Shown piece by piece: positions 1-64,000 of a stretch of DNA of 64,000 bases (its first letter is position 1; every line of letters begins with the position of its first letter). The DNA lies in NCBI GenBank assembly GCA_963580285.1, contig OY757014.1:20872088-20936087 (forward strand), written 5' to 3'. The stretch comes from Lucinisca nassula (lineage: Eukaryota > Mollusca > Bivalvia > Lucinida > Lucinidae). The notes under the pieces were generated by a model. The model saw only the letters and a list, made by a program, of their open reading frames with translations, searched no databases and was not told where the DNA came from. Position numbers and translations under genes: made by a program.

Positions 1-215
1 TGAAAAGAGCTGGATTCAGATTCGTAATAAGAACCACTGACATAGAAAATTTATTGCAGTGTATGTTTTTACCAAATGGCCAATTAAATGTTAATTCTGT
101 AAACAATAAAACGTGAGAAAGCGGTATTATAAAATGCGGAGTCCCAAATGGATCTATTTTAGGAATATTGCTATGTTTTTATATTTATAAATGATTTAAC
201 ACTGTCATTTTTGTC
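1..215 (+). pseudogene. Non-LTR retrotransposon RT fragment
   Basis: Reading the plus strand around 118-190 gives CGVPNGSILG followed by a hydrophobic stretch. This matches the LINE reverse transcriptase motif usually written CGVPQGSILGPLLF. The frame upstream (GFRFVIRTTD...) is short and interrupted by a stop near 115, and a further stop follows at about 200. The piece is therefore a decayed fragment cut by the window edge. The clade (CR1, RTE or jockey-like) cannot be assigned from so little sequence. Confidence 0.55.
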
Positions 216-392
216 ATCCATACGTTTCATTTGTTTATACCCATATTTTGTTTGTTGATAGTTGTTGATATGATATTATATGATTAATGGAGGGTCTCGT
301 GGAAGATTGGTCTAACTAAACAAGCAACCCTCTCTAAATACAAAAAAAAAATGCGTTCGATTATTGCATTAAGATTAAGGAACTTACTTATT

Positions 393-432
393 ACTCACTC
401 AATCACTGACTCACTCAATCACTGACTCAATT
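393..432. repeat. Short tandem repeat, 16-bp unit
   Basis: About 2.5 copies of ACTCACTCAATCACTG. It may be the (ACTC)n tail of a SINE like those at 9108-9178 and 9601-9772, but no SINE body is attached. Confidence 0.6.
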
Positions 433-449
433 CGTTTTCATTAAAAAAC

Positions 450-812
450 AGAATTAGAGGCAATGATCAGGAATCGATACAATCAACCCATAGCTCCCAC
501 CAGAGACACCAAAGGGAAAAAATACAAACATGCAGCAACAGAACTAATGGACACATCAACAACCGAAAGCCAAAAGGACAGTTACTTTCCCACAAAATTG
601 CCAACAGGCTATCCAAAACAAAATAACACAAGCGACACAAACACCTAAAGACAAACCATAACCAATAAATCGCGACAGAAGAACCGCCTTGGAACGGTCA
701 GCGGAAACAAATTCCACTGGGGGATGGGGGGGGGGGGGGTTAAATCGATTTTACGTGGCCACAATCCTCGCCCTTATTTCCATCGCGATTTAGACAAATA
801 ACTTGTTCCTGG
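450..812 (-). mobile_element. Old copy of PLE1-type 3' end (N3 family)
   Basis: The reverse complement matches the 3' non-coding region of PLE1 (19969-20482) with many substitutions, including the blocks 'gaccgttccaaggcggttc', 'acgtaaaatcgatttaa' and 'gtgggaaagtaactgtcc'. The end reads 'tcctgatcattgcctc' as in the copies at 31225 and 40548, unlike the younger copies that end 'gatctttgttttacttctac'. A G-run (726-739) sits at the same place as homopolymers in the other old copies. A weak open frame of 61 codons on the plus strand is incidental. Confidence 0.65.
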
Positions 813-957
813 TAACTAGTTTCAGGTATCTATTCATATAAAACAACACTATGAATATGTAAAATTTTTGTAATCCGGTTTCCACGTTGCTTAGTTGCTA
901 TTGGATTGGATGTCTTTCTATCAAAATACCGATGCAACAAATATCCTTTTCGAAATG

Positions 958-3614
958 AAGTTCTAACGCAAAACTATTTTTAAATATCTCACTTAATAAT
1001 TTCACTTTCTCACAGTCATTGCTTTACGAACCAGGATTGCAAATAGATCTAAAATATATTGGTATCTCTTAAACAGATTCTTGTGTATTGTAAATTTGAC
1101 GAAAAGCCTATAGTAATCCAACAGACGTATAGCTTTGCATCGTTTGAGCTACAAAGAGCAATTCCTCCAAAAGCATTCTTGCTTCCCATGTCAATAGGAG
1201 TTCGTGTATAAAGAGCAATGGCTATAAAAGGCAAAATATAAAGAAATATTTATTTCATATCTGAGTTGAGGTTCTTGTAAATATAGTTATAGAATTATAT
1301 TTTTGAAATTATTGAGCTACTAAGATAACTAATAAACGTGTATTTAAAAAGGCATGAATTTAAAAGGCAGTCTATAAAAAGATATTTTATTTCTATTTTG
1401 ATTTGAGATGTTCTGTAAATTTAATTATAGATTTTTGTGTTTTTTTTGTGCAATTACTGAGCAACTTAGATAAATATGAAAGATCACTTAAAATATGCCA
1501 GAATTTAGTATATGAATTGTAAAAGTGTTTGGTATTTTGTCAGCATATTCACATTTTTAGAGTTATTTTATGTTTTGTCTCATTAAACATCAAATATATC
1601 TTTTTACTTAATATTTATTATACTGCTGCTGTATATATGTGCAACGTAAATTATCGAAAAAAGCGAAGTGACATACTTTTATGTGGTGCTCCTTACACCA
1701 CCACAATGATTTTTTTTCAAAGGATCAAAATTTCTTTGTAAAAACTCATATTGTTTAAGAATTGATTGATTCCTAATTCCTTTTACCTGTTTAGTTTGAG
1801 TTTGTTGTTGGGTATATTTTGTAACGCCATTTTTGTAAAAAAAAAATACATGTTTCATTTTACTTACTGTAAAATGGTTGACGCTTTTACAAGCTTTACA
1901 AACATTTTGTAAGGAAAAATGTTTATAGAGGGCAAAATATAAAATAAAAAGTAACAGCCAAAAGCAAATAAACTATTTAAAAATGAAAGCTGAACAAAAA
2001 GTATAAAAAAGAACAAAAAGAAAAAACAAAACAAAACAAAAATAAATAAATAAATAGATAAAACTAGTATTCATAGAACACGGATGCCCCCGCCTGAAAA
2101 TATATTAATGGTAGTATTAATCCATAGAAAGGTTTTTTGACATTTGACCTCTAAGCATGTCCTTGACCTTGGATGTATGACCATGGGTTTTGCGCATGAC
2201 ACATCAACTCATCATAATAAACATTTCTGCAAAGTAATTTCAAAACCCATACATAAATAAGAAAGTTATTGACTGTGTTTTAAGTTTTGGGCCTTTGGTT
2301 TTTGACATTTGACCTCTAAGTACGACCTTGCCTTGGAGGTACAGACCTGGGTTTTGCAAGCGACACATCGTCTCATGATGGTGAATATTTCTGCAAAGTA
2401 CTTTCAAAATCCATCCAGAAGTATGAAAGTTATTGACCGTATTTAAGTTTTGGACCCATTTTTTTACCTTTGCCCTCTAAGTACGACCTTTACCTTGGAA
2501 GTAAGGACCTTGGTTTTATGTGTTACACATTGTCTCATGATGATGAATATTTCTGCCAAGAAAATGCTAAATCTATTCGGAAATAAGAAAGTTATTGACT
2601 GCGTTTAAGTTTCGGGCCCCTTTGTTCACATTTGACCTCTAAGTATGACCTTGACCTGAGAGGTACGGACCTTGGATTTACCCGTAACTTATCGTCTCAT
2701 CATGGTTAACATTTCTGCAAAACAAAACAATTTCAAAATCCATCCAGAAATAAGAAAGTTATTGACTTCGTTTAAGTTTCGGATGCACGGACGGACGAAC
2801 GAACGGACGGACAGGGTCAACACTATATGCCCTTTCCACCATTCTTCGAATGACGGGGGCATACAAAATAAAAACTATCGAGGGGATATCTTTTGTAGGT
2901 ATTTTTTTTATTTATTACATGTTACAGCAGAATAGCACACTGAAAAATATGAAAAAATTATCCCTTAACTTAAGTTTCTATTCATAAAATCTGCAATCAC
3001 CACCTGATGATGACTCGAAGAGGAGTCGAAAAAGTATTTAATGCCAAAAAATCGATTCTATATTTCGTGCTTTTTGTCTTATATTGAATAAGTTACTCAT
3101 TCAAATAACATTAATGTAATGCTTTGCAAGGCTAGTGTAAAATACCCAAAACGGTAGAAGAAATTACCAGGCATAGATTTAACGGGTCCGGAACCTGTGT
3201 TATTCACCGCGGGGCAAATATTTCGCTAAACTGCTGTATGCTGAATGGGTTTGTTGGTGTTGGTATTATAACTGGTGTTATTACTTATTTCTTTTTTTAT
3301 TTTCAGCCGAAATATTTAATACTTTCACAACAAACTGTCGTCTCCTCTTGGCAGAACATACGAAAGTAATTATTAAGCAGAATAAATGCCATTTATAATA
3401 CTGCTTGCGTTATTTACAACACGTTGAAGCCACTTTAGTAATTTTAATAACAAAACGGCTTTCCATACAAAAAAAAAATTTTAATGCCAATTCGCAATCC
3501 GCAACGGATGTCCATACAGTGGTTTTGAATTACGTATACATTAAGCATTTTATCTGCAAAAAAATCAGCTGTCCTACTTTCCAGGTAAGAATCGATTGCT
3601 TTTTATCGAGATAG
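958..3614. repeat. 2.66-kb tandem duplication, copy 1
   Basis: This block, from 'aagttctaacgcaaaac' to 'tttttatcgagatag', is repeated immediately downstream at 3615-6554. Only a handful of substitutions and homopolymer changes separate the copies (for example near 2178, 3208 and 3537). Copy 1 lacks the 280-bp MITE present in copy 2, so it shows the empty target site at 1958-1963. It contains no recognisable gene; it holds AT-rich sequence and a mollusc-type repeat at 2080-2866. Confidence 0.95.
2080..2866. repeat. Mollusc-type element with four ~150-bp internal repeats
   Basis: Four diverged units each carry 'tgacctctaagtacgacctt', 'acacatcgtctcatgatg', 'aatatttctgcaaag' and 'aagaaagttattgac'. 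They are followed by a (GGAC/GAAC)n stretch and a short end 'gacgggggcat', which pairs with 'atgcccccg' near 2083. Similar dispersed units are familiar from clam and mussel DNA (from memory, not searched). An 87-codon frame over the last unit is a by-product. Confidence 0.7.
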
Positions 3615-4617
3615 AAGTTCTAACGCAAAACTATTTTTAAATATCTCACTTAATAATTTCACTTTCTCACAGTCATTGCTTTACGAACCAGGATTGCAAA
3701 TAGATCTAAAATATATTGGTATCTCTTAAACAGATTCTTGTGTATTGTAAATTTGACGAAAAGCCTATAGTAATCCAACAGACGTATAGCTTTGCATCGT
3801 TTGAGCTACAAAGAGCAATTCCTCCAAAAGCATTCTTGCTTCCCATGTCAATAGGAGTTCGTGTATAAAGAGCAATGGCTATAAAAGGCAAAATATAAAG
3901 AAATATTTATTTCATATCTGAGTTGAGGTTCTTGTAAATATAGTTATAGAATTATATTTTTGAAATTATTGAGCTACTAAGATAACTAATAAACGTGTAT
4001 TTAAAAAGGCATGAATTTAAAAGGCAGTCTATAAAAAGATATTTTATTTCTATTTTGATTTGAGATGTTCTGTAAATTTAATTATAGATTTTTGTGTTTT
4101 TTTTGTGCAATTACTGAGCAACTTAGATAAATATGAAAGACCACTTAAAATATGCCAGAATTTAGTATATGAATTGTAAAAGTGTTTGGTATTTTGTCAG
4201 CATATTCACATTTTTAGAGTTATTTTATGTTTTGTCTCATTAAACATCAAATATATCTTTTTACTTAATATTTATTATACTGCTGCTGTATATATGTGCA
4301 ACGTAAATTATCGAAAAAAAGCGAAGTGACATACTTTTATGTGGTGCTCCTTACACCACCACAATGATTTTTTTTCAAAGGATCAAAATTTCTTTGTAAA
4401 AACTCATATTGTTTAAGAATTGATTGATTCCTAATTCCTTTTACCTGTTTAGTTTGAGTTTGTTGTTGGGTATATTTTGTAACGCCATTTTTGTAAAAAA
4501 AAAATACATGTTTCATTTTACTTACTGTAAAATGGTTGACGCTTTTACAAGCTTTACAAACATTTTGTAAGGAAAAATGTTTATAGAGGGCAAAATATAA
4601 AATAAAAAGTAACAGCC

Positions 4618-4897
4618 CATCACGATAACATGTCCGTGATACGAATACCCCCCTAAACCCCACTTTATATAGAGAAAACTGGGGTTTACGGGGGTAAACA
4701 TTATCTGCCTTATTTTTGCTCAAAAGCATAGATTGTGGGTACTCGTTAGAACCGCCCTATTGAGGCGGTTCTAACGAGCATCCACAATCTATGTTGAAAG
4801 CAGTATTAATAAAGATGTTATAATTTTTACCTAATATTTATCATTTTCTGACACCATGTTGGACGCCATTATTTCTTACGGACATGTTTTCCTAATG
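4618..4897. mobile_element. Palindromic MITE, family A (filled site)
   Basis: A 280-bp insertion absent from the matching place in copy 1. Its ends are imperfect inverted repeats: CATCACGATAACATGTCCGT on the left, and on the right the reverse complement of CATTAGGAAAACATGTCCGT. Inside are two hairpins: a 'taaaccccac...ggggttta' stem, then the ~60-bp 'actcgttagaaccgcc / ggcggttctaacgag' palindrome. Comparison with the empty site shows one extra C, so any target duplication is 1 bp or was altered. No coding capacity, so it depends on a transposase encoded elsewhere. Confidence 0.9.
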
Positions 4898-5018
4898 CAA
4901 AAGCAAATAAACTATTTAAAAATGAAAGCTGAACAAAAAGTATAAAAAAGAACAAAAAGAAAAAACAAAACAAAACAAAAATAAATAAATAAATAGATAA
5001 AACTAGTATTCATAGAAC

Positions 5019-5805
5019 ACGGATGCCCCCGCCTGAAAATATATTAATGGTAGTATTAATCCATAGAAAGGTTTTTTGACATTTGACCTCTAAGCATGTC
5101 CTTGACCTTGGAGGTATGACCATGGGTTTTGCGCATGACACATCAACTCATCATAATAAACATTTCTGCAAAGTAATTTCAAAACCCATACATAAATAAG
5201 AAAGTTATTGACTGTGTTTTAAGTTTTGGGCCTTTGGTTTTTGACATTTGACCTCTAAGTACGACCTTGCCTTGGAGGTACAGACCTGGGTTTTGCAAGC
5301 GACACATCGTCTCATGATGGTGAATATTTCTGCAAAGTACTTTCAAAATCCATCCAGAAGTATGAAAGTTATTGACCGTATTTAAGTTTTGGACCCATTT
5401 TTTTACCTTTGCCCTCTAAGTACGACCTTTACCTTGGAAGTAAGGACCTTGGTTTTATGTGTTACACATTGTCTCATGATGATGAATATTTCTGCCAAGA
5501 AAATGCTAAATCTATTCGGAAATAAGAAAGTTATTGACTGCGTTTAAGTTTCGGGCCCCTTTGTTCACATTTGACCTCTAAGTATGACCTTGACCTGAGA
5601 GGTACGGACCTTGGATTTACCCGTAACTTATCGTCTCATCATGGTTAACATTTCTGCAAAACAAAACAATTTCAAAATCCATCCAGAAATAAGAAAGTTA
5701 TTGACTTCGTTTAAGTTTCGGATGCACGGACGGACGAACGAACGGACGGACAGGGTCAACACTATATGCCCTTTCCACCATTCTTCGAATGACGGGGGCA
5801 TACAA
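5019..5805. repeat. Mollusc-type ~150-bp repeat element, second copy
   Basis: Duplicate of 2080-2866 carried in the second tandem copy, with the same internal units and ends. Confidence 0.7.
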
Positions 5806-6554
5806 AATAAAAACTATCGAGGGGATATCTTTTGTAGGTATTTTTTTTATTTATTACATGTTACAGCAGAATAGCACACTGAAAAATATGAAAAAATTAT
5901 CCCTTAACTTAAGTTTCTATTCATAAAATCTGCAATCACCACCTGATGATGACTCGAAGAGGAGTCGAAAAAGTATTTAATGCCAAAAAATCGATTCTAT
6001 ATTTCGTGCTTTTTGTCTTATATTGAATAAGTTACTCATTCAAATAACATTAATGTAATGCTTTGCAAGGCTAGTGTAAAATACCCAAAACGGTAGAAGA
6101 AATTACCAGGCATAGATTTAACGGGTCCGGAACCTGTGTTATTCACCGAGGGGGAAATATTTCGCTAAACTGCTGTATGCTGAATGGGTTTGTTGGTGTT
6201 GGTATTATAACTGGTGTTATTACTTATTTCTTTTTTTATTTTCAGCCGAAATATTTAATACTTTCACAACAAACTGTCGTCTCCTCTTGGCAGAACATAC
6301 GAAAGTAATTATTAAGCAGAATAAATGCCATTTATAATACTGCTTGCGTTATTTACAACACGTTGAAGCCACTTTAGTAATTTTAATAACAAAACGGCTT
6401 TCCATACAAAAAAAAAATTTTTAATGCCAATTCGCAATCCGCAACGGATGTCCATACAGTGGTTTTGAATTACGTATACTTTAAGCATTTTATCTGCAAA
6501 AAAATCAGCTGTCCTACTTTCCAGGTAAGAATCGATTGCTTTTTATCGAGATAG

Positions 6555-7011
6555 GCAAAATGGGGCCACAGCCTAACTGTACTTCACAGTGCAGTGACTA
6601 TCTTCGAGACAGTAGAAGCAAAGAAACAGATTATGCTTATAAGTATCATATTTGTAATTAGCATCTTTAGATACTTCGAAATAGTAACTCCCATGATGGA
6701 TAGTATTTGTCTTTCCCTTTTAAAAGATATAGAAGTGAAACCTACATACGTGTCGTAGGTGATGCAAAAGAGTCTGAATTGCTAAAGACGATCCATTTCT
6801 AGCATACGTGCAGCGGTATAACAAAATATATTGTAATTTCATTAGAAAACACATTTCCCAGTAGAACACTGTTTCTTGCTTCGAAGAAATTATGTCTGCT
6901 TTCGCTTATTTTTTTTTCACAAAACTTAACAAGCAAGACATTTAGTCCCTTCCTATATTGCACGCGTTTTCGATTATTACGAGTTCGCTTATTACGTGTT
7001 CGCACTGTGTT
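6555..7011. other. No feature recognised
   Basis: Single-copy-looking AT-rich DNA between the tandem duplication and the first cluster of MITEs. Open frames are short and lack recognisable domains. Confidence 0.5.
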
Positions 7012-7246
7012 TAACCATTTTTGTATCAAATGGACTCTTCCTCCTTATATATAGCAGGAGTCTATTTCAAAATTTATGGGTGTCATGTTGCGTTTTCATC
7101 AAAATTTGCTTGGAAAATGGCTGAACTTTTAGCAAACCGTGGAGGTACTGATCAGACGCCGCGTTCTGCGGCGTATGATCTGGGTCTGCACTGTTTGCTA
7201 AGTACCCCATTTGGGATTTCCGGTACTAAATGGGTTAAATGGCTGG
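7012..7246. mobile_element. Palindromic MITE, family P
   Basis: Central palindrome 'gatcagacgccgcg-ttct-gcggcgtatgatc' flanked by paired 'gcaaaccgtgg' and 'cactgtttgc', ending in 'aaatgggttaa'. The same design occurs at 9283-9511, 23355-23580, 47225-47460, 48168-48400, 48465-48692 and 51640-51860. Similar elements ending in 'aaatgggttaa' are abundant in bivalve genomes (from memory). No coding function. Confidence 0.75.
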
Positions 7247-7279
7247 CATGTTCAAGTATTAATTTCACTTTCTGTCATG

Positions 7280-7553
7280 CATCATGTTAACAAGTCCGTA
7301 TAGTGAACATCCCTCTAAACCCCACTTTTTATAGAGAAAACTGGCGTTTAAGGGAGTAAACATTATTTTGCTTATTTCTGCTCCAAGACATAGGTTGTGG
7401 GTACTCGTTAGAACCGCCTAAATGAGGCGGTTCTAACAAGCACACAAAACCTATGTTTGGAATATAGATACGAAAAATATCACAGATTTTCAAAAAATGC
7501 CTTTTTTAAGGCAAGAAATATTGCACTATATCAGGCGGATATGCTATCGTAAG
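7280..7553. mobile_element. Palindromic MITE, family A
   Basis: Left end CATCATGTTAACAAGTCCGT, then the 'taaaccccac' hairpin, then a long palindrome with 'actcgttagaaccgcc' and 'ggcggttctaac'. The right end 'gatatgctatcgtaagg' is degraded. Same layout as 4618-4897 and 44602-44880. Confidence 0.75.
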
Positions 7554-7592
7554 GATACATGAAATCATTTTGTGTTGAAAGATATTGAGGTT

Positions 7593-7847
7593 TAGTTCGG
7601 ACAAATTGACCTGAGACTGGTGAACTCTATTAACATAATTTCACACCCGACTGAATGCATGTATTTATCTTCGCCGTTTCCAATATGGCGATATTCTTAT
7701 TATATACATAGAGGTTGGTAAATGGGTCGCAATTCACGGGATGCCGAAAATTCACGAGAAGTTTACGAAAGCCGACGTATAAGGCGATAGCACTGATTAA
7801 TTTATTCCTTGCATAAAGGTCAGTCTCAGCTCAATTTGTTCGAACTA
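7593..7847. mobile_element. MITE with 27-bp terminal inverted repeats
   Basis: Ends are TAGTTCGGACAAATTGACC and, at the right, the reverse complement of TAGTTCGAACAAATTGAGC; 24 of 27 terminal positions match. The interior is non-coding. TA at each end suggests a Tc1/mariner-type target, not proved. Confidence 0.6.
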
Positions 7848-7962
7848 TATTTACACTTGAAAACCACCTTGTGACCTCTTCCAAAGTAAGACAAGGACCC
7901 GATTATTAAATTTGTCTTTTAGATAAATATTGTTGTCAGCATGTCCACATTGTTAACGCAAC

Positions 7963-8250
7963 GACGGTGGTTTTACGTCCCCCTCAACACTATTTAGGTC
8001 ATTTTGGAGACGTTGCTTCCAATTTTGTGGGACTTTTATCCGACATTAAGATGAAATGACATCTCAAGCCCTACCGCCCATACAAACAAATAGGGTTTAT
8101 ATATAGGAACAGTCCGACTCGCATTTCTTTGCCTGGGCAGGCTAAGTCCTTTAAAGCGGTTTACCAGTACTCATGTGTGGTAAGTTTCAGCTACACCTGG
8201 AAGCACCTTCAGCCCAGTCTATTTCCACAAGCCAGATTGGCGGGGCCCTT
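7963..8250 (-). mobile_element. SINE-like element, family epsilon (degraded)
   Basis: Shares 'tttacgtccccctcaacac', 'gtcattttggagacgttgc', 'caattttgtgggac' and 'agcggtttaccagtactc' with 43451-43930 and, in the other orientation, with 49175-49509. The last copy has an exact target duplication, which defines the family. No tRNA head was recognised here. Confidence 0.65.
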
Positions 8251-8719
8251 GCCCAACTAAAACCAATATCATTTTGGCTTCCCAGTGACGTAAGCTACAC
8301 GACACCTATCTGCTACCACGAGTTTAACAGCCAGGACATCATTCGTGTATAAACTGAGCGCCGCGTTGAAGTTAAAGGACGAAAATAAACCGGACAGAGT
8401 GCCCATGATATTTAATTAGTAAAGCCATACACATATGGTCCCAAAACGAGACCTAAGCAAACAACAAGACCAAAATCATATGCTACATTTCTGGGTCTAC
8501 ACTGGTTTGCATCACTGTATGTCAATGTCCCGTTTACTTATAGATAGTTTAAGTCCCTATCAGCACCTTTCCCTGCCTACACCCAACCTATGCTGTACTT
8601 CCAAGTGCTTAATAGTGTTTTGCTATTGAACTCTGTGAAGTTTTGCATTGTTTTTCCATTTCTGGACGGCACATAAAGAACTCCTCAGTTATGGTTTGGT
8701 CTAGAAATGAAAACTTTCA

Positions 8720-9107
8720 TATGGCGTTTATATTTCGCAATTGATTCGATTTGTCAGTGTCTAGTAATGTATGTGACTTCAACACTCATAATAAATTGTT
8801 AAGTGCTACATGTAAACTTCTTAATCATGTTTATCGGTATCATAAACTACGCAAAGCCTTCCAAAAATCCTTATAGACGTCATTCCGATTCAATTGCTAA
8901 ATTCAATGTTCAACTAAATCTCTTCTGCAACAAGGTCTATAGGAAGCCGAATTTTATGGCGAATTAGTATATCAATTTCTATAAAAATATGATTGCAATG
9001 ACTTCAGCACCCAATTTCGTAAAATCATTATTCGATATAAAAAGATTGGGAACAACATAAATGGTATACGAGAGACTGCATGCATGGTATTTAACAAAAC
9101 GCGGTTG
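8720..9107 (+). pseudogene. Penelope-like element RT C-terminal remnant
   Basis: Nucleotide match to the C-terminal coding part of PLE1 (about 19463-19850): 'atggcgtttatatttcgcaa', 'ggtatcataaactacgcaaa', 'ctcttctgcaacaaggtcta', 'acccaatttcgtaaaatcat' and 'agactgcatgcatggta' occur in the same order. Stops and small indels disrupt the frame throughout. It is an older, heavily truncated copy of the PLE1 lineage, abutting a SINE tail at 9108. Confidence 0.85.
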
Positions 9108-9178
9108 ACTCTTTCCCGTCTCCGTATGACCTTAGCTGTTGGTGGGACATAAAACTCAAACACTCACTCACTCACATG
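9108..9178 (+). mobile_element. SINE beta 3' fragment
   Basis: Matches the 3' part of the SINE at 9601-9772: 'ccgtctccgtatgacctta', 'gctgttggtgggac', then a (CACT)n tail. The tRNA-like head is missing. Confidence 0.7.
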
Positions 9179-9282
9179 AGAATGCGTCAATTTAAATCTA
9201 GCTTATATATCACAGTTCAAACTGCGTTTACCCGTTCGAATTGTCAAAATATAAAATAAAGCTTTTCTACCACCTCAGCACG

Positions 9283-9511
9283 TTAACCCATATATGACAA
9301 TAGAATCTTCCACCTAGTTACTTTGGAGTGGTCCATTTCCAATTATAGGGGTGTCATGTTTGGTTTTCTTTGTGGCAAATTTTACAAAAACGAATGTTCC
9401 TCAAGCAAACAGTGCAGATCCAGATCAGACGCCGCGTTCTGCGGCGTCTGATCTGGATCTACACTGTTTGCCAATGTCCCAGAAAAGGGCCGCTAGGCAT
9501 ATATGGGTTAA
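9283..9511. mobile_element. Palindromic MITE, family P (well preserved)
   Basis: Starts 'ttaacccatatatg' and ends 'catatatgggttaa'. The central palindrome is 'gatcagacgccgcgttct-gcggcgtctgatc', flanked by 'gcaaacagtg' and 'cactgtttgc'. The best example of the family in the window. Confidence 0.8.
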
Positions 9512-9600
9512 ATACTCCATTAAATGAACACCCCTGGAAATAGAAAAAACTGGAATTTATATGGGTATACCTTATTTTTCTTAATTCTGTTCCAAGATAT

Positions 9601-9772
9601 CGATAGAAGCCTCCGTGGTGTAGTGGTTATGCTACTCGCCTTGTAAACCAGGGGTCGCATGATCGATCCAGGGCTTCTCCAGACTTTCGGATGAGTCTTT
9701 AAAACAAGGTGCCGTCTCCGTATGACCTTAGCTGTTGGTGGGACGTAAGACTAAAACACTCACCCACTCACT
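9601..9772 (+). mobile_element. tRNA-derived SINE beta with (CACT)n tail
   Basis: The head has a box A-like TGGTGTAGTGG and a weak box B-like GATCGATCC, as expected for a polymerase III promoter. The body is 'ccgtctccgtatgacctta...ggtgggacg', with a (CACT)n 3' tail. It sits in a family A MITE and is flanked by CCAAGATAT on the left and CCAAGACAT on the right, a 9-bp target duplication with one change. Confidence 0.8.
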
Positions 9773-9796
9773 CCAAGACATAGGTTGTGGGCACTC

Positions 9797-10024
9797 GTTT
9801 TTGTTTTTTGTTTTGGTTTCACGGCCATTTCAAGATTATTTCACTCACATCGCGCCGATTGTTAATCAGAGGTGGGCGAAAACCGGAGTACCCGGAGAAA
9901 AACCACCCGACCTTCCGTTGCAGAACTTGGCGTCTCACATGTGACCCCAGCCACGCTCGAACCCACATCGGTGAGGGACCGTATGATAAAAGTCAACGCT
10001 CTTATCCACTAGGTCACGGAGTCC
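9797..10024 (-). mobile_element. tRNA-derived SINE delta
   Basis: On the minus strand the head near 10024 reads 'ggactccgtgacctagtgg', with box B-like GGGTTCGAGCG. The body carries 'gaaggtcgggtggtttttc' and ends in 'cggccgtgaaacc...aacaaaaa'. Homologous to 42858-43066 (-) and 41480-41670 (+). It interrupts the same MITE as SINE beta. Confidence 0.75.
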
Positions 10025-10408
10025 AGTATCAATGAGGCGGTTCTAACGAGCACCCACAACCTGCGTTTGGCTATAAATAAGATAAATATCACAACTTTTC
10101 ATTACAAAATGACCATTTTGAGATATTAAAGATGTTTTTTCTTTCTTTTTTTTGTAATGTTTTAGGGAGAAAAAGAGAAAATGCTCCAATTTAAGACGCC
10201 AACATTTATGACTTGACATCGCTCTCTGATCCAAATCCAACGGTCGACCAATTTTGTCAAGAAGTTTGTTTGTTTGTTTTTTAGGTAATTTAAGAAGTGA
10301 GCTAGGTTCTACCTAGTTTTCGAATTTATCCATTTACCCGAGAGTTTTCATTTCTCAGTCTACATTAGAGATGGCTATTCGACCCACTGCAAAACCAAAG
10401 CACCGGCA

Positions 10409-10495
10409 GCACTGATTGTCTCTGAGTGTAGGTTGGGAAAATAGTCCTGAAATTAACATATTTTTCAGCCTACACTCCGAGATAATCGAACCACC
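10409..10495. repeat. Inverted repeat
   Basis: Arms 'gattgtctctgagtgtagg' and 'cctacactccgagataatc' around a ~40-bp loop. Probably part of an old DNA element; boundaries not resolved. Confidence 0.5.
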
Positions 10496-10874
10496 AGAGC
10501 TGTCAGTGTTTTGATTTTGTTAAGGCGCGTGATGACACCAATCAAAGTAAGACATTTAACATCATTCCTAATGACGCATGGTACATGTAGCTATCTAAGC
10601 CGATAAGCGAGTCGGAATTTTACAGAACTGTTGAAAATAATGCAATCTCTGCCTCCTGGGTTAGACATTAATATGCGTTCTGTCTTTAACAGATATGGTG
10701 AATTGCGTCGTTCTTGTTATACCGACACAGTGGTTGATATGTAGAGTTAATAAAATACCAACCCATGAGAAAACGGACCTTAACATTCTTCTATTTACGT
10801 TCTTCAAATGAGCATGGGAAGCCACCTAACATGGCTAGACACGTGTTATTACATGACAATACCTCAAGGTCTTC

Positions 10875-11189
10875 GGGCCGGCCTCGGTAGCTCGATCGGA
10901 TGCGCGTCTGACTGGTGATCAGGAGCACGCGGGTTTGATACCTGCCGGGATCGGCAACATTCTTTCGTGGGGATTGATCATGAAATCTTTTCTACGGCCA
11001 TTCTCTTCCTTCCACTGATTCAAGAAGGGCAGTTGTCAGTTTCTGGCGAAAGAATGTGCACTGTAGTGGTTAACCGCTTACGTATAAGCCTGCCCAGGAA
11101 AGGTGTGGATAGGTTATCTGACCGAGTCATACATGACCTAAAATAGCGTTGACTTGGCCGTCAAACTCCAATACAAACAAACAAAACCA
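10875..11189 (+). mobile_element. tRNA-derived SINE gamma, full length with target duplication
   Basis: The head starts 'gggccggcctcggtagctcg' and includes box A-like and box B-like (GGTTTGATACC) elements. The body has 'aacattctttcgtgg', 'gaagggcagttgtcag' and 'cctgcccaggaaa'. The tail is 'aatacaaacaaacaaaac'. CAAGGTCTTC flanks both sides (10865-10874 and 11190-11199), showing integration by target-primed retrotransposition. A minus-strand relative is at 26439-26760. Confidence 0.88.
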
Positions 11190-11231
11190 CAAGGTCTTCT
11201 CTGCATGACTGTGGGCGGACAAGGTAAGGTG

Positions 11232-11500
11232 ACATTATGTGAACAAGTCTGTGAAATGAACACCCCATAAACCTCACTTTATATGGAGAAAACTAGGGTT
11301 TACGGTTGTATACATTATTTTTTCTTATTTCTGCTACAAGACCTAGGTTGTGGGCGCTCGTTAGAACCGCCTCTAACGAGCACCCACAAAGTATGTTTTG
11401 CAGAATAAATAAGAAAAATATCACGGATTTTCATCAGAAAAGTAGCCAATTTAGAGATGTGAAAAAATGCACTATGCCGCACTATCTAATCGTTATGCGG
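11232..11500. mobile_element. Palindromic MITE, family A
   Basis: Left end CATTATGTGAACAAGTCTGTG, then the 'aaacctcacttt...actagggttta' hairpin, a shortened 'cgttagaaccgcctctaacg' palindrome and right end 'gccgcactatctaatcgttatg'. The loop side of the palindrome has been deleted. Confidence 0.7.
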
Positions 11501-11861
11501 CAACGGCTCGACAAAGACTTTCCTGGTTATCATGCGATAAATTCTTTTTTCTCGTGATAATATTTAGAAGGAACTTTTGTAATGAAATCTCGTGGAATTG
11601 TTAGCTTGCAGAACAGCAAATTATTTGAAAATATCTGGCGCAGCAATAGTCATTACGCATTCCAGAATTCTATTAATTTAGAATTTAATGAACACGAATA
11701 ACAATCTGGCGATAAAGGAATCTGACTGCCAATTATGATGCATTTCTAAATTATTGTCCCAGTGCAGCTCTGCTTGCACGGCCCGCTGAAGGTTTGTTTA
11801 CTGGACCAGTTTCGACCATTTTTGTCGGTTCACAGCTGATTTAGTTAGACAAGTTCACCTA

Positions 11862-12607
11862 ACTTGGGAGCACATGCACTGTCAAGAGCCGTGCTCATTG
11901 ATGATGAAGTCAGTTCCAAGATTGTCAAAGCTAGTGCAGCATTTGGCCGACTACGTGGTAGTGTTTGGGATCGAAGTGGAATCAGACTTGACACAAAAGT
12001 GAAAGTCTACAGAGCTATGGTACTGCCAACGCTATTTTATGCATGTGAAACATGGACAGTTTCCAACGGCATGCCAAAAGACTGAATCACTTCCATACTA
12101 GCTGTCTTAGAAAAACTCTTTAAGAGTAAGTGGCAAGACAGGATTACAGACAAGGATGTCCTGAACAGGACAGGGATGCAAAGTGTACATACTCTTCTGA
12201 AATTGGCACAGTTAAGATTAACAGACCATGTTTCCAGAATGCCTGAGAAACGTTTGCCAAAGAAAATTCTCTTTGGAGAACTAGAAATTGGCAAACGCTC
12301 CCAAGGCTGTCAGGGGAAGCGCTACAAGGACACTCTCAAAGCCTACCTCGGGGACTTTAACATTCCAACGGAGTCGCGGGAACAAATTACACAGGACTGA
12401 GCAAAGTGGTGAGGTCTCATCAAAAGGGGTGCCAATGATTATGAGGTAAAAAGAATCAGTGAAGATAAGCAGAAACGCGCACAGCGCAAAACCAGAGATT
12501 AGGCATCACCAACAGAGCTGTCTTCCTCTAGCATCTGTTGCTGTATCTGCAACAGACAGTTCAGAGCTAGAATCGGTCTCCTCAGCAATCTTAGAACACA
12601 CAAATAA
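11862..12607 (+). pseudogene. Non-LTR retrotransposon C-terminal region with terminal zinc finger
   Basis: Encodes in order: ASAAFGRLRGSVWDRSGI, VYRAMVLPTLFYACETWTV, LNHFHTSCLRK, KWQDRITDKDVLNRTGM, DHVSRMPEKRLPKK and a C-terminal C2H2-like CICNRQFRARIGLLSNLRTH. This is the region downstream of the RT domain in a widespread animal LINE family. The frame shifts around 12080 and back near 12112 (an extra A in an A-run). UGA interrupts it at 12398 and again ten bases later, both plausible CGA-to-TGA changes. No endonuclease or RT catalytic part is present, so it is a 5'-truncated dead copy. No target duplication was found. Confidence 0.85.
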
Positions 12608-12902
12608 TAGCATTTCTCAAATATTATTAAGATTGGTCATTGTCGGTAATGGCAGACGAACTATATATAGTGAGCTGTGTTCCCGTGCTCGCAGATTCAG
12701 ATAGGCCAATATTGTAGACAGACAGATTTTGGCAGGTCTCTACTCTGCTGTACTCTGTGAACTTCACAGCTTTTGATCAGACATCGCGTGTTTTTTATGT
12801 CTGATCTGGCGTCTGCTCTGCTGAATAGCGGTAGTATATGTCATTGATCTCCGGAAGCCTAGTAGGCTATGTAAGAGAGAATAAAATACTGTAAACGCGT
12901 AA

Positions 12903-13078
12903 ACGCGTAGTATACGCGAATCAAAATGTGTATTGACGCAAAAATGCGTAGTAACGCAACAAAATGCGTAGTTATGCGAAAAAAAGGTAAAAATACTCGA
13001 AAAAGGCGTAGTAACGCCAAAAGGCATAGACACGCAAACGAAAGGCGGAGTAACGCAAAGAAAACCATAGTCACGCGA
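12903..13078. repeat. Array of about nine ~20-bp mini-hairpin repeats
   Basis: Units such as CGCGTAGTATACGCG (12904), TGCGTAGTAACGCA (12945), TGCGTAGTTATGCG (12965), GGCGTAGTAACGCC (13005) and CCATAGTCACGCG (13065) recur every 18-21 bp, separated by A-rich linkers. Most can fold into a 4-6-bp stem around 'agta'. Outer bases change in pairs (T-A, G-C, C-G). Long frames on the minus strand follow from the repeat and are not considered coding. Confidence 0.7.
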
Positions 13079-13239
13079 ATAAATAAATAAAAAAAAAACA
13101 ATATCACTTAAAACCATGTTTCTTGTTCAGTGGTTCTAAGGAGTACTCTCAGGTTCTCTTTTAATTCCTGTTTTCTGTTTAGGTCTTTTGAGGAAAAAAT
13201 GCCCTTTTTGGCATAAATTTCAAATTTGAAATTGCACGA

Positions 13240-14757
13240 CCAGCAGCAAAAAGCGACCGACTGAAGTCGGTTGATTTCTTAGAGTGCCCTAAAATCACCG
13301 TGTCATTCTGTCATTCGGTCAATCGGTCATTCTGTCAGTCTGTCAGTCTGTCTGTCCGTCCGTAACCCGTTTGTGAAAATTGGTGATAGTGACTTAACCG
13401 CTTGGAATATTTAAACAATTTTTGGCATACTGATAGATATCAATGAGATCTAACCAATGAATTTGCGAAATATTACATTCCATTTAGTATAGCCTCGCCG
13501 AGGCGAAAAAGGTGAAAATTTTCGAACTGCTTCTCCTCGGAAACCGTTGGGCCGATTGAAGCCAAATTTCATATGGAGCCTCTATGGGATGGGGGAAACC
13601 AAAATTTGCTCATGGGGTCCAGGTCACATGACCAAAATGGCCGCCAAGCCATGTATGGTCTGTCTGTCTGTCCGTCCGTAACCCGTTTGTGAAAATTGGT
13701 GATAATGACTTAACCGCTTGGAATATTTAAACAATTTTTGGCATACTGATAGATATCAATGAGCTCTAACCAATGAACTTGCGAAATATTACATTCCATT
13801 TAGTTTAGCCTCGCCGAGGCGAAAAATGTGAAAATTTTCGAACTGCTTCTCCTCGGAAACCGTTAGGCCGATTGAAGTCAAATTTCATATGGAGCCTCTA
13901 TGGGATGGGGGAAATCAAACTTTGCTCATGGGGTCCAGGTAACATGACCAAAATGGCCGCCAAGCCATATATGGTCTGTCTGTCTGTCCGTCCGTAACCC
14001 GTTTGTGAAAATTAGTGATAGTCACGTGACCGCTTGGAATATTTGAACAATTTTTGGCATACTGGTAGATATCAATGAGATCTAACCAGTGAACTTGCGA
14101 AATATTACATTCCATTTAGTATAGCCTCGCCGAGGCGAAAAATGTGAAAATATTCGAACTGCTTCTCCTCGGAAACCGTTGGGCCGATTGAAGTCAAATT
14201 TCATATGGAGCCTCTATGGGATGGGGGAAACCAAAATTTGCTCATGGAGTCCAGGTCACATGACCAAAATGGCCGCCAAGCCATATATGGTCTGTCTGTC
14301 CGTCCGTAACCCGTTTGTGAAAATTGGTGATAGTGACTTAACCGATTGGAATATTTAAACAATTTTTGGCATACTGATAAATATGAATGAGATCTAACCA
14401 ATGAACTTGCGAAATATTCCACTCCATTTAGTATAGCCTCGCCGAGGCGAAAAATCCTTAACCCGTTTGTGAAAATTGATGATAGTGACTTAACCGCTTA
14501 GAATATTTAAACCATTTTTGGCATACTGATAGATATCAATGAGCTCTAACCAATGAACTTGCGAAATATTACATTCCATTTAGTATAGCCTCGCCGAAGC
14601 GAAAAATGTGAAAAAATTTCGAACTGCTTCTCCTCTGAAACCGTTGGGCCGATTGAAGTTTAATTTCATATGGAGCCTCTATGGGATGGGGCTAACCAAA
14701 ATTTGCTCATGGGGTCCAGGTCACATGACCAAAATGGCCGCCAAGCCATATATGGTA
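13240..14757. repeat. Tandem array, ~316-bp unit, about 4.5 copies
   Basis: Each unit carries 'ccgtaacccgtttgtgaaaa', 'gcctcgccgaggcgaaaa', 'ctgcttctcctcggaaaccg' and 'aaaatggccgccaagcc'. The anchor 'cgtaaccc' lies at 13361, 13677, 13993 and 14305 (316, 316, 312 bp apart), with a shortened unit starting near 14456. The 'gcctcgccgaggc' block is itself a palindrome. A TGTC/CGTC run opens each unit. 60-70-codon frames across units are incidental. Confidence 0.9.
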
Positions 14758-15301
14758 AAAACCCTTCAAAAATAGTGTTCTCCAGAACCACTAAGCAGAT
14801 TTCCACGAAACTAGATAAATGGCATCTGGGACGTAGGCCCATCCTAGATTGCTAAAATGGTGACCCTGGGTTGACCTTGACCTTCTTTGTGCCTAGGTCA
14901 AACTTTGACACATATGCTTTTGTATTGGAAAAGTGAGAATGCATTTTATCCTGCAAATGTTTCAGAATACAGTACTTAAGTATAAGATATATTTTTGCTC
15001 CTTACGATAAGGCGCATTTATTGGGGGAACCGTTTTACGTCCAGGTCACATGACCAAAATGGCCGCCATACCCATATATGGTAACACGCATAAAGCTAAA
15101 AGCATCCGGCGGGTCATGCACTTCAGCTGAAGCACTGGTTTTAATTTTAATGACTTGGCCTCATCCAACTTAGGCCCCCATAGGCGAGCTACGTTGCCTT
15201 TTGATAACTATTGTTTAAACGTGTAAACTGGATTGATATGGACATACATTTTACAGGCTTGTTGAAAACAGTGCATGCCATATACATGTTCTTGTAGCTG
15301 T

Positions 15302-15806
15302 GTGCTATTTTCGTTTATTTGGTGTATTCTTTGCTTCCAAAGTATCTAACTATTCAGTACTTACGGAGCGCTACGGTGTAGTGGTCAAGCATCGGATTGT
15401 AGATCGAAAGATAGCCGGTTCGATCCCCGCACGCGCGAAGTGTTGTTTCCTTGAGAAAGATGCTTTCACATCATTGCTTAGTATTGGTTTCTACCCAGTA
15501 AAAGGAAGAAAAGAGAGTCACATGGTTTACTAAATGTTTTACCCTCTATCAATAAAGTCGATTATTAACTTATTTGTCTTCACTGCAGCTGGTGCTGTGT
15601 CGTGTGGCGGCCGTAAATATCTCCCCGGATATCACAGTGCAGATTATATTTTCTGGTCCTTTAGGACCACTGAGTTCATTAAGAATCATTTTGAAAATAG
15701 AGTTCTGCTTAAGCCGGTGCTACACATTTCAATACTGGTCAAGAACAGACTCAATGAAACCGAGTCCGCTATTTTCGTTTATTTTGGTGCATTCTTTGCT
15801 TCTAAT
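15302..15806. mobile_element. Old retrozyme-like dimer remnant, split by a SINE
   Basis: 'gctattttcgtttatttggtg' near 15305 and 'gctattttcgtttattttgg' near 15770 repeat directly and resemble the 'gtggtgtattccttgcttcc' part of the retrozyme at 52424-52814. Between them, 15585-15700 matches the rest of that unit ('gcagctggtgctgtg', 'gtggcggccgtaaa', 'gcagattatattttc'). No intact hammerhead core remains. A SINE occupies 15357-15570. Confidence 0.55.
15357..15570 (+). mobile_element. tRNA-derived SINE zeta
   Basis: The head carries box A-like CGGTGTAGTGG and a good box B GGTTCGATCCC at about 15418-15428. The body continues 'gttgtttccttgagaaagat' and ends 'ctatcaataaagtcgatt'. It is called a SINE rather than a tRNA gene because no closed cloverleaf with an acceptor stem was found. 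Confidence 0.65.
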
Positions 15807-15810
15807 GATC

Positions 15811-16181
15811 CATCATGATAACAAGTCCTTGAAATGAGCACCCCCTCTAAATCCCACTTTATATGAGCCCCGCCAAGCGAATTTGTGTCTTTGAGCATTC
15901 CGTCATGACAAAGTTTAACTGCGCATGCCCAGCCATTCAGAGGGGCCAGGGATATGGCTTTCTGTCTGATGGTTCCTCTTGATTCACTGCTTGTATGAGC
16001 GAGCAGCAAAGGTTCTGGCGAGACTGCGCGGATGCGCAGGCTCGCCTGAACCTTCGCTGCTCGCATAGGCGATAAGTACCAAAATCGCTTGGCGGGGCCC
16101 ATATAGAGAAAAGTGGGGCTTGTGGGGGTAAATATTATTTTGCGTAATTTTGCTCCAGGACACGGGTGTGTTATCGCAATG
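15811..16181. mobile_element. Family A MITE, interrupted
   Basis: Left end CATCATGATAACAAGTCCTTG and right end 'cacgggtgtgttatcgcaatg' are the family A termini. A family E MITE (15865-16100) sits inside the first hairpin. The large palindrome is missing, so this is also an internal deletion derivative. Confidence 0.75.
15865..16100 (+). mobile_element. MITE family E, nested, with ATAT duplication
   Basis: Ends 'gagccccgccaagcga' and 'tcgcttggcggggccc' are inverted repeats. An internal stem 'gcagcaaaggttctggcgag / ctcgcctgaaccttcgctgc' surrounds a short loop. The host MITE normally reads 'ctttatatagag'; here ATAT occurs on both sides (15861-15864 and 16101-16104), giving a clear 4-bp duplication. 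A copy in opposite orientation lies 312 bp downstream. Confidence 0.85.
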
Positions 16182-16412
16182 TAACCAATCAGAACTTATT
16201 GTGACATGTACTCTAAGACCAGCAAGAAAGTAGGCGATATCAGATATAAACAAATGCTTACTATTTAAGATAATTTAAAAGCAGGCCCTATATTAACAGT
16301 AAGTTTTTTTTTTTTTTAAATGACACGAGGAATAACCTTACAATTTGCCATGTCCCACTGTTGCAGCGACTTGTTCTATGTATTTTGCTTTAAAAAAGAC
16401 CATTTATCATAT

Positions 16413-16647
16413 GGGCCCCTTCAAGCGATTTTGGTACTTATCGTCTTCTGAGCAGCGAAGGTTCAGGCGAGCCTGCGGATCCGCGCAGTCTCGCCAGAAC
16501 CTTCGCTGCTCGCTCATACAAGCAGTGATTCAAGAGGAATCTTCAGACAGAAAGCCATATCCCTGGCCCCTCTGAATGGCTGGGCATGCGCAGTTAAAAT
16601 TTGTCATGACGGAATGCTCGAAGACACAAATTCGCTTGGCGGGGCTC
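16413..16647 (-). mobile_element. MITE family E, inverted copy
   Basis: Reverse complement of 15865-16100 with few differences. The pair is an inverted duplication that could form a very long hairpin, or reflects two independent insertions. No clear target duplication. Confidence 0.85.
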
Positions 16648-16874
16648 AATTATGACGTCGCGTCTGAGAATGAATAACACCATGTAATATTTTCGATAAT
16701 CCACTAGTGGATTAAATATGCAAATTAGTTAGATACGCCAGTAACTTTACACGTCCGACGTTCTTAACGACATCGCGTTTACAAATGGCGAAATATTGAC
16801 TATTTTTGTAAACATTTCGTGAATAAAATGCGTTTTAAATGCCATATGATAAACAGAATCCTTTTATTCGTGCC

Positions 16875-16985
16875 CATGCATTATTAAATTTATTAAAGTT
16901 GTTGAGGAAAAGGGATGAAATGCTCAGCAAAGCCTCGCATTTTATCCGTTTTCCACAACTCGTTTAATAAATTTAATAATACATG
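16875..16985. repeat. Long hairpin-forming inverted repeat
   Basis: Left arm 'attattaaatttattaaag...ggaaaaggg...aaatgc' pairs with 'gcattttatcc...ttaataaatttaataat' around a ~12-bp loop; arms are ~45 bp with some mismatches. Probably a small DNA element. The rest of 16648-17090 shows no gene. Confidence 0.65.
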
Positions 16986-17091
16986 AACACTCATGTAAGA
17001 TCCTCTACTTAAACTTGTCTGTCCAAGGTCAGTGAAGTCAGTGATGATCAGGACTCGGCTTTCATTCCTATTCTGTTGATTTGGGTAAATA

Positions 17092-17292
17092 CAATGACAT
17101 TCCGCTATTAAGACCACCTAAAATTAAGACTAATTCTGCTTTTAAAAACTTATTCTGAAGGGTGCACTTCATATTTCTTTGTGTGGCCACAGTGTCCTCT
17201 GGCCAGGGACTACTTTTGGGACTGTTCAAAAGTGGTCTTTAAGACCACTTTTGAACAGTCCCAAAGGTGGTCTTAATAGAGGAATTGTACTG
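17092..17292. mobile_element. Tc1/mariner-type MITE, family C
   Basis: TA flanks both sides. Terminal repeats are 'ttccgctattaagaccacct' and the complement of 'ttcctctattaagaccacct'. An inner perfect palindrome 'actgttcaaaagtggtcttt / aagaccacttttgaacagt' occupies 17221-17262. Relatives at 22446-22622 and 23672-23856. Non-autonomous. Confidence 0.8.
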
Positions 17293-17302
17293 TATAATAA
17301 TG

Positions 17303-17425
17303 TTACTAATCAAGTAATTTCGCACTGGCCCAGTTACAGGTCCGAGGTCTGCTGTATTGTCCAGAGGCCGAAGGCTGAGACCAATACAACTTAGTGGTAT
17401 AATAAGAAATTACTTGATTAATGAC
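17303..17425. mobile_element. Palindromic element, family F (decayed)
   Basis: 'aatcaagtaatttcgcactg' with 'cccagttacaggtccgagg', ending 'aagaaattacttgatt', matches the perfect palindrome at 35986-36119 but has lost arm pairing in the middle. Confidence 0.6.
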
Positions 17426-17570
17426 AATTTTATTAATGGACACCATTAAAACATGATTATTAATTTTGACCCCAGTGGTAATACGGGTGACCTCCGAACA
17501 ATAAAGGATAGTCAATTAATAATGTATCATAATGCCATACTGTTGTTTTAAACCAAGGGGTTGTCGTTCG

Positions 17571-17642
17571 CATCACGTTAAAATATCAGTGGAAGTAATA
17601 CCCTTATACACTTCACATTGTATAGAGAAAAGTGTGGGATAA
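17571..17642. mobile_element. Family A MITE left end truncated by PLE1
   Basis: 'catcacgttaaaatatcag...tatagagaaaagtgtggg' is the left end and first hairpin of a family A element. It stops at the first codon of PLE1, so PLE1 probably inserted as a 5'-truncated copy into this MITE. Confidence 0.55.
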
Positions 17643-19916
17643 CTAGATGAGATTTTATACACCGAGGCGAATAAATTCTACGATAGTTCTCATCAGTTGT
17701 ATGATGCGGCTCTCTTAACTAGAGGCTATACTCAGCATACTCTCCGTCCTTACATTGATTCTGAAATTAATCATAAACGCCATTTCTTCAAAATATCCTT
17801 CATTAATAAGGGTATGGATTTTATAGATTTGCCCAGTATCTTCCGTGAGAGTTCGGTGCTTTCTTCCATTCCTGCTTATTTTCAAAATACTGAAACACCT
17901 ATAATTTGCTATAAATATAACAAACCTGTTAGATCTATCATTTTTAATTTCAATAAACTTGTTTCAGATCTTGATATTGATACTAATACTCCTGATTCAT
18001 GTGATTGTAAAAACTCAAAGTATTGCTATCCTGCTGCTGGTCATGTAATTACTGGCAATTTGAAAATTATTCCTGATTCTAGGATAAGGAATATAATTTC
18101 TAAAGGACCGAAATATCGGTTTCCTTCTAAAATTGATTTCAGTAAATGTAGAGATGAAATCGCTGCTTCCTTGAATGAATTCGGTAATCGATGGTGTAAG
18201 CGAGAGTATGTTGAGCATAAAGCCCTTAAGGACTGGAAACTTAGCATTTTAAAACTAGTAAATAAACGCATTTCTTTCTATTCTCAAAATACTAACTTAT
18301 TACCTCCTAAGCCCAAGACGTCTTTACGTCATCTTAAACTAGGTATTCAAGAATTTCATAAGAAGTTTGTTTTGGCCCCTGCAGACAAGGCCGCTAACAA
18401 CGCCGTCGTTGTGTGACGGCTCCACTATGTTAACACGCTTAAGCAGGAGCTTGGTGGTACTATGGCCTATGAACTTCAGCCTTTAGCTGAAGAGAGAGCT
18501 ATAGTAGATAAACATGTTTGTCTTTCAGCCACCAAGTTTGCTGTGTGTGTTAACGAAGGCCAAGACAAGCTTCCTACGCTATACTGGTTACCAAAACTTC
18601 ATAAAAAACCTTACAAAGCACGGTTTATTGCAAATTCTAGCTCTTGCACTACCACTGAACTTTCTAAATTATTAACTTCCTGTCTTACTGCTATTAAAAC
18701 GCATGTAATTAAATATTGTGATAAAGTCTTTGAAAGATCAGGAAGAAATCTGTTTTGGTCTATAAAAAATTCGAATGAGGTTTTAAATAAATTGAAATCT
18801 AGACATTTTCGTGCTTCTAGTCTGTCTACCTACGATTTTTCCACTCTTTACACTACACTTCCTCATAATCTTATAAAAGAAAAGCTTTATGATTTAATTG
18901 AATGGACTTTTCACAGAGAAGATCCTCTCTATCTTGCATGTAATGTCAGAAATGCATTTTTCACTTCTAAAGAGCATAAGAATTATACACTTTGGTCATG
19001 TCAGAAAGTGTGTGATGCCCTCACCTTTCTACTTGACAATATTTATATTAGATTCGGTACTAAGTTATTTAGACAAATTGTGGGTATTCCGATGGGTACT
19101 AATTGCGCACCTCTTGTGGCTGATCTGTTCTTGTATTGTTATGAAAGAGACTTCATTTTGTCGCTTTCCATTGATAACCAATCTGAAATTATTGAAGCTT
19201 TTAGCTCTACTTCTAGATATTTAGATGATTTATTAAATATTGATAATACCTATTTTGATGGTTTGATCAGTCAGATTTACCCCCTAGAACTTCAGTTAAA
19301 TAAAGCAAATTCTTCTGATACCGAGGCCCCGTTTTTGGATTTACATCTGTCTATTGTAGATGGATTTGTTTCGTGCAAAATTTATGATAAACGCGATGAC
19401 TTTGATTTTGAGATTGTAAATTTTCCTTTTTTGGATGGTGATGTTCCTCGTGCGCCATCCTATGGCGTTTATATTTCGCAATTAATTCGATTTGCTAGAG
19501 TGTGTAGTCATGTAACTGACTTCAACACTCGTAATAAATTATTAACGGCTAAACTCCTTAATCAGGGTTATCGGTACCATAAACTACGCAAAGCCTTTTC
19601 AAAATTTTATAGACGCCATTCTGATTTAATTTCAAAATTCAATATTGGACTTAAATCTCTTCTGCAACAAGGTCTATCGGAACCCGAATTTTATGGTGAC
19701 TTAGCATATAAATTCAGAAAAATATATAACCGCAATGACTTCAGCACCCAATTTCGTAAAATCATTCTTCGATATAAAAAGATTGGGTACAACATGGATA
19801 TTATACGACAGACTGCATGCATGGTAGTTAACCCAATCACGGTTGGCAACTTTGCTTCCCTCTTTAATTGCACGCCGGTGGGTCAGGCCTCAGATTCTAT
19901 GACGGCTCCAACGTAA
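17643..19916 (+). CDS. Penelope-like element reverse transcriptase (Naiad type), one in-frame UGA
   Basis: A single frame of about 757 codons, open except for UGA at 18414-18416 (residue 258). In order: linker with CxC motif (SCDCK, ~residue 119); PADKAANN at ~246-253; LPTLYWLPKLHKKPYKARF (~310); RT motif A YDFSTLYTT (~397); motif B GIPMGTNCAPL (~480); catalytic motif C RYLDDLL (~525); then a thumb region to the UAA at 19914. There is no GIY-YIG domain after the RT, and the start is truncated, beginning inside a MITE, so an N-terminal endonuclease would be missing. The linker CxC and permuted order fit the Naiad clade. UGA lies between NNAVVV and RLHYVNTL, with frame and similarity continuing on both sides; PLE2 has UGA at the same place. 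It may be selenocysteine, or a nonsense mutation. No initiation codon was identified. Confidence 0.9.
18414..18416 (+). other. In-frame UGA, candidate selenocysteine codon (PLE1)
   Basis: UGA separates the two halves of the PLE1 frame at AANNAVVV-UGA-RLHYVNTL. PLE2 reads ASNHIVFV-UGA-KTHYINCL at 55853-55855. In related PLEs I recall cysteine at this site. Clam Naiads are known to encode selenoproteins. I did not recognise a SECIS element by eye in 19917-20482. Confidence 0.6.
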
Positions 19917-20482
19917 AGGCTTATTGAAAATTAGAGAGATAATGTCGGTTGGTGCCTTATGCTCTGTCTCTGGTCGGGCTCATCGGAGTCTAACTGTTGG
20001 TTTTCTTTTGCTCCAGCATTTCAGTGGTTTCTTGCTGTCGAGTCCTCACCGTTGTCTCACCTCTGTGGTTCTTTGATTTTTGTGTTCACGGAGATGTTGC
20101 ACTGATGAGTTAGGAGGCCTTCATGCGGACTGAACAAATTATTTGTCTAAATCGCGACGGAAGTAAGGGCGAGGATTGTGGCCACGTAAAATCGATTTAA
20201 GCCCCCCAGTGGAAATCTTCCACTGACCGTTCCAAGGCGGCTCTTCTGTGGCGATTTATTTATGTTGTTGTTTGTTACTTACTGTGTGTATCGCTTGTGT
20301 CTTTTGGTTTTGGATGACCATATGGCCATTTTGTGGGAAAGTAACTGTCCTTATGGCCTTCCTTTGTTTAGGTTTCCATTATGGTCTGGTCGCTTAATGT
20401 TTGTATTTCTTTCCCTTTGGTGTCTTTTATGGGTGGAGTAAGTTAATTGTATCAATTCCTGATCTTTGTTTTACTTCTACTT
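19917..20482 (+). mobile_element. PLE1 3' non-coding region (N3 module, youngest type)
   Basis: From 19969 ('tctggtcg') to 'gatctttgttttacttctac' this sequence recurs at 38089-38602 (+), 21709-22202 (-) and 54283-54600 (-) with only a few changes. Older copies are at 450, 21283, 31225 and 40548. Young copies share the right end and differ at the left, as expected for 5'-truncated retroelement copies. I infer it is the 3' UTR of the PLE1 family; an unrelated element inserted next to PLE1 is possible. Confidence 0.65.
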
Positions 20483-20523
20483 TTTATACAGTACTTTCAT
20501 GGCTGTTTTGGGGTAGTCAAACC

Positions 20524-20626
20524 TATTGCGCCCGAGGCGTCGAGGACGACCGCATGCACTATTCCCCGAGGCCCCCGTAGGCCGGGGGCAATAGCGCATG
20601 GGGCCGTCCGAATGGCCGTGGGCAAT
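20524..20626. repeat. GC-rich nested palindrome
   Basis: Outer arms 'attgcgcccgagg' and 'ccgtgggcaat'; inner arms 'ctattccccgagg' and 'ccgggggcaatag'. A GC island in AT-rich surroundings. Probably a small palindromic element; 20627-21282 otherwise shows no gene. Confidence 0.55.
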
Positions 20627-21282
20627 ATATTTGATTATCTCCTGAACAGTCATGAAGAAACTGTTTTGTTACCGCACAAACATAGAAAGAAAAACAGCCG
20701 TTGAAGAAAACAAATACATTGTAGCCATACAAATAACAACACTATGAAAATGAGTTAAACAGTGTGAGGATAATGTTCGCCGAAGACGTATTCTCGAGCA
20801 CATTTTCAACTCGGTGTCATTTAATTCCGCAAATCGCTCGCCTTCTGCGTCGCCAGACCAGCCAGACGCCAAATTGTACTGTTGTTTTGGCAGAAATTAC
20901 ACGTGTTAATCTGGGAAGAATTCTGCATTACCAAAGCACAGAAGAGGCAATCCATATTCAAAGCGTGAAATAAAAGTCCCATGCAATATCGCCTGCCAAT
21001 ATATCCAGAGCTATTGCCCGGTTGTTATCACTTCTAAAGACAAATCCGTGCAGAAGCCAAAAATAGCTCATTACTTTTTATATAGTTTGGCTCCCGTCTA
21101 ACTGATGGTTTAATCCATGCAACATTTCAAATGCAAAGGGTTCTCACTGATTTAGCTTTTTAGTTAGTTTCGCGATTTGCAGAATAAAATGACACCGGAC
21201 AATAGTCGATATTGACCATTCTTGCAAAATCGTGTTATTACGTGTACATTGTCTGATAATAAGTATGTAGAATACATTTAAG

Positions 21283-21575
21283 CTCCATAGTGAAATTCTT
21301 GTCGCTGACCGTTCCAATGCGGTTCTTCTTTCGCGGTTTATTTCTGATATGGTTTGTCTTTGGGTGTATGTACCGCTTATATCTTTTTTTGTTTTGGATA
21401 GCCAATTGGCCATTTCGTGGGAAAGTAACTGTCCTTTTGGCTGTCCGCTGTTGATGTTTCCATTAGGATCTAGGTATTTTTTTCCCTTAGATGTCTCTGA
21501 TGGGAGGGGTGGGCAAATTGTGTCGATTCTTGATCACTGCCCTCACTTATATTTTTCACTAATCTTTCAGCGTTT
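21283..21575 (+). mobile_element. N3 module, old partial copy
   Basis: Matches 'gctgaccgttccaatgcgg', 'ggatagccaattggccattt', 'gtgggaaagtaactgtcc' and 'ttcttgatcactgccctc' in order. Diverged and truncated on the left. Confidence 0.65.
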
Positions 21576-21708
21576 TTGCCAGGTAAAGGAGTTAATATGC
21601 TCAGAAAAATAGTCAAGGGGAAGTCTGGTTTCTGAGAAATCTTTCACTCATAGGTGTGGAGCCAGGCCCCAAGGTTATATGTTTTTTCCATGTGCAACTA
21701 AATATTAA

Positions 21709-22202
21709 AAGTAGAAGTAAAACAAAGATCAGGAATTGATACAATTAACTTACTCCACCCATAAAAGACACCAAAGGGAAAGAAATACAAACATTAAGCG
21801 ACCAGACCATAATGGAAACCTAAACAAAGGAAGGCCATAAGGACAGTTACTTTCCCACAAAATGGCCATCCAAAATTAAAAGACACAAGTGATACACACA
21901 GTAAGTAACAAACAACACCATAAATAAATCGCCACAGAAGAGCCGCCTTGGAACGGTCAGTGGAAGATTTCCACTGGGGGGCTTTAATCGATTTTACGTG
22001 GCCACAATCTTCGCCCTTACTTCCGTCGCGATGTAGACAAATAATTTGTTCAGTCCACATGAAGGCCTCCTAACTCATCAGTGCAACATCTCCGTGAACA
22101 CAAAAATCAAAGAACCACAGAGGTGAGACAACGGTGAGGACTCGACAGCAAGAAAACACTGAAATGGTGGAGCAAACGAAAACCAACAGTTAGACTCCGA
22201 TG
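21709..22202 (-). mobile_element. N3 module, young copy
   Basis: Near-identical reverse complement of 19970-20482, from 'agtagaagtaaaacaaagat' to 'gttagactccgatg'. Inferred 5'-truncated copy of a PLE1-family retroelement. Confidence 0.8.
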
Positions 22203-22445
22203 GGCCTGATATTGTAATATTGGTCATCAGCTGATCGGATATAAATATGACAGAATGCTCAAATGTTGGTATTTTAATTATCATTGGCTCTATAAATTTC
22301 ACCCTCTTTTCCTTGCAGATTGGATAATAAACATTGTTTTCCTTATTCTGGTTTTGCAGATACAATATTTTGTTTGTTCTGCCTCAACGAGGCGCCGAAG
22401 TTTACTGAGAAACTTCGACAGTCCGAATTTGTTTACCATATGCAT

Positions 22446-22622
22446 TAAAATTTTATTTTAAGACCATCTAAACTTAAGACAAATAAGACTTTTACATTTT
22501 CTTTGCGTGTTCTACATCCAGTATGCTCGAGTGGAAGATCATCCTTTGAACTGTTCAAAAGTGGTCTTTATGACCACTTTTGAACAGTCCTTAAGATGGT
22601 TTTAATATAGGAATTTTATTGT
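22446..22622. mobile_element. MITE family C, decayed
   Basis: 'ttttaagaccatctaaactt' at left and 'agatggttttaatatagg' at right, with central palindrome 'gttcaaaagtggtcttt / tgaccacttttgaacagt'. Confidence 0.65.
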
Positions 22623-22764
22623 ATTGATGCACATCAAAGCAGGTCGATGTTATTTTCATGTCTCTAATGACTCTATCTTTGTTTTACTTGTACTTCAAAT
22701 ATGACGTGTGTATGTGCAGTTTGGAACGGTATCAATAAGACAGGTGTCTTACTGACCATGCCTG

Positions 22765-22766
<2 letters not shown>

Positions 22767-22837
<71 letters not shown>
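22767..22837. repeat. (AC)n microsatellite
   Basis: About 35 uninterrupted AC units. Two minus-strand frames rich in Cys-Val across it are artefacts. A family A/B palindrome fragment ('gcttgttagaaccgcgcc') follows at 22914. Confidence 0.98.
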
Positions 22838-22840
<3 letters not shown>

Positions 22841-23354
22841 CAATTGCAAACATCAGTAATGAATAACATTGAAAGAAACTGGAGTTTTTCAATGTAAAAC
22901 ATTTTCCTATTGTGCTTGTTAGAACCGCGCCAATGAGGGCACACACAGTGTATGTTTTGAGCAGAAATAAGTAAAATAGTGTTACAAATGATTTGAAATA
23001 ACTTTAAAATATTTTTTTCTGCAAAGTAAAAGATGCAACTGTAACACGGGTGTTTTTTTCGTAATGATTTATGGCATCAGGTTTTCAAATATCACCTGCT
23101 GGGACAGCCCTCTCAGACAATTCAGTTATACTTTGTTTTTCACGATTTATGAGGTCGTAAGATTTATATAATGTTGCCGTAGAGATGAAACTAAACCAGA
23201 CTATTGCAGAAGTATGATAGAGATATTACAGAGCATAATTTAATTTAGTGTCATCGAGCTTGTCGCAAATCGTCTGCAATGTGACACATATCAGTTTATA
23301 ACGGCAATAAAAAAGGACATGACACATCTTTTAAGTCGCCAAGGTAGGCAACGA

Positions 23355-23580
23355 CCGCATTAATCAATTTTGTACCGGAAACCCCAAAACGGGTAATTGG
23401 CAAACATAGCAGGCCATGATCAGACGCCGCAGAACGCGGTGTCTGATCAGGACCTGCACTGTTTGCAAAATGTTCAGCCGATTTTCAGATAGTTTCTGAA
23501 TAAAACACATTTTGACACCCCTCAATTTTGAATTGGACTCCTGCTTCATATATAAAGAGGAAGATTCCATTGGGTTCAAG
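23355..23580 (-). mobile_element. Palindromic MITE, family P
   Basis: 'gatcagacgccgcagaacgc' with 'ggtgtctgatcaggacctgc', flanked by 'tttgtaccgg' and 'aagaggaagattccattggg'. Compare 7012-7246 in the opposite orientation. Confidence 0.7.
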
Positions 23581-23671
23581 GATTAACAGATCAGCAAGAT
23601 AAGCCAGCACACGAGAAAAGGACATTTGTCTAATAGAACCATCTTATTAATTTGTGGATAAAATGAAATTA

Positions 23672-23856
23672 CAGTAGAATTCCTATATTTAGCCAACCTT
23701 TGCCACTGTTCAAAAGTGATCTTTTAGACCACGTTTGAACAGTCTGGCCAGGGACACTGTAGGCAGAAAACACAAATAAAGAATAACTACAACCTACTAT
23801 ATAAGGTTTTTAAAGTAAAACTAATTTTGGGTGGTCTTAATAGCGGAATTCCACTA
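23672..23856. mobile_element. Tc1/mariner-type MITE, family C
   Basis: TA-CAGTAGAATTCCTATATT at left and 'ggtggtcttaatagcggaat' at right, followed by 'ccactaTA'. The inner palindrome 'actgttcaaaagtgatcttt / agaccacgtttgaacagt' is off-centre compared with 17092-17292, so the module order is flipped. Confidence 0.75.
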
Positions 23857-24031
23857 TACTGGCAAAATTAAGGAACATAATATAAACCCCTGCAAAATCC
23901 CATTTTTCCTATATATATAAAGCAGATTTTAGATGGGTTTCATTAATTTTCGTCAGTTTGCATTATGATACCATGCCGGTGTGATATAATGGCGTCTTTT
24001 ATACCTATAGAACTAGGGTTTATTTTGATGA

Positions 24032-24312
24032 CATCACCAAAACACGCCTATATCATTTTTAGCCCTTAAACCCCACTTTTATATAGTAAAACTGTGGTTT
24101 GCAGGGGTAAACATTATGTTTTGCTTATTTCTGCTCAAAATCATAGATTTTGTGTACTCGTTTTAGCCACCTCACCGAGGTGGTTCTAAAGAGTACCGTC
24201 TATATAAGTTTTGTGCAGAATTATGAAAAATGTCAGACTTTTTTTATCTGTTTTTTTCTTTAATTTTGGTGGTAACATTTTCAATTTATTTGAATAGGCG
24301 TGTTTTCGTAAT
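24032..24312. mobile_element. Palindromic MITE, family B
   Basis: Left end CATCACCAAAACACGCCTAT, right end 'aataggcgtgttttcgtaat', with the 'taaaccccac...gtggtttgc' hairpin and a 'tactcg...ccacctcaccgaggtgg' palindrome. A further palindrome fragment follows at 24360-24400. Confidence 0.75.
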
Positions 24313-24744
24313 ATTTCTTTTATATTTAATTTATTTTCGCTCCAATTATTATCTGACCGTACCCGTTAGAATCGCCTCACCGAGGGGATTCTAATAAAGA
24401 TTGTCCACGATCGGTGTTTAATGCAAAAAAAGCCAACATATATTGCAGTTTTCTCTTTAGCTGATTCGTCACAATGTCTCGCATTTTAAGCTACTTCGAT
24501 CTGTGATTCAACAAGTCCCAAATCTTTTGGCAAGTTCGTAGTACAATGATTCGTATGTGTCAACTAGGTCATGATGTATAAAGTTTGAAACCGATTGGGG
24601 TGATGTACTGACTGATTCCAGGACACTTGCACCCCGACCAGGACATTTGTCTCCCCAATTGAAAAAAATAATAACAGACGCTTGCCCCCTTATTTGAATA
24701 TACAAACCTGATATTTGCAACTCCCCCACAAGTACTTGTTTTGC

Positions 24745-25450
24745 AGGTGGACATTTGCCCCCAGTGCTTATCTCAGAAAGGGACAACTACCCAGCCCTCC
24801 CCCATTAACAGAAGACAAATCTGCTAATATTCTTTCTTTTAAACTTATTAGCAAACAAAAGTTTCCAGCAATGAATTTGTCTCCAGCTATTCAAAGGATT
24901 ATAAGATGAAAAATGCTAGTTCTACAGGGGCCAGTTGTTCAAAGCATCGTTAGCTTAACGAGCTCGTTAGTGGTCATATTGTTAACTGCACTAGCAAGTT
25001 TAATATTCAAAATTTTGGTATTTTTGCTGAAAAAATGTGAGCATTTTTTCAGCAAAAATATTAGCATATTTGCCATATTTAATGATCAAAGTTTTAACGA
25101 TACGTTAACTAACGACGTCGTTAGTTTTGAACAACTGGCCCCAGATTTTAAAGATGCCATTATAGCGCACAGATGTGTTATTGCAATGGATTCAATGGGG
25201 TTTCAATGGAATACATTATTTGACTGATCTTTGCAAAGAATATGATTGTGGCAACTCCCAGAAACCACCTCATTGAGGCAGCTCTTACGAGGCCACAGTC
25301 TGTAATACAAGCAAATATATGCAGCATATAAAATAATATTCACCAACATCACCATGATTAATGTCAGTGCTGACAGTATACACAGGGGGGGGGGGGGGGG
25401 ATTTCCATACCAAGCAATGGGGGCATAAGTCCTGGGGGCAAATGTCTGAA
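24745..25450. mobile_element. Composite DNA element with 'gacatttgccccc' ends
   Basis: 'ggacatttgcccccagtgct' at the left and 'gcataagtcctgggggcaaa' at the right form imperfect inverted ends. A family D MITE (24927-25142), a short palindrome at 25262-25290 and a G-run (25386-25400) lie inside. Limits are tentative. Confidence 0.4.
24927..25142. mobile_element. MITE family D
   Basis: Ends GGGGCCAGTTGTTCAAAGCA and the complement GGGGCCAGTTGTTCAAAACT, followed by 'gttagcttaacgagc' and 'taactaacgacg'. The centre is a hairpin 'tttttgctgaaaaaatg / cattttttcagcaaaaa'. Second copy at 44220-44466. Confidence 0.85.
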
Positions 25451-26153
25451 GACCGTACGGACTACATACTCATTGGAGAAAACGCGAGAAAACGCATTAT
25501 GTACCCAACAGGATAAATGTATAATAATGCTGAACCCATTACAAGTTTTTTTTTCAGCAGCTGAAAGTTCAGTTTGACATTTGGATCGGACAAGACATCT
25601 TATTTTTTATTCAGTCACGACTAATCAGTGTAGGTGAACCAACAGTATAGGTGAATATCCTGATCTGAAAAAAAAAAACAAAAAAAAAAACAAACTGAAG
25701 ACAGGTTTGTTATTGACGGAACCAATAAACTGATCGCAAAACCTGAAACCATGGTATCCAGGAAAGACACGCGCAAAAACCTTATACTTAACTCTTTTAC
25801 AAATGAGAAACATGGAGAAGATTTGTGTATCTATCACGGCGCCAAACATACGTTTGCGTGTGTGGATTAGATTCGCGTTTAACGCAAATAATTTATTTAT
25901 CCCTATTAATGTCTTCCATAATGGATGTAAAGACAAAATTCTCTTAAATTGCTGTTGGGAACAACTGCAATGACGGCGAAATTACTGAACAAGATATAGA
26001 GATTCCGTACGTTACAAAATACAGGCAATTTTAAAAGATTAATGGCATTTTCTAAATTAAATCATCGACAAAAATGTGATTTATTTTTAGCATGATATTT
26101 CTTTAGAAATACTTCAGAAACGTAAAAAGAAAAAAATAATTTTTCTGTAAGTT

Positions 26154-26411
26154 CATCACGAAGACACGCCTATATAATTTTGACCCTCTTGAACCCCACT
26201 TTTATACAGTAAAACTGGGGTTTACAGGGGTAAACCTTATTTTTCTTATTTCTGCTCTAAAATATAGATTGTTGGAACTCGTTAGAACCGCCTCATCCCG
26301 CCTCGATAAGGCAGTTCTAACAAGTACCCACAATCTATATTTTGAGCAGAAATAAGAAAAGTATCACAATTTTTCATCTTAATTGATTTGTATAGGCGTG
26401 TTTTCGTGATG
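26154..26411. mobile_element. Palindromic MITE, family B, with TT flanks
   Basis: Left CATCACGAAGACACGCCTAT, right 'ataggcgtgttttcgtgatg', with the 'aaccccac...ggggttta' hairpin and a long palindrome whose arms contain 'actcgttagaaccgcc' and the flanking 'agattgt'. TT stands on both sides. Confidence 0.85.
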
Positions 26412-26438
26412 TTCAGGAAAAGTATTTTTTTCTGTTTA

Positions 26439-26760
26439 ATGTTTGTTTGTTTGTTTGCTTGCTTGTATTTGAGTTTAACGGCCCAGTCAAAACTGTTTAG
26501 GTGATTTTGAGCCGGTCAGTTTACCTATCCCGCTTTTCCTGGGCAGGCTTATAGGTAAGCGGCTAACCAGTACAGTGCACATTCTTTCGCCGGAAACTGA
26601 CAACTGCCCTTCTTGAATCAGAGGAAGAGAGAGAATGGCCGTAGAAAAGATTTCATGATCAATCTCCACGAAAGAATGTTGCCGACCCCGGCAGGAATCG
26701 AACCTGTGTCCTCCTGATCACCAGTCAGACACGCATCCGACTCAGCGACCGAGGCCGGCC
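26439..26760 (-). mobile_element. tRNA-derived SINE gamma, minus strand
   Basis: Reverse complement of the 10875-11189 family. The head at the right end reads 'ggccggcctcggtcgctgag', the tail at the left is (TTTG)n. CTGTTTA flanks both sides (26432-26438 and 26761-26767). Other minus-strand frames inside are not genes. Confidence 0.88.
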
Positions 26761-27036
26761 CTGTTTAGTCTTACAATTCAAGAACGTTATTAAACCCTTA
26801 AAATTGTCATTTACTTTGGGTCTGTTGTCTGCGGGTTACTTTAAAAACAATTGTACCCAGATCAGACTGCTCCTCTTGGAACAGTCTGGCCAGGATATAC
26901 ACCGTTGCCTATATGCAAAACTGTTAGAAATATCTGCCAGAAAGTGCAGCAGACGAATTGAACAGGCGAAATTTTCAGATGCAGTTTCCTTGGCGGATTT
27001 ATCTCTATAATAACACGTTGGGGTCAGTTTCAAATT

Positions 27037-27321
27037 CATTACGAAATCACGCATATCCAAATTCATTGTAAACCTTGCCGGTGAAAAAAATATACTATGA
27101 AAAAGTGTGATATGTTTCTTATTTCTGCTCAAAATATAGATTGTGGGGACTCATTAGAACCGCCTCATTGAGGCGGTTCTAACGAGTCCCCACAATCTAT
27201 CGGCGAGGCGGTTCTAACGAGTCCTCACAATCTATATTTTGGAGCAGAAAAAAGAAAACTAAGGTTAATCCCTGTAAAACCCAGTTTTACTATATAATTA
27301 TAAAGGCGTGTTTTCGTGATG
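27037..27321. mobile_element. Palindromic MITE, family B, with an extra half palindrome
   Basis: Left CATTACGAAATCACGCATAT, right 'aaaggcgtgttttcgtgatg'. The palindrome's right arm is present twice in tandem ('aggcggttctaacgagtcc' at 27171 and 27206), an internal duplication of about 35 bp. Confidence 0.8.
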
Positions 27322-27486
27322 TGAAAAGTTCCAAAGGCGGTATCGTACTAGAAAAATATTTGCGTAGAAATTCTAGAGAAACAAAATAAAGAAACATTTT
27401 ATTCATATGTTCGAAAGAAGAATCAGTCTTGATTTAAGCTGATCCAAATAACGGCATTGTAATGTACCAGGTAGATCATCAGGTGG

Positions 27487-27686
27487 ACAAGTCTATACAG
27501 AAAAAACTGGGGGATTGCGTTGTTTTACTTATGTCTGCTCCAAGACATAGAGTGTGCATAACGAGCACCCACAACCTATGTTTGCAGTATAAATAAGAAA
27601 AAAGTGTCACGGATTTTCTTAAGAAAAGTAGCCATTTTGGAGATGTGAAAAAAAATGCATTATGTCGCACGGGTGTGTTATCGTAT
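27487..27686. mobile_element. Family A MITE, partial
   Basis: Keeps 'gctccaagacatag', 'aacgagcacccacaacctat', 'tagccattttggagatg' and the right end 'cgcacgggtgtgttatcg'; the left end and one palindrome arm are lost. Confidence 0.6.
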
Positions 27687-28695
27687 CGTTGTAAAATAAT
27701 ATTGGATATACCATAGATTTAAGCAAATAGTCTGCATGCTTTGTCATCGACTCTGGACAGAAATAAGAAACAATGCATATCCCTTGTAAACCCCCATTTT
27801 CCTATATTAAAGAGGGTTAAAGGGGGGTGGGGTAAATTATAGAGACGTGTTTTCGTGTGGTCCTTCATTTTTCAAGTACTAGCAATTTTTCAGATGAAAA
27901 GGTTTATTGTTTCTTATTTCTAGTCCATGTGTAAATTGCCTCAATGAGGCTGTTTTAACGAGCACCAACAATCTATGTTTTGAGCAAGAATAAAAAAAAT
28001 AAAGAACATTCCCTCAAACCTCACTTTTCTCTATATACAATGGGGTTTAGTGGGGTTTTCAGTGCAAGGAACCGTTAACCAATGGTTTTATGCCCCTGGT
28101 TTGTACCGCCGTGATCTACCTTGTGGTTTTATTCTGCTCTGACACTGTTGGACACGGGTTCGATACCTCCCGAGTTGGCTACACATCACGTTAATAAATC
28201 CGTGTAATTAATACATTTCGCTTTATATAGAGAAAACTGGATCGTGAAATCATTTCTTCGGTCATATCCTCCGTTTCGTTCAGTATAAACGCAGTTGTCA
28301 TTTCATAGCGAAAGAATGAGCACTGTTCATGTGAACCGCTTATGTATAGATTGCCCCGGAAAAGTGTGGTTATGTTCTAATTCGCCTTCGTCTCAAACAA
28401 ACATAAATCATTTATATTCTATTTTATTGAAATATCAGCCCATTCTCCCTACGCCTCGGCAAACCCATTTGCACCGGCGTTACACGTTTAAACCATTTTG
28501 TACCATTTATACAGAACATAAAAGATAACACATTTATAGGTGATGCCAGCGGTTTAATGATCAATGCGCGCATAGAAACGTTTTTGTTCGCAGAACGCCA
28601 TAGACTGATCATCTCGTTAGTCGTCATAGAACGTAAGAACGCCCGCACTACACACCGTATTCACAGAACCATTCTTATGAAGACATTCCATGCAA

Positions 28696-28698
<3 letters not shown>

Positions 28699-28733
<35 letters not shown>

Positions 28734-29047
28734 TCGGGTTTAACGTCGCTTTCAACAATTTTTCAGTCATATCACGACGGTGTCTGGTTGCGACAGGGAG
28801 CTCAATGCTCACTATAGTGCTGCCTCACTGAAGTATCATGTCCCAGACACATTACATGATACCACACCCAGTCACATTATCCTGACACTGGATCGACCAG
28901 TCCTAGCTCTTCCCCGTAAATCTGAGTGCCAAGAGAGGAGCAGCTAGTACCATTTTTAACGACTTTGGTATGTCGCGGCCCGGGATCGAACCCCAGACCT
29001 CCCGTTCCCCGGAGCGGACACTCTACCAACTGAGCTATCGGGGCCGG
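28699..29047 (-). mobile_element. tRNA-derived SINE alpha with (CA)n tail and target duplication
   Basis: Reading the minus strand: head 'ggccccgatagctcagttgg' with box A TAGCTCAGTTGG and box B GGTTCGATCCC; then a body with 'cgacataccaaagtcgtt', a central 'gaaagcgacgttaaaccc' domain resembling a conserved SINE core, and a 3' tail of (CA)n. TCCATGCAATAG occurs directly at both ends (28687-28698 and 29048-29059). A close copy is at 29494-29882. A polymerase III promoter is implied by the boxes. Confidence 0.92.
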
Positions 29048-29491
29048 TCCATGCAATAGCGAATGACCTTTAGAATGAAACATATTTTTGAAAAAAGTGT
29101 CTTTTCACTGCAAACATTGTTTGCAATGCTGTATATATGTTAAAACATACTGCCATGCGCGCGTCGGAGTCCTTCCAACATGCCTTTTACAAAGCAGAAG
29201 CCTGTATTTCTCTTGTAATCAACATATTATTATTACTATTGTAACTTTTCAACTTAACAAATAAAAATGAGGTTCTGTCAAGCAGCACATTATGCTGCTT
29301 TGGGTGGTTGGGTGGGATGCATAGCATCCATACGCGTCGTAAACCCTGACTCGAATGACAATACATTTATTTCAATCAGCTTAAAACAAATATTCTCACG
29401 TGAACCTCATTACTTTCGTGGGTTTGTAAATCTTTAAATGCCGTATATAACCCACCGAGAAACCTTACACGTAATAAAACATTACAAACGA

Positions 29492-29493
<2 letters not shown>

Positions 29494-29565
<72 letters not shown>

Positions 29566-29882
29566 TCGGGTTTAACGTCGCTTTCAACAATTTTTCAGTC
29601 ATATCACGACGGTGTCTGGTTGCGACAGGGAGCTCATTGCTCACTTTTATAGTGCTGCCTCACTGAAGTATCATGTCCCAGACACATTACATGATACCAC
29701 ACCCAGTCACATTATCCTGACATTTGGTCGACCAGTCCTAGCTGTACACCGTAAATCTGAGTGCCAAGCGAAGAGCAGCTTGTACCATTTTTAACGACTT
29801 TGGTATGTCGCGGCCCGGGATCGAACCCGTGACCTCCCGTTCCCCGGAGCGGACACTATACCAACTGAGCTATCGAGGCCGG
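29494..29882 (-). mobile_element. SINE alpha, second copy with longer (CA)n tail
   Basis: Very similar to 28699-29047; the (CA)n tail is longer and includes one TTTG interruption. TACAAACGAAT flanks both ends (29483-29493 and 29883-29893). Two young copies 450 bp apart point to recent activity. A 60-codon plus-strand frame inside is not coding. Confidence 0.93.
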
Positions 29883-30019
29883 TACAAACGAATAAAATTC
29901 AATTAGGTTAACTGACCGGGTCGATGTACCTAAACTAAATAAGTATTCGCTGGGTGGTTAAACTTCAAAGAAAGCAAACCAAATCGTTGTTGATAACAAT
30001 CGTATATCTAGTACTTCAA

Positions 30020-30299
30020 CATTACGAAAACACGCATATACAAATACATTATAAATTCTATCGCCAAAAAAAAAAAAAAAAAAATAAATAAAAAATAGCA
30101 TATATCTGCTCAAAATATAGATTGTTGGTACACGTTAGAATCGCCTCGATAGGCGGTTCTAGTGAGTTCCCATAATCTATATTTTGGAGCAGAGGTATTT
30201 CTTTTAGAGCAGAAATAAGAAAACAAGGTTTACCCCTGTAAATATAAAAATGGGGTTCAATGGGGCGGAGGTATATTTATAAAGGCGTGTTGCGTGATG
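30020..30299. mobile_element. Palindromic MITE, family B, with AA flanks
   Basis: CATTACGAAAACACGCATAT at left and 'aaaggcgtgttgcgtgatg' at right, AA on both sides. The palindrome arms contain 'cgttagaatcgcctcgat / aggcggttctagtgag'. A 19-bp A-run lies near 30067. Confidence 0.8.
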
Positions 30300-30696
30300 A
30301 ATCAGCGGTAAGAAATCACCTCACCGACTCGGTAAATTGAAGTGGTCAGATGATGACTTATTTTCTGTTTGTTTTATTGTTCTGGCATCTTCCCAGCGGG
30401 ACAATTCGTTCACGCGATTTGGTCGTAAGTTTAGGTAATAAGAAGGTCAGAATATCTAGCAAAATGGTGTCACATGGTTATACTCATTTTTCATGTCATG
30501 GCAGCTAAATAAACAACGCTAAAAATCCATTTGAAGCCATTATTTTCCAATTTTCCCAAATATATTACTAGCACTTAGTTTAAAAATGTCACGTATTTTT
30601 CCCTGAAATTGGCTTTTTTTTTCTAATACAAGTGTGGGCACGCCAGATGTCAGTCTGTGAAAAATGAATGACAAAAGCTTCAAATAAATGTACATA

Positions 30697-31042
30697 CAGT
30701 AGAACTTCGATGGCTCGAACACTGATGGCTCGTGTACCATGGATGAGTCGAACCCATTCTTGAGCCCCTAGCGAAATCCTCTACATAAGAAATAGTGCGG
30801 GATAATTAAGGAGATATTTGTCTTATATCTTGTAAATGTATGCTGTGTGTACTCAATAGAATCGCCTCGATGAGGCGATTCTAATGAGTACACACAGCAT
30901 ACATATTCATTATAGAACACCGAAAAGATGTCTAAAAGTACCTCGCTATGCCTCCTGACAGTAACCTCAATGGCTCGAACTACCGCTGTCTCGAACAAAT
31001 TGTCATGGCCCCAAAGGGGTTCGAGCCATTGAAGTTCGACTG
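30697..31042. mobile_element. Tigger/pogo-like MITE carrying the family A/B palindrome
   Basis: TA duplications on both sides (30695-30696 and 31043-31044). Terminal repeats are CAGTAGAACTTCGATGGCTC and the complement CAGTCGAACTTCAATGGCTC, with subterminal 'ggctcgaac' repeats. At 30836-30904 lies a 34-bp-arm palindrome with one arm mismatch, 'gtactcaatagaatcgcctc / gaggcgattctaatgagtac', a version of the palindrome in families A and B. CAGT ends plus TA target suggest a pogo/Tigger transposase source. Confidence 0.85.
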
Positions 31043-31224
31043 TATACAGAGCAATCGTACTTTCTCATAGTGTTACTTCAAACAATTTTACTGTCATGTC
31101 AGTCGCTGTTTCATTAAGGTTTGACCAGATATCGAAATGTGCATACCAGACCCCGAGATAACAGACCTGGGATTAATCATTAGATGACTACTCATACAAA
31201 CGCAACTTTACATAAACACGGGGT

Positions 31225-31692
31225 TTCTTGCTGTCGAGTCCTCACCGTTGTTTCATCTTTGTGTTTTTTTATTATTTGTGTTGACGGAGATTTTGCACTG
31301 ATGAGTTAGGAGGCCTTCATGCGGACTGAACAAATTATTTGTCTGAATCGCGACGGAAGTAAGGACGAGGATTGTGGCCACGTAAAATAGATTTAAGCCC
31401 CCCCCCCCCAGTTGAATTCGTTTCCGCTGACCGTTCCAAGGCGGTTCTTCTGTCGAGGTTTATTTTTGTTATGGTTTGCCGTTGGGTGTTTGTGTCGCTT
31501 GTATTATTTTATTTTGGATAGCCTATTGGTCATTTTGTGGGAAAGTGACGGTTCTTTTGGCTTTCCGCTATTAATGTTTCCATTAGGTCTGTTGTTTCAT
31601 GTTTGTGTTTCTTTCCATTTGGTGTCTCTGATGGGAGCTGTGGGTTTATTGTACCGATTCCTGATCATTGCCTCCACTTATATTTTACAAGG
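31225..31692 (+). mobile_element. N3 module, old copy
   Basis: Aligns over its length to 20027-20470 with many differences: 'ttgctgtcgagtcctcaccg', 'gttaggaggccttcatgcgg', a C-run at 31400-31410, and end 'tcctgatcattgcctc'. A 94-codon frame is incidental. Confidence 0.75.
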
Positions 31693-32131
31693 TTAAACTA
31701 AATAACCCCTACTGAGAAATCCTAGCTCAACACGCCTTGTATGTATGCCAGTACCCGAGTTCGGTATCGTACTTAAATCAAGTTTACCCGACCTCAAAAG
31801 ATATACAGCTGAAACTTTTCATATTCTCAGACCAACACCCACCCTTTATGGAATCACGGTATAGATGTTTGCAGATGGTGCAATACGTCACAAATGAATG
31901 ATTTCTACGGAGCAGCAGCATTGTCAAACTTTTAGACATACTTGCTATCGATTTACTCCACTTGGAAAGAATAGGTGAAGAACAGATAAAACTATTTTAA
32001 CTTTAACGTTGCAGTGCAAACTTTTAATTGTTTTGCTTTTTTGAAAAGAAAAATGTATTGGTTACTACCAGGTTGTTATGCCAGGGGTATAAAAAAACTG
32101 GTAACAACACTATAGAAGTTCCATGGGAGGC

Positions 32132-32412
32132 ACCATGATCTTGTTAATCCGTACAATGTTGCCATTTCAAGAATTATTTCTGATATGTTTGCCAATGGAA
32201 AGCCACAGGAAGAATTCCAAAATCTCCGACATTCCCTTCTCGGCATTTACACCTTTTCTTCGTTCGGGTCGATGGGCATGGTGGGCGAAGCTTGCTTACC
32301 AAGTAATGCTTACTCTCCGCGGACGCCTGATTACACTGTTCTGGAATCCATGTCTGTTGGTCTGAACATTGATATTTGCCATTTTGTCTATGGACTAATG
32401 ATTTTGGATTAA
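32132..32412 (+). CDS. Possible terminal exon of an unknown host gene
   Basis: An open frame ending at TAA 32410-32412 reads ...NPYNVAISRIISDMFANG, KPQEEFQNLRHSLLGIYTFS, SFGSMGMVGEACLPSNAY, SPRTPDYTVLESMSVGLN and ends GLMILD. It has a balanced, protein-like composition, is not repeated in the window and contains no transposon motif. An AG at about 32130 could be a splice acceptor; the frame is closed upstream at a TAG near 32114. A polyadenylation signal lies 150 bp downstream. I do not recognise the family. It could be a real last exon or a decayed gene piece. Confidence 0.45.
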
Positions 32413-32557
32413 CGCTTTGGTACTTCGACCTAAACTACTTCTATGGAGTCCTATAAGTGTCGCAAATAATAGGAAACATGAACAATATCATTATTGTCTT
32501 CAGTTAATGTACCGGAAGCTAAATTTGACCTGTGTATGTTATTCTAGTGATCACAAA

Positions 32558-32563
32558 AATAAA
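32558..32563 (+). promoter_or_regulatory. AATAAA polyadenylation signal
   Basis: AATAAA, followed by a GT-rich stretch 'tgtatttgtgtg', 150 bp after the stop of the possible terminal exon at 32132-32412. Placement fits a short 3' UTR. Confidence 0.4.
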
Positions 32564-32868
32564 ATGTATTTGTGTGAATGCTCTTGTTAAAATGAATTGA
32601 AAACAACAACCTCAAAATTTAATGAACTTTTCAGTTTCCATGAACAAATTTCTAGACAGGCACAATAAAAAATATGAAAATGTATATAATATAAATGTGA
32701 AGTGCAAATGAACTGTGTGAGCGCTCATCAGGCGGTGGCGGCAAGTATTCAATTAAAAGTATTCGAAGCATTGCCACAGATTTCCCCGCGATATGTTTTC
32801 TTATCTTTCTTTTGTTTTTGGTGACTGTTTTTTTTAAGGAGTAGGGTTAAAAGTATGAAACGATTGAA

Positions 32869-33249
32869 TTATGTTAACTTAGCATTTAAACTACCTTCGA
32901 TCTGCAATTTCCTGTCTTTTTGATTGCTGTTTGGAACTACGCGGCCGTCTTCTCGAGTGCTTGATTGCTTGTCACAAATCATCCATGCTAAATGAGTGTA
33001 CAGATCTTTTAGTATTAACTTATTGGCCGTGGTGTACGGTATTTCTAAATCAGAACTTTGATCATCGTCGCAACTTAAAGCGGTGCTTTGGACTTTCGAT
33101 TCCCGCTGCTCTTTTGCCATTTGTTTCATCTGAATCCGGAGTTGTTTGTCAGATATATACAAATGCATTGCTGATGAATGTTGTTGGGGTTCATCTTTCT
33201 CACCACTTATGTCAGATTCAGGCAAGAGATGTGACTCCTCAATCTTCAT
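32869..33249 (-). CDS. Hypothetical ORF, possible exon
   Basis: 126 codons on the minus strand, hydrophilic, starting MKIEESHLLPESDISGEKDE and including SSDLEIPYTTANKLILKDLY. Charged Lys/Glu/Gln-rich composition and non-repeated DNA favour a true coding remnant over chance. It lies downstream, on the same strand, of the zinc-binding-type pseudogene at 33575-34173, with a mobile element (33254-33490) between them, so they could be exons of one former gene. No domain recognised. Confidence 0.35.
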   Translation of the reverse strand: MKIEESHLLPESDISGEKDEPQQHSSAMHLYISDKQLRIQMKQMAKEQRESKVQSTALSCDDDQSSDLEIPYTTANKLILKDLYTHLAWMICDKQSSTREDGRVVPNSNQKDRKLQIEGSLNAKLT

Positions 33250-33253
33250 CCCC

Positions 33254-33490
33254 TAAATTCTGAAACCAAAAGACCCGGCAAACAAAGCACATCCGCCTCC
33301 GAGCACACACCGACCGACGTAGCTCATGAGACAGGTCAACTAAAGGCATCAGGCAAGAGACGCTTACCCTAGGACTTAAAGGCGTCCCCCACCGAGCCAA
33401 CATCAGCAAACATGGTCCACACTACACGGAAGACCCGGGGATCAGGAGGGAGATGTCCAAAGTAGCGGGACTTGCAAAATCTAAAATATA
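33254..33490 (-). mobile_element. Element M (retrozyme-like repeat), partial
   Basis: Shares 'gagcacacaccgaccgacgt', 'gctcatgagacaggtcaact', 'gcatcaggcaagagacgc' and 'ccaacatcagcaaacatgg' with 41764-42018 and 55090-55545. The hammerhead-like end present in those copies is missing here. It separates two possible host exons. Confidence 0.7.
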
Positions 33491-33574
33491 ACAAAAAGTG
33501 ACAACCAAATCCGCTAAGATACATGTTTCACTTGACAAGTAATTCTTAGATAAATTAGAATTTTATACTGCAAA

Positions 33575-34173
33575 AGTTAAAGGATATAATATAGTTATTT
33601 ATATTTGAATCCCAGTGCGACTAAGTCTGAACTAGTGTCCCTATGACCCTTGATTTTCAACATTATCGAATCATCTCTGAGTTATTTTGCTTTGGAATGG
33701 ATGTTTTGCATTCTCTCTTTTGTCTCAACAAAGCAAAGCTTGAACCGATCTTTCTTTGTTCTGGTTGGCTCACACAGAAAACAACAACTACGACAATTGA
33801 CTGATTTTCGTTTAGCGTGCTTTCCGGGAGTGACCTCATATGTGAACCTATCATCTTCGTTAAGAGATAACCGCTTTGTTCCTTTGGACCCTTTACCACT
33901 AAGGCTATAAGCGCTTTTACAGCTTTTGTGGCAAAGCGGAGCTTTAACGAATTCTGACGCCCTTTCGAAATCTTGAATAAATGGCAATTGTCTAGTATAG
34001 ACATCATCTGTCGTTTGCTCAACAGCTTCTCTGAAATTAGGACGGCCTGTGTCGGTCAATTTGTACAGTGCACCACCAACTTGGCAGATGATACATTTGA
34101 AATAATCTGTTGAAGTATAAATACTGAATCCTTTGTTGCACAACTGTATGTTATTGGAGTAGAAAAGGAGCAT
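33575..34173 (-). pseudogene. Zinc-binding-type host protein, broken by an in-frame UAA
   Basis: From the ATG at 34173 the frame reads 163 codons to UAA (33682-33684), then continues in frame for about 32 further codons (LRDDSIMLKIKGHRD, then DLVALGFKY) to a second UAA. Cysteine pairs FKCIICQ, LCHKSCKS and CRSCCFLC suggest zinc binding. I recall an uncharacterised family, expanded in molluscs and cnidarians, with the same order of CxxC, HxxC, CxxC and KYHxxC blocks; here the last histidine is lost. The in-family continuation after the first stop argues for a once functional gene with a nonsense mutation. Plus-strand and alternative-frame ORFs over it are shadows. Confidence 0.6.
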
Positions 34174-34342
34174 GATTCATCTTCTTTGTGAGTTTATGGG
34201 CAGAAGGAAGAGGCACGTACATCATCCGGAACAGTTCGCCCTGTCGGTATGTAACAAAGATGACAGAAAGGAAAAGTATGAACATATATTGGGAAGCATC
34301 TGTAAATGCGTGATGAACCGTGTGTAATCGAATCACATTGTG

Positions 34343-34344
<2 letters not shown>

Positions 34345-34399
<55 letters not shown>

Positions 34400-34406
34400 G
34401 AGAGAA
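34345..34406. repeat. (AG)n microsatellite
   Basis: About 24 AG units with a GATA interruption at 34391. The Ser-Leu-rich minus-strand frames and the Arg-Glu plus-strand frame crossing it are artefacts. 34560-34867 shows no feature. Confidence 0.97.
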
Positions 34407-34867
34407 ACAGATTGGTAGACAAGGTGACAACAGGCCGTCTCCAAACTTACTTTTAAGAGGCAATGACTTTCAACAGATTCAGGGCACAAGAAAGTGGTAA
34501 GTGGCACGTGAGGTACACAAGGTGATAACAGGCCGTCTCCCAATTGACTTGTAACAGACTATGAAGGTGAACAGTATCAAGGCACAAGAACGTGGTTAGT
34601 TTCGCATGTTAGATGTGCGCTTTGTATAGTCGGACTATGTCGTATTGGTAACTGGTAAGTAAGTGCCGTTCTCGTATATTGTAAGCAGCTCACTTTAATG
34701 TTTGCAGACTAACAAAATAGAAAATTGGACATTGAGATAAGTAAAACATCTAATTATGTATTATGTACTAGTGATGTTTATCCTCCTTATTAAAATAAAG
34801 GACACGTACTTCAATATTTCATTTGAAAACCCGTAACGAGAAGGTCTTTTAAACAATGCATGTACCT

Positions 34868-35034
34868 GAGTGAGTGAGTGAGTTTTAGTTTTACGTCCCA
34901 CCAACAGCTAAGGTCATACGGAGACGGGACCTCGGTTTAAAGACACATCCGAAAGTCTTGAGAAGCCCGGGATCGATCCTGCGATCCCTGGTTTACAAGG
35001 CGAGTAGCGTAACCACTGCACCGCGAAGGCTTCT
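34868..35034 (-). mobile_element. tRNA-derived SINE beta, minus strand
   Basis: Reverse complement of 9601-9772: (GAGT)n tail at left, 'tcccaccaacagctaaggtc', head 'agaagccttcgcggtgcagt' at right. GTACCTGA flanks both ends, so it is an intact insertion. Confidence 0.85.
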
Positions 35035-35100
35035 GCAGGTACCTGATATATACTTATTTGATGAAACACCTGAGTGACAGTTTCTTACTAGTTTTGACAG

Positions 35101-35423
35101 CAATTTCGAAAACGCGCCTATACATTGTAACCTTTATCGTCGAAAAAATGAAAATTTTGAGATAAACACATTGTGATATTTTTTTTATTTCTGCTCCAAA
35201 TATAGATTGTGAGTGCTCGTTAGAATCGCCTCAAAGAGGCGGTTCTAACAAGTACCCACAATCTATATTTTAGAGCAGAAATTGAGGCGGTTCTAACGAG
35301 CAGGCACAATCTATATTTTGAGCAGAAATAAGAAAAATTAGGTTTACCCCTGTAAACCCCAGTTTTACTATTTAAAAGTGGAGTTCAAGGGGGTCAAAAT
35401 TATATAGGCGTGTTCTCGTGATG
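35101..35423. mobile_element. Palindromic MITE, family B
   Basis: Left 'caatttcgaaaacgcgccta', right 'tataggcgtgttctcgtgatg'. The palindrome has a duplicated right arm ('aggcggttctaacaagtacc' and 'aggcggttctaacgagcagg'), as at 27037-27321. Another palindrome and hairpin remnant follows at 35540-35700. Confidence 0.75.
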
Positions 35424-35985
35424 AACACATTACGATACCATATTTTTATGGCATACGAGTAGTACACTCTTTCGGAAACCCAAAACGGTTAATTTTCTTA
35501 TGAAAATATACGGTACTATTCTTATTGATACGCAAAACATACTTTGTAGGAACTCGTTAGAACCGCCTCTTTGAAATGGTTGTAACGAGTAATCACACCT
35601 TATATATTGGACCGGGAAAAATGAACATCCCTGTAAACCATAGTTTCCCCTATATAAAGTGGTGTTTACTGGGGGTCTTCATGTCACGGGTTTGTTAATG
35701 TGGTGACACAGACGAAAATCTGTTTTACTCCTCATATAATATCCATAAGAGAACATTAAGAGAACATTAACTTTATTTATGGTCGCACAAGGTCTACACC
35801 GGTTATCTGATTGTGACTAAATTATCTCTCTGTCAACCCAATCGACTAAAATACACTTGTGTTCATTTCATGTCCGTTAATCCATAATATGGAATATTAT
35901 TAATTGATTATCCTATATAACACAAGGTCAGCCAATATTCAAAATCATAAATCATGTTTTTAATTGCGTCAATTAATAAAATTGT

Positions 35986-36119
35986 CATTAATCAAGTAAT
36001 TTCGTATTGGCCCAGTTACAGGTCCTCGGTCAGGTGTATTGGCCTCGGCCTACGGCCTCGTGCCAATACAGCAGACCTCGGACCTGTAACTGGGCCAATA
36101 CGAAATTATTTGATTAATA
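35986..36119. mobile_element. Near-perfect palindrome, family F
   Basis: Arms of 38 bp ('attaatcaagtaatttcgta', 'ttggcccagttacaggtc') pair with 36081-36118 with about one mismatch; the loop itself contains 'ggcctcggcctacggcctcg'. No coding content. Confidence 0.85.
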
Positions 36120-36129
36120 ACATTATAGT

Positions 36130-37085
36130 ACATGATAAACATGACTTTCACATTATGACTGTATCCTTAACAATTTACCGATATTTTAAGTTCTACTAGA
36201 TAAATGTTTCTTTTGAAAATATGTCAATTTTTGCTCGAGTGCACAATCTCCACAAAATTCTTCTGGCCTGCCTAAAAGGACGCAATGAATGCTTCAGAAG
36301 CCAATTCAACCGGTCTGTTTCATCATAAATACGTAATTGACAATAATAAGATTAAACTGAATATTATTTATACAATATTTAATCATACAATAAGAGAGAT
36401 CATGTTCGTTTCTGTAAAGAGATGGGCGCAGAACGAAGAAGCCTATCTGGTGCTTCGGCACGTTTAAATTATTTTCAGTAGATATTTGTCAAAGCCATCG
36501 TGCCTAAGGTATTTTAGATGAAATATGGTAGACAAAATATTTATTACCATGCACTTAACCTGCAGTTATAATACTATGTTTTCATGCGCGGTCTTATTCG
36601 CCGTAAAGTAGGCGGCTATATGTCTATTTTGCATGAATTTTGCCCAAAAAAATCAATCGCCAGTCGCCAAATATTGTCATATATATATTCTAGTCGAACG
36701 CGTTATTTGTCGTGATATTGTACTTACATGACGTACCCTGGGTTCCTATAGAATTTTTATCAGTATCTTTCAAGGGAATCTCGATTTTAGTAGAGGTTAT
36801 TATTTTGCTTAAGAATTCTGTTTTAAGCAGAGTTTTTTCATTCGAATTAAGGACCGGCTGATATGTAGATTGACGAGTTTTGGTGTTTGATCGTCAAACA
36901 TTGAAGCGGTATAAGCGGAGTAAATGACGTCATCGACGTCGCAAAGTCGGTTCTAACGTTACCACTACCCTACACGGAAGTGATATAAGTGAGCATTTTT
37001 AAGTTAAATATTGTGGACCCGCTCAAAGATCGACTACTGTATTATAAACGGCAAACATTTGATTAATCGGCTATAGAGGCGCCGG
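36130..37085. other. No gene recognised
   Basis: AT-rich DNA with only short frames (60 codons at 36285-36467 without recognisable motifs). No repeats found by eye. Confidence 0.5.
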
Positions 37086-37371
37086 CTTCACGATTTTACT
37101 AGAAGAAACCATGAAGTACCATTTCTATGCCTTACGATACTCTGTCCGTCTGCATACTTTATGGACTCTAAAGTCTGCGTTTGCCATTCCATCCAACTTG
37201 ATAGATGGCTTTGTATGCTTGAGACCTCGGACGAATTAGATCATCGTCAAAATCCGAAGCGTATCATGGGAGTTCTTCCAATAATGCTGTAATTAGCCGT
37301 TTCCGGACTCTAAATAAAAATCAAAAATGATTTCCTTTAAGAGCAATGAAATCATTCATCAGAAAGAAGAT

Positions 37372-37417
37372 GGGTCATACTACGTAGTTTCGGCTAATAA
37401 AGCCTCATCAGTGACCC
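37372..37417 (-). ncRNA. Hammerhead ribozyme, type I, intact core
   Basis: Minus strand: stem I GGGTCA, core CTGATGA, stem II GGCT-TTATT-AGCC, core GAAA, stem III CTA-CG-TAG, then TA (cleavage predicted after A), and stem I strand TGACCC. All 6 bp of stem I and all 4 bp of stem II are Watson-Crick. Confidence 0.92.
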
Positions 37418-37754
37418 TGTAATGATCCGGCAAAGACAGCCAGAGGAAACATGCTGCAATTTTGCGAATATCGAATGGGTAGTCGATTCAAAGACTGATA
37501 TAAATCAAAATGGGGTCCAAATAATTAAAAACCTGTCTAGAATATGAGTCTAAACCAATAATTTATTTCTGATTTCTCAGAATATTAACGTTGATCTCAA
37601 AGGACCAAAAGTAAAATATAAACTGCACTATGGTTGATGTACGGGGAGACGTTTTACGGCCGCCACACGGCACAACACCAGCTACAGTGAAGGCAAATAA
37701 AAATCAAAAATGAGTTCCTTTAAGAGCAATGAAAACATTCATCAGAAAGAAGAT

Positions 37755-37800
37755 GGGTCATACTACGTAGTTTCGACTAATAAAGCCTCACCAGTGACCC
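37755..37800 (-). ncRNA. Hammerhead ribozyme, core mutated
   Basis: Second copy in the same element. The core reads CTGGTGA instead of CTGATGA, and stem II has a G-U pair (GGCT/AGTC). The change hits a conserved core base, so cleavage is expected to be lost or strongly reduced. Confidence 0.88.
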
Positions 37801-38088
37801 TGTAATGATCCGGCAAAGACAGCCAGAGGAAACATGCTGCAATTTCGCGAATATCGAATGGGCAGTCGATTCAAAGACTGATATAAATCAAAATGGGGTC
37901 CAAATGATTAAAAAAGTCTTAAGTCTGTGTTTACCTAACGCTTTCCACCAAATTTCATACTCGGCTTGGCATCAATGACATCTCGGACGAGTTCGATCAT
38001 TGTCAAAATTCGACGCGTGTCTTTGTATGCCTGAGACCTCGGACGAATTAGATCATCGTCAAAACCCGAAGCGTATCACGGGAGTCCT

Positions 38089-38602
38089 TCTGGTCGTGCT
38101 CATCGGAGTCTAACTGTTGGTTTTCTTTTGCTCCAGCATTTCAGTGGTTTCTTGCTGTCGAGTCCTCACCGTTGTCTCACCTCTGTGGTTCTTTGATTTT
38201 TGTGTTCACGGAGATGTTGCACTGATGAGTTAGGAGGCCTTCATGCGGACTGAACAAATTATTTGTCTAAATCGCGACGGAAGTAAGGGCGAGGGTTGTG
38301 GCCACGTAAAATCGATTTAAGCCCCCCAGTGGAAATCTTCCACTGACCGTTCCAAGGCGGCTCTTCTGTGGCGATTTATTTATGTTGTTGTTTGTTACTT
38401 ACTGTGTGTATCACTTGTGTCATTTAATTTTGGATGGCCATATGACCATTTTGTGGGAAAGTAACTGTCCTTATGGCCTTCCTTTGTTTAGGTTTCCATT
38501 ATGGTCTGGTCGCTTATTGTTTGTATTTCTTTCCCTTTGGTGTCTTTTATGGGTGGAGTAAGTTAATTGTATCAATTCCTGATCTTTGTTTTACTTCTAC
38601 TT
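38089..38602 (+). mobile_element. N3 module, young copy
   Basis: Near-identical to 19969-20482, from 'tctggtcg' to 'gatctttgttttacttctac', inserted in the minisatellite. It contains no RT, as expected for a 5'-truncated copy of the PLE1 family. Confidence 0.85.
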
Positions 38603-39659
38603 CCAATACTGCTGAAATTAGCCGTTTCCGGACTCTAAAGTCTGTGTTTACCTAACGATTTCCACCAAACGTAATACTTGGCTTGGCAGACGAGTTCGAT
38701 CATTGTCAAAATCCGACGCGTGTCATTCTATGCATGTGACCTCGGACGAATTAGATCATCGTCAAAATCCGAAGCGTATCATGGGAGATCTTCCAAAAAT
38801 GCTGAGATTAGCCGTTTCCGGACTCTACAGTCTGTGTTTCCACCAAACTTCATACTTGGCTTGGCAACCATGACATCTCGGACGAGTTTGATCATTGTCA
38901 AAATTCGACGCGTTTCATGGGTGTCACCGGCCTTTGTTCTTCTAATAATTCTGAAATTGGCCGTTTCTTGACTCTACAGTCTATGTTTCCCGACCGATTT
39001 CAACAAAAAACTTGATACATGGTTTTGCATCCATGAGACCTCATAATAATTTACCTACCAACTTCAACCTAACTTGGTAGATGGGTTTGAATGTATGAGA
39101 ACTCCGACAAGTTCGACCTCGTCAAAATCAGACGCGTATAACAGGAGTTACGAACCTTTGTTCTTCAAATAATGCTGAAATTAGCCGTTTCCGTACTCTA
39201 CAAGCTGTGTTTACCTGCCGATTTCTACCAAACTTAATACATGGCTTTGCATCCATGAGACCCCCTAATAATTTGACCAGCGTCAAAATCCAATGCGTTT
39301 CACGGGAGTTGCCGCCCTTTGATTTTCAAATAATGCTGAAATTAGCCGTTCCGGACTCTATAATATATGTTTATGAACCGACTTCCAATTAACCTAATAC
39401 ATGGCTTTGTATCCATCCATAAGACATCGCATCGACCATCGTCAAAATCCGCCGCAAGTCCCGGCAGTTATGGCCCTTTGTTCTTCGAATAATGATGAAT
39501 TAAGCCGTTTCTGGACTCTGCAATCTTTATCTACCTACTGATTTCCACCAAACTTTGATACATGGCTTTGCATCCATGAGACCTCACGAGTTCGATCAGC
39601 GTCAAAATCCCAAGCATATAAGGGGAGTTACAGCCCTTTGTTCATGAAATTTTTATATA

Positions 39660-40260
39660 TGCATGCTTGATTGCAATTCAATTTATTATCACTTGCCTAA
39701 GGCGGGGGCATTTTAATCGTTGTCCAACGACAGCTCAATCTAGTTACATTCTTCTCGCAAGTAAGTCAAGCATGTCGAATTATACACATAAAACAAAGTT
39801 TTAGTCATATTGGTCTTAACATATTTATGCTCAGCGCCCCACGTATAGAGCATTTGCAAACAATACAGCGCAGACCAAGATCAAGAAAGTTCCTGGATTT
39901 GCACTGTTTGCAAAAAGAAAACAATATAGATGTAGACCAAATACCAACAAATATAACAATGTGCGTCGATTGTAAGGTAATTGTAAGAGATAAGTTACGA
40001 GGAATGGTTGAAAGTGAAAACAGATGGTATAACCTGAGAAAACCCTTAGAATTGTTAATCGTTTGACCGTTATCAGGATCGGATTCAAGCTCGGATTAGG
40101 TTGGAAACGACTATTACTAAATACTTAGTTCATTGAAATTGAATGCGACGAACCGCGGGGTTGAAGATCCAAACATTATTTCGACAACACATACGTTTGC
40201 TATAATGACGTCTTTCAAACCTCTGGATGCAGAATCTTTGCAAACGAATATTTTATATGT
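39660..40260. other. No gene established; a weak 79-codon ORF
   Basis: 39827-40066 (+) is open and hydrophilic with one CVDCK motif, but includes family P-like 'gcaaacaatacagcgcagac' and has no recognised relatives. I do not call it a gene. Confidence 0.4.
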
Positions 40261-40274
40261 TTACTTATTTCTAG

Positions 40275-40440
40275 TGCAAACTAAATTATAGCTGCTCGTT
40301 AGAACCGCCTCATTGTGGCAGTTCTTACGAGTACACACAATCTATTGTTTCAGAATTAAGGGCAAAACAAAATATACCCCTGTTCACACCACCTTTTGCT
40401 ATATTAATCGGGGTTTACAGGGGTGCTTATTACATGGATT
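40275..40440. mobile_element. Family A/B palindrome remnant
   Basis: 'gctcgttagaaccgcctcat / tgtggcagttcttacgagta', followed by a hairpin 'acaccaccttttgc...ggggtttacagggg' and end 'cttattacatggatttgtta'. Terminal repeats are degraded, orientation reversed relative to 44602-44880. Confidence 0.5.
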
Positions 40441-40547
40441 TGTTAACTTGATATCTGTCCGTAACTTTGCATTGTCTTGTTTGTTATTTTCCTTATCTTG
40501 GCTTTATGTTAATACTGGCATCATGTAAACAAAATAGCAGTGGAGGC

Positions 40548-40906
40548 AAAGCTAGTGAATCGATACATTTAACCCACAGCTCCCATCAGAGACACCAAAG
40601 GGAAAGAAACATAAACGTGAAACAACAGACCCCAATGGAAACACCAACAGTGGAAACCAAAAGGACAGATACTTTCCCACAAAATGGCCAAAGGCTATCC
40701 AAAAAATATAATATAAGGGACACTAACACCCAAAGACAAACCATAACAAAAACAAAAAAACCGCGACAGAAGAACCGCCTTGGAACGGTCAGCGGAAAGG
40801 AATTCCACTGGGGGGGGGGGGGCTTAAATCGATTTTACGTGGCCACAATCCTCGCCCTTAAATCTGTCGCGATTTAGACAAATAATTTGTTCAGTCCGTA
40901 TGAAGG
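40548..40906 (-). mobile_element. N3 module, old copy
   Basis: Reverse complement similar to 31225-31692, including 'gaaccgccttggaacggtca' and a G-run at 40812-40822. Its ORF is incidental. Confidence 0.7.
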
Positions 40907-41110
40907 CCTTCTAAGTCCGTGTAATGAACATCCCTCTCAACCACAGTTTATACAGATAAAATTATAGTTTACAGGGTACACATTATTATTCTTATTTCTG
41001 CCCCAAGACATAGTTGGAGGTACTCGCTAGAACCGCCTCAATAAGGCAAATTTAACGAGCACCCATAACCTATATTTGGGGTATAAATAAAAAATATCAC
41101 AAATATATTC
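40907..41110. mobile_element. Family A MITE, truncated
   Basis: 'aagtccgtgtaatgaacatc', hairpin, 'actcgctagaaccgcctcaa' and 'aacgagcacccataacctat' are family A parts. The left terminus is fused to the N3 module. Confidence 0.6.
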
Positions 41111-41479
41111 ATCAGAAGGAGATACTACCATTTTGTTTCAGCTGCAAAACCCTCTTCATTCAACGAATAAGTAAAATGATTTCCAAATTGTCAGATCAAA
41201 AGGTTTTTATTTACATCAGTGGCCATCCCTGACAAGTGAGTGTGCTTTTGAACTAGTATAGTCAACCTTTTGATAGTCAAAATATTTCAGAGAAAAGAAG
41301 CTTGATTGATATTCAGACCTTGTATCTTTACTTACTAGTATTACGGAAACATTTGACAGCAGTGCCAAGAATTGAATATTGCAACTGGAACAATATGGGT
41401 AGCATGAAAGAAAACACTCTGTCACACGGATGGGTTTTTCGTAATGGTTGTATTTTTATGTATGCAGTATATCGAATGT

Positions 41480-41670
41480 GTAAGATCAATAAGTCTCTCA
41501 CCGCTGTGGTTCGCGCCTCGTTCGGGCTACATGCGAGACGCCAAGTTCTGCAACGGAAGGTCCGGTTGTTGTTTTTGCGGGTTCTCTCGCTGTCTTCCAT
41601 CTACGATCGGCTCCAAATAAGTAAAACGATCTTGAAAGGGCCGTCAAACCAAAAATATAAAACGATCTTG
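41480..41670 (+). mobile_element. SINE delta, plus strand, decayed
   Basis: 'agtctctcaccgctgtggtt', 'cgagacgccaagttctgcaa', 'ggaaggtccggttg' and 'gaaagggccgtcaaacc' match SINE delta in the opposite sense to 42858-43066. ORFs of 90-150 codons that run through it are not supported as genes. Confidence 0.6.
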
Positions 41671-41763
41671 ATATGTATTCGGTGGCTTGAGATTGATGTA
41701 TTTTTCAGTCGTGGGATTTTATATGCAACCTGTACAGAATATCTTACTACGTTATAGTTCTAA

Positions 41764-42018
41764 TAGCTTTGTGTATCATCCAATTAATGCGTAACTATAC
41801 CAAATTTAATGACACAGAGGCCTTTCTGGTATTTAATCTTCATCAGTGTGTCTAAACCCCAAAGTTTTGAAACCGAAACTGATGATGGACAAGACCCGGG
41901 AAACACAGCACATCCCCCGCCGAGCACACACCGACCGACGTAGCTCATGAGACAGGTCAACTGGTGGCATCAGGCAAGAGACGCCTACCAGGGAACTTAT
42001 AGGCGTCCCCCACCAAAA
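41764..42018 (-). mobile_element. Element M (retrozyme-like), monomer
   Basis: Reverse complement carries the element M body ('gcgtctcttgcctgatgcca', 'gagctacgtcggtcgg') followed by 'gtttcggtttcaaaactttg' and a hammerhead-like end at 41805-41856. Compare 55090-55545. Confidence 0.7.
41805..41856 (-). ncRNA. Candidate non-canonical hammerhead
   Basis: TTTAGACACA, CTGATGA, a weak stem II, GAAA, GGCC, TC, then TGTGTCATTAAA, which pairs back to the first strand with a 2-nt bulge. The 10.1/11.1 pair is A:A instead of G:C and stem II is very weak, so activity is doubtful. Confidence 0.35.
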
Positions 42019-42350
42019 GATTTCATTTGCTTAAGGCGTGCATGTATCACACAAATTTTGTATCGTAGTATGATGAGGAAGATATAACGTATCCATGTAA
42101 ATGTAAACGCAACTTTTTCTTCTGAACAGTATGGTTTATAAGGGTATTAAGTTCACGGACGCGTTAACATGAGGTTATGAATGGTGAATACATACATGGA
42201 CATGACGTAAACAATAACATCACACTTTATATCAGGAAACGTATGCTAACAGGAGAATACATTATTTTCCTTACTTTTGCTTGAAAGCTTAGAAAATGTA
42301 AAGAATATCCATTTAACTCCCACTTTTCTATTAAAAGGGGTTTCCATGTG

Positions 42351-42610
42351 CATCAGGTTAACAAGCCCGTGAAATGTAGATCCCAAAACCCCACTATATA
42401 TACAGTTAGATAAAAATTGGGTTTACGGGATATTCATTATTTTCCTTATTTTTGCTGAAAATAGTGGGTATCTAGTACGAATCTAACGAGAACTCACAAT
42501 CTATATTAAAACTTGAATAGAAAATTATCAAATATTTTATCTGAAAAATGTTAGTTCTATAGATAAGATGGATATAGACGCCATCTTATAGTATAGGTGT
42601 GTTATCGAAC
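42351..42610. mobile_element. Family A MITE, diverged
   Basis: CATCAGGTTAACAAGCCCGTG at left, 'tataggtgtgttatcgaac' at right, a hairpin in between and a degenerate palindrome. Confidence 0.65.
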
Positions 42611-42857
42611 TGTACATCAAACCATGATAAATAGAATAAGAGCACTCTAACCGTTTTTGCCGACTTAGTTAAATTCATCTTATTATTTCTGTTTCAAGTT
42701 AGGGCGTATAAGTAAGAACTGCCTCACATTGGCTATTTCTTCTAAATTATTTTTCCACATGGAATAACACGCACGTACAAAAGTCTATAGCTATGAATTA
42801 AAAAAAAACAACAACTCTATTTTCAAAATAGAGTGATTTACTGCATACTCTATTTAT

Positions 42858-43066
42858 GGTTTATATTTTTTCTTTGATTTTGGTTTTACGGCCCTTTCAA
42901 TATTATTTCACTCATATCGAGGCGACCATTAATCAGAGGTGGGCGAAAACCGGAGTGCCCGGAGAAAAACCACCTGACCTTCCGTTGCATAACTTGGCGT
43001 CTCCCACAGCGGTGAGAGACCTAATGATCAAGAGTCAGCGCTCTTAACCACTAGGCCAGGAGGTCC
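42858..43066 (-). mobile_element. tRNA-derived SINE delta
   Basis: On the minus strand, head 'ggacctcctggcctagtggt' with box A-like element, body with 'ggtcaggtggtttttctcc', 3' end 'gaaagggccgtaaaacc'. The box B region is shortened. Confidence 0.75.
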
Positions 43067-43611
43067 ATTATGGATTACATTTATCTGTATCTAAAACAAG
43101 AGTGTTTTAATGCATATACTATTGTGCTAGTCTTTTATGGCATAAATTTGATTCTCTACATTCACCTTTGTTTTAAATATGGTATGAATGGCACACAGTA
43201 TGTGTTTGATGACCTTTGTTTTAACACATTATGTACTGCTTATGACAGGACTATTCTAGACTTGAGTTTTTGGTTCTACACAATGTACATAACACATTAA
43301 GATTACATTCTTGAGATATAAAGTTGTTATGTTGTTGATCACCCCAGTCATTAGCTATCAACAGCAGGTTAGTCCTCAAGTAATACGCCAATCGCATGCC
43401 GTCCCCAAAAAGACGACACATTAAAAATAAATGTAAGTTTGTTTGATTTGAAGTTAAACGTCCCCGTCAACACTGTAAAGGTCATTTTGGAGACGTTGAT
43501 TCCAATTTTGTGGGACTCTTACCCGACAATGAGATGAAATGACATCTCAAACACTGCCGCCCAATGAAACAAATACGCATGGACGGTCAGACGCACACCG
43601 CTTTTCCTGGG

Positions 43612-43838
43612 CAGGAATGTATGGCGGCCGTAAAAAGCCTCCCTGCCCTATATCATAGTGTAGTTTATATTTTCTTGTCCATTGGGATCATTGATTCTTT
43701 TTGAGGAATTTTGAAAATATTTGAGGGTCACTGATGAGGCCTTATTGGCCGAAACTACCTAGTCTGGCCCAGAAAACATGTATAATTCATAGTTTTCCTT
43801 GCTTCCAAAGGATAACCCTTTTATAGAACATATTTAGA
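43612..43838 (+). mobile_element. Retrozyme-like element, monomer
   Basis: About 226 bp matching the 261-bp unit at 52424-52814 in opposite orientation: 'tggcggccgtaaaa', 'tgggatcattgattc', a complete hammerhead, 'ccttgcttccaaaggataac' and 'ccttttatagaacata'. Inserted in SINE epsilon. Confidence 0.8.
43725..43770 (+). ncRNA. Hammerhead ribozyme, type I, intact core
   Basis: Stem I GGGTCA, CTGATGA, stem II GGCC-TTATT-GGCC, GAAA, stem III CTA-CC-TAG, TC (cleavage predicted after C), TGGCCC. Stem I closes with 6 bp including one G-U. Confidence 0.92.
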
Positions 43839-43977
43839 TTCTCTAAGCGGTTTTCCAGTACTCATGTGCGGGTCGGTTTCAGCTCTGCATGGAAGCATCA
43901 TGCAGCCCATCTTCTTCTTCAAGCCCCGATGGGCGTGGGCCGCAAATAAATGTAAAATAGAGCAGAAGAAAATGATT

Positions 43978-44109
43978 CCAGCAGGCACACATCGCTAGGG
44001 CGACGTCAAACCAACGTCGGTGTAACGTCAAAACGTTGTACCGAAGTGGATGTGATGACGTTATACCGACGTTCTTGTGACCTCACTATTACGCCATGTG
44101 CCTGCTGGG
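43978..44109. mobile_element. MITE family G, 132 bp
   Basis: Inverted ends CCAGCAGGCACA and TGTGCCTGCTGG; interior is rich in 'acgtc/gacgtt' repeats. A widespread animal MITE type (from memory). TSD unresolved. Confidence 0.75.
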
Positions 44110-44219
44110 ATATGTAAGCAAAAACGCCATCCGAAGTAGGTGATTTAAAGTAATATCTCTATATTTTGATCTGCAAAGAGATTTGATAGCTTTGTTTTAT
44201 GCTGTATCCCAAAACATCT

Positions 44220-44466
44220 GGGCCCAGTTGTTCAAAGCATCGTAAGCTTAACGAGCTAGTTAGTGGTCATATTGTTAACTGTTCTAGCAAGTACAATATC
44301 TAAAATTTTGGTATTTTTGATGAAAAAATGTGAGCAGCTTTTGCAAATGCAGAAGCTGCTCACATTATTTTTTCAGCAAAAATATTAGCATATTTGCCAT
44401 TAAAAATGATCAAAGTTTTAACGATTCGTTAACTAACGACGTCGTTAGCTTTGAACAACTGGCTCC
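44220..44466. mobile_element. MITE family D, second copy
   Basis: Same ends as 24927-25142 (CCAGTTGTTCAAAGC on both sides). Its central hairpin has an added stem 'gagcagcttttgcaa / atgcagaagctgctc', so the loop differs from the other copy. Confidence 0.85.
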
Positions 44467-44601
44467 TGCTTCAAAACCACCACGTTAACAAGTCACGTGT
44501 AATGCACGCCCTTGTACATCCACTGGAGTTTTCAGGAGGCAAAAACATTGGTTGTGAGTAGTCATTGCAACGTTCTTCAATGAGGCTGTTCCACATGTAA
44601 C

Positions 44602-44880
44602 CATCACGTGAACAAGTCCGTGAAATGAACACCCCCTTACACCCCACTTTATATAGAGAAAACTGGGGTTTACGGGGGTAAACAATATTTTTCTTATTTC
44701 TGCTCCAAGACATAAGTTGTGGGTACTCGTTAGAACCGCCTCAATGAGGCGGTTCTAACGAGTACCCACAACCTATGTTTGCAGTATAAATAAGAAAAAT
44801 ATCACAGATTTTCGTCAGAAAAGTAGCCATTTTGGAGATGTAAATATTGCACTATATCGCACGGGTGTGTTATCGTAATG
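44602..44880. mobile_element. Palindromic MITE, family A, best-preserved copy
   Basis: Left CATCACGTGAACAAGTCCGTG, right complement CATTACGATAACACACCCGTG. First hairpin 'cttacaccccac...ggggtttac'; second palindrome perfect over 30+ bp per arm ('gtgggtactcgttagaaccg', 'cctca'). AAC stands on both sides. 264-280 bp is the family length. A partial copy precedes at 44475-44600 and another fragment follows at 44885-44945. Confidence 0.9.
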
Positions 44881-45059
44881 AACCATCCACAACATATGTT
44901 TGGAGTATAAATAAGAAAAAATACATGTATCACAAATTTTCATTCATAAGCAGGAATACTCGTACTACAGGTACTAATCCACACTTATCTGTCACTTCTG
45001 TGACGTCACAGCCAGTCGCTAATTTTCATACAGGTAATACTAGGAAAATGTAAAGAGTT

Positions 45060-45780
45060 ATATAGGAGCCCGTCATTTAACTAATAAAATCTTTTATTTT
45101 CATTTCTACAAGATATTATTATACATGTAACCTCGCATTTGATAGAAAAATGGATCTGCTTCATTTTGGTACCAAATTTGTTGAAATAAAATAAATTTTA
45201 AAGTGGCCCAGATTCTAATGAATGCCACTGGGGTATTTCCCTATTAAGTCTTTGTATTTTACAACAAAAATTAAAAAAAGCCTTAATTCAAAGGCTCAAA
45301 AGTCATATTTGTTAAAATTTCTCCGTGCGCTATAACCTCTCACTAGAAAGATCTATTTAATATCTATATTCATGTGGTAAAAAAATTTAGAAAAACAGTT
45401 TATTAAAAGTGGCCCACAGGTTGTAGATAATAGCTATATTTGAAGTTTCGGATCACAAATGGGTAAAGATTACACAGACCCAGTGCTTGTATACACAGGA
45501 TACTAGAATGAATCGCAAAAGAAGTTATCAGAATTGAAAATCGGTATCAATATGGATAATATTATTGATAGAATTAGAAAGAATATTTAACTTTAAATAA
45601 ACAAATATACATCCATAATGAAAAACTTTGCACTCATAACTTATTTATTTGTTTTTGATAATGTAAAATTATGTTTTTAATATGCAACCTTTGGAAGCGT
45701 GTTTTAAGATTTGCTTTAATTATATTTTCGCCTAGGAAAACTACTAACTGCTTAAATAGAAAACTTAAAGGATAAGTTGT
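45060..45780. other. No feature recognised
   Basis: AT-rich, no open frames of note and no repeat matched elsewhere in the window. Confidence 0.5.
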
Positions 45781-45790
45781 ATATTTCCAC

Positions 45791-46163
45791 CATTACGAAA
45801 GCACGCCTATACAAATACATTGTAAATTTCACGGCCAACTTACAACAATTTAAGAAAAAGTTCTTTCTTATTTCTGCTCTTAATTATAGATTGAATAACT
45901 CGTTGGAATGACGATGATGACTCGATAGAACAATCAAACGTTTAATTTTAAGCTCAAAGTTTTTTTTTATTTTATCTCATTTCTGCTCAAAATAAAGATT
46001 GTGGGTACTTGTTAAAATCGCCTCACTGAGTCGGTTCTAACGAGTAAACAAAATAAATGTTTTTAGCAGAAATAAGACAATTATTGTTTGTGATGATCAT
46101 TAATTTTCAGTTTTTGACGGTAAAATTTTCAATCTACATTTGAATAGGCATGTTTAGGTAATG
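45791..46163. mobile_element. Palindromic MITE, family B, long
   Basis: CATTACGAAAGCACGCCTAT at left; 'aataggcatgtttaggtaatg' at right. About 90 bp longer than typical, with a disrupted first palindrome copy near 45895 and a second at 46010. Confidence 0.7.
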
Positions 46164-46274
46164 TTTGTTAGATTTTACACCAGTCCTGTAGATGCAGTGT
46201 TTTAATTCATGTGTTTAGAAAACTTTAGTGTTCTCGATAAGTTATAATTTATATAATACGATGCATATTTCCAT

Positions 46275-46450
46275 CATTACGAAGACACGCCTATTCAAAT
46301 ACACTCTAAATTTCACGGTCAAAACCAGCAATTGTAAGAAAAAAGCATGATGTTTTTCTTATACAAATACTTTGTGGGTACGCGATAGAACTGCCTCTGC
46401 GAGGTGGTTCTAACGAGTACCCACAATCTATATTTTACAGAAGAAATAAG
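46275..46450. mobile_element. Family B MITE, right end lost
   Basis: CATTACGAAGACACGCCTAT at left and the palindrome 'cgatagaactgcctctgcga / ggtggttctaacgagtaccc'; the usual right terminus is absent. Confidence 0.65.
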
Positions 46451-46827
46451 AAATATGAGCACCCTGAATTTATGGTTCGTGGCTAAAAGTCATACATAAG
46501 AAGAAAGAATCTTTCGTCCGGATCGTGTTATTTTTCTCTTATGAAGTCCAAACATAGTGGTTCTTTTCTTTGTCTCATTAATTAATTTTAATCTTCTCTG
46601 GGCTTTGCCGAAATAAAATATTAAATTTGGCAAAATATCTCATTTGTGCAATCGTTTCAGAAGCTGTGTTTCTTTCCCGCACCTACTCCCTTAAACTATA
46701 ATATACGATGTTGTCATTTTTAAACAATACACAATGGTTCACCCGAATGCTATGCTATGAAATTGATCGTTTATGTCAAAAGGTGTATGTGGGGTGGGGT
46801 GGGGGTGAGGCGTGATATACCGCGCAA

Positions 46828-48720
46828 GACCACGGTACTTTTATGGATTGTTTGATTATCTTAATTGCATAGAAAAAAGTGAGGTTTATAATGACAAAGA
46901 AACCACAAACCAATTGTTGTTTTTTTTCATTGCATTAACCCTTATCCTGCTGTTCACGACAACCCCTAACATTGCAAACAGTGTAGATCCATATCAGATT
47001 AGTTCTAAAGAAGCCATCTGATCAGGATCTCTACTGTTTGTCTAATGTGAGTATAGGCTACTTTCGTTGTGTCTTGTTTAAATCTTAAAGTAAGAAAATT
47101 ACGACACAAACCCACTTTCTTTATTCTGAAATGACTTAGGATGTATCGGTGTGTATTGAAATAACTTGAGTTGCTCGCCTAGGGCGTCCGAGATATGTGT
47201 ATTATCCAAAGATTGTGAGTGTTGTGTATTAACTCATTTTGTACCGAATCCCACAAAACGGGTTATAGCAAAAATGGGAGGCCCAGATCAGACGCCACCG
47301 AGCTCGGCTTTTGTTCAGGAACTTCTTTTTGCAAAAAGTTCAGCCACTGTTTTATTTTTTAAATATATTTAGAAAACACTTCACACCTTCACATTTTGGA
47401 ATGGACTTGTGCTATATACATGTATAAGGCTGACAAATTCGGGTCGGTACAAAATGGGTTAAACTGATATGGACGACAGAGCTTTAGTTGCTTTAATAAG
47501 CACATCCCAGTGTGGTATCAGAAATTAGACTTGAGTTAAAGGCCTTCTCAACACTTTTTCTTAACGCAAGACCACGTTAGTTTATGGATTGTTTGATTAT
47601 CTTACATAGACAAAAAAGTGAAGTTTATAATGACAAAGAAACCACAAACCATTTTTTTACATTGCATTAACCATTATCCTGCTGTTCACGACAACCCTAA
47701 CTTTGCAAACAGTGTAGATCCCGATCAGATTAGTTCTGAAGAAGCCATCTGATCAGGATCTATACTATTTGTCTACCAGTTTGTGAATTTGAACGAAAAC
47801 AGTAAACAATGTAGTCTGATTGACTGATAGTATAGATGTGACTTATTATATTGTTCTCGTTTGAACAGCCTCGTCGAGGCGTTTCTACCGAGTATCCGCA
47901 ATGTATGTTATGTGCAGAAATATTAAAATTAACAGGATTTTTTATTCTGAAAATTTCAATTTTAGGGTGGTAAAAGTTTTAATATAATATAATACAATGT
48001 GGGTATAGGCTACTTTCGTTGTGTCTTGTTTAAATCTTAAAGTAAGAAAATTACGACACAAACCCACTATGACTTAGGTTGTATCGGTGTGTATTGAAAT
48101 AACGTGAGTTGCTCGCCTAGGCCGTCCGAGATATGTTTATTATCCAAAGTTTGTGAGTGTTGTGTATTGACTCATTTTGTACCGAATCTCACAAATCGGG
48201 TTATAGCAAAAATGGGAGGCCCAGATCAGACGCCACCGAGCTCGGGTTTTGTTCAGGAACTTCTTTTTGCAAAAAGTTCAGTCATTTTTTATTTTTTTAA
48301 ATATATTTAGAAAACACTTCACACTTTCACATTTTGAAATGGACTTGTGCTATATACATGTATAAGGCTGACAAATTCGGGTCGTACAAAATGGGTTAAA
48401 CTGATATGGACGACAGAGCTTTAGTTGATTTAATTAGCACATCCCAGTTTGTGAGTGTTGTGCATTAACCCATTTTGTACCGAATCCCACAAAACGGGTT
48501 ATAGCAAAAAGTGCAGGCCCAGATCAGACGCCACCGAGCTCGGCTTTTGTTCAGAACCTTCTTTTGCAAAAAAGTTCAGCCATTTTTTTATGTTTTAAAT
48601 ATATTTAGAAAACACTTCACACCATCAAATTTTGAAATGGACTTGTGCTATGTATAAGGTTGACAAATTCCGGTCGGTACAAAATGGGTTAATCTGATAT
48701 AGACGACAGAGCTTTAGTTG
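46828..48720. repeat. Block of tandem duplicates with family P elements
   Basis: 46828-47046 recurs at 47566-47770, and 47046-47480 recurs at 48000-48430; a third partial unit spans 48440-48720. The second copy has an extra 210-bp segment (47790-48000) containing a 'gcctcgtcgaggcg' palindrome. Each unit includes a family P element with 'cagatcagacgccaccgagc'. The 68-codon frames at 47166 and 48104 are parallel copies of one non-coding unit. Confidence 0.8.
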
Positions 48721-48759
48721 CTTTAATGTGCTTTCAGAAACTAGACAAAGTGCCCAGTG

Positions 48760-49036
48760 GGGCACGTATACCCCCGGCCAGGGCCATCGCCTCAGCTGAA
48801 ACAAGAACTACAAAGGGAAATAACTCTAAAAGGCCTGACCCCCTGGCCCTTATTTTCTTTCCCACAATACAAGTAGTCATACTGATCATGTGTGCAAAGT
48901 TTCAAGTTTCTATGTGAAGCAGTTCCTGAGATATCTTTGACACAAAATACTTGTTTACGGACACACAGACAGACAGACGGAAAAGACAAAAACTATATAT
49001 CCCCATTGCATACTTCGTATGCCAGGGGTATAATTA
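48760..49036. mobile_element. Mollusc-type element ending in (ACAG)n
   Basis: 'aagggaaataactct', 'tttcaagtttctatgtgaag' and 'acacagacagacagacgg', then 'gtatgccaggggtataat'. Similar termini flank the 2080-2866 type repeat. Non-coding. Confidence 0.5.
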
Positions 49037-49074
49037 GATTGGAGTTTAAAGGCCTTCTCAACACTTTTTTTGTC

Positions 49075-49600
49075 ATATCGAGCTTGCCAGTTTACCTATC
49101 CCCGCCCTTTTGAAACAGTGAAAGAAAGAGAATGAATGTAGAGAAGATTTCATGATCAGTTTCCACGACAGAATCCGCCCCTGCCCATAGGGGCTTGAAG
49201 AAATATATGGACTGCATGATGCTTCCACGCAGAGCTGAATCTGGCCCGCACACTAGTACTGGTAAACCGCTTAGAGGATCTAAGCCTGTCCAGGAACTGC
49301 GGTGCGAGGCGGACCGTCCATGCTAATAAACCCTATTGGTTTCATTGGGCGACAGGGCTTGAGATGTCATTTCATCTCAATGGCGACAGGGCTTGAGAAG
49401 TCATTTCATCTCAATGTCGGGTAAAAGTCCCACAAAATTTGAAGCAACGTCTCCAAAACGACCTTTACAGTGTTGACGGGCACGTTAAACCTCAAATCAA
49501 ACAAACAAATCCACGACAGAATATAGCCGTCTCCGGCAGGTATCGAATCTGCATCCTCCTGATCAGCAATCATTCGCGCATGCGACTGAGCTACCGAGGC
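49075..49600 (-). mobile_element. SINE gamma, split by SINE epsilon
   Basis: Left part 'cagtttacctatccccgcc' to 'tttccacgacagaat'; right part continues 'atagccgtctccggcaggta' to the head complement 'gagctaccgaggccggc'. The split point is duplicated (TCCACGACAGAAT). Confidence 0.85.
49175..49509 (+). mobile_element. SINE epsilon with 13-bp target duplication
   Basis: Bounded by TCCACGACAGAAT at 49162-49174 and 49510-49522. Starts 'ccgcccctgcccatagggg', ends in (CAAA)n. It holds an internal 33-bp tandem duplication ('gacagggcttgaga(t/a)gtcat'). No clear tRNA head, so its promoter class is uncertain. Confidence 0.85.
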
Positions 49601-49639
49601 CGGCTTCAGAAATAAGTCAACACACATGTAAAATTAGGT

Positions 49640-50680
49640 CTTCATATATGGTTATTTAAAATCAATTTTCCATAACAAAAAAAAAAAAAAAAAACGCGAC
49701 GTGATTTTAAACAATGTGTGGCATTGGCGACTAGCATAAACTCAGATCAGACTGCGCTTAAGCAAGTGCAGTCTGATCAGAGACTTTGGTACGCTGAAGC
49801 AATGCAATTCATAGAACCGTTATTGAATCAGTAAACATGCAGGCTGATCTTGTCTTCACCTTAAAAACTAGAAAACTAGGTACCACATTATTTGAAATCC
49901 TGTGTCGAAGCTGAATTCCAAACATACGCCACCGTGTCTACTAGGGCCTATGTTCGGATGCATAATTGTTTTACGGCGTAACAGTCCTCACTAGAGGCCA
50001 GAGCTTTATAAATGACATGTCATTACTATATGCTGAATTTCATTAATTAAATAAAATCTGTTATATATTGTCATCATTACGTTTATTTCATTGTTTACAA
50101 AAGACCACACTATAGAAAGGAACAAAATTACATGAATACCCATGAAATATATAAAAAAGAAATAATATATTTATACATGTATAAACATGAACTATTTTTA
50201 TTTCCCTATAATTTTGGATTAACGGCCCGGCCATGAATATATTTAATTTATATCGAGGACAAAACACCTGGTCATCCGTTAGCAAAACATGCCTTTTTTA
50301 GATAATAAAATATCAGAATTTTTCATCTTGAAATTTTCGGTGGCAAAATTTACAATGTATATCCATACTAATTTTAACAGGGCACTGGATAGAACACAGA
50401 TTGGTTGTGTATTGTAACTCAAACCGATAGGTGTGAAACTGCTATTACACACCATTAACACAGGTAAACGACGCTATCTCGACTACGGTCTAAGGGAATT
50501 AACTGATGTCAATCAAATATGGGATATCGGTAATCTGAGTGACAGTTCCTGTAGTACGAGAATTCCTGGTAATGTATTTTTTTTAGATATCAAAGTATGC
50601 ATTATGTCGCACTGATGCACGTGTAAAGTATCCTAATGATTCTTCCTATAACACTAACAATGTGTGGGTTTGGGATACAC
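49640..50680. other. No gene recognised
   Basis: Contains an A-run (49677-49694), a short palindrome 'cagatcagactgcg...cagtctgatcag' (49744-49782) and short frames without domains. Confidence 0.5.
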
Positions 50681-50681
50681 A

Positions 50682-50962
50682 CATCACGAAAACACGCCTA
50701 TATAATGTTGACCCACTGGAACCGAACGTTTATAAAGTAAAACTGGAGTTTACAGCGGTAAACCTTATTTTTCTTATTTCTGCTCTAAAATATAGATTAT
50801 TGGTACTCGTTAGAACCGCCTCGATGAGGCGGCTCTAACGAGTACCCACAATCTGTATTTTGAGCAGAAATAAGAAAATATCACATTTTTGTTTCATCTA
50901 AAATGTTTTGTTTTTCGGAGGTAAAGTTTACAATGTATTTGTATAGGTGTGTTTTCACAATG
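50682..50962. mobile_element. Palindromic MITE, family B
   Basis: CATCACGAAAACACGCCTAT at left, 'tataggtgtgttttcacaatg' at right, with both hairpins; palindrome 'actcgttagaaccgcctcga / tgaggcggctctaacgagta'. Confidence 0.85.
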
Positions 50963-51288
50963 AAAAGAAGGCCGATGAATTGATACAGCAGTACGATTAT
51001 ATGTGTTACATTTATACTGACTTTGCCAAAAGCTTATTCATTAGTTCATGAAGCTCTGGCGGTTTTAATACAGATGAATCTAGGCAGACATATGTAATAG
51101 ACTCTCACTGGATTAAATTTGCATGCAGACACAAAGGCTTTATTTGTTTCCTTCAGAAGAGCAAGTGGACTGAACATATTTTCCGTTCCAATAAAAGAAA
51201 TATGCAAATTACAAATAAGTATGCAAAGGCAAGCTAAATCGCCTACTGAAATACACAAGGACGACGTCTTGCAGGCAGCGTTTTATAT

Positions 51289-51525
51289 AACGAAAACAGA
51301 TCCGTGCGACTTAGTGCAGTTTTCACATCTCCAAAATGGCTACTTTTCTAATGAAAATTCGTTATACTTTTTTTATTTATACTACACTCATATGTTGTGG
51401 GTGCTCGTTGAGGCGGTTCTTTCGAGTACCCACAACCTATGTCTTTGAGCAGAGGTAAGAAAAAAAAGGATTCCACGTATACCCAAGGTTTAGGTTTGTT
51501 CATTTTACGGACTTGTTCACGCGAA
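51289..51525 (-). mobile_element. Family A MITE, reverse orientation
   Basis: Reverse complement of the family A layout: 'gatccgtgcgacttagtgca' at left, 'atctccaaaatggctacttt', shortened palindrome, 'ttacggacttgttcacgcg' at right. A 109-codon frame (51119-51448) runs into it, so that frame is not trusted as a gene. Confidence 0.7.
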
Positions 51526-51639
51526 AGCGGTAATGTGCCTCTGAATTAGCCCCCTAACTAGCGTGCACATCTTTATATTTACAAATCACCTATTGTTACA
51601 TTTCCTATGGAAAAGCCATATTGACCACACCGCAGTTAA

Positions 51640-51860
51640 CCCGTATAAGCCTATCGGCGTTTTTTTTTTTTTGAACATTGGTAAACCGTGTAGACCCAGA
51701 TCGGAACGCGGCGTCTGATATGGATGTGCACGCTTTGCATAAACATTTCCTTTTTTGAAAATTAGCTACAAACGAAAACAAACCTGACACCCCTATATAA
51801 TTGGAAAGGGGCCACTGCAAACTCATAAGGTGAACTATTCCATTGCCATATATGGGTTCT
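51640..51860. mobile_element. Palindromic MITE, family P, diverged
   Basis: 'ttaacccgtataagcc' at left and 'ccatatatgggtt' at right, with 'gaacgcggcgtctgatatgg' at the centre. Confidence 0.65.
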
Positions 51861-51983
51861 TAGGAAAGCTGCGTGCAACTATTTTCTTTTTCTGATTTAA
51901 GCCATTAAACCAAAGAAATTCATCACAGCTTGGATGGAAAATAGTGTAAATATATTTAAGTGAGAACTAGAGCTGTCAAGGAA

Positions 51984-52123
51984 AATGACTAGGGCCCCGG
52001 CAGTGCTATCAGAGGAGTAGGAAAATTTGTGGACGGACAGACGGACAGACAGACAGACAGACAGACGGACGGACAGAGTGATTACTATAGGGCACCCACA
52101 CTTTCAGTGCGGGGCCCTAATAA
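51984..52123. mobile_element. MITE with GGGCCCCG ends
   Basis: Inverted ends 'agggccccg' and 'cggggccct', with an (ACAG/ACGG)n tract at 52031-52076 followed by 'agagtgattactatagggca'. Common in molluscs from memory. Confidence 0.65.
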
Positions 52124-52502
52124 AAATACTGCCAAGTTGTTATACTTCTCTTCCACTCTTTGATCTTTATTGGCGGTTTTTTATTTTGGCATTGTTTTCC
52201 TTGTCCGCGAATAGCGCCAAAATAAAATGACCGCCAAATATAAGTGTTTCGTAGTAGCCAGTTTATGCAGTTATGACATATATTTTGCGGCAACTTACAT
52301 TTGAATAATCTAAGTAGTCAAACGCCGTTGGGTATATATAATTCTTATCATGTTATTATAATGTGCATGAACAGTTCAAGCATTGAAACGCCAACCGACA
52401 CTCAAATGTCAAAGCTTATACAATATGTTCTATAAAAGGGTTATCCTTTGGAAGCAAGGAATACACCACAGAACCGAAAAATATGGAGTGTACATGTTTT
52501 CT

Positions 52503-52548
52503 GGGCCAGACTAGCTAGTTTCGGCCAATTAGGCCTCATCAGTGACCC
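52503..52548 (-). ncRNA. Hammerhead ribozyme, type I, intact core
   Basis: Minus strand: GGGTCA, CTGATGA, GGCC-TAATT-GGCC, GAAA, CTA-GC-TAG, TC, TGGCCC. Cleavage predicted after the C of TAGTC. Confidence 0.93.
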
Positions 52549-52763
52549 TCAGATATTTTCAAAATTCCACAATGGAATCAATGATCCCAAAGGAAAAGAA
52601 AATATAATCTACACTATAATGTAGGGCAGGGAGACGTTTTACCGCCGCCACACATTCCCACACACCAGCTGTAGTGAAGTTAAATATGTTCTATAAAAGG
52701 GTTATCCTTTGGAAGCAAGGAATACACCACAGAACCGAAAAATATGGAGTGTACATGTTTTCT

Positions 52764-52809
52764 GGGCCAGACTAGCTAGTTTCGGCCAATTAGGCCTCAT
52801 CAGTGACCC
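52764..52809 (-). ncRNA. Hammerhead ribozyme, type I, intact core
   Basis: Same 46-nt sequence as at 52503-52548, 261 bp away. The two cleavage sites would bound one monomer. Confidence 0.93.
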
Positions 52810-52814
52810 TCAGA

Positions 52815-53880
52815 TCACTTAAGCTTAAACAAAAGCTTAATCAAAGCTTAAATAGTCCAGCACCCTGTTTTTTAGATATAAGACATAGACTTGCCAACAA
52901 CAGAGTCGGTTTTTCAATCCCGGGTAATAAAAAATATCGTTTTGTCTAATGGCAAGTATTTATGTTGATGCTTGTTTATTGAACAAATCCAAACATGTTC
53001 CTTATCTATTTTTTCTCTGTTGAACTACAACTCTAAGTTCACACTGCCATACAACATTATTTATTGTGTGTACAATCCCTAGTACACACTTTCATACAGC
53101 GTTCTGTATTTTGCTAGATCAACGTTGACTAGTACTCACATCTAATGCAAGTTACCTTAACCCTACTTTACCCACAGTAGATGGTCAGCTAGTCACTTCA
53201 TATCTCAATTTTAGTCAACTGCAGATAACCAAAATACGTTATAATGGCAAAAAACGTTAAAATGAATATTTGTAGTAATGTATCCATCAGATTACGGATC
53301 CGCGCAGTCTAGTCATACAATAGTCATTTGAATGCTGTTGTTTTTTGGGGGGCTATTTTTACTTGACTGCAAATAAACTCTTCCTAATAATAATCACAGT
53401 GTAATGCTAAGAATATTATGTCACAAACATCGTGTGCGCGCGGTTTAAATGTATTGTTCACTGTTAACATCGGAGATAACGGCATTGGAACTACTTGGCC
53501 ATTTAGTAAGTTTTGGTCGATTAATGAACAACTGACCCACCGGCATCAAATGTCTAGAATACTTTAAACATGATTGGACAATATTTGACACAACAATCTT
53601 GTACTGAGGCACGGCCACAGAAGACAATTCAAGATATTGGTAAAAAGTTACCGATATAACGCACATCTTGTCTATTATAAAAGGTGTGGCTTTCATTTGG
53701 CATATTAAGCGTATGCAATAAGCCACTTTTGCTTAATCCTATTTCCAATTACCTGTCCTTTACTTACCCTGTATGTGAGCCCTATTGTGTGCATTTTCCC
53801 GCAGATATACCAGTAAACGTTAACTCTGTGGTTCCGTAGTCGGTACAGCCAGGTAATCTGTAGTCCTGTAGTCGACGGGT
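52815..53880. other. No gene recognised
   Basis: Unassigned DNA between the retrozyme and PLE2. 'agcttaaacaaaagcttaat' repeats at 52821-52850 are local. A 93-codon minus frame (53445-53726) has no recognised motif. Confidence 0.5.
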
Positions 53881-54282
53881 TTAGGTACTGTCGACAGCCA
53901 CCTTTGAGTCACATATTTTTACGTCATTGTGTTGAACAGCGCCTACTGTATTCATAATTGCTAATATCACTTTGATAGCAACATCAAAATAAATGTATTG
54001 GTACAATACATTTGCAGCATCTATGTTTGGTTTAATAACGTTTTCATAAGTAGTTAACAATGGGAAAATTAAAGTCATCTTCTTCATCGTACAGCCTAGT
54101 AGTAAGCTCCCCGTTGTCAATATAGAGATAACAATCCAAGTATGAGGAGGAGGTTGCAGTCTCTGTTGTTTCCATAATTTCAAGTTCACGTGGATAGATG
54201 TATTCTAAGTACTCTGCGAATTCTTTTAGAGACCAAAAATCATCAATATATCTGTAGGTGAAATTGAATTGTGGTGCAAAGT

Positions 54283-54600
54283 AGAAGTAAAACAAAGATC
54301 AGGAATTGATACAATTAACTTACTCCATCCATAAAAGACACCAAAGGGAAAGGAATACAAACATTAAGCGACCAGACCATAATGGAAACCTAAACAAAGG
54401 AAGGCCATATGGACAGTTACTTTCCCACAAAATGGCCATATGGCCATCCAAAATTAAAAGACACAAGTGATACACACAGTAAGTAACAAACAACAACATA
54501 AAAAATCGCCACAGAAGAGCCGCCTTGGAACGGTCAGTGGAAGATTTCCACTGGGGGGCTTAAATCGATTTTACGTGGCCACAATCCTCGCCCTTACTTC
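54283..54600 (-). mobile_element. N3 module inserted in PLE2
   Basis: Near-identical to the 3' part of 19969-20482, truncated on the left at 'ggaagtaagggcgaggattg'. It separates RT motifs B and C of PLE2 and lies in the same orientation, so PLE1-type elements moved after PLE2 was in place. A short duplication 'gtttcttgccggttttgag' lies next to the join. Confidence 0.85.
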
Positions 54601-55089
54601 CGTTTCTTGCCGGTTTTGAGAGGCGTTTCTTGGCGTTTCTTGCCGGTTTTGAGAAGACCTTGCACAAACTCCGCCTCATACGAGTACAAAAACAAGCCGA
54701 CAAGCAACGATGCACAATTAGTACCCATTGGTATGCCAATTGTTTGCTGAAATATTAGGCCACTGAACTCCACGAAAATAGTGTCAATTAGATATTCCAG
54801 CATCTTTATGACATCTGCATCAGTGTACATTTGTGGTGCATCAGAGTAATCTCGAACGAAGTATGTGACTTTGTAGCCAAGGACAATATACTGGTAGCGA
54901 CGGTAACCATTCTTGTGGAAGAAACATTGATTTATGATTTCCTTGAGTTTAGATTTAAATTTATCATGAGTAATAGTTGTGTAGAGAGTTGAGAAATCGA
55001 AATATTTATGCTGTTAACTGAGAGAAAAGACTGTGTGTGAAGATGTTACAGAAGCTCTTTGGAGTTTTTCAAGATCCATAAGTATCTTA

Positions 55090-55545
55090 GCGGTGTTTTT
55101 GTTTGCCGGGTCTTGTCCATCATCCGTTTCGGTTTCAGAACTCTGGGGTTTAGACACACTGATGAAGCTTAGGAATCCAGTACAACTTTGGTTGGCCCTT
55201 TTTGTTATGTTTTAAATTTTGCAAGTCTCGCTACTTTGGACACCTCCTTCCTGATGCCCGGGACATCTGTGGAGTATGGGCCATGTTTGCTGATGTTGGC
55301 TCGGTGGGGGACGCCTATAAGTTCGCGGATGGGCGTCTCTTGCCTGATGCCTCCAGTTGACCTGTCGCATGCGCTACGTCGGTCGAGGTTTGCTCTTAAG
55401 GGGGTGTTCTGTGTTTGCCGGGTCTTGTCCATCATCCGTTTCGGTTTCAGAACTTTGAGGTTTAGACACACTGATGAAGATTAAATGTCAGAAAGGCCTC
55501 TGTGTCACTAAATTTGGTATAGTTACGCCTTAATCACACCACTCC
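55090..55545 (+). mobile_element. Element M, partial dimer (312-bp period), inserted in PLE2
   Basis: 'gtttgccgggtcttgtccat' at 55101 recurs at 55413. The first repeat stops inside the hammerhead-like motif, right after CTGATGAAG, and is joined to a 28-bp copy of PLE2 RT sequence ('aagcttaggaatccagtaca', original at 55661). The body 'ctacgtcggtcgaggtttgc' matches 33254-33490 and 41764-42018. Confidence 0.75.
55461..55512 (+). ncRNA. Candidate non-canonical hammerhead
   Basis: TTTAGACACA-CTGATGA, weak stem II, GAAA-GGCC-TC, TGTGTCACTAAA. Stem I pairs 10 of 10 with a CA bulge. A:A at the 10.1/11.1 position and a loopless stem III are unusual; a dimeric fold would be needed. Confidence 0.4.
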
Positions 55546-55852
55546 TGGCATATGGAGTGTTACAATATTTCTGAAGGCCATCTTTAACTGCAGTAAGGAT
55601 TCGTGTTAGGATCTGTGAAGAGGCTTGGTTAAGCACTTAGCACTTGTAGGGATTCTTGTGAAGCTTAGGAATCCAGTACAACTTTGGAAGTTCCATATCT
55701 TCCTCTGGGAGGGAAATTCCAAACGAAAGCATCACCGATGTGTGGTTTCGGAGAATTTCATCTTTGGACAAAGAAGAAAGATTATATTTTGGGTTGCCTG
55801 TCACAGTGCTCAAACCAAGCTCTTCATTTAAGCAGTTTATATAGTGTGTTTT

Positions 55853-55855
55853 TCA
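55853..55855 (-). other. In-frame UGA, candidate selenocysteine codon (PLE2)
   Basis: Minus strand ASNHIVFV-UGA-KTHYINCLNEELG, with the frame open for about 60 codons downstream, through LPKLYWIPKLHKNPYK. Same aligned site as UGA at 18414-18416 in PLE1. Confidence 0.6.
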
Positions 55856-57549
55856 AACAAACACAATGTGGTTTGATGCCTTGTCAGCTGGAACAACGAC
55901 ACACTTCTGATGGATTTCAGCTAACTCAGCAGCAACATCTGGATCATCAAACACCGAATAATGTTGGCGAGACATGGTTCTGCTGAGTACTGTTATACGT
56001 CTGTTTACCGAGGCGATTACTGATTTAACCCATTCGGAGAGGGTGTCAACCTCCGAATCCTCTTTCCTAGCCCATTTGGAATTCTGTTTACAAGTAAACG
56101 ATTTTGGTCCCATGTATTTGGGGCCTTTTGAACAAATGTCTCGAAGTTTGTCATTTCTAAAATATTGAGGTCTCCTGTAATGATGTGACCTGCTGGATGG
56201 TACATGGACATTCGGAGGGGCTTTGGGCAATGGTCTCGGCATCTTGACCTTGCAGCACGGTTTTATTATTGAATATTTTGGGTGCAATCGGAGTAGAATA
56301 TATGCAGAAAATAATTGGTGGGCTCTTGTTTTTGAAATAAGCTGGTACGGTTGAAGTCACTGTTTTATTGTTAAGAATATTGCCAATGTTAACGGCGTCA
56401 AGACCTTTATTTTTGAATTGAAGCTTCAGAAAGTCACGAGGTAGAGTCTCTTCTGGGGAAACTGCTTGTACTGGCTTGTACAACCGAAACATAGCCACAT
56501 CCGTCATAATAGCAATATGCCTATATTCAGGAGCATTTGGTTCGAACGTGTTCACATCCAAAGCTTTTTTTTTATGCAAAGAGCGAGGTTTAGTAACCGG
56601 CAGTGGATACAGCTTGGTACGAATATGATGAAGTCCTAAAGGTTGCTGGACGTGTGGAAGGAGATTTACGAATGTCACATCAGCATGAAAATTCGGACGG
56701 TTATAGTGCCGATGTCCATGATTTCTCCTACGTCGTTGAGAGCTGCCAAAGAGCCTTATCACATTGAGCGAGCTGCATCCCGGGCTGGTACGATTTCCTA
56801 CAGAGTCTATCTTTTCATTGCAACCGTATAGTGTTGCAGTGCTTAATTCTCTTATCCAGAACTCCTCACGTTTTAAATGAAGTGGTGTGCTCAAGCCGGG
56901 ATTATTAGTGGGGTGGTATATATTTGTTTCAATATTCTTACCCTGAAGGACAAACTAGAATAATCTGGTAGATTGAAATGATGGTATGACAACTGATTGC
57001 CTCCATTATTCACTTCATATCTGTAATCAGACATTCTAGTACGCAGTTGACCTTTTGTCTCACCTACGTTTATCAGTCCGCAAAGTGAACACTCCACTCC
57101 ATAGACAACATTTGAGGACTTACAGTTGAGATCGTCCCAGCTCCGTGTGTGGTATATATTATTGGTGAGTCCACTAGTAAACTGTGTATCCGTGTTCAAA
57201 ATTTAACAAGTTTTACACTTTTTTGAATTGCATGATGTTATATTGCAATGTGGCTCACTGTCATCAAATTTCAAAATATCACGTTATTTAATTGTACAGA
57301 TTTTGATCTGTATGTAAACATCACCATCACGGTACCAAATGTAACAGTGTTCATTTCATATCGTGAATGTTATTTCTCAGTATTTATCGCCCACCCCCGT
57401 TGTGTTATTTACATTGCTAGGAACTGTCATGTCCACCTTGTAATAAACCACTGTTAAATAACTATATGTTTTTGGCATATTTTCATACCATTGTCTTAAA
57501 CAGTACGCTAATCCTATTTGCTCGTATCACTTGGATTATTTTATCAAAA

Positions 57550-59131
57550 CACGCTGCTCAAAACAATTAAAGAAGCAAAGCCATATTTCCTCATAGTATA
57601 AAGATGTTGGATAATGATGATGAAACAGCGATTCAGAAAGATGAATAACTTTATCTGCAATATGTTAATTGCAAACATTAGCAACCAGTTCAGAATCACG
57701 GCCTGTGACTTGTTAAGGAAGAATTTACATAAATGTCTGAGAAATCGCCATCTTTACATCATATTATTTCAAATCCCATATATATGCGCAAGTCAGTCAT
57801 TTTTTTTGTCTGTCAGTAATGTGTAAGACCACCGCTAGCAGCACATCACTCCTGGCATCTCCGAGGCATGCTACGAACCGAATTTTAAACAGTTTGTAAA
57901 GCTAGTGTTTCCCACTCACAACTAAGGATGTTTGTGAGTTCTTGAATAGTCATTGGTGGATGATCGCCATTTGAGATACGTCTGTAAAGAATGTCCCACA
58001 CATCTTCTACTGGGTTTAAGTCAGGAGAATGTGCCGGCCAGTCCATTACATCAATAGTCTCACGATTAAGGTAATGCATGCACACTCTAGCAGGTAATTC
58101 TGCATCAGAATGAAATTGTAACCGATTGTCCCAGCGAAACGCCTCACAATAGGATCTAGATTTTCATCCCGATACCGTAATGCAGTCAATGTACCTCTGT
58201 TTATCACGTACAAGTCCGTTCGGCCTTCATAAGATATTCCAACCAATACCATCACTGACCCCCTCCATATCTGCCTGTTTCTACAATGTTGCAGTCCTTG
58301 TATCGTTCTCCGGGTCGTCTCCAGACTCGAACACTTCGATCACATGCACTCAGGTGAAATCTGTTTTCATCCGTGAATAGAACTCTACGCCAGTCTTGCA
58401 ATCGCCAGTTCTGATGTTCTTGGGCAAACTCAAATCGCCGTGCACGATGTCGCCTTGTGAGAATAGGCACTCTTGCCGGACGTCTGGTCCTCAGATCACC
58501 TTCATGTTATGTTCTGTTACGTAGTCACGATATTTTTGATCGGATATCCGTTGACCAATTTCATACTGGAAATCGATTTGTAGCCTTCTGGTCGTGTACT
58601 GCCGATTTCGTAGCGCTAGATTTCGAAGATATTGATCTTCCTTTTGTGACGTCATGCGTTGTTGGCATTACCCTTCTCGTCTAGTTAACTCGCCCGTCTC
58701 CTGGTAGTGTGTACATAGCCTGGCAACAACACTTCTCGATACATCAAAGCGTTCAGCAACGATCCTTTGTGTGTTCCCACTTTCAAGCAAAGCGACAGCT
58801 TGAGCGACCTCAACTTCTTCCTAAAACCGCCTAACACCATATGAAGCCATTATGAAGCCCAAAATAACGCATAACCAAAGGATGGACATGTTTCTGACCC
58901 AAACTCAAATTTTGAACAGATCGCCCCATACTGAATTTTAGCCGTTTTATAGGGGTATCCATGATGCAACTCACATTCTTGCTTTGCACGTGAACCTTGC
59001 TTTTTGACGTTTGCATGAACATTGTAAGGAAATGTCACTTTAAAATAGTGCCTTTCCTTGAGTTTAAAAATTACCAAGCGGTGATGTTATACAGACTTAA
59101 GAGTTTGCTTCTTTAATTGTTTTGAGCAGTG
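57550..59131 (-). mobile_element. Tc1-type DNA transposon, ~1.58 kb
   Basis: Terminal repeats GCTGCTCAAAACAATTAAAG (57553) and the complement ACTGCTCAAAACAATTAAAG at the right end (~59112-59131), with 'aagaagcaaa' next. Right side is followed by TA; the left TA is mutated. It surrounds a single transposase pseudogene. Length and layout are typical for a full-length Tc1 element. Confidence 0.88.
57885..58850 (-). pseudogene. Tc1/mariner transposase, inactivated
   Basis: Minus strand from ATG 58850: helix-turn-helix region with VALLESGNTQRIVAERFDVS, then RRLQIDFQYEIGQRISDQKY, RRARRFEFAQEHQNWRLQDW-type block, VLFTDENRFHL (first catalytic Asp), GISYEGRTDLYVINRGTLTA, then MDWPAHSPDLNPVEDVWDIL (third catalytic region). 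A stop interrupts the first ten codons, others follow near 58670 and 58497, and the second catalytic Asp region (usually LMQDNARPH) is lost in a small deletion near 58100. It cannot encode an active enzyme. Confidence 0.9.
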
Positions 59132-59332
59132 TATATTGCTAAATATATTTGTTACATATCCATTCACACGTAATCTAGAGAATATCGCTATTTTTGATAC
59201 ATTGATGCAAATTCGCTATAAAAAGAAATCACTTAAATATAAACGTTTTTCCTTCAATATCATAGCGGCTGTTTTAACAAAATGAATATGCTCTCATCGG
59301 GTGCACATTTGTTCCTCTTAGAATACGGCAGG

Positions 59333-59465
59333 TACTTCATACTCCGTGTCCTGAAATCTCACCTGGGCAACTGTGCATGTAAATCAGTGGTTTAAAAATT
59401 GATGCTTGCAAATGTTTCTATCTAAATTTAAAGGTCCAAGATTTCAGGACACGGAGTATGAAGTA
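59333..59465. mobile_element. MITE with perfect 27-bp inverted repeats
   Basis: 'tacttcatactccgtgtcct' plus 'gaaatct' at 59333-59359 is perfectly inverted at 59439-59465; 79-bp unique loop. Part of the end ('gattcaggacacg') recurs at 59510. Confidence 0.85.
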
Positions 59466-59589
59466 TATAGTACAAGGGCTTTCATATAAACACCCTAATA
59501 GGGATGAGATTCAGGACACGTTACACAGAATGAAATTCAGGCTAACAGAGGTTCCGGGATGTCCTGGAGTCTCTAATTTCACTGTTAAT

Positions 59590-62500
59590 TGAATTCTACT
59601 CATTTTACTTACGTTACTGATCTTCACATCAACACTGTAAGTAAAATAAGCAAGTTTACAGTATTCTACTTAGGTTACTCAGTTTACTTACCTGGCACTA
59701 CAGCAGTATAAGTAATCTAAGTAAACAAAGTAGAGGTCAAAAAATCTATGCCCCTCGATCCCAAAAACATGCTACATAAAATTAAGTGCAATAAGCTAAT
59801 TAATTGATAAAATAGAACGATTTTACATAGTTTTAAGAGAAATACTTAAAATTTGCTGACCAGAACACTGAAGCATGATACTATAATACGGAAATGAGCT
59901 AAGTAGGATGAGTAACATAAGTAGGCGTATAGCTAACCAAGGATGGTACATGTATCAGCCTCACTCTTAAGATAAGCTAAGTAACGTAAGTAATGTAAGT
60001 TGACTAATCAAACCAACGAAAGTCAATCTTGATATATATAACAGGATAAGTACAAGAATAAGGGTAAGTAACCTAAGTAATCTAAGTAAACTAAGTAACC
60101 TTGCATGTCTCTTATGACAAAAGGTACTACCATACCAACAATGCTAAGAGTAAGCTAAGTAAGATAAGTAACCTAAGTTGAGGTTATATATTTCATCCAT
60201 GACTATGAGCAGTGTAAGTAGGATAAGTAAGTTAAGTAAGGTAAGTAACATAAGTATTGTAAGTAACTGATATACCAGTAACATCAGCGACATCAGAGTA
60301 AGTTAAGTTAACTAAGTGAAGTAAGTAAGTATTATGGTTTCGATCCAAGCACATGAGTAAGCTGAGTAGGGTAAGTAAACTAAGTAACCTGAGTAGAACT
60401 CAAAGTAACATTAGTAAATGTCCTACCAGCTACAACAGCCATACCAGAGTAAGTTAAGTAAGCTAAGTAAACTAAGTAGGCGTCCTGGTCACTTCGATGT
60501 GCAGGGTAAGTAGGATAAGTAAAGTAAGTAACCTAAGTAGACTTATAAGTAACATAAGTAATGTAAGTAACCTCTCCACCAGCTACACCTACCATACCAG
60601 AGTAAGTTAAGTAAGCTAAGTAAACTAAGTAGGCATGATGGTCACTCCGAACAGGGTTGAGAAGGTTAAGTAGGATAAGTAAACTAAGTAACCTAAGTAG
60701 AATTCTAAGTAACATAAGTAAGATAAGTAACTACTCCACCAGCTACGTTACCCATGCCAGAGTAAGTTAAGTAAGCTAAGTAAACTAAGTAAACGGCGAA
60801 GTCTGTCCTAACGATGATAAGCAGGGTAAGTAGGATAAGTAAACTAAGTAACCTAAGTAGAATTATAAGTAAGGTAAGTAACTACTCCAATAGCCACTCT
60901 ACCCAGACAAGAGTAAGATAAGTAAGCTAAGTAAACTAAGTAGGCGTCCTGGTCACTTCGATGTGCAGGGTAAGTAGGATAAGTAAAGTAAGTAACCTAA
61001 GTAGACTTATAAGTAACATAAGTAACATAAGTAATGTAAGTAACCTCTCCACCAGCTACACCTACCATACCAGAGTAAGTTAAGTAAGCTAAGTAAACTA
61101 AGTAGGCATGATGGTCACTCCGAACAGGGTTGAGAAGGTTAAGTAGGATAAGTAAACTAAGTAACCTAAGTAGAATTCTAAGTAACATAAGTAAGATAAG
61201 TAACTACTCCACCAGCTACGTTACCCATGCCAGAGTAAGTTAAGTAAGCTAAGTAAACTAAGTAAACGGCGAAGTCTGTCCTAACGATGATAAGCAGGGT
61301 AAGTAGGATAAGTAAACTAAGTAACCTAAGTAGAATTATAAGTAAGGTAAGTAACTACTCCATTAGCCACTCTACCCAGACAAGAGTAAGATAAGTAAGC
61401 TAAGTAAACTAAGAAGGCGTCCTGGTCGCTTCGATGTGCAGGGTAAGTAGGATAAGTAAAGTAAGTAACCTAAGTAGACTTATAAGTAACATAAGTAATG
61501 TAAGTAACCTCTCCACCAGCTACACCTACCATACCAGAGTAAGTTAAGTAAGCTAAGTAAACTAAGTAGGCATGATGGTCACTCCGAACAGGGTTGAGAA
61601 GGGTAAGTAGGATAAGTAAACTAAGTAACCTAAGTAGAATTCTAAGTAACATAAGTAAGATAATTAACTACTCCACCAGCTACGTTACCCATGACAGAGT
61701 AAGTTAAGTAAGCTAAGTAAACTAAGTAAACGGCGAAGTCTGTCCTAACGATGATAAGCAGGGTAAGTAGGATAAGTAAACTAAGTAACCTAAGTAGAAT
61801 TATAAGTAAGGTAAGTAACTACTCCATTAGCCACTCTACCCAGACAAGAGTAAGATAAGTAAGCTAAGTAAACTAAGTAGGCGTCCTGGTTACTTCGATG
61901 TGCAGGGTAAGTAGGATAAGTAAAGTAAGTAACCTAAGTAGACTTATAAGTAACATAAGTAATGTAAGTAACCTCTCCACCAGCTACACCTACCATACCA
62001 GAGTAAGCTAAGTAAACTAAGTAGGCATGATGGTCACTCCGAACAGGTTTGAGAAGGGTAAGTAGGATCAGTAAACTAAGTAACCTAAGTAGAATTCTAA
62101 GTAACATAAGTAAGATAAGTAACTACTCCACCAGCTACGTTACCCATGCCAGAGTAAGTTAAGTAAGCTAAGTAAACTAAGTAAACGGCGAAGTCTGTCC
62201 TAACGATGATAAGCAGGGTAAGTAGGATAAGTAAACTAAGTAACCTAAGTAGAATTATAAGTAAGGTAAGTAAATACTCCATTAGCCACTCTACCCAGAC
62301 AATAGTAAGATAAGTAAGCTAAGTAAACTAAGTAAGCAGCGAAGTCTGTACTGAAGATGATGAGTAGGATAAGTTAACTAAGTACCTGAGTAGAATTCTA
62401 AGTAACATAAGTAAGTTAAGTTACTGCTCCCCCAGCAACGCTACCAATACCAAAGTAAGTTGAGTAAACTAAGTAAACGAAGTTGGCGACCTTGTCATCC

Positions 62501-64000
62501 CGAACAATGATGAGCCGGGTAAGTAGGATAAGTAAACTAAGTACCTAAGTAGAATTCTAAGTAACATAAGTAAGGTAAGTTACTGCTTTACTAGCAACGC
62601 TACAAATACCAAAGTAAGTTGAGTAAACTAAGTAAACTAAGTTTGCGACCTTGTCATCCCGAACAATGATGAGCCGGGTAAGTAGGATAAGTAAACTAAG
62701 TAACCTAAGTAGAAATCTAACTATCGTAAGTAAGGTAAGTAACTGTCCTACTACCTACACCACCCTTACCACAGTAAGTTAAGTAAACTAAGTAAGCGGC
62801 AAAGTCTGTCGCAACGAGGATCAGTAGGGTAAGTAGGATAAGTAAACTAAGTAACCTAAGTAGAATTATAAGTAAGGTAAGTAACTACTCCATTAGCCAC
62901 TCCACCCATACCAGAGTAAGTTAGGTAAGTTAAGTAAGCGGCGAAGTCTGTACTGAAGATGATGAGTAGGGTAAGTAGGATAAGTAAACTAAGTAACCTA
63001 AGTAGAATTCTAAGTATTATAAGTAATACTCCACTAGCCACTCTACCCATACCAGAGTAAGTTAAGTAAGCTAAGTAAACTAAGTAAGCAGCGGAGCCAG
63101 CACAGAAGAGGATGAGTAGGGTAAGTAGGATAAGTAAACTAAGTAACCTAAGTAGAATTCTAAGTAACATAAGTAAGGTAAGTAACTACTTCACTAGCCA
63201 CTCTACCCAGACCAGAGTAAGTTAAGTAAGCTAAGTAAACTAAGTAAGCGGCGACGTATGTCCCATAGAGGATGAGAAGGGTAAGTTGGTTAAGTAAACT
63301 AAGTAACCTAAGTAGAATTCTAAGTAACGTAAGTAGGGTAAGTAACCTCTCCATTAGCCACTCTACCCATACCCAGGTTAGTTAAGTAAACTAAGTAAGC
63401 AGCGAAGCCAGTACAGAAGAGGACGAGTAGGGTAAGTAGGATAAGTAAACTAAGTAACCTAAGTAGAATTCTAAGTAACATAAGTAAGGTAAGTAACTAC
63501 TTCACTTGCCACTCTACCCAGACCAGAGTAAGTTAAGTAAGCTAAGTAAACTAAGTATGCGGCGACGTATTTCCCATAGAGGATGAGAAGGGTAAGTTGG
63601 TTAAGTAAACTAAGTAACCTAAGTAGAATTATAAGTAACGTTAGTAGGGTAAGTAACTACTCCATTAGACACTATACCCATACCCAGGTTAGTTAAGTAA
63701 ACTAAGTAAGCAGCGAAGCCAGTACAGAAGAGGACGAGTAGGGAAAGTAGGATAAGTAAACTAAGTAACCTAAGTAGAATTCTAAGTAACATAAGTAAGG
63801 TAAGTAACTACTTCACTAGCCACTCTACCCAGACCAGAGTAAGTTAAGTAAGCTAAGTAAACTAAGTAAGCAGCGACGTATGTCCCATAGAGGATGAGAA
63901 TGGTAAGTTGGTTAAGTAAACTAAGTAACCTAAGTAGAATTCTGAGTAACGTAAGTAGGGTAAGTAACTACTCCATTAGCCACTCTACCCATACCCAGGT
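59590..64000. repeat. Hierarchical TAAGTA satellite, continues off the edge
   Basis: Basic 9-10-bp subunits such as TAAGTAAAC, TAAGTAACC and TAAGTAGAATTC build a ~155-bp monomer that also has a non-TAAGTA spacer ('ctccaccagctac...cccatgcc'). The left edge (59600-59695) holds inverted sequence ('ttacttacctgg'), and units to ~60400 are diverged; the array is regular afterwards. Leu-rich minus-strand frames of 60-104 codons come from the repeat. Confidence 0.95.
60481..62330. repeat. Higher-order repeat, three monomers, ~464-473 bp
   Basis: The marker 'gtgcagggtaagtaggataa' recurs at about 60500, 60964, 61437 and 61901 (464, 473, 464 bp apart). Each higher-order unit has three distinguishable monomers marked 'cttcgatgtgcagg', 'actccgaacagg' and 'gtctgtcctaacgatg'. 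Units are nearly identical, in contrast to flanking monomers, indicating recent amplification. Confidence 0.9.

Follow-up and report, generated by a model that had tools for sequence, protein, structure and literature searches.

Naiads are Penelope-like elements (PLEs) in which a GIY-YIG endonuclease lies upstream of the reverse transcriptase (RT) in the same reading frame, with a CxC motif between the two, and in which the RT is telomerase-like. Other features are a pseudo-LTR or tandem arrangement and an insertion-in-fingers domain. Craig, Yushenova, Rodriguez and Arkhipova (2021, Mol Biol Evol) reportedly found that clam and spider Naiads are selenoprotein genes, with several selenocysteine (Sec) residues. 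PLE1, the element described here, would share with these reported Naiads an N-terminal endonuclease, a CxC linker, an RT and several UGAs read as Sec. It most likely belongs to the same, reportedly known, phenomenon, as an earlier note on this DNA had supposed.

According to the available excerpts of two papers, eukaryotic SECIS elements have the core UGAN/KGAW (PMC7409322) and carry an AAR motif in a terminal loop or bulge (PMC2746813). All cellular SECIS elements are stated to be located in the 3´ UTR in the excerpt of a third (PMC8310308), which also mentions, citing Mix et al. (2007), a SECIS within the coding sequence of fowlpox virus GPx4. One predicted ciliate SECIS in a coding region, on the reverse strand of a gene without Sec, is noted in the excerpt of PMC7409322.

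As far as these excerpts describe them, Form 1 and Form 2 SECIS elements share with a hairpin at the end of the PLE1 reading frame two helices, the core UGAN/KGAW and an apical AAR (PMC2746813; PMC7409322). Whereas cellular SECIS elements are placed in the 3´ UTR in the excerpted text (PMC8310308), that of PLE1 takes in the final codons together with the stop codon. It resembles the fowlpox GPx4 SECIS, as excerpted (PMC8310308), in overlapping protein-coding sequence, but the latter is viral and described as inside the coding sequence, whereas the PLE1 hairpin is part of a retroelement in an animal and extends over the terminator. We consider it very probable, judging from sequence comparisons, that PLE1 is a copy of a Naiad family whose long open reading frame (ORF) carries four UGAs that the host reads as Sec.

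Results

PLE1 and its copies in the genome

The window, i.e. the whole stretch of 64,000 nucleotides of Lucinisca nassula DNA that was analysed, contains PLE1 at positions 17659-20488 of the plus strand. It is a 5´-truncated copy of a Naiad-type PLE and, along this length, 99.6% identical to L002, a full-length copy. An open frame of 757 codons (17643-19916, plus strand) comprises the CxC linker and the RT. Its sole internal stop is the TGA at 18414-18416 (plus strand), and coding similarity is present on either side of it, both as described in the earlier note. The first few codons of the frame precede the start of element homology. Homology to L002 starts at 17659, which means that the 5´ end is cut, and 58 other scored copies match from query residue 4 onward. 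The truncation (at ~17659) had been missed, as had three upstream in-frame TGAs of full-length copies.

In a search of the animal's own genome (2.93 Gb, 696 contigs), 59 matches were scored of 139818 first-look candidates. Each of the 59, among them the window copy, has precisely one stop within the aligned part, and this is always TGA. The 58 other copies are nearly identical to one another, with the frame otherwise open. The UGA is present in the other PLE1 copies, and its absence from them, which had been named as grounds for refutation, was not observed.

The PLE1 frame continues upstream in full-length copies. The ORF of L002 has 1074 codons and encodes a GIY-YIG-like region (LIYLIT..QYVGQT), then the CxC linker (DSCDCKN), then the RT. 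The window UGA corresponds to residue 575 of this protein. Three further in-frame stops, at residues 133, 144 and 294, are all TGA, and internal TAA or TAG codons are absent. We counted these sites over 28 loci including the window copy, with several alignments per locus and alignments of less than ~600 bases dropped. TGA was found at residue 133 in 18/18, at 144 in 18/18, at 294 in 25/25 and at 575 in 32/32 covering alignments, and the terminator was TAA in 32/32 alignments (28 loci). Older copies in L009, L014 and L018 carry additional stops, and some copies have indels.

The endonuclease motif LIYLIT..QYVGQT lies in the same frame as the RT and aligns with full-length relatives, one of which, P0144, has a precomputed PF01541 assignment. 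The L002 ORF itself gave no Pfam match at E<=1. The two cysteines of the CxC linker are found in 25/34 (residue 437) and 31/34 (residue 439) aligned relatives. The 15 best PDB fold matches were all telomerase RTs, with E values down to 6.8e-11, but the TM-scores were low and the rmsd over the long alignments was large; the AlphaFold2 model used for this search had a mean pLDDT of 78.4 and a pTM of 0.63. The pseudo-LTR or tandem arrangement is seen in one copy, where window positions 20319-20510 match L002 1-184 at 94%; the 3´-end stretch of the element recurs upstream of the ORF in L002.

PLE2 and the Cys-type family

The window contains a second element, PLE2 (54050-57340, minus strand), a decayed copy of a Cys-type Naiad family that is distributed over several frames. 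A TGA exists at the codon aligned with that of PLE1 (55855-55853, minus strand). The earlier note took it as a second independent instance and argued that two diverged lineages would hardly acquire the same nonsense codon by chance. This argument fails because the PLE2 TGA reads most simply as a one-base decay of a Cys codon. PLE2 is fragmented and has four in-frame stops (three TAA, one TGA). Its family is nearest to P0123, and TGC occupies the aligned codon in 9/9 nearest relatives examined (L035-L043), one of which, L038, aligns to P0123 residues 136-995 with zero stops. The extra TAA stops, the TGC relatives and the stop-free L038 rule out PLE2 as independent evidence of recoding.

PLE2 itself has Cys at the residues equivalent to 133 and 144. 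In the own-genome search for the PLE2 family, 150 candidates were scored, and the stop-bearing ones show TGA, TAA and TAG. The Cys-type Naiads L035-L043 have the same overall protein as PLE1, but with Cys at the equivalent of residue 575 and no need for a UGA. By coordinates, none of these nine loci is among the 93 genome-wide SECIS_1 matches listed (see below). A hairpin in L043 was rejected as belonging to another, nested element.

Residues at the UGA sites in relatives

The best 120 of 890 proteins found were compared with PLE1, and 43 of these cover residue 575. The earlier note had looked to this column for Cys, as against Trp, Arg or random residues. Cys is indeed found in 30 of the 43; the others have Trp (11), Arg (1) and a misaligned Asn (1). 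Among the 77 listed relatives that do not cover the site, 21 begin two codons behind it. P0001, one of the Trp-bearing proteins, shares 98% identity with P0023 and P0024, and these two begin right behind codon 575. Because such close relatives start directly behind the same codon, the codon in the P0001 family is best explained as a TGA that was called either as Trp (code 4) or as a stop.

A second set of 34 relatives included full-length ones, a few rows being poorly alignable around 133 and 144. Residue 133 is Cys in 14/18 rows (1 Trp, 3 others) and residue 144 likewise in 14/18 (2 Trp, 2 others). At residue 575, there are 22 Cys, 7 Trp, 3 Asp and 1 gap among 33 rows, the Asp rows being the most distant PLEs. 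Residue 294 is different, with Cys in 0/28 (10 Asp, 7 Asn, the rest mixed); P0022 has a Cys one column after it. The combination expected of a selenoprotein, an in-frame UGA with flanking coding similarity and Cys in homologues, is found at 133, 144 and 575 and is lacking at 294. By these alignments, three of the UGAs replace Cys and the UGA at 294 does not.

P0129 has Trp at 133, 144 and 575 and also at the first Cys of the CxC motif. Trp, probably representing UGA, is found at this CxC position in P0001, P0003, P0007, P0008, P0096 and P0129, and P0096 has it at one further Cys column too. Other lineages thus seem to have Sec at different combinations of sites.

Some of the database relatives are labelled Pinctada imbricata or stand within records of lucinid-clam and Bathymodiolus symbionts. 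An alignment search of genome contigs found five loci in bacterial records, which presumably come from host DNA. Three of them (L029, L030 and L032) translate Cys at 575, and L030 has Cys also at 133 and 144. Searches of a plasmid collection and of viral contigs gave nothing useful, and neither did genome contigs with a single protein.

A SECIS-like hairpin across the end of the ORF

A SECIS-like hairpin (19889-19968, plus strand) lies over the end of the PLE1 ORF. The 5´ side of the SECIS core, AUGA (19899-19902, plus strand), is within the C-terminal Met and Thr codons. The TAA stop together with the next base (19914-19917, plus strand) provides the apical AAA motif. The 3´ side of the core (19957-19960, plus strand) is UUAU in the window as opposed to UGAU in other copies. 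The 5´ arm is the coding sequence AUGACGGCUCCAACG, translated as M-T-A-P-T, and the 3´ arm, GUUGGUGCC-UGAU, is located in the 3´ UTR. Rather than residing in the 3´ UTR, the element spans the stop codon, with only its 3´ arm beyond it. In its long variant, an extra hairpin is placed above the AAA, as in Form 2, and a 12-base deletion gives the short variant. The two length variants (L002 and L004), 12 bases apart above the AAA, coexist among nearly identical copies.

A motif search found 32 such hairpins in 27 loci (L002-L028), with the 3´ core UGAU in 31 and AGAU in one older copy. The SECIS hallmarks, i.e. the core UGAN/KGAW, the AAR motif and two helices, are present with the core intact in 31/32, and sister subfamilies exceed the Rfam cut-off. 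The Rfam SECIS_1 scores at the ORF end are 18.8 bits for L004, the 5´ end of which was cut by the searched stretch, and 17.2 bits for the window, neither of which reaches the gathering score of 35. Compared with shuffled sequences, the hairpin has no exceptional folding energy (z -1.50, 0.03 and -0.90). Rfam at gathering cut-offs found nothing in the whole window, and at E<=10 found no SECIS in 17500-21600; the element is visible only in short stretches around the ORF end. A SECIS lying entirely within the 3´ UTR was rejected, as two scans of the L002 3´ UTR gave results no better than shuffles; both scans began behind the stop codon and were blind to a stop-spanning hairpin. The SECIS for which the earlier note proposed a search does exist, but the interval it suggested (19917-20482) covers just the 3´ portion of this hairpin. 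The copy in the window is dead, being both 5´-truncated and mutated in the SECIS core.

Strong SECIS elements in sister subfamilies

A genome-wide search with SECIS_1 listed 93 matches at E<=10, of which 18 were over the curated cut-off and the best had 46.1 bits (E 3.0e-5). With 150 scored of 134727 first-look candidates, this is no census and says little on the SECIS elements of the host. We examined 48 of the top 53 rows listed, including 13 of the 18 over the cut-off; the five omitted have scores equal to examined ones. The stop-spanning form with TAA was found in 48/48, and in each the frame across the hairpin ends with Met, a codon beginning with A, three more codons and TAA. Some of these copies have decayed and show a stop a little way upstream. 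A translated search recognised same-strand Naiad coding sequence in 39/48. Most copies with a strong SECIS are older, fragmentary ones whose UGA sites are unreadable; among the older subfamily copies examined for these sites, none covers them except for one poor stretch in L046. It is only in the PLE1 family that UGAs and hairpin have been observed together.

Between subfamilies, the helix shows matched, compensatory changes. In 42 distinct sequences, for example, one pair is C-G 14 times, U-A 21 times and U-G 6 times, and is unpaired once. Across 13 pairs, 88.5% of cells are paired, a value inflated by the sampling, as 33 of the 42 sequences were found via the covariance model and all passed the motif filter. 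Changes on both sides were seen in 24 cells, which was reached by 0/500 shuffles, and in 7 pairs, reached by 1/500; structures slid along the alignment were at most 49.1% paired. Nine of the 42 sequences are independent of the covariance model, and one of them, L021, has a C-G to U-A change. One of the 13 pairs is a U-U mismatch in most copies and is unpaired in 33/42. Third codon positions within the helix are near-fixed (G in 42/42, A in 40/42), and those at the mismatch and outside the helix vary (26/13/3 and 28/6/4/4, respectively).

Discussion

Insertion of Sec is by far the best reading of the PLE1 UGAs. The proposal in the earlier note that the UGA is recoded finds strong support for PLE1, on evidence other than that originally offered, and does not extend to PLE2. 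It is strongly supported because TGA is found in every copy that covers the site and the internal stops of L002 are all TGA, because most relatives have Cys at three of the four sites, and because a SECIS-like hairpin is present at the ORF end in a genome with tRNA-Sec genes. The latter gave 31 matches, the best with 80.0 and 77.4 bits, which points to a host equipped with Sec machinery.

Ordinary readthrough of the stops by a near-cognate tRNA would also yield a long protein. All four UGAs (L002 codons 133, 144, 294 and 575) are followed by C, and UGA-C is a leaky stop context known for plain readthrough; in addition, the SECIS of PLE1 itself scores low (18.8 bits against 35). We nevertheless regard readthrough as very unlikely, given that three of the four UGAs stand in columns where relatives have Cys, that the SECIS at the end of the ORF is a strong one in sister subfamilies and that tRNA-Sec genes are present. 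Moreover, four successive leaky stops would give very little full-length protein.

Chance nonsense mutation in dead copies, with no recoding at all, is scarcely plausible. PLE2 shows exactly such decay, and the PLE1 copy in the window is itself truncated with a broken SECIS core. However, every covering alignment has TGA at the same four places, L002 has an ORF without TAA or TAG inside, the 58 near-identical copies have a frame that is open apart from one TGA, and relatives begin directly after codon 575. We conclude that the UGA at 18414-18416 is real, in frame and no chance nonsense mutation.

That UGA is read as Trp by a changed code of the organism or the element, which would fit the Trp in 11 of the 43 listed relatives covering residue 575, is close to untenable, because proteins 98% identical to P0001 start behind the codon and the Trp is most simply due to gene calling with code 4, because the extra Trp of the 12 Trp-type proteins falls at Cys/Sec columns except for four cases in three proteins, and because the PLE2-type family of the same genome has TGC at this position and its copies decay via TGA, TAA and TAG alike.

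Under Sec insertion, the hairpin would bind a SECIS-binding protein and recruit eEFSec with Sec-tRNA, and the host factors so recruited could decode the four UGAs as Sec. The incorporated residues may serve in catalysis or metal binding. TAA may have been kept as the terminator for two reasons: a UGA at this place would be recoded, and UAA with the next base gives the apical AAA. With a SECIS present, a new UGA would amount to a missense rather than a nonsense mutation, which fits the UGA at 294, a column of Asp and Asn in relatives. A caution is that translation as far as the terminator would require ribosomes to unfold the hairpin. We lean, somewhat, towards the view that this large retroelement lineage carries its SECIS across its own stop, with the last codons as 5´ arm and the AAA made of UAA and one more base. 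The conserved C-terminal peptide (Met, Thr/Met, Ala/Val, Pro, Thr/Ala) would then be largely a by-product of RNA structure, and UGA an ordinary missense codon, even at a position that is not Cys.

The stop-spanning SECIS is possibly new, because the excerpt of PMC8310308 puts cellular SECIS elements in the 3´ UTR and our literature searches show no paper of this kind; this is judged without comparison to Craig et al. 2021. Among the titles and abstract beginnings returned by these searches, none has a retroelement SECIS as its subject and none is about a cellular SECIS that spans a stop codon. If our reading is true, the rule given in the excerpt, that all cellular SECIS elements are in the 3´ UTR (PMC8310308), has an exception in a SECIS that takes in the stop. 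It would also follow that a high-copy retroelement depends on the selenium machinery of its host at four residues, three of which are conserved Cys positions in the endonuclease region and the RT. With Sec- and Cys-type Naiads in one genome and matched changes in the hairpin, the gain of UGA and SECIS would become directly followable.

Some further observations concern the genome and the surroundings of PLE1. Contigs C3, C6 and C7 carry SECIS sets of equal score (46.1 and 42.3 bits on each of them, 41.2 bits on two), and may be homologous or homeologous chromosomes that stand side by side in the assembly. Weaker tRNA-Sec-like clusters (41-49 bits) were seen on C1 (~147.7 Mb), C9 (~84.0-84.4 Mb) and C15. 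The window is rich in remains of the PLE1-type element family, with fragments of the 3´ UTR or pseudo-LTR (~73-97% identity) at 442-808, 21267-21535, 21702-22209, 31222-31670, 38089-38125 and 40557-40917. Another decayed piece of a related RT, of ~61% identity and with several stops, is located at 8717-9098.
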